DNA from: a virus
Length of the DNA stretch: 33,666 nucleotides
IMG/VR virus record: IMGVR_UViG_3300045256_000080
Span: 1 to 33,666 of that record
Reading direction: 5' to 3' (one strand)
The translations under genes were made by a program, and so were the position numbers. Each line of letters starts with the position of its first letter. Positions within the stretch are counted from its first letter, which is position 1. The notes beneath the pieces were generated by a model, which saw nothing but the letters and a program-made list of their open reading frames with translations, was not told the origin of the DNA and made no database searches. Positions 1 to 33,666 of the stretch are shown one piece after another.

Positions 1-127
1 CGCTGCGGGTCCATCGCCGCGAACTCGGGGTTGTCCTTCAGCTGCTTCTCGGCGTCGGTCAGCTGGTCGACCGTGCTCGCACTGTTCGCCAGGTTGTAGC
101 CGCGCGTGTACGTGACGCCTTCCTCGA
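1..127. repeat. Left copy of the 127-bp terminal overlap
   Basis: Bases 1-127 are identical to the last 127 bases of the window. Both lie inside one open reading frame that continues across the join. This is what a circular assembly graph gives when the contig is cut at an arbitrary point; 127 is also a common largest k-mer size of short-read assemblers. It is therefore probably not a biological terminal repeat. A real packaged direct terminal repeat is not excluded by sequence alone. Confidence 0.9.
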
Positions 128-746
128 ACTTCTGCGCCAGCCCCTGCTGCTCGGCCGGGCTGAACCCGGCGAACCCACCCAGCCCGCTGATCGCGTCAAG
201 CGCAGCCTTGCGGGCGCCCGGGTTGCCGGCCACCGCCTCGCGCTGCTGAACCTCGAGGAACGACAGCAGGCCGCTGCGGTTGTCGGCGATGTCGCGATCA
301 CGCACCGACTTGCGCACCGCCGCCTCGGGGAACGCCATCGCCTCGGCGACGCCCTTCTCGAACAGCGGGCGCATGCTCGTGGGCACGGCCTCGGTGCGCG
401 CCTGCAGCACCTGCCCGCGGCGCTGCTCCCAGACCTCGGGCGCCTTGGTCTTGTCGATCGTGCCGGTGCGCACGCCGTCGGCGACTTCCTCGGCGGCGAC
501 GCGCAGTTCCTCGCGCGTGCGCGCCAGTTCGCTGGCCGTGGCGATCTTGTCGGCGGCATCCTGCTGGAGCCGGCGCTCGCGCTCGGCCTGCTGGTCTCTC
601 TGAATCTGGCGCAGTGCGGCCTGCTGGCCGATCTCGCCCAGGTCGCCGATCGCCTCGGCCGCGGCGTTGGGCACGCTGCCGACGCGCGGCATGGGCGCCG
701 GCTGCGCGACCAGCCCGCCGAAGTTGCCGAGGTTGATCTGTGCCAT
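1..746 (-). CDS. Internal virion protein, gp15-like, N-terminal part (gene continues at the right end)
   Basis: This is the 5' part of a 720-residue gene that starts with ATG at 746 (Met-Ala-Gln-Ile-Asn-Leu) and reads off the left edge. The frame resumes without a break at 33539 and ends at 32123, so the whole gene is seen only when the window is closed into a circle. The N-terminal third is rich in Ala, Glu, Gln and Arg with long predicted helices and no signal peptide. It has no enzymatic motif I can recognise. The position after the gp14-like gene and before the large gp16-like proteins is that of T7 gp15, a protein of the internal core that is ejected into the host. The call rests on gene order and composition more than on motif identity. 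The frame is separated from the gp14-like stop by only a few bases. Confidence 0.7.
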   Translation of the reverse strand, partial: MAQINLGNFGGLVAQPAPMPRVGSVPNAAAEAIGDLGEIGQQAALRQIQRDQQAERERRLQQDAADKIATASELARTREELRVAAEEVADGVRTGTIDKTKAPEVWEQRRGQVLQARTEAVPTSMRPLFEKGVAEAMAFPEAAVRKSVRDRDIADNRSGLLSFLEVQQREAVAGNPGARKAALDAISGLGGFAGFSPAEQQGLAQKFEEGVTYTRGYNLANSASTVDQLTDAEKQLKDNPEFAAMDPQ

Positions 747-755
747 GGCCCGCCC

Positions 756-1280
756 TTAGAAAATCTGCCGGCCGCCCGACGTGATGCCCGCGCCGGTGCT
801 GTCGTTGCCGACGATGTTGCCGCTGCTGCCGGCGGTGTACGCACTGGCCGCCGCGCGGAACAGCGACACGCCCGCCTGCAGGTTGCCGCGCCGCCGCGCC
901 TGGCGCGACATGGCTCGCTGGAACGCGGCCTCCTGCTCGTAGCCACGGCCGCGCGCCTCGCCCTGCAGAATCTGGGTCAAGGCGTCCTGCTCGCCGCGCG
1001 CCGCGATGTCTTGATCGATGGTGATGGGCGTGCCGGCTCCGGTGTCGACGCCGCCGGCGGCAAACGCCGCGCGAGCCGACGCCCGCGCGCGCCCGGCTTC
1101 CTCGCGGGTCTCGGCCGCAGCTGCTCGCGCCGCGCTGCGCGATTCCTCGGCCTGCACGTCGGCCAGCTGCGCCTGATAGTTGCGATTCGCCGCTTCCTGC
1201 CGGCCCTGCTCGTAAGACGAATACGCCTGCGCCGCAGCCGAGGCCGCCAGCACGTACATCGCCATCGCCGATACACACAT
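756..1280 (-). CDS. Internal virion protein, T7 gp14-like
   Basis: The protein has 174 residues with ATG at 1280. It begins Met-Cys, then a short hydrophobic Ala-rich segment (about residues 5-18), then a long Ala/Arg/Glu/Gln-rich helical stretch. This is the layout of T7 gp14, which also starts Met-Cys followed by a hydrophobic Ala segment. In T7 the gp14 family forms part of the core inside the capsid and is ejected into the outer membrane at infection. The gene sits between the GNAT/gp13-position gene and the gp15-like gene, the same order as in T7. The frame is open upstream to 1397, but the in-frame ATG at 1280 gives the family-like N terminus and leaves only a 2-bp gap to the preceding gene. 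Confidence 0.75.
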   Translation of the reverse strand: MCVSAMAMYVLAASAAAQAYSSYEQGRQEAANRNYQAQLADVQAEESRSAARAAAAETREEAGRARASARAAFAAGGVDTGAGTPITIDQDIAARGEQDALTQILQGEARGRGYEQEAAFQRAMSRQARRRGNLQAGVSLFRAAASAYTAGSSGNIVGNDSTGAGITSGGRQIF

Positions 1281-1282
1281 GG

Positions 1283-1729
1283 TCACGCCCCCATCGAATA
1301 GACGCCCCCGCGCTGGGTGAAGCCCAGGTGGGTCATGAACTTGCCGAACCGCTCGGGGTCGACGCCGACGCTGCTCGAGAACACGACCTCGCGGCAACCC
1401 ATGCGCATGGCCGCATCGGTCGCGGTCTGCACCAGCTTGATCGCTGCCGGCCCGCCTCGCGCGCCCGGCGATACGAACAGCGCCAGGTCGCTGGCGACCA
1501 GTTGCGACGAGAAGAAGTAAGGCGTGACGATCAGCGCCACGCCGCCCACGATCTCGCCCTGGCGCTCGGCAACCAGCACGATCCCCAGCCGCATGGCCGC
1601 GCCCAGCGCCTCGGCCACCCGGCCGGGCTCGAACGGCACGTCGCGATAGCGCCCCTCGCCGTGCATCTGCAGGCCGAGCGCGACCAGCGCGGGGATGTCG
1701 ACCGGCGTCGCTGCGCGCACCTTAGCCAT
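1283..1729 (-). CDS. GNAT-fold acetyltransferase-like protein in the gp13 position
   Basis: The protein has 148 residues and reads as a compact GNAT domain: an N-terminal strand followed by Pro-Val-Asp-Ile-Pro-Ala-Leu, a central Gly-Gly-Val-Ala strand near residue 62, an acetyl-CoA-loop-like Gly-Ala-Arg-Gly-Gly near 90, and a C-terminal Phe-Gly-Lys-Phe-Met-Thr-His-Leu-Gly-Phe segment. T7 gp13, an internal virion protein, lies at the same place between the tail tube B and gp14 genes and is distantly related to GNAT proteins. The ATG at 1729 overlaps the stop of the tail tubular B gene by 8 bp, which implies translational coupling. Whether it acetylates anything or has only a structural role cannot be told from sequence. 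Confidence 0.75.
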   Translation of the reverse strand: MAKVRAATPVDIPALVALGLQMHGEGRYRDVPFEPGRVAEALGAAMRLGIVLVAERQGEIVGGVALIVTPYFFSSQLVASDLALFVSPGARGGPAAIKLVQTATDAAMRMGCREVVFSSSVGVDPERFGKFMTHLGFTQRGGVYSMGA

Positions 1730-3899
1730 CGTTGATGCTCACCTTCTTGCCGATCGCCAGCACCGTCGCCGGGTACGGCTGCACCTGCTCGACCTTGACC
1801 ACGCCCCCCGACTTCGCCCAGCCGCTGGTGCTGATCTCCTTGTCGCCCGTGAACGGCGGCACGGGCCGATTGAGCAGCCCCGGACCGAGCTCTCGGAAGG
1901 CGACCGTCTGATCGTTGACGCGGATGCCCACGGTTTCGAGCAGCCGCACGAACGCCTTGTGCACGCTGATGTTGGCGCCCATCGTGCTGCCGACCGGCGC
2001 CGAGACCTCGAGCGGCAGGGTTTCCCAGACGCTGCGATAGTTCAGCCCGACCTCGGCGCTGGTGGCCGATCGGCCGAGCGTGATCTGGCCGCCCGTCACG
2101 ACCGCCTGCGGCTGCGCCACGCCATCGGCCAGCACGTCGACGGTCTTGCCCTCAAGGTGCGCCAGGCCCGTCACGACCGTGAACGGCGACCCGCTGGTCT
2201 GCACCAGCGCGGCGTCGGTCTCGCGCGCGTCGTCCAGCCGCTCGATGTAGCGCACCGTGGCGCCGTTGATGGTGCGCCGGACGATCAGATACGTGTGATC
2301 CACGTCGCCGGCCGGCACTGTCTCGATGCTCTCGACCGTCCCGTCGGTGTCGCATGGCGTCCACGCGATCACGCCTTGATCGCGGTCATAGGTGCACGAC
2401 GCCAGTCCGCCATCGGCCAGCACCACCCAGACGATCGGCTGCGGGCTGTGCTGCAGGCCGAAGTCGACCACGCCGCGGCTGATGATGTGATCGGCGCGCA
2501 CGCTTACGTCGGGCGCCGTGAAGCCGTCGAAGTCGTAGCGGTAGCCGATCGCGCGCACCTGCTTGCCGGCGCGCTGCGCGAATAGCACCTCGCTCTCGGT
2601 GCGGATCGGCCGCACGCTGCCGGCGGCGCCATGGAACGACTGCGGGCGCACCTGCACATTGCTCGGCGTGATCGGCCGCTGCGGGCCGCCGGTCATGCTG
2701 TACTCGCCAGAGTAGGTCAGCACCAGCAGCTGGCGCACCGCGTTCAGGTGCTCGATCACGCTGGCATCGTCGGCGCCGATCTTGAAGACGAACGCATCGT
2801 CGTCGTTGCCGCCCTGCGTGAAGTCGAAGAACGAATTGGTGCGCGAGCCCCAGACGGTCAGCGGGTAGGCGCTCGACCCGCCGAAGATCAGTCGCTGCTC
2901 GAACACGGTCACGGCGCGCGGGTAGCCCTGCACGGCGTTCCACACCGGGAACTGCAGCGCCCAGCCCTCGGACGGCGCGGCGATCGTGTCCGCCAGCTTC
3001 ACGAGAATGCGGCCCGCAGCGATCGTCGCGCTGGTTATCGCCGTGATCTCGACGATGCCGGCGTTGATGAACACCTGCGCGCCAACGTGCTCGGGCTTCC
3101 ATGCGCCAGCGGTTGCGGTCAGGTCGCAGGCGCCGAACAGCGGCTCCTTGGCGCTCGGCGTCACCTGCACCTTGGGACTTTCGCCGATCCGCCAGGCGTT
3201 GGCGGCCAAGCTCGTGCTGGCGAACGCCTGCGTGATGTTCACCGTGACCTGCGTAGCACTGGTGTAGGCGGTGATCACGCCCAGACCCTGCCCGCTGATG
3301 AGCGGGCGGCCGACATCCGACGGCTGGAACGCGGCTGCGCCGCTCGTCGCCGTGCGGCCCGCCCCCACGGTGGCAAGGCTCAGCGTCAGCGTGGTGTTGA
3401 ACACGTCGCCGCTTTCCTCGCTGGGCTGCGGGAAGAACTCGGCGACCGACAGCACCCACGACGTGTCGCCGTACCACGTCAGCACCCGCGGCGCGTAGTT
3501 CTGGTGCACGAGGATCATCTGGTCGCCGATCTGCGCATAGCGCACATCGAACAGGTCGGCCTCGCTGTACGGCGTGGCGATCTGGTAGGGCAGCCCCAGC
3601 TGCAGCACCCGGGCGCCGTCCTTGAAGAAGCGCAGGAACTGGTGCCCGAACTCGATCGCATAGCTGCGCGCGCGGTCGATCACGAAGCCGATCAGCCGCG
3701 CCTTGCGCACGCCGCTGTCGCCGGTGGCGCCCACGTAGACCGTGCCCGGCCGCCGGGTCGCGCCGCCCTGCACCATGACCGTGGTGTTGCGCAGGCTCTT
3801 GGCGCTGTTCGGGTAGCTCTCGATGTCGACGCGGCCGTACAGCTTCGGCGTGATCTCGCCGGCCGTGAAGTTCGTCTGGATGTGCGACAGCTTCGGCAT
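1722..3899 (-). CDS. Tail tubular protein B (T7 gp12-like)
   Basis: The protein has 725 residues from ATG at 3899. The opening (Met-Pro-Lys-Leu-Ser-His-Ile-Gln-Thr-Asn-Phe-Thr-Ala-Gly-Glu) followed by Pro-Lys-Leu-Tyr-Gly-Arg-Val-Asp is typical of the nozzle/tail-tube B family, in which an N-terminal segment precedes a large beta-propeller-like body. Repeated motifs such as Tyr-Pro-Arg-Ala-Val-Thr-Val-Phe-Glu-Gln-Arg-Leu and Trp-Gly-Ser-Arg-Thr lie in the middle, as in this family. It would form the distal end of the short tail and contact the fibres or spikes. Its start overlaps the stop of the tail tubular A gene as TGATG. The frame is open further upstream, but that extension overlaps tail tubular A and is not protein-like. 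Confidence 0.9.
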   Translation of the reverse strand: MPKLSHIQTNFTAGEITPKLYGRVDIESYPNSAKSLRNTTVMVQGGATRRPGTVYVGATGDSGVRKARLIGFVIDRARSYAIEFGHQFLRFFKDGARVLQLGLPYQIATPYSEADLFDVRYAQIGDQMILVHQNYAPRVLTWYGDTSWVLSVAEFFPQPSEESGDVFNTTLTLSLATVGAGRTATSGAAAFQPSDVGRPLISGQGLGVITAYTSATQVTVNITQAFASTSLAANAWRIGESPKVQVTPSAKEPLFGACDLTATAGAWKPEHVGAQVFINAGIVEITAITSATIAAGRILVKLADTIAAPSEGWALQFPVWNAVQGYPRAVTVFEQRLIFGGSSAYPLTVWGSRTNSFFDFTQGGNDDDAFVFKIGADDASVIEHLNAVRQLLVLTYSGEYSMTGGPQRPITPSNVQVRPQSFHGAAGSVRPIRTESEVLFAQRAGKQVRAIGYRYDFDGFTAPDVSVRADHIISRGVVDFGLQHSPQPIVWVVLADGGLASCTYDRDQGVIAWTPCDTDGTVESIETVPAGDVDHTYLIVRRTINGATVRYIERLDDARETDAALVQTSGSPFTVVTGLAHLEGKTVDVLADGVAQPQAVVTGGQITLGRSATSAEVGLNYRSVWETLPLEVSAPVGSTMGANISVHKAFVRLLETVGIRVNDQTVAFRELGPGLLNRPVPPFTGDKEISTSGWAKSGGVVKVEQVQPYPATVLAIGKKVSINDG

Positions 3900-4483
3900 C
3901 AGCGCCAGGCGCCGGGCATCGCGCGCACGTTGACGAACGTCGACGACCCGACTTCGGGCATCGGCTGCTCTTGCCCGTCGATGCCGGTCGCGGTCTGCAG
4001 GATGCTGCTGAACGTCTGCAGCAGGTCGTTGGCGCGCTGCGCGCTGCCGGTCACGTGGTACGCGAACTTGTGCGCCATGTAGATCGTCATGGCCTCGACC
4101 AGGCCGGCATCCCACGCCGAAACGTCCTCGAGGTCCGTGATGTAGCGCACCGGGCAGGCGCTTTCGTCCATCAGGATGCGCCGGCCCTCGAGCTCGTAGT
4201 CGGGTTCCTCGCCGCGGCGGCCGACGTTCAGCAGGCGCAGGCAGTCGGCCGGCAGCAGGAACGAATAGGCCCAATCGAACGCCGGCGCGCTGGCCTCGGG
4301 CGCCAGCTGCACGCGTCGCGCCGCGCAGTTCCACGGGTGCGCGCGCAGCACGAACTGCCGCGCGTTGTCCCACAGATTGGCCGCCAGGCGCGCGCGGTCG
4401 CTGTCCTCGTTGAAGTCGCTGATGGTGCGATCGTTCAGCAGCAGCAGCGCGTTGCTGCAGATCTGCACCTTGCTGGTTGCCAC
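3899..4483 (-). CDS. Tail tubular protein A (T7 gp11-like adaptor)
   Basis: The protein has 194 residues. The pattern near the N terminus (Ile-Cys-Ser-Asn-Ala-Leu-Leu-Leu-Leu, then Arg-Ala-Arg-Leu-Ala-Ala-Asn-Leu-Trp), followed by His-Pro-Trp-Asn and Leu-Pro-Ala-Asp-Cys-Leu-Arg-Leu, is the hallmark of gp11-type tail adaptor proteins. These ring the bottom of the portal and seat the nozzle. The length matches T7 gp11. It is the first gene after the intrinsic terminator at 4499-4533 and is coupled to tail tubular B by TGATG. No closer promoter is obvious, so expression probably depends on partial readthrough from the capsid genes. Confidence 0.92.
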   Translation of the reverse strand: MATSKVQICSNALLLLNDRTISDFNEDSDRARLAANLWDNARQFVLRAHPWNCAARRVQLAPEASAPAFDWAYSFLLPADCLRLLNVGRRGEEPDYELEGRRILMDESACPVRYITDLEDVSAWDAGLVEAMTIYMAHKFAYHVTGSAQRANDLLQTFSSILQTATGIDGQEQPMPEVGSSTFVNVRAMPGAWR

Positions 4484-4498
4484 GCCGTCACCTCATCA

Positions 4499-4533
4499 GC
4501 AAAAAGGGCCGGGAGCGTCGCCACGCCCGGCCC
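4499..4533 (-). terminator. Intrinsic terminator between capsid and tail genes
   Basis: On the minus strand an 8-bp perfect GC stem (GGGCCGGG at 4533-4526 with CCCGGCCC at 4513-4506) with a 12-base loop is followed at once by TTTTT (4505-4501). It lies in the 83-bp gap between the decoration-like gene and tail tubular A. T7 has its major terminator at the equivalent place, after gene 10. The likely effect is to set high capsid and lower tail expression by partial readthrough. Confidence 0.9.
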
Positions 4534-4566
4534 AAGGCTTCGAAGAAAGCTCGAAGGCCGCGAAGG

Positions 4567-5031
4567 TCAGTCCATCGTGTAGGCGATGCGCAGGCAGAAC
4601 TCCTGGCTCGCCTGCAGGTTGGCGCCCGCCACGCGGCCCCGGATCAGCGTGTCGTCCGACGCGCTGCCCTCGGTGTCGTTCGTGGTCTCGTAGGTCGCCG
4701 CGCCGTTGGCGGGGTTGGTCAGTGCCGCGCCGCCGGCCGCCGTCACCGACGTGGCCGCCAGGTAGCGCGACGTGTTGGCCGGGTCGCCGATCGCCACGGT
4801 GGACGACGCGGCGCCGGCCGACCAGTCGAGGCGCGACAGGTGCGGGATCACGCGGGCACCGCGCGGCAGGCGGCCGAACACGATGTCCTCGCCGATCGCC
4901 ACGCCGCCCGCAGCGGCGTTGGTGGCACGGAACTCGGCGAACCGAATCCGGCCGTGGTAGCGGTTGACCTTGAGTTGGACGGGCGGGCTGGCGATCTGCG
5001 CCGCCCGCACGTCCCCGTTGACGTTTGCCAT
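4567..5031 (-). CDS. Putative head decoration or capsid-associated protein
   Basis: The protein has 154 residues, small and beta-rich, dominated by Ala, Gly, Thr and Val, with no membrane segment or enzymatic motif. It lies directly after the major capsid gene and before the terminator, a position usually taken by decoration, head-stabilising or head-fibre proteins. The start at 5031 is preceded by a purine-rich AAAGGAAA-type ribosome-binding site at a good distance. I do not recognise a named family with certainty. The virion-protein call is inferred from position and composition. Confidence 0.6.
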   Translation of the reverse strand: MANVNGDVRAAQIASPPVQLKVNRYHGRIRFAEFRATNAAAGGVAIGEDIVFGRLPRGARVIPHLSRLDWSAGAASSTVAIGDPANTSRYLAATSVTAAGGAALTNPANGAATYETTNDTEGSASDDTLIRGRVAGANLQASQEFCLRIAYTMD

Positions 5032-5065
5032 GGCTTTGTTTCCTTTCGCTCAGGCTGTCGGGGGG

Positions 5066-5944
5066 TTAGGTTTCCAGGCAGTCGACTTGCACGACCGCCT
5101 CGTCCTCGGCCCGCACGGCGCCGATCAGCATCCGCGCGTAGGGCTGCAGCGCGCGGTTCTTGTCCGGCCGCACGTCGATGCTGGTCTCGATGTCGGCACC
5201 GATGCCCAGCACCACCGCATTGCGCGCGAACGCAAAGCAGGTGCGGGTCGTCGACACCCGGGTCAGGCGGCCGCTGCGGATGAACCGGAAGCCCAGGAAG
5301 TCGTTGATCTGGCCGTTGACCAGCGCGCGCACCGTGTTGAAGTCGGCGCTCGTGATCGTGGTGTCGCTCAGCAGGTTGGTGATCTGCTGGGCGCTCACGA
5401 CCATGAAACGCTGCGGGGCGTCGGTCTGGCCGATCTCCTGATCGATCGCGACCTCGTTGGCGTCCAGAATCTCGCGCGCCTGGCGCAGCTTGGCGAGCGT
5501 GAGGCCGGTGCCACCGACCGCGATCTGCTGGCCGGCGGGCAGCGACGCGGTGCCCGTGTTGGTACGGGCCGCCGCGTTCATCGCGGCGATGATGACGGAA
5601 TCCTTGCGGCGGTTCAGTGCCGCGACGGCTTCCATCAGGTACGGGCTGGTCGGGTCGGCCAGCATCCGCTTCTTGTCGAGCTCGTCGACCAGTTCGGCCC
5701 ACGCGAACGGGGCCAGGTCGACGAAGCGCCGCGAGTGCGGCATCTCGACCATCTGGGTGTCGGCGTGGCGGCTGGCGATCTGGTAGGACTCGGCCTGGCC
5801 CAGACGCTCGATGGCATACGCGCTGCCGACGATGCCGGGCTGCACGCGCACGAAAGGCTGCAGCCGCGACACCATCTGGCGGCTGAGCATCATGAAGTTC
5901 GTCGCAAACTGCGTGACGAAGGCTTCGGTTACTTGGAAAGACAT
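5066..5944 (-). CDS. Major capsid protein
   Basis: The protein has 292 residues. The N-terminal pattern Ser-Arg-Leu-Gln-Pro-Phe-Val-Arg-Val near residue 26, then Ser-Arg-His-Ala-Asp-Thr-Gln and Pro-His-Ser-Arg-Arg-Phe-Val, then Asp-Glu-Leu-Asp-Lys-Lys-Arg-Met-Leu-Ala-Asp-Pro-Thr-Ser, is characteristic of the Phage_capsid_2 group of HK97-fold capsid proteins found in many podoviruses. It follows the scaffold gene and precedes the decoration-like gene. The ATG at 5944 has a GGAG element upstream. The length fits a capsid protein that needs a separate scaffold and has no N-terminal delta domain. Confidence 0.92.
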   Translation of the reverse strand: MSFQVTEAFVTQFATNFMMLSRQMVSRLQPFVRVQPGIVGSAYAIERLGQAESYQIASRHADTQMVEMPHSRRFVDLAPFAWAELVDELDKKRMLADPTSPYLMEAVAALNRRKDSVIIAAMNAAARTNTGTASLPAGQQIAVGGTGLTLAKLRQAREILDANEVAIDQEIGQTDAPQRFMVVSAQQITNLLSDTTITSADFNTVRALVNGQINDFLGFRFIRSGRLTRVSTTRTCFAFARNAVVLGIGADIETSIDVRPDKNRALQPYARMLIGAVRAEDEAVVQVDCLET

Positions 5945-6113
5945 GATGAACTCCGAAAGGTTGTCGATCTCTCGACGCGCTTCCGGTTGTTCCGCAACGC
6001 GGGCCGGTGGCGGTCAGGCTCTGCGTGCAGCAGAGCGGCCCGGCAGGGTTGTTCGCTCAGCACGCAACGGGGCGAATTGAATCGCCGCCGTCACGTACCG
6101 TGTGCGATTGCGT
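5945..6113 (-). other. Intergenic region between scaffold and capsid genes, with a small hairpin
   Basis: This 169-bp gap holds no ORF I can support. It has a 7-bp inverted repeat with a 5-base loop (GCTCTGC/GCAGAGC at 6018-6036) but no T-run on either side, so it does not read as an intrinsic terminator. It may be a processing or mRNA-stabilising hairpin in front of the capsid cistron, or a place for an internal promoter. I see no convincing -35/-10 pair. Confidence 0.5.
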
Positions 6114-7043
6114 TCACACGCTGCGCTTGCTCGCGTTGATCGCTTCCTGCGCCTTGAAGTGCGCGGCGACCTTGGCCTTGACCCGCTCGTGGTCGGGGTG
6201 CGCGGCATCCCAGTACGGGCCGCCGACCTTCATCAGGTCGTTCAGGGTCTCGGGCGCCACCACGTCGCCGGCGATGCGCGTCTTGTCCTCGCCAACCTCG
6301 CGGCCGACCTTTGCCAGGATGTCGGTCACGGTCGCCAGCGAGACCACGCCCGACATGAACTCGGCGCGCTGCTTCTCGTCGCCGTAGCTGTTCAGCGCCT
6401 TCATGGCCGCGGTCATGTTCGGATGGCTCACGACCTCGCCGGGCGCCACCTTCCACATCTGCGCCAGTGCGGCGCTGGTCTGCGCGCTCGCCAGCTGGGC
6501 GCCGTAGGTCGCCACGCTGTCGACGTTGGCGAAGAACGCCGACATCACGCCCTCGAACTGCTTTTGCGTCAGGCCCAGCCCGTGGAACGCCTTGCGCGCC
6601 TCGATCATCTTGGCGTCGTCGAGCTCGAGCCCTTTCAGGTTCTCGGGCAGATCGAACTTGTATTCGCCGGCGTCCTTCGGCGGCAGCCCGACTTCCTTCA
6701 TCCGCTGCTCGAGCTCGGTGTAGGACTTCGCCAGGTCTTCGGGCTTCTGGAACCGCTCGGGCAGCCAGGCGGGCCGGTTCGGATCGGCGGGCGGCGGCGG
6801 CGTGGCACCGGCAGGCGCGGGACCAGCGGCCGGCGGCGCACCGCCAGGCGCAGGCGCGGGCGCACCGCCACCGGCAGCAGCTGCCGCGGCGGCCGCGAAC
6901 AGGTTGCCATCACCACCGGCGGCAGGCGCCGGCGCGGCTGCCGGTGCACCAGCAGGCGCAGGCGCCGCAGCGCCGCCACCACCACCCGCGGCGCCATCGG
7001 CGCCGGCTTTATCCATCAGACGAAACATCAACCTCTGCAGCAT
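6114..7043 (-). CDS. Capsid scaffold (assembly) protein, T7 gp9-like
   Basis: The protein has 309 residues. Residues 13-90 are a low-complexity Ala/Pro/Gly region, followed by a charged helical body containing Pro-Glu-Arg-Phe-Gln-Lys-Pro-Glu-Asp-Leu-Ala-Lys-Ser-Tyr-Glu-type and Gly-Leu-Thr-Gln-Lys-Gln-Phe patterns common to podovirus scaffolds. It would direct procapsid assembly and leave on maturation. I chose the ATG at 7043 because GGAGG stands five bases upstream. This makes it overlap the preceding gene by 35 bp. Internal ATGs at 7028 and 7016 are possible but have poorer ribosome-binding sites. The position between portal and capsid genes supports the call. Confidence 0.85.
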   Translation of the reverse strand: MLQRLMFRLMDKAGADGAAGGGGGAAAPAPAGAPAAAPAPAAGGDGNLFAAAAAAAAGGGAPAPAPGGAPPAAGPAPAGATPPPPADPNRPAWLPERFQKPEDLAKSYTELEQRMKEVGLPPKDAGEYKFDLPENLKGLELDDAKMIEARKAFHGLGLTQKQFEGVMSAFFANVDSVATYGAQLASAQTSAALAQMWKVAPGEVVSHPNMTAAMKALNSYGDEKQRAEFMSGVVSLATVTDILAKVGREVGEDKTRIAGDVVAPETLNDLMKVGGPYWDAAHPDHERVKAKVAAHFKAQEAINASKRSV

Positions 7044-7275
7044 CGCGGCCTCCGTTCTGGGCTATGTCGATCATTGACAGGATGTAGTCGACGACATCCT
7101 TCTGCGCGGCGCGGCGCTCGGTCTCGCGCTGCGCTTCGATTCCGCCGGCCACGTAGGTGGCGCGAGCTCGGAACAGGGCGTCGAGGTGATTCAGCACGTG
7201 CGGGCCATTGCCCACCGTGAAGACCTCGGCATACATGCGCGCCAGGTCGGCGCGCGTCATCTGGTTGACCGCCAC
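7009..7275 (-). CDS. Small Bbp19-like phage structural-region protein
   Basis: The protein has 88 residues. The pattern Asp-Leu-Ala-Arg-Met-Tyr near the N terminus, then Gly-Asn-Gly-Pro-His-Val-Leu-Asn-His-Leu, then Ala-Gln-Arg-Glu-Thr-Glu-Arg-Arg-Ala-Ala-Gln-Lys-Asp-Val-Val-Asp-Tyr-Ile, resembles the small Bbp19-type proteins found next to portal and scaffold genes in many phages. Its precise role is not established. It ends inside the scaffold start region, so the two are translationally coupled. Confidence 0.65.
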   Translation of the reverse strand: MAVNQMTRADLARMYAEVFTVGNGPHVLNHLDALFRARATYVAGGIEAQRETERRAAQKDVVDYILSMIDIAQNGGRDAAEVDVSSDG

Positions 7276-7279
7276 GCGG

Positions 7280-7525
7280 CTACTGGTCGGCGCGCACCGT
7301 CGGCGTGCCGCGCACGGGCACGAACTGGTACTCCGCGCCGGCGACCGGGTTCACCACGACGATGGCGCCCTTGATCGTGTTGAGCGTGTCGTAGATCACC
7401 CACGGGTCGGCGTTCGTGTTGCGCCGCTGCAGCGTGACCTCGCCGCCAGTGGCCTGCGCGATGAAGTTGCCGGCGGCCGGCGCAAAGGCGGTGTTCAGGG
7501 TGTTGCTGTTGGCAATCAGGGGCAT
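7280..7525 (-). CDS. Small structural-region protein of unknown function
   Basis: The protein has 81 residues with ATG at 7525 preceded by GGAGG at a 5-base spacing, a strong ribosome-binding site. It is rich in Asn, Thr, Ala and Val with alternating polar and hydrophobic residues that suggest a small beta-sheet domain. There is no Cys, no signal peptide and no membrane segment. It lies between the portal and Bbp19-like genes, so it may be a minor head or connector protein. I do not recognise a family. Confidence 0.7.
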   Translation of the reverse strand: MPLIANSNTLNTAFAPAAGNFIAQATGGEVTLQRRNTNADPWVIYDTLNTIKGAIVVVNPVAGAEYQFVPVRGTPTVRADQ

Positions 7526-7537
7526 GGAGTCCTCCGG

Positions 7538-9187
7538 TTACTGGGCGACCATCTGGGCAGCGGCAGCCAGCTGCGCGTTCTCGGGGCTGGACTGCGCCAG
7601 GGTGGCGGTCGCCTGCTGGCGCTGCTGGGCGGCCTGGCGTTCCTTCTGCATGTCGACAACGGCGCGCTCGTCGCGCACGGTGTCGAGCGGCGCGCTCAGC
7701 AGTTCGGCCGCCTTGCGGTTCGCCTTCTCGAAGTCGTACATATCCAGCACGTCGGTGCGGCCGGTCATCTTCACCTGATTGAACAGGCGCAGTTCCAGCC
7801 GTTCCATCGCCTGCAGGTCGGCCATCTTCTGGCTGCGCGCGATCGGCGAGGCAAACCGCACGTTGACGATCGACTGCAGCAGCGAGCGCGGCGGATCGGG
7901 CAGGTAGACCGGGCCGGGTTCCTCGCGCCCGCTGCGGAACACCAGCGAGAACGCGCGCAGCACCAGCGGCGACAGGAACTCGGACTGCAGGCGGCCGTAG
8001 ACCGGCCCCAGCTGCTGGCGGATGAGCTCGACCCGCACCATGATCTCGGTCGCGGTCATCGCCGGGCCTTCCTGCGGCGTCAGCTGGTCGGCCATCAGCA
8101 CCTTGCGGATCGACCGCTGCAGCCGGTCGATCTCGATGGCCGCCACGTCGAACTTTGTCGCGGGCGACAGCGGCCACATGCTGTCTTTGTCGCGCATCAC
8201 GACGATCTTGCGCGGGCCGATCTTGACCTGGCGGGGCTGCATCACCCCGTCGTCCTTGGCGCCCCACATGCCGGCGATCGCGAGCTCGGCGTTCTGCATT
8301 ACGTAGCGCACGACCTCGTTCAGCGTCTTCACGTCGGGCATCGCCTCGAACATGGGGCCGAACGCGTAGGGCGAGCCGGGCAGCTTCATCCAGCGAGGGA
8401 CCAGCACCGGGAACTCGCGATAGCCGGACTCGCGCAGCAGCTTCTTGGCCTCGATCTCGTAGTGGCACGAGGCGAACGGCAGGTTGCGCGCCATCCGCCC
8501 GCCGGGCACGTAGTCGGTGCGCGGGTAGATCGCCAGCGCCACCCGCAGCTTGTCGTCGGCCTTGCCGTCGCGCAGCTTCTTGCGGCTGGCCTCGCTCAGC
8601 ATTTCCTCGCCGTAGGTGGCGGCGGCCTGGCCGAGCGTGATCTCGAACTCGCGGAACACCGTGTCGACGATGCCTTCCGGGCGCGAGCTTGAGAAGAAGC
8701 AGCCGGCCAGCGGCCACTGCTCGAAGTTCAGCGGCTGCCCGTTCTGCCCGCTGTCGACGAACATCACGAACTGGCCCGACACGCTCATATCGAGCGCCGA
8801 CTCGAACGCCACGGCGTCGAAGTTGCTGGCGTGGATCAGGCGCCACACCACGTCGGCCGCCTCGTCGAGCCACTGCTTGGCAGCGAAGTCGCCGTCCTCG
8901 ACTTCCATGCCGAACCAGCGGGAGTTGGCCGGCGTGGTGCCGCTGACCAGCGCGGCCGCCAGCACGCGCACGGCGTCGGTCGCCGTGCTGTCGAACAGGT
9001 TGGACTTCCAGTAGCCGGCCGACGACGTGGTGGTGCTCTCGGTCGTCGACAGATTGCCCGACTCGAACAGCGCGCCGCGCAGCGGGTAGCTGTAGCGGTA
9101 GCACTCCCGCCAGACATCCTGCACGGTGCTGCGCGCAGTTTTCAGCTGGTCGAGGCGCTTCTGCAGCGCGGCGATCTTGTCGTTCAT
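7538..9187 (-). CDS. Portal protein (head-to-tail connector, T7 gp8-like)
   Basis: The protein has 549 residues from ATG at 9187. The N terminus carries Arg-Ser-Thr-Val-Gln-Asp-Val-Trp-Arg-Glu-Cys-Tyr-Arg-Tyr near residue 18 and a run of Ser/Thr before Asp-Ser-Thr-Ala-Thr-Asp-Ala. The middle has Pro-Val-Leu-Val-Pro-Arg-Trp and Gly-Pro-Met-Phe-Glu-Ala-Met-Pro-Asp-Val-Lys-Thr-Leu-Asn. Later come Leu-Thr-Pro-Gln-Glu-Gly-Pro-Ala-Met-Thr-Ala-Thr-Glu and Gly-Pro-Val-Tyr-Gly-Arg-Leu-Gln-Ser-Glu. These are the standard signatures of the podovirus head-tail connector family (PF12236 type). It forms the dodecameric ring for DNA entry and exit. The C-terminal 60 residues are Gln/Ala-rich. The start overlaps the stop of the preceding small gene as ATGA. 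Confidence 0.95.
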   Translation of the reverse strand: MNDKIAALQKRLDQLKTARSTVQDVWRECYRYSYPLRGALFESGNLSTTESTTTSSAGYWKSNLFDSTATDAVRVLAAALVSGTTPANSRWFGMEVEDGDFAAKQWLDEAADVVWRLIHASNFDAVAFESALDMSVSGQFVMFVDSGQNGQPLNFEQWPLAGCFFSSSRPEGIVDTVFREFEITLGQAAATYGEEMLSEASRKKLRDGKADDKLRVALAIYPRTDYVPGGRMARNLPFASCHYEIEAKKLLRESGYREFPVLVPRWMKLPGSPYAFGPMFEAMPDVKTLNEVVRYVMQNAELAIAGMWGAKDDGVMQPRQVKIGPRKIVVMRDKDSMWPLSPATKFDVAAIEIDRLQRSIRKVLMADQLTPQEGPAMTATEIMVRVELIRQQLGPVYGRLQSEFLSPLVLRAFSLVFRSGREEPGPVYLPDPPRSLLQSIVNVRFASPIARSQKMADLQAMERLELRLFNQVKMTGRTDVLDMYDFEKANRKAAELLSAPLDTVRDERAVVDMQKERQAAQQRQQATATLAQSSPENAQLAAAAQMVAQ

Positions 9188-9462
9188 TGCATCGTGCTTG
9201 CGGAGTCGTAGCCACCACCACCGGATCCGCCGCCGCCACCACCACCACCACCGCCAGAAGCTGGCGGCGGGGGCGCGGGCGGCCGGCTGATCAGCGACTG
9301 GCTTTGCCGCATCGCCGCCATCAGCAGCGGGTTGCGGGTGCGCCGGCGCATCAGCGAGTCCTGCGCGGCAGTCGCCGCGGCGACCGCCTCGTTCTTGCGC
9401 CGCTCGGCCTCGTAGTCGATCGGGGCCGGTGGGGGTGGAGGGCTGCCGCCGCCGCCGCACAT
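9184..9462 (-). CDS. Gly/Pro-rich small protein upstream of the portal gene
   Basis: The protein has 92 residues. It opens Met-Cys followed by a Gly run and a Pro run, has a basic helical centre (Arg-Arg-Arg-Thr-Arg-Asn-Pro-Leu-Leu), a second Pro run, and then a long Gly/Ser run near residues 69-83. Codon use and ATGA coupling to the portal gene support that it is translated. Small Gly-rich proteins next to the portal occur in other podoviruses, where some are virion or host-range proteins (T7 gene 7.3 region). A similar role here is a guess. The long Gly run could be polymorphic in length. Confidence 0.65.
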   Translation of the reverse strand: MCGGGGSPPPPPAPIDYEAERRKNEAVAAATAAQDSLMRRRTRNPLLMAAMRQSQSLISRPPAPPPPASGGGGGGGGGGSGGGGYDSASTMQ

Positions 9463-9468
9463 GGCCGC

Positions 9469-9786
9469 TTAGCCCTCGATGACCCGGCCGTCGGCCAGGC
9501 GGGTCACGCTGGTGCCGTCGGGGCGCGTGAAGGTGCCGTACTCCGGCGGCACGATCCAGCGGCCCTTGTCGTCGCGGCACGGCGGGTCGCCGTGCTTCAT
9601 CGTCGCCAGGATCTCGGCCTCGGTGCGCGGGCCGCCGGTCTGCTCGGCCTGCGCGGCTTTCTTCGCCTTCGGTGCGGGCGCCGGCTGCTCGGCCTGCGCG
9701 GCTTCGGCTGCCGCCTGCTGCTCGGGTTCGTTCGCCGGGGCTTGGTTCTCGCCCGGCGTCTGCACGGGCGGCGGGTTCTTCGCCAT
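9469..9786 (-). CDS. Hypothetical protein with a disordered Ala/Gln/Pro/Lys N-terminal half
   Basis: The protein has 105 residues from ATG at 9786. Residues 1-55 are Ala, Gln, Glu, Pro and Lys and probably disordered. Residues 58-105 form a small domain with Asp-Pro-Pro-Cys-Arg-Asp-Asp-Lys-Gly-Arg-Trp and a Thr-Phe-Thr-Arg-Pro-Asp-Gly-type turn. I do not know the family. It is the second gene of the late cluster and ends 6 bp before the Gly/Pro-rich gene, so it is likely part of the same transcript. Confidence 0.55.
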   Translation of the reverse strand: MAKNPPPVQTPGENQAPANEPEQQAAAEAAQAEQPAPAPKAKKAAQAEQTGGPRTEAEILATMKHGDPPCRDDKGRWIVPPEYGTFTRPDGTSVTRLADGRVIEG

Positions 9787-9844
9787 GGATGGGCCTCTTG
9801 GGGTAGTTGCCCGGCGACTGCTCGGGCTGGGTAGCCGCGCGGTT

Positions 9845-10108
9845 CTAACGCACAGGCGCGGCAGGCTGTGCGATTGAATTCACGCCACGCCGCAGCACGC
9901 TGTCGACGGGGCGCTTTGTGGTCTCGGCCCACAGCACCAAAAGCGCGCGGCCGTTCTCAAACTTGGGTTGCGCACCGCGCAGCCAGGCATCGGCGCTGCC
10001 GTGGGCGGCGCGGCACCAGACGTTGATCTGCGATTTGCTAACGCCGTGGTTCAGCAGCTGGCGAACCACGGCAGCGAAGTCGATCGGCGGCGCGTCGTAG
10101 AACTTCAT
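9845..10108 (-). CDS. Small HTH-like protein at the head of the late cluster
   Basis: The protein has 87 residues from ATG at 10108. Residues 14-50 read as a helix-turn-helix: Val-Val-Arg-Gln-Leu-Leu-Asn-His-Gly, Ser-Lys-Ser-Gln-Ile-Asn-Val-Trp, then Ala-Trp-Leu-Arg-Gly followed by Pro-Lys-Phe-Glu-Asn-Gly-Arg-Ala-Leu-Leu. The last pattern is common in small phage Cro-like DNA-binding proteins. It is the first gene after a 151-bp gap and precedes the portal cluster. It could therefore regulate late transcription, but that is inference only. I see no similarity to a known Q antiterminator. The frame is open farther upstream, but those residues are not protein-like and 10108 is the natural start. 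Confidence 0.6.
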   Translation of the reverse strand: MKFYDAPPIDFAAVVRQLLNHGVSKSQINVWCRAAHGSADAWLRGAQPKFENGRALLVLWAETTKRPVDSVLRRGVNSIAQPAAPVR

Positions 10109-10259
10109 CGGGCCTCGCAGTTGGTGAAGGGTGCCGGCGCGTGCAGATACCTGGCCGGCGCAGGTGCGACCGTGCATGACCGACACGGTTGGAGAAGCCC
10201 GCGGGCTAGGCGGCACGTCTGCACGCGCGATGCTGGGCTCGCCGGTAGCGCCCTCGCTC
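10109..10259. other. 151-bp gap between early and late minus-strand genes
   Basis: No supported gene lies here. A 12-bp perfect palindrome, AGCCCGCGGGCT, lies at 10196-10207. On the minus strand it is followed by TCTCC rather than a T-run, so it is at best a weak terminator and could equally be a protein-binding site. This is the natural place for a late promoter, but I see no good sigma70 hexamer pair. Confidence 0.4.
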
Positions 10260-10607
10260 TCACGCCGTTACCTCGATCTCGACGCCCCACGCCTCGGCCT
10301 TGCGCTGGTCATAGCGCCAGGTGATGCGCGGGTCGTTGTCTTGCACGCCCAGCCAGTCGGCCACGCCGTCGCGGATCGCCTTGAGGCAGCCGCGCAGGTT
10401 GTCGTCGTCGAGCGTCTTGCCGCGCGGGCCGGTGATCCGGGTCAGCCGCACGACCGTGCCGGGCGCCGGTTCCATGGCCGCGCTGCCGCCGCCGGCCACG
10501 AACACGGCCGCGAACGCCGCGCCGCGCTCTGCCTTCACACGTCGAGCACGCACTGCCCAGTGCTCGCGGGCGTTGCTGCTGCTGATGGTTCGGACCGGGA
10601 CGACCAC
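10260..10607 (-). CDS. Putative RusA-like Holliday junction resolvase
   Basis: The protein is about 115 residues with a GTG start at 10607; a GTG at 10628 is an alternative. The N-terminal strand Val-Val-Val-Pro-Val-Arg-Thr-Ile is followed by Ser-Asn-Ala-Arg-Glu-His-Trp. Later come Leu-Asp-Asp-Asp-Asn-Leu, Leu-Lys-Ala-Ile-Arg-Asp-Gly, and Gly-Val-Gln-Asp-Asn-Asp-Pro-Arg-Ile. This spacing of acidic residues matches RusA, where Asp-Leu-Asp-Asn and a later Asp-Asp bind metal at the junction. It would resolve branched DNA before packaging. The gene overlaps the Zn-ribbon gene by about 73 bp, which is large for this compact genome, so the start is uncertain. It is a remote match, so the enzymatic call is tentative. 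Confidence 0.55.
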   Translation of the reverse strand: MVVPVRTISSSNAREHWAVRARRVKAERGAAFAAVFVAGGGSAAMEPAPGTVVRLTRITGPRGKTLDDDNLRGCLKAIRDGVADWLGVQDNDPRITWRYDQRKAEAWGVEIEVTA

Positions 10608-10774
10608 GCGGAGCGCAGGGCTTCCCACTGCGCCGCCGTCAGCGATCGCTGCAGGTGCGACCACATGGCCGCCCTGGCGCCGTGCTTGGGCGTCGACTCG
10701 ATCAGCCGCAGGCAGCACGCCGTGCACGTCAGCAGGTACAGGCCGCCGGGCTGCGCGCAGGCTGGGCACGTCAC
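10535..10774 (-). CDS. Small Zn-ribbon-like protein
   Basis: The protein is about 79 residues. It opens with Cys-Pro-Ala-Cys and, ten residues later, Cys-Thr-Ala-Cys-Cys, a four-cysteine zinc-ribbon arrangement. A helical part with Gln-Arg-Ser-Leu-Thr-Ala-Ala-Gln-Trp-Glu-Ala-Leu follows. The GTG at 10774 overlaps the stop of the upstream gene as GTGA; a GTG at 10780 is also possible. Similar small Zn-ribbon proteins are frequent in phage early operons and have no assigned function. The 3' end lies within the RusA-like gene in another frame. Confidence 0.65.
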   Translation of the reverse strand: MTCPACAQPGGLYLLTCTACCLRLIESTPKHGARAAMWSHLQRSLTAAQWEALRSAWSSRSEPSAAATPASTGQCVLDV

Positions 10775-11058
10775 TGCCACCCTTGCGCTTCACGCAGCGC
10801 GGTCTCGATCGGGGTCAGCCCGGTCACGTGGAACGTGGTGCCCTTGGTCTTGAGATCGGCCACGTACCGCAGCGCGCGCTCGATGCCCTTGCCTTGCACG
10901 CCGGCGGAAAGCGCGGCGACCACGCTCTCGGCCTTGGCCACCCGCACCGCCAGCGCCTCGGCCAGTGCTTGGGTCGCTTTCAGTTCGGCCTGCAGGCGCT
11001 GCGCGACCTCGAGGTTGTGGTCGGCGCGCCGTGCTGCCTGCTCCAAGGTCTCGGCCAT
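10771..11058 (-). CDS. Coiled-coil hypothetical protein
   Basis: The protein has 95 residues. Residues 1-55 are a continuous predicted helix of Ala, Glu, Leu, Gln and Lys with heptad spacing. The C-terminal part has Gly-Lys-Gly-Ile-Glu-Arg-Ala-Leu-Arg-Tyr-Val and Thr-Pro-Ile-Glu-Thr-Ala-Leu. It contains no Cys and no membrane segment. It lies 3 bp after the FtsK-gamma-like gene and is coupled to the Zn-ribbon gene. I do not recognise a family. Confidence 0.65.
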   Translation of the reverse strand: MAETLEQAARRADHNLEVAQRLQAELKATQALAEALAVRVAKAESVVAALSAGVQGKGIERALRYVADLKTKGTTFHVTGLTPIETALREAQGWQ

Positions 11059-11061
11059 GGC

Positions 11062-11547
11062 CTACCCCTGCAGCAGCTGCACAATCTCGGCGTAGGTCGG
11101 CATCGGCCGGTTCTTGTCGCGGTACTCGTCGAGCATCCGCGCGAGCTCGGCCAGCTTGCCCTCGGCGCGCAGCGCCCTGGCCTGCCAGCGATCGCGCTCG
11201 ATCGCCGACACCGCCACGACCGGCGACGCCAGCACCGGCGGCGCGCACCCGCCCGCCCCGATCACGTCGAGGTGCTCGCCCTCGGCCGCTTTCGCCCCGG
11301 TGGCCGCCGCCCCGGACAGCACTTGCCGCGTGCCGTCTTGGCGCATCCGACTGACGACGCCGGCGCGCTCCATCGCTTCCATCAGCATGGCCGCGTGGTT
11401 GTAGCCAATCCGCAGGTGTCGCTGCACCAGCGAGATCGATCCGCGCTTCTTCCGGCGAACGATCTGCACCGCCTCGGCATACATCGGATCGCGCTCGGTG
11501 CCGCGGTCCGCGTGCCCCATCGGCAAAGCCTGCATCACTGCTTCCAT
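11062..11547 (-). CDS. Stand-alone FtsK gamma-like winged-helix protein
   Basis: The protein has 161 residues from ATG at 11547, with AGGGG upstream. Residues 20-78 closely follow the gamma domain of FtsK/SpoIIIE: Asp-Pro-Met-Tyr-Ala-Glu-Ala-Val, then Ser-Ile-Ser-Leu-Val-Gln-Arg-His-Leu-Arg-Ile-Gly-Tyr-Asn-His-Ala-Ala, then Met-Glu-Arg-Ala-Gly-Val-Val. In the host motor this domain reads the polar KOPS sequences and touches XerD. There is no ATPase motor here. Residues 80-115 look like a linker, and 115-150 form a charged helix. The gene is in the early minus operon with replication-type genes. A role in origin recognition, replication or control of host chromosome processing is possible. The domain call is strong; the role is open. 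Confidence 0.8.
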   Translation of the reverse strand: MEAVMQALPMGHADRGTERDPMYAEAVQIVRRKKRGSISLVQRHLRIGYNHAAMLMEAMERAGVVSRMRQDGTRQVLSGAAATGAKAAEGEHLDVIGAGGCAPPVLASPVVAVSAIERDRWQARALRAEGKLAELARMLDEYRDKNRPMPTYAEIVQLLQG

Positions 11548-11582
11548 CGTCTTCCCCTCGTCCAAACGCGCGCGCGCGACAG

Positions 11583-12195
11583 TTACCCGGCAGAAAGCGC
11601 CAACGCTTCCGCCGCCCTTGTGATGCGCAATTGGTTGTCCGTGCCGCCCTTGAGCACCAGCCGGCAGGCGGCGGGTTCGCCGATCAGCACAGGCGGCGCG
11701 ACGGGCTGGCCGCTTTGCCGGTTCTGGGCTTCGAAGCGGCCGATCAGGTGCGGCGGGTACGTCGGGATCTCGCGGCGCATGGCGAAGCCCCGGTACAGGT
11801 TCTGGAAGTCGCGGGCGCGGAACGGGAGCTCGTCCTCGGTCGTCGCGCACAGCTTCACCCAGCCGCCCATGTCGTCGATCGCCCGGTGGATCAGCGGGTC
11901 GTCGAACGCCACCGAGTCGTGGCCGCCCACCCGGCGGATGGCGCGCTCGACCTTGGCCCACGCCTGCAGCGCGGCGTCGCTGCTGGTGCCGCCCAGCATG
12001 CGGATCAGGTCGGCCGGCTTGGGCATGAACTGCCCGGCGTCGGGCGACTTCACGTGGCGATCGAACGCCTGGCGCACGGCGGCCAGGTCGTAGGGCGCCA
12101 GCGCGGCCCAGTAGATCGCCGTCACGTCCGGCGTGACCTCGCGGCCGTAGACCGCGGCCACGGCCGACAGCATCTGGGCGAAGGCGCCCGAGTCC

Positions 12196-12212
<17 letters not shown>
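11583..12212 (-). CDS. DUF6475-type phage protein, probably replication-related
   Basis: The protein has 209 residues from ATG at 12212. Signatures include Tyr-Trp-Ala-Ala-Leu near residue 34, Gly-Gln-Phe-Met-Pro-Lys-Pro-Ala-Asp-Leu-Ile-Arg-Met-Leu near 60, a Trp-Ala-Lys-Val-Glu-Arg-Ala-Ile motif, Phe-Asp-Asp-Pro-Leu-Ile-His, and Pro-Phe-Arg-Ala-Arg-Asp-Phe. I recognise the DUF6475 family, which occurs beside DUF1376 proteins in phage early operons. The function is not established; a replication or helicase-loading accessory role is inferred from neighbours. It overlaps the DUF1376 stop by 17 bp. Confidence 0.8.
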
Positions 12213-12944
<732 letters not shown>

Positions 12945-12948
<4 letters not shown>

Positions 12949-13262
12949 GCGGCCACCCGCCACACACGTTCGCTGCGCCCGCTGCCCGTGGTCCGGGTCT
13001 TCGGCTTGTCGCCGTCCATCACGACCTCGACGTGGCCGGCGGCCTCGAGCTCGGGCAGGCGCTTGCGCACGGCGTAGGCGTTCAGCCCGCAGCGATCGCC
13101 GATCTGCTCGGCGCCGGCTTCGCCCAGGTCGCGCAACGCGTTCAGCACCTTGGCGGCCTGCTCGGTCGCCGCCTGGCGCATCGACCGCGCGGCGGCCTTG
13201 CTGGTCTCAGGGTCGCGCCGGCGTGCAGCTGGCGGCGGCAGGTGCAGGGCCAGTTGATCCAT
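12945..13262 (-). CDS. Winged-helix DNA-binding protein
   Basis: The protein has 105 residues from ATG at 13262. Residues 18-30 are Asp-Pro-Glu-Thr-Ser-Lys-Ala-Ala-Ala-Arg. Residues 36-85 form a winged helix with Lys-Val-Leu-Asn-Ala-Leu, Ala-Glu-Gln-Ile-Gly, Val-Arg-Lys-Arg-Leu-Pro-Glu-Leu-Glu and a beta-wing Val-Glu-Val-Val-Met-Asp-Gly. The pattern is shared with many small phage proteins that carry a Glu-Thr-Ser-Lys-Ala-Ala motif before an ArsR/MarR-like fold. It could regulate the operon or bind an origin. The start overlaps the methyltransferase stop as TGATG, and the end overlaps the DUF1376 start as ATGA. In the same frame the DNA is open upstream to 14096. Confidence 0.75.
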
Positions 13263-13951
13263 CACGCCCCCTCGAACATCGACACCTGCGCCGATTCCGG
13301 CGCCTCGGTGATCAGCCGCGGTTGGCTGGCGACCTCGCGCAGCCGGCGGCATGCGGTTTCGAAGTGCGCCTCGACGAACTCGATTCCGACGAAGCGCCGG
13401 CCCATGCGCAGCGCGGCGACGCCCGTCGTTCCGCTGCCCATGAAGGGATCCAGCACCAGCCCGCCAGCCGGCACGATGCGCACAATGTCGGCCATCAGGT
13501 CTTCGGGCTTCTGCGTCACGTGCTCGCGCTCGGACGGATAGGCGTACTCGAAGAAGCCGGGAAGGCAGCCGACGCCGCGCTCGATCGGCATGGCGCCAGC
13601 GCTGCCCCAGACCACGAACTCGCAGACCGCGCCGAACCGGCCCATCTGCGGCCGGTAGGTCGTCTTCACCCAGGGCACGACGCCGCGCCACACCCAGCCG
13701 CCGGCCTGCAGGTAGTCGGTCGAGATCGGCAGCTGGCGCCAGTCCGTGAAGAAGCACGCCACGGCGCCGGCGTTGCACGCGCGCAGCGCGGCAGCCGACC
13801 ACAGCGCCGACCAGAAGTGGAAGCCGCGCTGGTCCCGCGTGTCGCCGCACACGCTCGCCGATCGCCTGCAGCTGCGCCTTGCACCAGTCTTCCAATTGGT
13901 AGCCGGTGCCGCGGTACGGGCCAAACACGTGCACCCAGGCAATGACGCCAA
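13262..13951 (-). pseudogene. DNA methyltransferase (beta class), C-terminal part lacking motif IV
   Basis: The frame of 229 codons reads as a beta-class adenine-N6 or cytosine-N4 methyltransferase only from about residue 34 (near 13852). It contains Gly-Asp-Thr-Arg-Asp-Gln-Arg-Gly, then Phe-Phe-Thr-Asp-Trp-Arg-Gln-Leu-Pro, then Trp-Arg-Gly-Val-Val-Pro-Trp, Gly-Arg-Phe-Gly-Ala-Val-Cys-Glu-Phe-Val-Val-Trp-Gly, Thr-Gln-Lys-Pro, and motif I Asp-Pro-Phe-Met-Gly-Ser-Gly-Thr-Thr (168-176) near the end. In this class the catalytic Asp/Asn-Pro-Pro-Tyr motif must precede these segments. It is absent: residues 1-33 are not protein-like, and the same DNA in another frame encodes the GIY-YIG fragment. 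The gene therefore looks like a deletion product without catalytic activity. An uncharacterised frameshifted fusion is the alternative. Confidence 0.7.
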
Positions 13952-14096
13952 GGCGCTGGTGCGTCAGCACACGGCTGCGCGGTTGCTTCGTGCGGCCGAC
14001 CTTCACGCTGCCGTCGGCAAAGCCCACGAGATAGATGCAGAACTGGTGATCGCCGACCACGGGGTAGATCAGCCGGCGTTTCTTGTGCGCGCCCAT
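13850..14096 (-). pseudogene. GIY-YIG/T5orf172-like domain fragment fused to methyltransferase remnants
   Basis: From ATG at 14096 about 82 residues read as a small GIY-YIG-superfamily domain: Phe-Cys-Ile-Tyr-Leu-Val-Gly-Phe, then Val-Lys-Val-Gly-Arg-Thr-Lys-Gln-Pro-Arg-Ser-Arg, then Val-His-Val-Phe-Gly-Pro-Tyr and Glu-Asp-Trp-Cys-Lys-Ala-Gln-Leu. This resembles the T5orf172/MUG113 group found in phage DNA-binding and nuclease proteins. The similarity stops near 13850, exactly where methyltransferase similarity starts in a different frame. The frame itself stays open to 12945 and would run in phase into the winged-helix gene, giving a 383-residue product whose middle is meaningless. I take it as a truncated gene. 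Confidence 0.6.
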
Positions 14097-14101
14097 TGCG
14101 A

Positions 14102-14353
14102 TCAGTTCGCTGCCTCAGGTGCCGCTTGATCCCGAAGAACGTCCCACGCCACGTCCGGCCGCAGTTCCTCGCACCGGACCTTGCCGTCGGTAGCGCGCTC
14201 GATCAGCGGGCACCGCTCGGCAGGCAGCGGGCGCTCGCCGCGCAGCCACTGGGACATCGCTTGAGGAGTGACGCCAATAAGGCGCGCGAGCTGCGACTGA
14301 CCACCGACGGCCTCACAGGCTCGACCAAGGGGGGAACTGTTCGCTTGGTTCAT
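14102..14353 (-). CDS. Cro-like (YdaS-type) HTH regulator
   Basis: The protein has 83 residues. Residues 20-50 are a Cro-superfamily HTH: Ser-Gln-Leu-Ala-Arg-Leu-Ile-Gly-Val-Thr-Pro-Gln-Ala-Met-Ser-Gln-Trp-Leu-Arg-Gly. Next comes the Pro-Ala-Glu-Arg-Cys-Pro-Leu-Ile-Glu-Arg-Ala-Thr and Cys-Glu-Glu-Leu-Arg-Pro-Asp-Val block typical of YdaS proteins. It is divergent from the repressor gene and heads the early minus operon, the standard Cro position. No purine-rich ribosome-binding site precedes ATG 14353. The predicted start of transcription falls within about two bases of the ATG, so the mRNA appears to be leaderless. No other in-frame start codon precedes the HTH. Confidence 0.85.
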   Translation of the reverse strand: MNQANSSPLGRACEAVGGQSQLARLIGVTPQAMSQWLRGERPLPAERCPLIERATDGKVRCEELRPDVAWDVLRDQAAPEAAN

Positions 14354-14398
14354 AAAGCGAACGGTAAAGCATTGCTTTGGCTTGGTCAAGCATTGCGT
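14354..14398 (-). promoter_or_regulatory. Early minus-strand promoter (cro) with two operators
   Basis: On the minus strand there is a -35 TTGACC (14389-14384), a 17-bp spacer and a -10 TACCGT (14366-14361). One operator fills the 3' part of the spacer (14367-14377) and a second overlaps the -35 (14388-14398), 21 bp apart, two helical turns. The architecture is nearly the same as that of the plus-strand promoter at 15321-15349. Repressor bound here would block the polymerase directly. Confidence 0.8.
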
Positions 14399-14434
14399 TC
14401 GGGTGGGGAATACCCCGAGACTCAAGCAATGCTT
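14367..14434. promoter_or_regulatory. Three repressor operators, consensus AAGCAWTGCTT
   Basis: There are 11-bp palindromes at 14367-14377 (perfect), 14388-14398 (one mismatch) and 14424-14434 (perfect). The third contains the ATG of the repressor gene at 14429, which points to autorepression. Between the second and third is an inverted repeat GGGG-AATA-CCCC (14405-14416). Two further operator copies sit at the plus-strand early promoter. That these are repressor/Cro sites is inferred from repetition, symmetry and position. Confidence 0.85.
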
Positions 14435-14860
14435 ACTGACTCAGAGCGCGTCGCCGAACGCCTGCGCGCTGCCCTGCTCGACAGCAAGGTCAGCGACGTG
14501 CAGCTAGCGAGCGAGTGCGGGGTAACCAAGCAGGCAATCACCGGATGGAAGAAAACCGGGCGCATTGCCAAGAAGCACCTGCCGACAGTCGCCGCGCTCA
14601 CACACAAGCCGGTCGAGTATTTCTTGCTTCAGGAAGTCGATCACATCAAGCCGGCGAAGCCCAGCGCCAGCGACGGACCCGCCAACGCGCTGACGCTCAA
14701 CGCGCTCGAGCACCAGCTGCTGGCTTTCTTCCGGGGAATGTCCGCGGATCACCGGGACGACCTGATCGTGCTTGCCAATCGCTGGTTCATCCACGACAAC
14801 CCGGGGCCGCCATCGGTCGCCGACCCCTATCCCAAGCAACGCAAGAAAGCCAAGGCATGA
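14429..14860 (+). CDS. Short cI-like repressor without a peptidase domain
   Basis: The protein has 143 residues. Residues 6-65 form an XRE-type HTH: Arg-Val-Ala-Glu-Arg-Leu-Arg-Ala-Ala-Leu, Asp-Val-Gln-Leu-Ala-Ser-Glu-Cys-Gly-Val-Thr-Lys-Gln-Ala-Ile, then Trp-Lys-Lys-Thr-Gly-Arg-Ile. This is typical of prophage repressors. The C-terminal part (from about 95) has a helical Leu-Glu-His-Gln-Leu-Leu-Ala-Phe-Phe and Arg-Asp-Asp-Leu-Ile-Val-Leu-Ala segment, probably for dimerisation. There is no LexA/S24 Ser-Lys peptidase domain, so RecA-stimulated self-cleavage is not expected. The start codon lies in an operator. No strong ribosome-binding site or clear maintenance promoter is visible. The stop overlaps the lipoprotein start as ATGA. 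Confidence 0.85.
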   Translation: MLTDSERVAERLRAALLDSKVSDVQLASECGVTKQAITGWKKTGRIAKKHLPTVAALTHKPVEYFLLQEVDHIKPAKPSASDGPANALTLNALEHQLLAFFRGMSADHRDDLIVLANRWFIHDNPGPPSVADPYPKQRKKAKA

Positions 14861-15255
14861 GAGCCCTGCTAGTCCTGCTGCTGCTGGCTGGCTGCGCCAG
14901 CCCCCAAGCCGACCGACACGACCAGATGCACGCGGTGATGGCCGACGTGATGCTGCCGTGGAAAGGCGCAACCATCGAAGAAGTGTCGGCCCGCTGGGGT
15001 CCGCCGGCCAGCAGCCAGAAAGTAGGCACGCTGACGTGGTACACGTGGCGCGACAGCGGCCAGCAGGCGACGCCGGCCGTTGCCGTCACCAATGCCGGCA
15101 TCACAACGATCGCGCCTAGCCAGGTGATCGCGCTGAACTGCAGTCGCCAACTGGCGGTCGACGACAAAGGGCTCGTCGTGCATGGTCGATGGGAGGGCAA
15201 CGCCTGCCCTACCCGCGCCGACGTGCCCGCGGTCCAGTCCTGGCGCCGCCGGTAA
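14857..15255 (+). CDS. Lipoprotein co-transcribed with the repressor; lysogenic conversion candidate
   Basis: The protein has 132 residues with a classical lipoprotein signal: Met-Arg, a run of Leu/Val, then Leu-Ala-Gly-Cys, so the acylated Cys would be near residue 13. The residue after it is Ala, compatible with outer-membrane sorting. The mature part has Pro-Trp-Lys-Gly-Ala-Thr, Arg-Trp-Gly-Pro-Pro and Gly-Thr-Leu-Thr-Trp-Tyr-Thr-Trp, a pattern of small envelope lipoproteins. It is coupled to cI by ATGA and followed by an intrinsic terminator, so it should be made in the lysogen. Superinfection exclusion or surface modification is plausible but not shown. Confidence 0.8.
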   Translation: MRALLVLLLLAGCASPQADRHDQMHAVMADVMLPWKGATIEEVSARWGPPASSQKVGTLTWYTWRDSGQQATPAVAVTNAGITTIAPSQVIALNCSRQLAVDDKGLVVHGRWEGNACPTRADVPAVQSWRRR

Positions 15256-15274
15256 GCCCCTGAACTGAAAAGCC

Positions 15275-15298
15275 AGCCCGCCTTGCGCGGGCTTTTTT
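15275..15298 (+). terminator. Intrinsic terminator after the repressor-lipoprotein operon
   Basis: A 7-bp stem AGCCCGC/GCGGGCT with a 5-base loop is followed by a run of T ending at 15298. It stands just downstream of the lipoprotein stop and before the early plus promoter. It keeps lysogenic transcription out of the recombination and integration operon. Confidence 0.9.
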
Positions 15299-15311
15299 CC
15301 GCCCTTTGGTA

Positions 15312-15349
15312 AACCAATGCTTGACTTCTTATCAGCAATGCTTTACCTT
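15312..15349 (+). promoter_or_regulatory. Early plus-strand promoter with two operators
   Basis: There is a -35 TTGACT (15321-15326), a 17-bp spacer and a -10 TACCTT (15344-15349). Operators lie at 15312-15322 and 15333-15343, each with one mismatch to AAGCAATGCTT and 21 bp apart, in the same positions relative to the hexamers as at the cro promoter. The expected start of transcription is near 15356. The first gene begins at 15384 with AAGGG upstream. Confidence 0.85.
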
Positions 15350-15383
15350 TCACCCAACAACAACACCGCGAAGGGTTCCCCGT

Positions 15384-15737
15384 ATGACCGCCGTCAGCCT
15401 GCAGCACCTGGCCGCCATCGAAGACGCCGAGCACGCCGACCGCGCGCAGCGCCGGCGCGAGGCGATCGACCGCGACGAACTGCACCTGCTCGCGTGCATC
15501 CGCGGCGAGCGGCGCGACCTGACGCTCGACGGCACGGTCGACCTGCTGAACGTCGGCGATGAAGTCGCCAACGTGGCGCTCGACGACGCCGACGGGCTGC
15601 GCAAGCTGGTCCGCGCGTGGGCCACCCGCCCGGCCGATCCGATGGCGGTCTACGACGCCGCCCGCGAACTGTTCGACGCGGCGCTCGAGCGCGTCGCCGT
15701 GTCCCGCCTGCCCGGCCACCTGCGGGACGCGGAATGA
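15384..15737 (+). CDS. First early plus-strand gene, unknown function
   Basis: The protein has 117 residues, highly charged and acidic, without Cys. Segments include Leu-Gln-His-Leu-Ala-Ala-Ile-Glu-Asp-Ala-Glu-His, Arg-Arg-Arg-Glu-Ala-Ile-Asp-Arg-Asp-Glu-Leu-His and Asp-Leu-Leu-Asn-Val-Gly-Asp-Glu. It looks helical and soluble. I do not recognise a family. Being first behind a strong repressor-controlled promoter, it could be an antitermination, host-takeover or replication accessory factor; that is speculation. The start at 15384 is preferred because of AAGGG upstream and its place after the promoter. Confidence 0.65.
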   Translation: MTAVSLQHLAAIEDAEHADRAQRRREAIDRDELHLLACIRGERRDLTLDGTVDLLNVGDEVANVALDDADGLRKLVRAWATRPADPMAVYDAARELFDAALERVAVSRLPGHLRDAE

Positions 15738-15835
15738 ACCGCCGCATCGACTGGAACACCGTGGCGCTGCTGGCCGTCTGGATCGCCGGCAGCCTCGTGT
15801 GCTTCGCGCTGGTCATCGAGGAACTGGCCCGATGA
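15734..15835 (+). CDS. 33-residue single-span membrane peptide
   Basis: After a short basic N terminus (Met-Asn-Arg-Arg-Ile-Asp-Trp), residues 9-28 form one hydrophobic helix, ending Glu-Glu-Leu-Ala-Arg. The ATG overlaps the previous stop as ATGA, and the stop overlaps the next start in the same way. This tight coupling on both sides is the main evidence that it is translated. Function unknown. Confidence 0.6.
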   Translation: MNRRIDWNTVALLAVWIAGSLVCFALVIEELAR

Positions 15836-15993
15836 ACCTCGTGAACGCCTGCATCGCCGTGCTGGCCTTCGCGTTCTGGCGCCTCGTCGCGCTGAACGCC
15901 GGCCCGCGGCACCCCGCCTACCTGCACGCCACCTGGCGCGCGCACATCAACGCCATGACCTTTCACCGCTTCATCACTGGAGAGACGCAATGA
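15832..15993 (+). CDS. 53-residue small membrane-associated protein
   Basis: Residues 3-20 are hydrophobic (Ala-Cys-Ile-Ala-Val-Leu-Ala-Phe-Ala-Phe-Trp). The rest is rich in His, Arg and aromatic residues. It is linked by ATGA to its neighbours on both sides. The hydrophobic part is short, so it may be an amphipathic anchor rather than a true membrane span. Function unknown. Confidence 0.6.
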   Translation: MNLVNACIAVLAFAFWRLVALNAGPRHPAYLHATWRAHINAMTFHRFITGETQ

Positions 15994-16943
15994 ACGCACC
16001 CGTCGAAGGCTCGCTCGTCGAGAGCGAAGGCCGCGAACTGTCCACGCAGGTCAGCAGCACCGACCTGGCCGCCGATCCTGAACTGAACCAGCGCGTGGCG
16101 CTCGCCAAGCGCCACCCGCGCAGCATTACCACGTTCATGCGCGAGGCGCGCCAGCTGGTCACGCTGAACGAGGCGATCGCGCAGGCGTGCATCTACGCGC
16201 TGAAACGCGACAACAAGGTGATCGAGGGGCCGTCGGCCCGGTTCGCCGAAGTGATCCTCTACGCGTGGGGCAACTGCCAGGCGGGCGCCCGCATCGTCGG
16301 CGAAGGGCAGGAGTTCGTCACCGCCCGCGGCATGTTCCGCGACCTCGAGCGGCTGGTCGATATCCAGTTCGACGTGCCGCGCCGGATCACCGGGAAGAAC
16401 GGCACGCGCTACAGCGCCGACATGATCGGGGTCACGGCCAACGCCGCAGGGTCGATCGCGCTGCGCAACGCGATCCTCAAGGGCATCCCCAAGGCGTTCT
16501 GGGAACCGCTGTATCAGGAAGCCCGGCGCATCGTGGCCGGCGACGCGACCACGCTCGCCAGCAAGCGCCAGGAAGCGATCAAGGCGTTCGCCATCTACGG
16601 CATCACCAAGGAGCAGATCTTCGCCAAGCTGGGCCGCGCGGGTCTGGCCGACGTGACGGTCGACGACCTCGTGATCCTGTTCGGCCTGCTGACCGCCATC
16701 AAGGAAGGCGACACCACGCCCGAGCAGGCGTTCGCCACCGACGACGCGGCGGCCAGCGTCAGCAAGTCGACCGCGCTGCCGCCGTACCCCGCCGAGAAAT
16801 TCGCCAACACGCTGCCCGCCTGGCGCCAGCAGGTGGCCGCCGGCAGCAAGCCGGCCGACCTGCTCGCCATGCTCGGCACGAAATACACCCTGACCGCCGA
16901 GCAGCGCGCGGCGATCGAAGCCCTCGCCAACCCGACCACGTAG
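15990..16943 (+). CDS. Probable single-strand annealing recombination protein
   Basis: The protein has 317 residues. The central block Ile-Glu-Gly-Pro-Ser-Ala-Arg-Phe-Ala-Glu-Val-Ile, Trp-Gly-Asn-Cys-Gln-Ala-Gly-Ala-Arg, then Thr-Ala-Asn-Ala-Ala-Gly-Ser-Ile-Ala-Leu-Arg-Asn-Ala-Ile, and Phe-Ala-Ile-Tyr-Gly-Ile-Thr-Lys-Glu-Gln-Ile, recurs in phage proteins encoded next to YqaJ/lambda-exo nucleases. The partner of such a nuclease is normally an annealing protein (RecT, Red-beta, Erf or Sak type), so this role is inferred. I cannot place it confidently in one of those groups. GGAGAG precedes the ATG, and the start overlaps the previous stop. Confidence 0.6.
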   Translation: MNAPVEGSLVESEGRELSTQVSSTDLAADPELNQRVALAKRHPRSITTFMREARQLVTLNEAIAQACIYALKRDNKVIEGPSARFAEVILYAWGNCQAGARIVGEGQEFVTARGMFRDLERLVDIQFDVPRRITGKNGTRYSADMIGVTANAAGSIALRNAILKGIPKAFWEPLYQEARRIVAGDATTLASKRQEAIKAFAIYGITKEQIFAKLGRAGLADVTVDDLVILFGLLTAIKEGDTTPEQAFATDDAAASVSKSTALPPYPAEKFANTLPAWRQQVAAGSKPADLLAMLGTKYTLTAEQRAAIEALANPTT

Positions 16944-16953
16944 AGAGGAAGCC

Positions 16954-18651
16954 ATGCAAGTTCACAACGTCACCCAAGGCAGCCCCGAGTGGCACGCCCT
17001 GCGCGCTCGTCATTTCTGTGCGAGCGAAGCGCCGGCCATGATGGGTTGCTCGCCCTACCTAGCGCGCACCGCGCTGCTGCAGCAGAAGAAGACCGGCGTC
17101 GCGCCCGAAGTCGACGCCGGCACGCAGCGCCGCTTCGATGACGGGCACGCGGCCGAGGCGACCTATCGCGGCATCGCTGAACAGGTGATCGGCGACGACC
17201 TGTTCCCGGTCACCGGCTCCCGGGATGTCGACGGGCTGCCGCTGCTCGCCAGCTTCGACGGGCTGACCATGGACTGGCAGACCGGCTACGAGCACAAGCT
17301 CTACAACGCCGACACCGTGGGCTACATGCTCGACCACGACGAGCCGCCCATGCACCACGTCTGGCAACTCGAGCACCAGCTGCTGGTTGCAGGCGCGACG
17401 CGAATCCTGTTCGCGTGCAGCAATGGTGCGGCGGGCCAGCATTGCTTCTACGAGTCCAAGCCCGAGCGCCGCGAGCGACTGCTCGCCGGATGGCGCCAGT
17501 TCGCCGCCGACCTGGCCGACTACGTGCCGCCCGAGATCGTCGAGCCCGTGACGCCGACCCACGTCGAGTCGCTGCCCGCCGTGTCGGTGCGGGTCGAGGG
17601 CTCGCTCGCCGTGATCTCGAACCTCGACGCGTTCGGCACGCGGCTGCGCGCGTTCATCGACTCGGTGCCCACCAAGCCCAGCACCGATCAAGAGTTCGCC
17701 GACGCCGAGAACGCGTGCAAGGTGCTGCAGAAGGCGCAAGACGCGCTCGAGCAGGCCGAGGCCGCGGCGCTGTCGCAAACGGCCGACATCGAGCAGATGC
17801 GCCGCACCGTGGCCGACTACGCCGGGCTGGCCCGCAACACCCGGCTGATGCTCGAGAAGGTCGTCAAGGCGCGCAAGGAACAGGTGCGGGTCGAGATCGT
17901 GACCGAGGGCCAGACCACCCTGCAGCAGCACGTCGCCGCGCTGAACGCCCGGCTCGGCAAGCCCTACATGCCGTCGATCCCGGCCGACTTCGGCGGCGCC
18001 ATCAAGGGCAAGAAGACGCTCGCCAGCATCCGGGAAGCGGTCAACGTGGTGCTGACCAACGCCAAGCTGCAGGCCAACGAGATCGCCGACCGCATTCAGG
18101 TGAACCTCGCCGCGCTGCGCGAGCACGCTAGCGGCCACGCGTTCCTGTTCCCCGACACCGCGGCGATCGTGCAGAAGGCGCCCGACGACCTGCTGGCGCT
18201 GGTGAAGTCGCGGATCAGCGACCACCAGGCGGCCGAGGCGCGGCGACTCGAAGCCGAGCGCGAGCGCATCCGCCAGGAGGAACAGCAGCGGGCGCAGCGC
18301 GAGCTCGAGCAGCGCCAGGCCGCCGAGCGCGCGGCCGCCGCGGCAGCCGCAACGCCAGCCCCGGCACCCGCGCCGGCACCCTCGCCCGCCCCGGCCCCGG
18401 CCACCGCGCCCACGCTGGTGAACTCGGCGCCCGTCGAGCCGACCGCGCCGGCGCGGCTGATGAAGCTCGGCGACATCACGGCCGCGATCGGCCTGCCGCT
18501 GACCGCCGACGTGCTCGCCGACCTCGGTTTCCTGCCGGCCAGCACCGAGCGCGGCGCCAAGCTGTACCGGGCCGCCGACTTCCCGATGATCTGCAGCGCG
18601 CTGGTGGCCCGCATCAACGCCGCGGCCGCCGCCTTCAAGGAAGCCGCGTAG
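16954..18651 (+). CDS. YqaJ/lambda-exonuclease-type recombinase with a long C-terminal extension
   Basis: The protein has 565 residues. Residues 8-17 are Gln-Gly-Ser-Pro-Glu-Trp-His-Ala-Leu-Arg, the family opening. Phe-Asp-Gly near residue 102 and Glu-His-Lys near 113-115 give the Asp...Glu-x-Lys active site of the PD-(D/E)XK exonuclease fold. Residues 225-450 are mostly helical with coiled coil and resemble DUF1351-type regions. A charged helix, then a Pro-Ala linker (about 470-490), leads to a small C-terminal domain with Ile-Thr-Ala-Ala-Ile-Gly-Leu-Pro and Leu-Tyr-Arg-Ala-Ala-Asp-Phe. The enzyme would resect double-strand ends for annealing. It is about twice the usual length of lambda exonuclease because of the fused tail. 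GAGAGGAAG precedes the start. Confidence 0.85.
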   Translation: MQVHNVTQGSPEWHALRARHFCASEAPAMMGCSPYLARTALLQQKKTGVAPEVDAGTQRRFDDGHAAEATYRGIAEQVIGDDLFPVTGSRDVDGLPLLASFDGLTMDWQTGYEHKLYNADTVGYMLDHDEPPMHHVWQLEHQLLVAGATRILFACSNGAAGQHCFYESKPERRERLLAGWRQFAADLADYVPPEIVEPVTPTHVESLPAVSVRVEGSLAVISNLDAFGTRLRAFIDSVPTKPSTDQEFADAENACKVLQKAQDALEQAEAAALSQTADIEQMRRTVADYAGLARNTRLMLEKVVKARKEQVRVEIVTEGQTTLQQHVAALNARLGKPYMPSIPADFGGAIKGKKTLASIREAVNVVLTNAKLQANEIADRIQVNLAALREHASGHAFLFPDTAAIVQKAPDDLLALVKSRISDHQAAEARRLEAERERIRQEEQQRAQRELEQRQAAERAAAAAAATPAPAPAPAPSPAPAPATAPTLVNSAPVEPTAPARLMKLGDITAAIGLPLTADVLADLGFLPASTERGAKLYRAADFPMICSALVARINAAAAAFKEAA

Positions 18652-18654
18652 ACG

Positions 18655-19041
18655 ATGGACCGCGTGTTCGTGCTCCGCTCGGAACAGCATGCCGCCCAGC
18701 TGCATGCGTTCCTCAAGCAGAACGCCAAGCCGATGGCCGCCCAAGGTCGGCCGCTGGCGGTGCACGTCACCGAGCACAAGGCGAAGCGGAGCACCGAACA
18801 GAACCGCCTGCTCTGGGCCACCCTGAACCAGATCGCCGAAGGCGCCTGGCTGGGCGGCCGGCAGTTCAGCGCGGACAGCTGGCACGAGTTCTACAAGCGC
18901 AAGTTCATCGGCTGCGAGGAACTGCCCGACGGCTCCCAGGTGGGGATCTCGACCACCACGCTGTCGGTCGGCGAGTTCAGCGACTACATCGAGCGCATCC
19001 GGCAGCACGCCGCGACCGAGCTCGGCATCGAATTGATCTAG
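18655..19041 (+). CDS. ninB: NinB-like recombination protein
   Basis: The protein has 128 residues. Val-His-Val-Thr-Glu-His-Lys-Ala-Lys-Arg-Ser-Thr-Glu-Gln-Asn-Arg-Leu-Leu-Trp-Ala, then Trp-His-Glu-Phe-Tyr-Lys-Arg-Lys-Phe-Ile-Gly and Leu-Ser-Val-Gly-Glu-Phe-Ser-Asp-Tyr-Ile, is the NinB (lambda Orf) signature. The family binds single-stranded DNA and replaces RecFOR in recombination. It sits directly after the exonuclease and before SSB, consistent with one recombination cassette. The length is close to that of lambda NinB. Confidence 0.85.
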   Translation: MDRVFVLRSEQHAAQLHAFLKQNAKPMAAQGRPLAVHVTEHKAKRSTEQNRLLWATLNQIAEGAWLGGRQFSADSWHEFYKRKFIGCEELPDGSQVGISTTTLSVGEFSDYIERIRQHAATELGIELI

Positions 19042-19056
19042 CAGAGGGGAAGGCAA

Positions 19057-19512
19057 GTGGCATCAGTCAACAAAGTGATCCTCGTCGGCAATCTCGGCCG
19101 CGACCCAGAAACCCGCTACAGCGCCGACGGCGCGGCGATCACCAGCGCCAGCATCGCCACCACCGACAAGTGGAAAGACAAGGCGACCGGCGAGCAGAAG
19201 GAAGCCACCGAGTGGCACCGCCTCGTCTTCTTCGGCCGCCTGGCCGAGATCGCCGGCGAGTACCTGCGCAAGGGCGGATCGGTCTACGTCGAGGGGAAGC
19301 TGCGCACCAGGAAGTGGACCGACAAGGAAGGCGTTGAGCGGTACACGACCGAGATCGTGGTCGACCAGTTGCAGATGCTCGGCGGCCGCCGCGACGACGA
19401 CGGCGCCGACACCGACCGCCCGGCCAGCCAGCGCGCGCCCAGCCCGGCGCCGCGGCCCGCGGGCAAGCCGGCGACCAGCATCGCCGACATGGACGACGAC
19501 ATTCCGTTCTGA
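19057..19512 (+). CDS. ssb: Single-stranded DNA-binding protein
   Basis: The protein has 151 residues from a GTG at 19057 preceded by AGGGGAAGG. The OB-fold is clear: [14 protein letters not shown] at the start, Glu-Trp-His-Arg-Leu-Val-Phe-Phe-Gly near 49, and [12 protein letters not shown] near 73. A Pro/Ala linker ends in the acidic tip Asp-Met-Asp-Asp-Asp-Ile-Pro-Phe, the standard hub for SSB partners. The stop shares its last base with the next start codon (TGATG). Confidence 0.95.
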
Positions 19513-20018
19513 TGAAGCGCGACGCCTTTACCCTGCCTCTCGGCCTGCGCGCCGAACTGATCGTCGACAACTTCGCCGGCGGCGGCGGCGCATCCTGCGG
19601 CATCGAGCAGGCCATCGGCCGTCCGGTCGACATCGCGATCAACCACGACCCCGAGGCGATCGCCATGCACCGGATCAACCACCCGAGCACCGTGCACTAC
19701 TGCGAGTCGGTGTTCAAGGTGGAGCCGTCCGAGATCACCGGGAACCAGCCGGTCGGGCTGGCGTGGTTCAGCCCCGACTGCACGCACCATTCGAAGGCCA
19801 AGGGCGGCGCACCGCGCAGCCCGCGGGTGCGCGGCCTGGCGTGGGTTGTCATCCGCTGGGCCAAGCGCGTGCGGCCGCGGGTCATCATGCTGGAGAACGT
19901 CGAGGAATACCGGCGCCTGCGGTCGATGCACCACCCCGACAAGGGGGGCGACGCGACGCGGTTCGACGAGATCGAAAAGGCGTGGCGCGAGGCGCAGCAG
20001 GTGCTGGGGGCAGCGTGA
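19512..20018 (+). CDS. N-terminal half of a C5-cytosine methyltransferase joined to a J-domain-like tail
   Basis: The protein has 168 residues. Residues 18-133 are C5-methyltransferase: motif I Phe-Ala-Gly-Gly-Gly-Gly (21-26), motif II region with Asn-His-Asp-Pro-Glu-Ala, motif IV Ser-Pro-Asp-Cys with the nucleophile Cys90, and motif VI Glu-Asn-Val (128-130). After that a normal enzyme would continue with motif VIII, the target-recognition domain, and motifs IX-X. Instead the protein continues Tyr-Arg-Arg-Leu-Arg-Ser-Met-His-His-Pro-Asp-Lys-Gly-Gly-Asp and a helix ending Trp-Arg-Glu-Ala-Gln-Gln, which is helix II, the His-Pro-Asp loop (141-143) and helix III of a J-domain. Helix I is absent. 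It is probably a deletion fusion of two adjacent genes and unlikely to methylate DNA. It is open and coupled to both neighbours, so it may still be translated. Confidence 0.8.
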   Translation: MKRDAFTLPLGLRAELIVDNFAGGGGASCGIEQAIGRPVDIAINHDPEAIAMHRINHPSTVHYCESVFKVEPSEITGNQPVGLAWFSPDCTHHSKAKGGAPRSPRVRGLAWVVIRWAKRVRPRVIMLENVEEYRRLRSMHHPDKGGDATRFDEIEKAWREAQQVLGAA

Positions 20019-20584
20019 CGACGTGGAGCGAGCCGCTAATCTGCCGCGCGCTACAGCGCCAGCTGCTGCAGTCGAAGTGCATCGTTCTCGTCGACAACTG
20101 CACGTGGGCAGGCAGCGAAGCCGACGTGCTGGGCGTCACGATGGACGGCAGACTTATCGACATCGAGATCAAGATCAGCCGCGCCGACTTCAAGGCCGAC
20201 GCGAAGAAGGACAAGTGGTGGCACTACGTCGGCTACGGCCGCGTGGTCGACGGAAAATGGCAGCAACCCGAGCCGATCCGCCGCGAGTGGCCGCGCCGCG
20301 TGTGGAAGCACTACTACTGCATGCCTGCCGACGTGTGGCGCGACGACCTGCTGGCCGCCGCCGGCAGCCCGCGCAGCGGCATCCTGACGATCGCCGAACA
20401 GAAGGCCGGCGGCGCGCGCTACGTCATCCGATGCGTGAGGCGCGCGCAGCCGGACAAGGCGGCGGAACGCCTCAAGCCCGAGCAGATGCTCGACATCGCG
20501 CGCCTGGCCAACTTGCGCATGTGGGATGCCTATGCTCGGCTTGAGCGAGAAAGCGGCGACCAGCAACCGCTCAGCGCCGCGTAG
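20015..20584 (+). CDS. PD-(D/E)XK-type nuclease-like protein (MmcB-like)
   Basis: The protein has 189 residues from a GTG at 20015 (GTGA overlap). Residues 31-62 carry Gly-Ser-Glu-Ala-Asp-Val-Leu-Gly-Val and Ile-Asp-Ile-Glu-Ile-Lys-Ile-Ser-Arg-Ala-Asp-Phe, an Asp...Glu-x-Lys active-site layout of the PD-(D/E)XK fold, followed by Trp-Trp-His-Tyr-Val-Gly-Tyr-Gly. Related phage and bacterial proteins are annotated MmcB or hypothetical and may act in repair. A Tyr-Cys-Met-Pro-Ala-Asp-Val-Trp segment and a helical tail follow. Function is inferred from the fold; the substrate is unknown. Confidence 0.65.
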   Translation: MTTWSEPLICRALQRQLLQSKCIVLVDNCTWAGSEADVLGVTMDGRLIDIEIKISRADFKADAKKDKWWHYVGYGRVVDGKWQQPEPIRREWPRRVWKHYYCMPADVWRDDLLAAAGSPRSGILTIAEQKAGGARYVIRCVRRAQPDKAAERLKPEQMLDIARLANLRMWDAYARLERESGDQQPLSAA

Positions 20585-20592
20585 GTCGACGC

Positions 20593-20802
20593 GTGTTCCT
20601 GACCGACGCCGAGATCGCCGACCTGACGAAGCGCCAGCGCCGCGACGCGCAGGCGCGCGTGCTCGCCTTCATGGGCATCGAGCACAAGCGCCGGCCAGAC
20701 GGCACCCTGGCGGTGCTGCGCGCGCACGTCGAGCAGGTGCTCGGCGGCCCGGGCAGCGAGCGTAGGATGGCCGACGCTGAACCCGACTGGACCGCGCTCT
20801 GA
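20593..20802 (+). CDS. DUF4224 small protein upstream of integrase
   Basis: The protein has 69 residues from a GTG at 20593. Phe-Leu-Thr-Asp-Ala-Glu-Ile-Ala-Asp-Leu-Thr, then Gln-Ala-Arg-Val-Leu-Ala-Phe-Met-Gly-Ile, and Arg-Arg-Pro-Asp-Gly-Thr-Leu-Ala-Val-Leu-Arg, is the DUF4224 pattern. This family usually lies immediately before a tyrosine integrase. A role as excisionase or in control of integration is suspected but not proven. The stop overlaps the integrase start as TGATG. Confidence 0.8.
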   Translation: MFLTDAEIADLTKRQRRDAQARVLAFMGIEHKRRPDGTLAVLRAHVEQVLGGPGSERRMADAEPDWTAL

Positions 20803-21881
20803 TGCCTCGCAAGCGCAACCCCGAGAACCGCGGGCTGCCCGCTCGCTGGCAGTTCACGCACGGCGCCTACTACTTCCTCGTGCCGCCCGGGCTGGAATCG
20901 CTCTGGGACGGCAAGAAGCGGTACCGGCTGGGCGGCACGCTGCCCGAGGCATATCGCACATGGAGCGCCCGGCTTGACTGGCACCAGGCGGCGCGCACGA
21001 TCGCCGACCTGCTCGACCGCTACCTGCTCGAGGTTGTTCCGACCAAGGCGCCGACGACGCAGACCGGCAACGCCCTGGCGATCCGCCAGCTGCGCGCCGT
21101 GTTCGGCGCCATGCCGCTGGCCGGCGTGAAGCCGCGCCACGTCTACCAGTACGTCGACAAGCGCAGCCAGAAGCGCGAGGGCAAAGGCGGCCGCACGGTC
21201 GCCCACCGCGAGATCGAGGTGCTGTCGCACGCCTACACGAAGGCGGTCGAGTGGGGGCTGATCGACCGCCACCCGTTCAAGGGCGAAGTGCGCCTGCAGG
21301 GCGAGCGGCCGCGCGATCGCTACGTCGAGGACTGGGAAGTGATCGAATGCCTGGCGCTCGACAGCCGCCGCAAGAAGGGCAGCGTGTTGGCGATCCAGGC
21401 GTACATCCGGCTCAAGCTGATGACCGGCATGGCGCGCGGCGACCTGCTGCGCCTGCAAGTGCCGGACCTGCGCGACGACGGCATCCACGTGCAGCGCCAC
21501 AAGACCGCCAGCACCACGGGCAAGCGCACGGTCTACGCGTGGACCCCGGAGCTACGCGCGGCGGTCGACGAGGCGAAGGCCGCGCGGCCGGTGCTGTCGC
21601 CGTTCCTGTTCTGCAACCGCGCCGGCCGTGGCTACATCGACGAGACCACGGGCGAGGCGCACGGCTGGGACAGCATGTGGCAGCGGTTCATGGATCGCGT
21701 GCTGCGCGAGACCCAGGTGCGCGAGCGGTTCACCGAGCACGACCTGCGCGCGAAGTGCGCCAGCGACGCCGACAGCCTCGAGCGCGCCCGCGCGCTTCTG
21801 CAGCACGCCGACAGCCGGACGACGGAACGCCACTACCGGCGCCGGCCCGAGCGCGTCGAGCCGTTGAAGGGCGTCGGTTGA
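20802..21881 (+). CDS. int: Tyrosine integrase
   Basis: The protein has 359 residues. It has a short N-terminal arm-binding part (Gly-Leu-Pro-Ala-Arg-Trp near 11, then an aromatic Ala-Tyr-Tyr-Phe segment), a core-binding helical domain (about 65-160) and a catalytic domain. Active-site residues read as Arg212 (Ala-Arg-Gly-Asp), Lys234, His313-x-x-Arg316, His335 and the nucleophile Tyr345 in Arg-His-Tyr. The set is complete, so the enzyme should be active. It is the last gene of the early plus operon and ends at the first arm-type repeat of attP, the usual arrangement. Transcription depends on the repressor-controlled promoter at 15321-15349 unless an internal promoter exists. Confidence 0.95.
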   Translation: MPRKRNPENRGLPARWQFTHGAYYFLVPPGLESLWDGKKRYRLGGTLPEAYRTWSARLDWHQAARTIADLLDRYLLEVVPTKAPTTQTGNALAIRQLRAVFGAMPLAGVKPRHVYQYVDKRSQKREGKGGRTVAHREIEVLSHAYTKAVEWGLIDRHPFKGEVRLQGERPRDRYVEDWEVIECLALDSRRKKGSVLAIQAYIRLKLMTGMARGDLLRLQVPDLRDDGIHVQRHKTASTTGKRTVYAWTPELRAAVDEAKAARPVLSPFLFCNRAGRGYIDETTGEAHGWDSMWQRFMDRVLRETQVRERFTEHDLRAKCASDADSLERARALLQHADSRTTERHYRRRPERVEPLKGVG

Positions 21882-21904
21882 ATTGCACAACCCGGCGCCA
21901 ATTG

Positions 21905-21929
21905 CACAAACGCCACCGCGAGGGTGGCG
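21905..21929 (-). terminator. Possible weak terminator at the end of the minus-strand late operon
   Basis: There is a 7-bp inverted repeat CGCCACC/GGTGGCG with a 5-base loop at 21911-21929. On the minus strand it is followed by TTTGTG, a short U-rich tract. It lies downstream of the Rz stop and opposite the end of int, within the attP region. It could stop late transcripts or be a site used in the integrase complex. Confidence 0.45.
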
Positions 21930-21944
21930 TAAGTGCTTGAATAG

Positions 21945-21990
21945 TGGCGCGCCCGGCAGGATTCGAACCCACGACCCCTTGGTTCGTAGC
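21945..21990 (-). other. attP: attP core: 3' half of tRNA-Arg(ACG)
   Basis: On the minus strand the sequence gives a tRNA anticodon loop CTACGAA (anticodon ACG), the 3' anticodon-stem strand, variable region, a T-arm with TTCGAAT in the loop, acceptor strand CGGGCGC, discriminator G and an encoded CCA end at 21945. The 5' strand of the anticodon stem is not matched (CCGG instead of CTTGG) and no D-arm or 5' acceptor strand is present, so this is not a functional tRNA gene. Integration by site-specific recombination at a host tRNA-Arg(ACG) would restore the gene's 3' half. The core is between the arm repeats and next to int. Confidence 0.88.
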
Positions 21991-22122
21991 CGGTCACTCT
22001 GGCGGCCTGTTTCCGCTTCCGGGTCAACGCGTTACGTGCCGCGCTTTGTGCAATTCGTTGCGCCTATCGGCCGCGCTAAGCCCCTGTTTTGCCGTGGTCG
22101 GCCGGCGCTGAATTGCACGCGT

Positions 22123-22674
22123 TCAGTTGTCGTCGCTCGGCCCCGTCACGCTTGGCGCTTTGGGCCAGGCGGCGACGCAGGCGACGACCTCGGCGGCGTA
22201 CTGGTCGCGCTCCCGGGCGGCGATTGCAGCAGTTCGTCCAACCTCTGCAGCTGCGGCGCCAAGATCGGCTGCATAGGCTGCAAGTGCTTGAGCTCGATCT
22301 TCACAGGTGGCGCCGGGATTCGCGCCGGCTGCACCGGCGGCGTAGGCGGCAAGCTGGTCGCGCAACCGGCCAGCATCCAGGCGCAGGCCAGCCAGGTGGC
22401 GGCCCTGCTCGTCGATTGTCTTGCGCGCATCGTCCAGTTCCTTCTGCGCCGCGTCGGCGCGGTCCTGCCAGCGCGCTTCAATGTCGCGCTGCTTGGCCTG
22501 CTCCAACGCGATCGCGCGCTGGGTGGCTGCCTGCTGCTGCTCCCACTTGGCCCGCCAGTCCTTGGTCTCGTGGCTGGCGCCCCAGCGGTACGCGCCGCAG
22601 TGGCTGACCGCCAGGGCCAGCGCCACCACCAGCCAAAGCTTCGGGCTCAGCATGCCGAGCGCCAGCAGGTTCAC
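22123..22674 (-). CDS. Rz: Rz-like i-spanin
   Basis: The protein has 183 residues from GTG at 22674 (GTGA overlap with the endolysin stop); ATG at 22653 is an alternative that also keeps the membrane segment. An N-terminal hydrophobic helix (Leu-Trp-Leu-Val-Val-Ala-Leu-Ala-Leu-Ala-Val) anchors it in the inner membrane. A long periplasmic coiled coil rich in Ala, Gln, Glu, Arg and Asp follows, with no enzymatic motif. This is the layout of i-spanins, which link to the outer-membrane lipoprotein Rz1 and fuse the two membranes in the last step of lysis. The nested Rz1 confirms the call. Confidence 0.88.
   Translation of the reverse strand: MNLLALGMLSPKLWLVVALALAVSHCGAYRWGASHETKDWRAKWEQQQAATQRAIALEQAKQRDIEARWQDRADAAQKELDDARKTIDEQGRHLAGLRLDAGRLRDQLAAYAAGAAGANPGATCEDRAQALAAYAADLGAAAAEVGRTAAIAARERDQYAAEVVACVAAWPKAPSVTGPSDDN
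22146..22430 (-). CDS. Rz1: Rz1-like o-spanin lipoprotein, nested in Rz
   Basis: The protein has 94 residues from ATG at 22430, wholly inside the Rz gene in another frame. The signal is Met-Arg-Ala-Arg..., a hydrophobic stretch and the lipobox Leu-Ala-Gly-Cys near residue 20. The mature part is Pro-rich (Pro-Pro-Thr-Pro-Pro-Val-Gln-Pro and later Pro clusters), as in o-spanins. The complete embedding is like lambda Rz/Rz1. The long C-terminal part is also forced by the Rz frame. Confidence 0.85.
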   Translation of the reverse strand: MRARQSTSRAATWLACAWMLAGCATSLPPTPPVQPARIPAPPVKIELKHLQPMQPILAPQLQRLDELLQSPPGSATSTPPRSSPASPPGPKRQA

Positions 22675-23042
22675 GCCGTCACCGTGTCGGCGAGCTCGTA
22701 GTGCGGCCCGTCGCGGAACCGCGGCCAGTCGCCGCCCCAGACGATCGGGGTATCGAGTTCCTTGGCCGCCTGCTTCACGACCTCGGCCAGCCGCTCGTAC
22801 AGCGGCCAATCCCAGCGCACCTCGCCGTCGACCACGACCGCTACGTCGACCGCGCGGCCGGTCAGGTGCTTGCTGTTCATGGTGCGCGAGGCGCCCGCCT
22901 TGACCAGCGCCGCCTGCTTCTCGCGCGTGCGCACGCCCTCGGTGATGATGAAGTCAAGCGCCGACATTCCCGCCGCGCGCCGGATCACCGCGACGAGGCG
23001 CGGATTCACGCCCTGCAGCCGCTGCTCGCAGCGCGGCGTCAC
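22671..23042 (-). CDS. Endolysin, M15-type L-alanyl-D-glutamate peptidase
   Basis: The protein has 123 residues from GTG at 23042 (GTGA overlap). The motifs Ser-Lys-His-Leu-Thr-Gly-Arg-Ala-Val-Asp-Val-Ala (near 53-64) and Gly-Pro-His-Tyr-Glu-Leu near the C terminus provide the His/Asp/His zinc ligands of the VanY/M15 family, as in the T5 endolysin. It would cut the peptide cross-bridges of host peptidoglycan. No signal peptide is present, so a holin must release it. It is the central gene of the lysis cassette. Confidence 0.9.
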   Translation of the reverse strand: MTPRCEQRLQGVNPRLVAVIRRAAGMSALDFIITEGVRTREKQAALVKAGASRTMNSKHLTGRAVDVAVVVDGEVRWDWPLYERLAEVVKQAAKELDTPIVWGGDWPRFRDGPHYELADTVTA

Positions 23043-23329
23043 GGGTGCCTCATCGTCCGCGGCCGCTCGTACTTGGCCCGATGCCCAGGCGGCCACCGCA
23101 GGCCGGCGGCCTTGAGCATGCACACGCCGACCAGCAGCGACAGCACCGAGACCACCGGCAGCACCTCGGCGCGCAGTTCGATGATCCCGACCAGACCGCC
23201 CCACGCCAGCAGGATGAACGACCAGCGCCGCAGGCCGGCGGTGCGCCGGGTCATGCGCGTGAGCACGCCGAAGCCGTGGATTGCCACCACCGCGCAGCCC
23301 AGCCCGTAGATCAGCATCAGCCACAACAC
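23039..23329 (-). CDS. Three-span membrane protein in the lysis cassette (holin or antiholin candidate)
   Basis: The protein is about 96 residues from GTG at 23329. Hydrophobic segments lie at about residues 4-22, 34-52 and 56-76, joined by short basic loops (Arg-Met-Thr-Arg-Arg) and followed by a basic tail. Size and topology fit a class I holin or a partner of the next-door membrane protein. It overlaps the endolysin start as GTGA. The two neighbouring membrane genes may be a holin-antiholin pair; the sequence does not show which is which. Confidence 0.65.
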   Translation of the reverse strand: MLWLMLIYGLGCAVVAIHGFGVLTRMTRRTAGLRRWSFILLAWGGLVGIIELRAEVLPVVSVLSLLVGVCMLKAAGLRWPPGHRAKYERPRTMRHP

Positions 23330-23331
23330 GG

Positions 23332-23676
23332 TCAGCCCCCCGCTTTGCGCTCGATGGCCTTGCGAACGAACTCCGGTAGCCAGGTCTTCAAGTGCTGGGC
23401 GCTGGCGTAGATCGCGCCACAGACCACGAAGCCGACCAGCGAGAACAGGCCCGCGAAGCCGGCCAGCACGTAGTCGCGGATCTCGGCCGGCGGCGCGATG
23501 TAGTGGACCGCGATCGGCGCCGAGACCACGGCAAAGCCGAAGCCGGCAGCGAAGGCGACACCCGCCGCCACCAGCGTCAGCCGCTCGATGAACGACAGGC
23601 CGATCAGCGCGCCGAGCACCGAGAACGCCTCGAGCCCGTACTTGCGGATCACGTCGGCGATGGTCAGGCTGGTCAT
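23332..23676 (-). CDS. Holin candidate, multi-span membrane protein
   Basis: The protein has 114 residues from ATG at 23676. A short polar N terminus (Ile-Arg-Lys-Tyr-Gly-Leu-Glu-Ala) precedes hydrophobic segments at about 16-30, 34-60 and 68-92, then a basic C terminus (Arg-Lys-Ala-Ile-Glu-Arg-Lys). This is a common holin plan. It lies immediately after the tailspike gene and before the second membrane protein and the endolysin. Its stop is 3 bp before the next start. Confidence 0.7.
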   Translation of the reverse strand: MTSLTIADVIRKYGLEAFSVLGALIGLSFIERLTLVAAGVAFAAGFGFAVVSAPIAVHYIAPPAEIRDYVLAGFAGLFSLVGFVVCGAIYASAQHLKTWLPEFVRKAIERKAGG

Positions 23677-23682
23677 GTGAGG

Positions 23683-25653
23683 TTATGCATTGATGCTGCG
23701 GCACTTCTCGATCCACGTCGTGCCCACCAGGTACAGCGTGATCGAGTCGTCGGCGTTCGGCGTGAAGTTCGCGCCGCCGGCCAGCTTCATGTTGGCGTTG
23801 GCCTGCACCGTGGTCTGCGCATTGGCGAAGACGATGGTGATCTCCTGCCCGGCAACACCGTCATCGAAGTAGGTGATCGTCGTCAGGCCGCTGTTGTTGC
23901 AGACGAAGTGGTTGCTCGTCGAGACGCTTGGCGTGGTGTCGTTGTTCGGAAACGTGGGCACGCTCTGGTTGGCGACCCGCAGGAACACCGAGCGGTTCGC
24001 GTAGTGCTCGGCCACGAGCACATCGCCACCGCTGCCACTGTTGACGTACTGCTCGAGCGCGCGCGACACCGAGTTCAGCTTCTGGTGGAAGGCGTTGCCG
24101 TTCACGTTGTTGAACAGCCGGATGCCCAGGTTGTTGTCGTCGCGGAACAGCCAGCCCGCCGAGTGCGTCCCGAGCACGCGAGCCACCAGCGCGTAGAAGC
24201 GGCCGACCAGCCAGCCCGGCCCGTTCAGGCCGCTCGTGGTGATGTCCGCCGAGCAGCCGCTCGGCACGGTCGGGAAGGGCTGCGCGTTGCTCATGTCGTA
24301 GCAGACGATCGTGCCCGGATTCGTCACGCCGACCTGATACTCGACACCGCCCGCACTGGCCTGCAGGTGGAAGAAATAGAACTGGTTGGGCGGCGTGGCA
24401 GAGTTCTGAAACCGCACCCCCGGACCCGCGCCGCCGTCGCGGAAGATGAAGGTCTGGATGAAGGTGTTGTTGTCGCCGAAGATCAGGTCGAGGCCCGCAG
24501 CGCCCGTGAAGGCCAGCGCCGTGTTGATGAAGGTGTTGTGCCACGAGCCGCTGAGCGACGTGCCATTGAACCGCATGGCGATCGGGGCCGACGCGCCGAA
24601 GCTCTTGAACGTGTTGTAGCTGTTCGCGGCGTCGATCACGCCCGAGGTTTCGGTCAGCTCGATGCCCACCGTCACCGCGTTGTCGACGTAGACGTTTTCC
24701 CACACCGAGAACTGCACGCGGTCCAGTATCAGCGGGAAAGTCGCAACGTTGTTGCCGTCGATGTATACGTTGCGCAGGCTCGACCCTTTGGTGCGGAAGA
24801 CCGTGATGCCTGCGGCAGCAGCCGTGCACTTGATCCGCGCCTGCGTGGTGAGTCCCGCATTGGGATCGTAGGACGGCCCGGGTCCCTCGATCGTGATGCC
24901 GTCGCCGTCGACCGTGACGCGCGAGCCGATGCACGTCACGCCGTCGAAGATGATGCGGGCGCCGCCGCGCAGCTTGGCCGCGGCGATGGCGCGCGTCCAG
25001 GCCGTCGCGTCATCGGTCGAGCCGTCGCACAGCGCACCAAAGTCCTTGACGTGGATCGGTGCAGAGTCGCGCAGCTTGGCCTGCAACGTCCGCGCGACTG
25101 CATTCAACCCGGACTGAAGAAAGCCAACTAGCGATGATCCGATTGAGGACAGAAGGTCAAGCGCCAGCTGCGTAGCGGTGCCGAGAACCGACGATATTGC
25201 TTGCGGCTGGCCAGAGCCATCGAAGGCGAGTAGCTTGCCGGCACGATTTGCAGCAGTTGGTAGGTCGACAAGCGCCAAGGCATCGGAGTCAGGAACCCGA
25301 AGCGAACGAGCAACGCGCGCATCAACCTGCTGCAGCAGCATGGTCTGCGCGTCTTGGTCGTCATCGAGCGTGGCCTCAAGCAGATCGCCGTTGGCCTGAT
25401 AGTCGGTCGCGCGTTCCAGCGGCATCACGCGCCGCAGGATGATGGACGCTCCGTTGGCAGGCGGCACGGTAAACACCACGTTGCCGCCGCCCGGGTTGTT
25501 CACGCCCGTGACCGAGTAGCCCGACGCCTGCACGACGCCGTCGACCTGCACCTGCATGTGGGCCGCCGCCAAGATGCGGCAGCCGAACGCGAACGTGGTC
25601 GCTACCCCGTTGCCGGTGTACGTGAACCGGGTTTCCTGTGCCGTGACGGGCAT
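23683..25653 (-). CDS. Tailspike with T7-fibre-type N terminus and pectate-lyase-like beta-helix
   Basis: The protein has 656 residues. Residues 1-125 carry Thr-Arg-Phe-Thr-Tyr-Thr-Gly-Asn-Gly, Tyr-Ser-Val-Thr-Gly-Val-Asn-Asn-Pro-Gly-Gly-Gly-Asn-Val-Val-Phe and Pro-Leu-Glu-Arg-Ala-Thr-Asp-Tyr, the tail-attachment pattern of T7 gp17-like fibres. From about 200, His-Val-Lys-Asp-Phe-Gly-Ala-Leu-Cys-Asp-Gly-Ser-Thr-Asp-Asp begins a pectate-lyase-3-type right-handed beta-helix, with repeated Asn/Gly/Thr-rich coils to about 470. The C-terminal part is beta-rich and probably for trimerisation or receptor contact. It likely recognises and may cut a surface polysaccharide. The catalytic residues are not identifiable by eye. 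Confidence 0.85.
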   Translation of the reverse strand: MPVTAQETRFTYTGNGVATTFAFGCRILAAAHMQVQVDGVVQASGYSVTGVNNPGGGNVVFTVPPANGASIILRRVMPLERATDYQANGDLLEATLDDDQDAQTMLLQQVDARVARSLRVPDSDALALVDLPTAANRAGKLLAFDGSGQPQAISSVLGTATQLALDLLSSIGSSLVGFLQSGLNAVARTLQAKLRDSAPIHVKDFGALCDGSTDDATAWTRAIAAAKLRGGARIIFDGVTCIGSRVTVDGDGITIEGPGPSYDPNAGLTTQARIKCTAAAAGITVFRTKGSSLRNVYIDGNNVATFPLILDRVQFSVWENVYVDNAVTVGIELTETSGVIDAANSYNTFKSFGASAPIAMRFNGTSLSGSWHNTFINTALAFTGAAGLDLIFGDNNTFIQTFIFRDGGAGPGVRFQNSATPPNQFYFFHLQASAGGVEYQVGVTNPGTIVCYDMSNAQPFPTVPSGCSADITTSGLNGPGWLVGRFYALVARVLGTHSAGWLFRDDNNLGIRLFNNVNGNAFHQKLNSVSRALEQYVNSGSGGDVLVAEHYANRSVFLRVANQSVPTFPNNDTTPSVSTSNHFVCNNSGLTTITYFDDGVAGQEITIVFANAQTTVQANANMKLAGGANFTPNADDSITLYLVGTTWIEKCRSINA

Positions 25654-25662
25654 GCCGAGCGC

Positions 25663-27261
25663 CTAGCCAAAGTCCACCTCGACCTCGTGTTGGCCTGCAC
25701 CCGGTGCCCACACTTGCACGCGCTCGGTGGCCGGCATGGTTCCGACCACGTGCCCAATGCGTGCGGGCGTTTGCATGATGGCGCCGGCCAGCGAGTCCAG
25801 ATAGTCGACCCGCTGGCCCGACGCGCCCGGCACATAGTCGCGCATCTGGTCGGGCATCTTGCCCTCCCACAGCGACACATGCGCCCAAAGGAAGCGCCCC
25901 GATAGCGGGGTCTCTATCGCGTCGAGAATGTATGCATGCTTATTCCCTGTGCGTGTGATTTCGTTCACGGCGCAGCCCGTGTTCCGCAGGTGCTTGCGCA
26001 GGATGTCGGGCACGAACGCGCCCAGCCCGTTGGTCTCCACCGTGACGCCGGTCAGCTGGTAGGTCTTCACGAGCGCCAGCACCTGCAGGCACTGGCTGTC
26101 GATGTCGCCCGTAAGCTCGGCTGCCCGGTGCCAGTAGTAGTGCCCGCGCTGGTCCGTGAACACGATCGACAGCACGCTGTCGCAGGTGTCGACCTTGCCG
26201 AGCGCCGGATCCCAGTACGCCAACGCGCCCACCATCAGCGCCTTGCCTAGCCAGAACTCCACGCGCCCGTAGCCCATGACCAGCTTCGGCTCGACCGCGT
26301 AGGCGCGCAGGTTGTCGGGGTTCAGCCTGATCTCGTTGACCGGCTTGGCGTGCAGCTGATACTGGCTGTCCCACTCGTTGATCGTGCGGCACTTGCGCCG
26401 GCGCTTGATGAGCTCGGCGCGGCCGAATCGCTCGGGCCAGGCGCAGCCCGCATAGAAGTCGACGAGGCCGCCGGGCGGATCGGTGCGGAACTCCACGCCG
26501 TCGGGCCGCAGCTGGTAGTCGGTGCCCTCGACCAGCAGCCGCGCCTGCTTGCCCACGCCGGCGAACACCACGTCGGGCCGGAACGGCAGGCGCACCCGCT
26601 TGGCGGTGCAGTCCTCGACCCGGTGCTCGAACTCGAACAGGCGAATAATCAGCGCGTCGGCGCCCGCGTCGATCTGTTCCTGATACAGGCTGTCGTGCGT
26701 GTGCGGCGTGCCCACGTAGAGCGTGCGCGCGCCAGGGACCGCGATGTGCGTCTGCTCGCCCAGCCGGTAGCGCAGCTTCTCGCGCGCCTCGGGCGTGGTG
26801 ATGTTGCGCGGCACCTCTACGTCGTCGTTCTGTACCTCGTCGGCGCGCGAGCTCGTGATGTTCGACAGCACGCCGGCGGCCTGCATCGACGGGTTGCGCT
26901 CGTCGTTCGCGCCGGGTACCCACCAGAACGAGACCTCGCCGCGCACCGCGCGCAGGTGGCGGGTCAGCGGGTGGCGCATCAGCACCGCCTTGGTGTCGCG
27001 CGCCGTCTTGTACGCGGTCGGGTCGTCCGGCCCTTGGTGCAGGATGCGGTGCGTCGGGTCGCAGTAGTAGCGCCAGGCGTTGTGTATCGCCAGCAGCGTC
27101 GACTTGCCGAAGCCGCGCGCCATCATCAGCACGGCGGTCTCGCCGCGGTGCTCGAGCCAGTCGCAGACCCGATAGTGGAACGCTGGCGCCTTCCAGCCGC
27201 GCTGCTGCGCCCAGACGTGGAAGAACTCGGCGCAGCTGGCCCGGTCAGTCGTCGTCGCCAC
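25663..27261 (-). CDS. terL: Terminase large subunit (T7 gp19-like)
   Basis: The protein has 532 residues. The Walker A-type motif Ala-Arg-Gly-Phe-Gly-Lys-Ser-Thr is at 48-55. Ser-Arg-Ala-Asp-Glu-Val-Gln-Asn-Asp-Asp-Val-Glu-Val-Pro near 138-151 corresponds to the acidic block of T7-type terminases, and Tyr-Val-Gly-Thr-Pro-His follows. The nuclease part has Tyr-Trp-Asp-Pro-Ala-Leu-Gly, Val-Glu-Thr-Asn-Gly-Leu-Gly, and Asp-Tyr-Leu-Asp-Ser-Leu-Ala near the end, giving the expected acidic residues. It packages DNA into the prohead through the portal. Its start overlaps the small-subunit stop by 17 bp. The T7-type group includes phages with short direct terminal repeats, so the packaging mode should not be assumed headful. 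Confidence 0.93.
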   Translation of the reverse strand: MATTTDRASCAEFFHVWAQQRGWKAPAFHYRVCDWLEHRGETAVLMMARGFGKSTLLAIHNAWRYYCDPTHRILHQGPDDPTAYKTARDTKAVLMRHPLTRHLRAVRGEVSFWWVPGANDERNPSMQAAGVLSNITSSRADEVQNDDVEVPRNITTPEAREKLRYRLGEQTHIAVPGARTLYVGTPHTHDSLYQEQIDAGADALIIRLFEFEHRVEDCTAKRVRLPFRPDVVFAGVGKQARLLVEGTDYQLRPDGVEFRTDPPGGLVDFYAGCAWPERFGRAELIKRRRKCRTINEWDSQYQLHAKPVNEIRLNPDNLRAYAVEPKLVMGYGRVEFWLGKALMVGALAYWDPALGKVDTCDSVLSIVFTDQRGHYYWHRAAELTGDIDSQCLQVLALVKTYQLTGVTVETNGLGAFVPDILRKHLRNTGCAVNEITRTGNKHAYILDAIETPLSGRFLWAHVSLWEGKMPDQMRDYVPGASGQRVDYLDSLAGAIMQTPARIGHVVGTMPATERVQVWAPGAGQHEVEVDFG

Positions 27262-27595
27262 CGCGCTTACGTCGCGGCTGCGCGCCGGCGCCGACCTTTT
27301 CCAGAATCTGCGCGACCTCGGCGCGGGCGGTCTTCACCAGATTGGCGGCCGCGCGGTCGTCGTCTTCCGGCGGGGTGCCCATGCCCTCGCGGTTGCGCAG
27401 CATGATGAACTGCTCGATCTTCACGGCCACGCCGACCGACTTCGACGCCATGCCCGTCAAGAACCCGCGGTCGCCGCGGTCTTCCTTGCTGTCGAGCCCG
27501 CGCGCGTGCGCCGCGTTCATTTCCTCGATCGCGTGGTCGAGCGCCATGTTCTGCACTTCGCGCAGTTCGTCTTCGCGGTCCTTGTCGAGCGGCAT
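27245..27595 (-). CDS. Terminase small subunit candidate
   Basis: The protein has 116 residues, acidic at the N terminus (Asp-Lys-Asp-Arg-Glu-Asp-Glu-Leu), helical throughout, with a basic tail (Arg-Arg-Lys-Arg) followed by three Asp. Val-Lys-Ile-Glu-Gln-Phe-Ile-Met-Leu-Arg-Asn is a typical helix in podovirus gp18-like proteins. The position directly before the large subunit with a short overlap is the main evidence. The HTH is not obvious by eye. Confidence 0.72.
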   Translation of the reverse strand: MPLDKDREDELREVQNMALDHAIEEMNAAHARGLDSKEDRGDRGFLTGMASKSVGVAVKIEQFIMLRNREGMGTPPEDDDRAAANLVKTARAEVAQILEKVGAGAQPRRKRGGDDD

Positions 27596-27600
27596 CGCCC

Positions 27601-27918
27601 CTACTCCCAGGCTTTCCAGTAGACCGAGCGCAGCACCCAAGCGCGGCGCAGCACGGGCCAGCCCAGCGCGCGCCACGCGAGCCCAACCAGCACGGCAGTC
27701 ACCACGCACATGACCGCCAGCGCGTAGGCGCCGCGGCCGACGTGCACCCAGACGAACACGGCCGGCAGCAGCACGCCCAGCGCCAGCCACACCAGCAGCA
27801 CCGCCACGGTCGTGCACCAGCGCAGCAGCGGCGACTTGTACGCCATGGCGAGCAGCAGGCAGCCGACCGCCAGGCCGACGAAGACCGTACCGCTTCCCGT
27901 GAACCAATCGTCGATCAC
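27601..27918 (-). CDS. Three-span membrane protein upstream of the terminase genes
   Basis: The protein is about 105 residues from GTG at 27918 (GTGA overlap with the gp16-like stop). Hydrophobic segments are at about 11-27, 36-60 and 65-86; the tail is Arg/Trp-rich. In T7 the holin gene 17.5 is directly before the small terminase gene 18, so this is a third holin candidate. Its size fits. It is equally possible that it has a virion or superinfection role. Not resolvable by sequence reading. Confidence 0.6.
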   Translation of the reverse strand: MIDDWFTGSGTVFVGLAVGCLLLAMAYKSPLLRWCTTVAVLLVWLALGVLLPAVFVWVHVGRGAYALAVMCVVTAVLVGLAWRALGWPVLRRAWVLRSVYWKAWE

Positions 27919-30356
27919 TGTCCCACCGCGTTGCCAAAGTCCGGCGCCCGCTGCGGCAGACCGCCGCCGGGCTCCCACCAGTACGACTGCCCCCAGTCCC
28001 GCTGCGCGCGCTGCCGCATGCGGGACAGGTAGCCCGGCGACAGCGATTCCTGCGCCTCGTGGAAGAAGGCGTGATCCAGCGCGCTGCGGGCGTACCACAG
28101 ATTCAGCAGCGGCACGTTCTGCCGCGTGAAGCGCAGGAGCTCGGCGCCCGCCTTGCTGTCCTTGCCCTGCAGTTCCTGCCCGAAGTTGCCGAGTGTGACA
28201 TCGGCCAGGTCGAACGCGGTGCCGAACACGGGGCCGGCGATCGACGCCCAGTTCGGCGCGCCGCCGCGATTCTGCCCGCCCATGCCGGTGTAAAGCAGAT
28301 CGGTGTAAACGCCCAGCCCGCCACCCTGCACGAACGCGGCCGCCCAGAACTTGCCGTTGTCCATCGGGCGCGGGTCTTTGCCGGCGACCAGATCCTTGGC
28401 TTGCAGCGACAGCGCGCCGAACGCGGTCAGGCTGACCATCAGCGCGGCGCCGTAGGCGTAGCCCTGCCCGGTCTCGCGCTGCATCTCGACCGCGCGGCGC
28501 AGGTGGCGGTTAATCATCGCCACCGGGAACGACTTGAACAGGAACAGCGACCGCAGGAACTCGCCCTCGGCGGTGCCGCGCTGGGTGCCCAGTTCCTTCT
28601 GGGTGCGCGTCAGCAGGTCGGGATTGACGACCGCGAACTCGCTCTCGTCGATGAAGTGGCCGAGCAGCCGCGACGCCAGGCGGTCGGCCTGCGCCGGCTC
28701 GATGCCGTCGATGGCGCGCACCGCTGCGGGCGTCAGCATTGGCACGCCGCGCACGTCCTCGGGCTGCGCCTGGCGCAGCACCGCCCAGTCGGCCGCCGTA
28801 AAGCCGCGGCGCTCGAGCGTGTAGCGGTCGAACTTGGACAGCTGCCCCCAGTCCTTGGCGATCAACTTGCCGTAGGTGGCCGACATCTGCACCGCAAAGC
28901 CCTGGCGCAGCGCGTCGGTCCATGCCTGCATCAGACCCAGCTTCTGGGTCGCGTTCGCCAGCATGCCGGTCCAGTTGTGGCCGACGTTGCTCTCGGCCCA
29001 CAGGGTCATGCGGCCGACCACCGAGTCGGCCACCAGCCCGACCCGGTTCGCGGCGTCCTTGGCGTCGCCGCCGAACTGGCGCATGACGGTGCCGAACGTC
29101 GCCAGTTCGGGCATCTGGTTCAGCCGGGCGGTCAGTGCCAGCGTGCCGATGTCCGAGAACGAGGAAAGCAGGTTGCCCTGCAGCTTGGTGGCGACCGTGT
29201 AGTTGCGCACGTGCTGCATCACGTCGGCCAGCTTGGGGTCGTAGGCGGATTCGGTGTACCCGCTCAGCGACTTCCACACCTGTTCGGCGCTCACCCGCGT
29301 GATGCCGGCGAACACCCGCTTGTGGCTGCCGTCGGCCTTGTAGGCAGCATCGTCGAGCCGGCGGAACTCGAGCTCGGCGTTCGGCCCAAACTCCTCGACC
29401 AGCGCGATGTCGCGCGCCATGCCGCGCACATGCGCCTGCAGCGCCGAGAACGTGCCGCCGCGGCCAAAGTCGGCCATATAGGCGAGATACGCGTCGGCGT
29501 CCTTGAAGTGGATCACCCGCGACTCGCTGCCGCGGTTGGCGCGCATGCCCGACCCGCGGAACTGGCCGGGCTCGACCTTGTTCAGCCCGTCGCTGCTGAT
29601 CGTGTCATAGGCGCCGGCCAGCAGTTCGCGCACCTCGGCGTCGGCCATGGCGTTGCCGTCGGGCCGCAGGTAGCGGCGGCGGTCGACCAGCGGCAGGATC
29701 GCGTCGACCCATGCGTCCTTGCCCGCCTTGAGCACCCGCTCGGTGTCGTGAATCTGCGGCATGTAGCCGTAGGCCAGTTTCCCCACGTCGCCGCCGGCGC
29801 GGTTGAACCGCTGGCGCATCGCCTCGATGGTGTCGAGCCAAGCGCGCGCCCCCTTCTTGGCGATCTCGTTCCCCGTGGAACCATCGGCGCCGCCGAAGAC
29901 CTCGCGCGCGAAGTCGCGCACCGCTGCGGCGTCCTCGATCAGCCCGAACCAGCGCGGTTCAGACGCGGCAATGGTGTCCATCAGGCGACCGAAGTAGTCG
30001 AACTGCACGCCCTTGGCGTACACGTCGGCCTCCTCGAGGCGCCGCACCACGGCAGCCGCGTGGCTCTTGACCTTGGGCCGGATCGCGGCGATGCGCTGGT
30101 CGTTGCGCGCGGCCGCGATGATCTTGAGCACGTCGCGCTGCGCGGCCTTGTTGCGCTCGGCCACCACCGCCTCGGCCGCGGCCTTGGCTGCCTCGGTCAT
30201 GCGGTCGGCCAGCGACAGCCCCTGCCACTGGTCGAGCAGGCGCTGCGGCGGGTGCCGCATGTAGTAGCCGATCGATGCCTCAATGTCCCGAAGCTCGGCC
30301 TCGCTCAGCTGCCGGCCGGCGGCCTGAATCGCGGCTTGTGCGCACGCTGCCCGCAT
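27915..30356 (-). CDS. Large internal virion protein, gp16-like
   Basis: The protein has 813 residues. The N terminus has Cys-Ala-Gln-Ala-Ala-Ile-Gln-Ala-Ala-Gly-Arg-Gln-Leu-Ser-Glu, a common start in large podovirus core proteins. Later segments include Lys-Leu-Ala-Tyr-Gly-Tyr-Met-Pro-Gln-Ile-His-Asp, Leu-Gln-Gly-Asn-Leu-Leu-Ser-Ser-Phe-Ser-Asp and a C-terminal Phe-Lys-Ser-Phe-Pro-Val-Ala-Met-Ile-Asn-Arg followed by hydrophobic helices. These match the C-terminal part of gp16-type ejection proteins. No transglycosylase motif is visible. The ATG directly follows the TAG stop of the upstream gene in the same frame, so readthrough would give a 1,403-residue fusion, close to T7 gp16 in length. 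Confidence 0.8.
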   Translation of the reverse strand: MRAACAQAAIQAAGRQLSEAELRDIEASIGYYMRHPPQRLLDQWQGLSLADRMTEAAKAAAEAVVAERNKAAQRDVLKIIAAARNDQRIAAIRPKVKSHAAAVVRRLEEADVYAKGVQFDYFGRLMDTIAASEPRWFGLIEDAAAVRDFAREVFGGADGSTGNEIAKKGARAWLDTIEAMRQRFNRAGGDVGKLAYGYMPQIHDTERVLKAGKDAWVDAILPLVDRRRYLRPDGNAMADAEVRELLAGAYDTISSDGLNKVEPGQFRGSGMRANRGSESRVIHFKDADAYLAYMADFGRGGTFSALQAHVRGMARDIALVEEFGPNAELEFRRLDDAAYKADGSHKRVFAGITRVSAEQVWKSLSGYTESAYDPKLADVMQHVRNYTVATKLQGNLLSSFSDIGTLALTARLNQMPELATFGTVMRQFGGDAKDAANRVGLVADSVVGRMTLWAESNVGHNWTGMLANATQKLGLMQAWTDALRQGFAVQMSATYGKLIAKDWGQLSKFDRYTLERRGFTAADWAVLRQAQPEDVRGVPMLTPAAVRAIDGIEPAQADRLASRLLGHFIDESEFAVVNPDLLTRTQKELGTQRGTAEGEFLRSLFLFKSFPVAMINRHLRRAVEMQRETGQGYAYGAALMVSLTAFGALSLQAKDLVAGKDPRPMDNGKFWAAAFVQGGGLGVYTDLLYTGMGGQNRGGAPNWASIAGPVFGTAFDLADVTLGNFGQELQGKDSKAGAELLRFTRQNVPLLNLWYARSALDHAFFHEAQESLSPGYLSRMRQRAQRDWGQSYWWEPGGGLPQRAPDFGNAVGQ

Positions 30357-32126
30357 CTACGCCCCCAGGAAACAGCGCACGGCCGCGCCGAACGCTTGGC
30401 TGTCGTTCTGCGCCTGGCGCAGGTCGACCTCGATGCGCGCCAGCACGTCGGCCGCGCGCACTTCCGCGCCGTCGTCCAGCCGGATGGTCAGGTCGGGGAC
30501 GCGGGCGGCGGCGTCGCGGGCGGCTGCGAGTTCGGGGATGGCGGCGTCGGGGCTTGCCGCGCGTCCTTCGCCGCCTGCACCAGCGCCTGCACCCGGCTGG
30601 TCGGTCGCTGCTTGTCGGGCATCTGTCTCTCCTACGATCTCGCGGATGCCGGCCATGAAGGCGGCATCGTCGTCAGCGTACTGGATCGCCAGGCGCTCGA
30701 CCCGGCCCTCGTCAATGGCGGCGGCACGCGCCACCAGCTGGGCGTCGACTGCATCGGCCACGCCCAGCCCGTTGCCCATCATCGCCCGCGACAGCGCCGG
30801 ATCCTGCGTTGCGGCGTCCATGCGGTTCACGTAGTCGATCATCCACTCGACCGTGCGCCGCTCGTTGGCGGTCAGCTTGGCGCGCGCCAGGTACTTATCG
30901 ACCGCCGCGGCGATCTGCTTCTCGGAGCTCAGCCCCTTGCCCTCGAGCGCCCGGCGCATTTCCATGAACCAGTCGGCGCCGACCCACTGGGTACGCCCGG
31001 CGACATCGCTCAGCTGGTCGGTGCCGTCGACGCGCAGCAGCTGGCCGCCGCGCTCGGCCCAGCCGGCATCCTCGGCCAGGCCGCGCAGCACGCTGGCGTT
31101 GCCCGCATCGTCGCGGAAGTTCTCGAACGTGGTCGGCCGCGGGGCCGCCGGCGCCGGGTCGGGGAAGTCTTCGACCGCCTCGCGCACCGCCGCCAGCATG
31201 TCGGGCCGCGCCCGGACCTCGGCGGCATCGAACGCCGCCGCGACCTCGGGCGGCACGGCCACGCGCTCGCCGCGCGCCATCTGGCCGACCGCGGTCTCGA
31301 TCGCGCGCTGGTGCGCCACGCTCTCGTCGACCGTCTGCGGCATGCGGGGCGCGCTGTCCTGCTGGAACCGCCGCGCATTGGCGGCCACGCGGGCAGCGTC
31401 GCCCGCCTCGGCGCGGGCAGCCAGGTGCGCCACGCCGCCGAACACGCCGCCGGTCACGATGTCGAGTACTCGGGCCTCGACGTTCAGCGGGTCGAACCGC
31501 TCGGCCTGCTGCCGGGCGCCGGCGCGCTCGAGGATCGCTTGGCTGGCGGCATCGGCCGGGATGTTCGTTGCTAGGTTGCCGGCCGCGCCGCCGGCCACGC
31601 GCTCGAACACGTTGCGGCCGATGAAGGGAATGCGGAAGCCCACCGCCGTGGCGGCCGCCTGCACCGTGCCAACCGCCGCGGCCGCCATGGGATCGACACC
31701 TTCGCGCGCCAGGTCGGTGGCGCTGCCCAGCCCCTGCGCGCCCAGCAGCAGCGCCGGGTTGCCACCGCCGGCGGCCAGCGGCGCCACGATCTCGGCCAGC
31801 CCGCCAAGCAGCCGGCCGGCGGTGCCGACTTCCTCGGGCTTGGGCGTCCAGTAGTCGACGGCGTTCTGCAGCACGCTGTCGAAGTCGCGGAAGTAGCTAT
31901 CGCGGAACTGGGTGCCGGTGCCGAAGGCGTTGTCGAGCAGCGTCGGGATGACCGCGCCGGCCATGCCCACCGCCTGGCCGACGCGCGCCGCGCCGCGCAT
32001 CACGCCCATGCCGAAGCCGTAGGCGGCCCGGTAGCCGAACGTCGGCTCGACCTGATCCAGTCGAACCGCGTCGCTGTCGGCCACCGCCATGGCGGCGCCG
32101 CGCTGGTCGAGATCGAAGACACTCAT
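30357..32126 (-). CDS. Internal virion protein, N-terminal partner of the gp16-like protein
   Basis: The protein has 589 residues from ATG at 32126 (ATGA overlap). Residues 30-130 are rich in Gly and Ala with hydrophobic stretches (Tyr-Gly-Phe-Gly-Met-Gly-Val-Met-Arg-Gly-Ala and Gly-Gly-Leu-Ala-Glu-Ile-Val-Ala-Pro-Leu-Ala-Ala-Gly-Gly), likely membrane-active during ejection. The middle has Trp-Val-Gly-Ala-Asp-Trp-Phe-Met-Glu-Met-Arg, and the C terminus is acidic. It probably joins the core that is ejected with the DNA. I find no lytic transglycosylase motif. The stop TAG directly abuts the next ATG in the same frame. Confidence 0.7.
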   Translation of the reverse strand: MSVFDLDQRGAAMAVADSDAVRLDQVEPTFGYRAAYGFGMGVMRGAARVGQAVGMAGAVIPTLLDNAFGTGTQFRDSYFRDFDSVLQNAVDYWTPKPEEVGTAGRLLGGLAEIVAPLAAGGGNPALLLGAQGLGSATDLAREGVDPMAAAAVGTVQAAATAVGFRIPFIGRNVFERVAGGAAGNLATNIPADAASQAILERAGARQQAERFDPLNVEARVLDIVTGGVFGGVAHLAARAEAGDAARVAANARRFQQDSAPRMPQTVDESVAHQRAIETAVGQMARGERVAVPPEVAAAFDAAEVRARPDMLAAVREAVEDFPDPAPAAPRPTTFENFRDDAGNASVLRGLAEDAGWAERGGQLLRVDGTDQLSDVAGRTQWVGADWFMEMRRALEGKGLSSEKQIAAAVDKYLARAKLTANERRTVEWMIDYVNRMDAATQDPALSRAMMGNGLGVADAVDAQLVARAAAIDEGRVERLAIQYADDDAAFMAGIREIVGETDARQAATDQPGAGAGAGGEGRAASPDAAIPELAAARDAAARVPDLTIRLDDGAEVRAADVLARIEVDLRQAQNDSQAFGAAVRCFLGA

Positions 32127-33666
32127 CGCGGGATCGGCGCGCGGCTGACCGGCAGCCCGGCGGCGTCCCGCATCGGCTCGCCGGGACCGGCCACGCGAAT
32201 GGTGATCGGCTGGTTCTGGGCGTCGAGAACCAGCGCGCGGCCCTGCGTGACCATGTAGGTGTCGCCTGTCACCTGGCGCAGCCCCAGCTGCGGCCAGCGG
32301 TCGACCAGCGCCGCCGGCATCTTGCGGGCGGCCACCGCCTCGGCGAACGCCTGGCGCGCGCGCAGCTCGAACTCGCTGGCGCCCATGCCCCACGGCGCGA
32401 ACACGGTCGACCCGTTGCGCTCGACCGGCTCGCCCAGCGTGGCGACCAGCGCCTCGCGCACCAGCTTGGTGTCCACGTCCTTGCTGTCGCGGTTCAGCCG
32501 GCCGGTCTCGGCCGCCTTGCCGACGTAGTAGGCAAGCGCCGCCTGCTGGGCCACCTGCAGCGCCTGCGGCCGATCGGCGAACGCCGCGCCCACGTAGCGC
32601 ACCAGTTCGCCGTTGAACGTGGCCGAGTCGGGCAGGTACAGGTTGGCGCGGGGCTTGCCGTCCTGCGCCTTGTCGCCCGCCCCGGCGTTGATGATCGCCT
32701 CGCCGCGCAGCAGGGTCGCGCTGATGTCGCCGGCGCTGCGCACCACGTTGCTGCTGATCCAGTTGTGTTCGGTGGTGATCTGCGCCGTGCGGTCGCCGAT
32801 GATGCCGGCCAGCGCCTTCACCGGGCTGTCGGGCGCGATCTGCCGCATGATGGCCTGATAGACCCGGGAGTCGCCGCCCGCCAGGGTGCGCACCGTCGAG
32901 AAGATCGCCGCCTGATCGCGCGGGCTGGCATTGTTGAGCGTGGTCGCCAGCGCCTTGGCCTCGGCCTGCTTGAGCACCTGCAGCGGCACGGCGTCGCCGT
33001 ACTGCCGGCGCAGCCCGTCGACCGTCGAAACGCGGTCGACGATGATCTGGCGAAGCTCGCCCAGCCCGTCGGGCTGCATGATGCGGCTGATGTCCAGCGG
33101 CGCGGTCTCGACCCCGGCGCGCTGCGCGGCAAACTGCAGCGGGTCGGTCTGCAGCGTGCGCACGTTGCGGTTCACGGCCTCGGCCAGGCGCTGCACGTTG
33201 GCGGCCTCGGCCGATCCCAGCCCGACGCCGCGCTGCGCGAGCTCGGCCTGCCGCTCCTGCACGTAGGCGACCTGCTCGGCCACCGGCTTGCGCAGCATGG
33301 TCTGGATGTCGCGCTCGCTCTGCACCAGTCCAGCGAACTCGCCGGCCACCGACGTGCCGGCGGTCAGCCGCTGCAGTTCGCTCCAGCCCTCGGCGCTCAG
33401 CGGCACGCCGCTCGCCAGCTGGCGCTGCGCCTGCGCGATCGCGCGCTCGGCCTTGGCCTCGCGGCGGTCGGCCTCGATCTGCGCGCGCTGGATCAGCCGG
33501 GCGCGGCGGTCGTCGATCTGGTTCAGCAGCACCGCCTTGCGCTGCGGGTCCATCGCCGCGAACTCGGGGTTGTCCTTCAGCTGCTTCTCGGCGTCGGTCA
33601 GCTGGTCGACCGTGCTCGCACTGTTCGCCAGGTTGTAGCCGCGCGTGTACGTGACGCCTTCCTCGA
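32123..33666 (-). CDS. Internal virion protein, gp15-like, C-terminal part (gene begins at 746)
   Basis: This is the rest of the 720-residue gene that starts at 746; the right-hand 127 bases repeat its coding sequence from the left end. This part is helical with Tyr-Val-Gln-Glu-Arg-Gln-Ala-Glu-Leu, a Ser/Asn-rich centre and a small beta-rich C-terminal domain (Gly-Asp-Thr-Tyr-Met-Val-Thr-Gln-Gly-Arg-Ala-Leu). An internal ATG at 33553 (Met-Asp-Pro-Gln-Arg) would look like a start only if the window were read as linear. There is no enzymatic motif. The stop overlaps the next start as ATGA. Confidence 0.75.
   Translation of the reverse strand, partial: EEGVTYTRGYNLANSASTVDQLTDAEKQLKDNPEFAAMDPQRKAVLLNQIDDRRARLIQRAQIEADRREAKAERAIAQAQRQLASGVPLSAEGWSELQRLTAGTSVAGEFAGLVQSERDIQTMLRKPVAEQVAYVQERQAELAQRGVGLGSAEAANVQRLAEAVNRNVRTLQTDPLQFAAQRAGVETAPLDISRIMQPDGLGELRQIIVDRVSTVDGLRRQYGDAVPLQVLKQAEAKALATTLNNASPRDQAAIFSTVRTLAGGDSRVYQAIMRQIAPDSPVKALAGIIGDRTAQITTEHNWISSNVVRSAGDISATLLRGEAIINAGAGDKAQDGKPRANLYLPDSATFNGELVRYVGAAFADRPQALQVAQQAALAYYVGKAAETGRLNRDSKDVDTKLVREALVATLGEPVERNGSTVFAPWGMGASEFELRARQAFAEAVAARKMPAALVDRWPQLGLRQVTGDTYMVTQGRALVLDAQNQPITIRVAGPGEPMRDAAGLPVSRAPIPR
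33540..33666. repeat. Right copy of the 127-bp terminal overlap
   Basis: Identical to bases 1-127. Position 33540 equals position 1, giving a circle of 33,539 bp. The reading frame of the gp15-like gene continues across the join without a shift, which supports correct circularisation. Confidence 0.9.

Follow-up and report, generated by a model that had tools for sequence, protein, structure and literature searches.

The window analysed here, the whole 33,666 bp of the IMG/VR virus record IMGVR_UViG_3300045256_000080 (G+C 69%), carries two divergent regulatory genes. On the minus strand, 14102..14353 encodes a Cro-like lytic repressor of 83 aa with the recognition helix TPQAMSQW. The protein has relatives and matched both Pfam P22_Cro and YdaS_toxin above the cut-off (99.3 bits against 30 and 42 bits against 30.2, respectively), which bears out its earlier naming as cro. 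On the plus strand, profile matches, relatives and a structural model point to a prophage repressor of 143 aa at 14429..14860, with an N-terminal helix-turn-helix (HTH) and the helix TKQAITGW. The single AlphaFold2 model is mostly confident in a five-helix N-terminal part and poor at the C-terminus (mean pLDDT 66.8), and Pfam found no S24 peptidase domain in this protein. The next gene (14857..15255, plus), in the cargo slot between repressor and PL, encodes a small predicted lipoprotein with a weak match to phrog_3716, a family of unknown function. An intrinsic terminator-like hairpin (15275..15293, plus) then closes the repressor-lipoprotein unit ahead of the plus-strand promoter. The first gene of the plus arm (15384..15737, plus; 117 aa, without a family match) precedes a phrog_3657 gene, a RecE-like nuclease, NinB and SSB. 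In the minus arm, cro is accompanied by a DNA methyltransferase gene and by a primosomal-type gene of the DUF1376 family; these two were the downstream ORFs scanned in looking for a CII-like YdaT gene after cro. Our searches found no viral relatives of the lipoprotein or of the phrog_3657 gene, and Rfam gave no family at cut-off anywhere in the window. This order follows the plan of lambda: two outward-facing early promoters enclose a repressor unit, and the recombination arm lies opposite to cro and replication.

Five operators surround these genes, three OR-like and two OL-like. O1 (14367-14377, AAGCATTGCTT) abuts the -10 element of the cro promoter, and O2 (14388-14398, AAGCATTGCGT) overlaps two -35 elements, that of cro and the one predicted for the repressor. 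O3 (14424-14434, AAGCAATGCTT) spans the repressor start codon as AAGCA-ATG-CTT, its sixth base being the A of the ATG (14429); a fifth operator had been predicted at this very place, and it recurs in relatives. On the other side, O4 (15312-15322, AACCAATGCTT) has its last TT in common with the -35 of the plus promoter, and O5 (15333-15343, CAGCAATGCTT) abuts the -10. No third OL operator was found in a search allowing up to 2 mismatches. By sequence, then, the operators lie between the divergent repressor and cro genes and over the cro promoter, and a second set covers the early promoter beyond the repressor, as in lambda-type switches.

The cro promoter, recognised from the sequence and from relatives, consists of TTGACC (14384..14389, minus) and TACCGT (14361..14366, minus). 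Its plus-strand, PL-like counterpart consists of TTGACT (15321..15326, plus; sequence and relatives) and TACCTT (15344..15349, plus; sequence). Both spacers are 17 bp, and in each promoter the last TT of the outer operator falls within the -35 and the inner operator stops where the -10 begins, in agreement with the original prediction of two promoters of the same design with operators at equal positions. As an inverted repeat, the two promoters match at 94% over 18 nt, with 957 nt separating them. Operator spacing is 21 bp for both O1-O2 and O4-O5 and 36 bp for O2-O3. For the repressor, the sequence suggests a putative -35 TTGCGT (14393..14398, plus), 18 bp from a putative -10 GAGACT (14417..14422, plus) whose second base (A) and sixth base (T) are invariant in 20 of 20 non-redundant loci. 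Two points count against our main reading: the -10 hexamers of all three promoters fit the consensus at only 3/6 positions, and a mechanical sigma-70 scan of 14000-15600 listed neither the early promoters nor the repressor promoter.

To ask how far the motif exceeds chance, we compared the window with shuffled sequences. The window contains two copies of the paired arrangement CAATGCTTGAC-N10-CAATGCTT, which was present in 0/100 dinucleotide shuffles. The bare motif at up to 2 mismatches gives 6 matches where 2.8 are expected, and 7/100 shuffles reach 6; for this reason the count by itself was rejected as proof, and it is weak evidence, whereas the arrangement is not. When no more than 1 mismatch is allowed, the motif has 6 sites and a backwards control pattern has 0. 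The sixth of the operator-like sites (17437-17447, one mismatch) lies inside the RecE-like gene and is probably a chance match.

Searches with the whole repressor gave no match in phages or viral contigs. A search with a two-sequence repressor alignment gave the 38 relatives on viral contigs that are used below. The Cro search returned 10 records, one with a clear repressor relative and two with weak ones. Of 588 Cro loci the best 80 were retained; most of these are Rac-type copies that are nearly identical, and the 80 have 47 distinct upstream regions. A search for the exact paired motif had 0 matches in viral contigs and 10 in genome contigs, and as none of the latter stretches carries the full AAGCAWTGCTT, we treated them as chance. 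A scan of 369 genomes, from the class of an unrelated genome, gave two weak repressor matches, L106, with no cro gene visible in the stretch examined, and L107, with a divergent cro-like gene but no AAGC-type operator on the repressor ATG. Some handles denote one record each, namely L012, L027 and L144, and L011, L024 and L026.

An operator pair upstream of the repressor is present in 36/38 relatives. In 34/38, a plus-strand pair with a TTGACA-like -35 follows downstream, 57-1599 bp past the repressor (454 bp in the window), and 34/38 have both operator-promoter pairs; first-order Markov resamplings of the relatives' loci contain such operator pairs in 0/114 cases. Operators of OL and OR type on both early arms, as originally predicted, are thus present in the window and recurrent in relatives. 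The second pair is missing in L111, L143, L144 and L145, of which L111 and L144 are stretches of only 2748 and 3186 bp. From the repressor stop to the OL pair, L108-L142 encode lipoproteins, exported or membrane proteins, an RNase_T exonuclease, a PDZ protein and zinc-ribbon membrane proteins, all candidates for superinfection exclusion. This variable slot resembles the rex slot of lambda.

We then examined the site on the repressor start codon. All 38 relatives have AAGC-N3-GCTT with its sixth base at the repressor ATG at up to 1 mismatch, 31 of them with none. As the start of each repressor we took whichever in-frame ATG, no further than 110 nt upstream of the match start, fitted the operator best. 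Most chosen starts coincide with the start of the protein match or are at most 21 nt away. A less independent choice had to be made in L111 (36 nt), L139 and L140 (48 nt), L143 (54 nt) and L145 (99 nt), and L130 and L134-L137 (21 nt) have a second ATG at the match start. Sets were made non-redundant at 80% identity, giving 20 loci including the window for the start-codon test, 22 including L146 in another set and 19 including the window for the cro tabulation. In the set of 20 the register holds in 20/20 loci, against at most 9/20 at any other single offset. The consensus is AAGCR-ATG-CTT, the first two repressor codons being ATG-CTT (Met-Leu). Upstream, A at -11 and T at -7 occur in 20/20 loci, mean matching to TATAAT peaks at -12 from the ATG, and a Shine-Dalgarno (SD)-like motif is found in 1/20 and absent in 19/20. 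A -10-like hexamer 12 nt before the ATG, the fixed register and the absence of an SD motif in 19/20 loci together predict a leaderless repressor mRNA, and by this comparison the start codon would also be the transcription start. The cro ATG lies 10-14 nt past O1 in 36/38 relatives and 13 nt past it in the window, and because it follows the -10 hexamer by 7 nt, the cro mRNA is predicted to be leaderless as well.

The same register extends to other loci, as AGGCR-ATG-CTT stands at the repressor start of an Ideonella plasmid locus (L151) and of the viral loci L030, L035 and L037. No start-codon operator was found for the Neisseria gonorrhoeae relative L146 (best fit 3 mismatches) or for the repressor of Pseudomonas phage LPPA56 (L147). 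Inspection of L013, L015-L020, L028, L029, L148 and L149, which have other repressor families, showed no AAGC- or AGGC-type operator in register, and in L029 and L149 an operator ends just ahead of the repressor ATG. We therefore rejected the idea that all YdaS-type switches carry a start-codon operator.

The geometry of the sites differs between the window and most relatives. O1 and O2 are 22-24 bp apart, and O2 and O3 42-44 bp, in 36/38 relatives; for L119, where four operators lie upstream, the tabulation assigned O1 wrongly. The 21-bp spacing holds for both pairs in the window, as originally described, but was rejected as a general rule. Exceptional geometries are those of the window (21/36 bp), L143 (21/37 bp) and L145 (24/36 bp, with poorly matching O1 and O2). 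Counted from the start predicted for the repressor, the centre of O2 falls at -42 to -44 in 36/38 relatives, and it is from near this position that lambda CI activates. In the window O2 is at -36, on the predicted repressor -35, which makes positive autoregulation from O2 unlikely; we infer that the window phage may have lost it.

Next, we compared operators with the recognition helices. The repressor helix has QA in the window and 37/38 relatives. The Cro helix has QA in the window and 29/38, AA in 6 (L130, L134-L137 and L144) and another sequence in 3 (SPQF in L111, SPQQ in L119, SVSM in L145). AAGC-N3-GCTT operators go with repressor QA and mostly with Cro QA, and AGGC-N3-GCCT with repressor PPS. 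In the five Rac-type loci tabulated (L030, L031, L035, L036 and L037) the repressor has PPS and Cro has PP[ST] (four loci) or PAT (one); AGGC-N3-GCCT lies over the cro promoter there, and the start-codon sites are AAGC-N3-GCTT or hybrids. An outlier, L145:2330-2420, combines CAGC-type operators with SKSA in the repressor and SVSM in Cro. The code is not strict, since the Cro proteins of L111 and L119 deviate despite AAGC-type operators and the Rac start-codon sites are not AGGC-N3-GCCT; since the loci are also kin by descent, the match of helix and operator is a correlation and not a proof. The immunity specificity AAGCAWTGCTT of the original prediction proved too narrow because the centres of the relatives' operators vary, and by sequence the specificity group is wider, namely AAGC-N3-GCTT.

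The closest phage found, L011, has a Cro 77% identical over the matched segment and a DUF1376 gene 86% identical. Its minus promoter is TTGACA-17-TACTGT with a 21-bp operator pair. TTGACT-17-TACCGT makes up the cro promoter, which has one clear and one degenerate operator and is followed by the ATG after 7 nt. Only about 90 bp separate the two promoters (L011:1860-2030), with neither a repressor nor a lipoprotein gene between them, and no repressor match was found in the 15.4-kb record. That both promoters are kept there around no repressor gene counts against our main reading; L011 is possibly a virulent derivative, or its repressor lies outside the fragment. In L025 (4500-5700), the DUF1376 gene is 83% identical and the Cro helix differs (RQSHVSMW); this record has no paired AAGC sites and no repressor match, though an empty search shows little.

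With lambda OL/OR, the window shares a repressor and accessory genes between divergent early promoters, an OR3 analogue and shared operators. The window differs from lambda in having two OL sites against three, O3 on the start codon, O2 off the activating position and no S24 domain found. The Rac prophage is more similar. The YdaS-type Cro of phage vB_EcoS-683R6 is 57% identical to the window Cro, both PR and a further promoter next to racR carry operators (in E. coli K-12 the latter is TTGACA-17-TATAGT, with its operator pair spaced 25 bp), the racR ATG carries an operator (TTAAGCA-ATG-CTTAG in K-12), and a DUF1376 gene (ydaU) is in the cro arm. Rac operators, however, are mostly AGGC-N3-GCCT rather than AAGC-N3-GCTT, with TTAGGC-N3-GCCTAA over the ydaS promoter, unlike in the window; pairs are spaced 25-26 bp, there are four OR repeats, and ydaS has a leader with an SD-like GGAG. 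Over the full length, BLASTP of the window repressor against RacR was insignificant (E 2.3), which counts against our main reading; a four-sequence alignment showed a resemblance to RacR in the N-terminal HTH layout. The racR-ydaS region was matched in 1084/5426 E. coli genomes.

RacR binds the racR-ydaS intergenic region, which has GCCTAA/TTAGGC repeats (PMC5700373), and forms octamers with a C-terminal domain unlike that of CI, its sites being four inverted repeats (PMC11014345). A letter argues that racR, ydaS and ydaT act as a lambda-like cI/cro/cII locus (PMC5917428), and another RacR paper describes the racR promoter as undefined (PMC5700377). In CP-933P, the binding sites of PaaR2 and YdaS overlap, and the two proteins repress both PR and PL. 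Like the early promoters of the window, PR and PL share their operators, and their -35 and -10 elements are identical to each other; the repressor is likewise short, and the paaR2 mRNA is leaderless, as predicted for the window repressor (PMC8630535). CP-933P differs in its 18-bp operator repeats (consensus GTTTAGTAA), three OL sites and toxin-antitoxin cargo. The cI and cro mRNAs of PY54 are leaderless, as mapped by RACE (PMC4488713). The immB region of N15 and phiKO2 has exactly three OR and two OL operators, as does the window (PMC4997575), but there OL and the promoter of repA, a replication gene, overlap, and the operators are of 16 bp with T-A-N10-T-A. Operators of the systems studied are 16-18 bp (PMC8630535, PMC4997575, PMC4488713), and thus longer than the 11-bp core here, a further point against our main reading. 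Among the papers listed by our literature searches on start-codon operators and leaderless repressors, only those on PY54, phiKO2 and CP-933P were clearly relevant, and the start-codon repeat of racR may already have been reported.

The sequences, positions and conservation of the switch elements are established directly. From these we infer binding, repression, the leaderless start and the sign of autoregulation as follows. One operator, AAGC-N3-GCTT, would be recognised by repressor and Cro alike. The -35/-10 region of one early promoter would be covered by repressor dimers on O1/O2 and that of the other by dimers on O4/O5, so that cro and replication on the minus arm and recombination on the plus arm would be shut together. 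Excess repressor or Cro would occupy O3 and, as this site is centred on the start codon and predicted transcription start, block repressor synthesis. Such a block is the job of OR3 in lambda. The originally predicted symmetry of control is kept in the common promoter and operator design; it does not extend to the third operator, which the minus side adds at the repressor start, nor to the messages, as the cro mRNA is predicted to be leaderless and that of the plus arm to begin with a leader of about 27 nt.

A first alternative concerns the shared operator. The specificities of the two proteins may differ, with the repressor on all five sites and Cro on O3 or on some only, so that control would not be shared. 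phiKO2 Cro binds OR3 only (PMC4997575), so that some of the five sites may likewise be left unbound by the window Cro, and the Cro helices of L111 and L119 lack QA and AA although their operators are AAGC-type. Against this, both helices of the window have QA, repressor QA (37/38) is accompanied by Cro QA (29) or AA (6 of 38), both helices differ together in the five tabulated Rac-type loci, and both proteins of CP-933P repress PR and PL (PMC8630535). We regard separate specificities as rather unlikely.

Two further readings concern the repressor and appear improbable to us, to a like degree. If the repressor were translated from another start through a normal leader, the overlap of operator and ATG would be a by-product; the 3/6 fit of the GAGACT -10, and the fact that starts were picked partly by operator fit, would be in keeping with this. 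It leaves the register in 20/20 loci, the invariant A(-11) and T(-7) and the lack of an SD-like motif in 19/20 to be accounted for, and leaderless cognates were mapped experimentally in CP-933P and PY54 (PMC8630535, PMC4488713). Alternatively, the region could be a relic in which the promoters persist and the repressor is a truncated, non-working CI without its C-terminal domain. The protein has 143 aa without an S24 match, while 31/38 relatives have 216-231 aa (S24 was present in L108, the one relative of this size scanned), and this difference counts against our main reading; the C-terminal part is of low confidence in the model, and L011 has no repressor between its promoters. The repressor frame is nevertheless intact, and neither any of the five sites nor the start-codon register has been lost. 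RacR is functional although its C-terminal domain differs from that of CI (PMC11014345), and PaaR2-His is only about 15 kDa (PMC8630535).

By its organisation the locus is a lysis/lysogeny switch, in which a repressor gene is flanked by two early promoters with matching operator pairs. With considerable confidence, we assign the region to the immunity region of a temperate phage, built on the plan of lambda and closer to that of the Rac prophage. Switches of this type are already known, and the interest of the present one lies in its conserved start-codon operator and its minority spacing class. More tentatively, and with slightly less than even confidence, we propose a widespread switch class, from Rac of E. 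coli to high-GC phages, in which the mRNA is leaderless and its first two repressor codons contain the third operator. The same bases would then serve as transcription start, start codon and autoregulatory site. Where the O2-O3 interval is shorter by 7 bp, as in the window and L143, repressor bound at O2 would no longer activate its own gene but repress it additionally. Our results suggest that, in a large number of otherwise unannotated prophages, the start codon of the repressor gene reveals its operator, as does in part the recognition helix of the protein. AAGC-N3-GCTT would define a broad operator group with testable cross-immunity, and O2 at about -43 and at -36 would provide a natural pair of geometries for the gain and loss of positive autoregulation in lysogeny switches.
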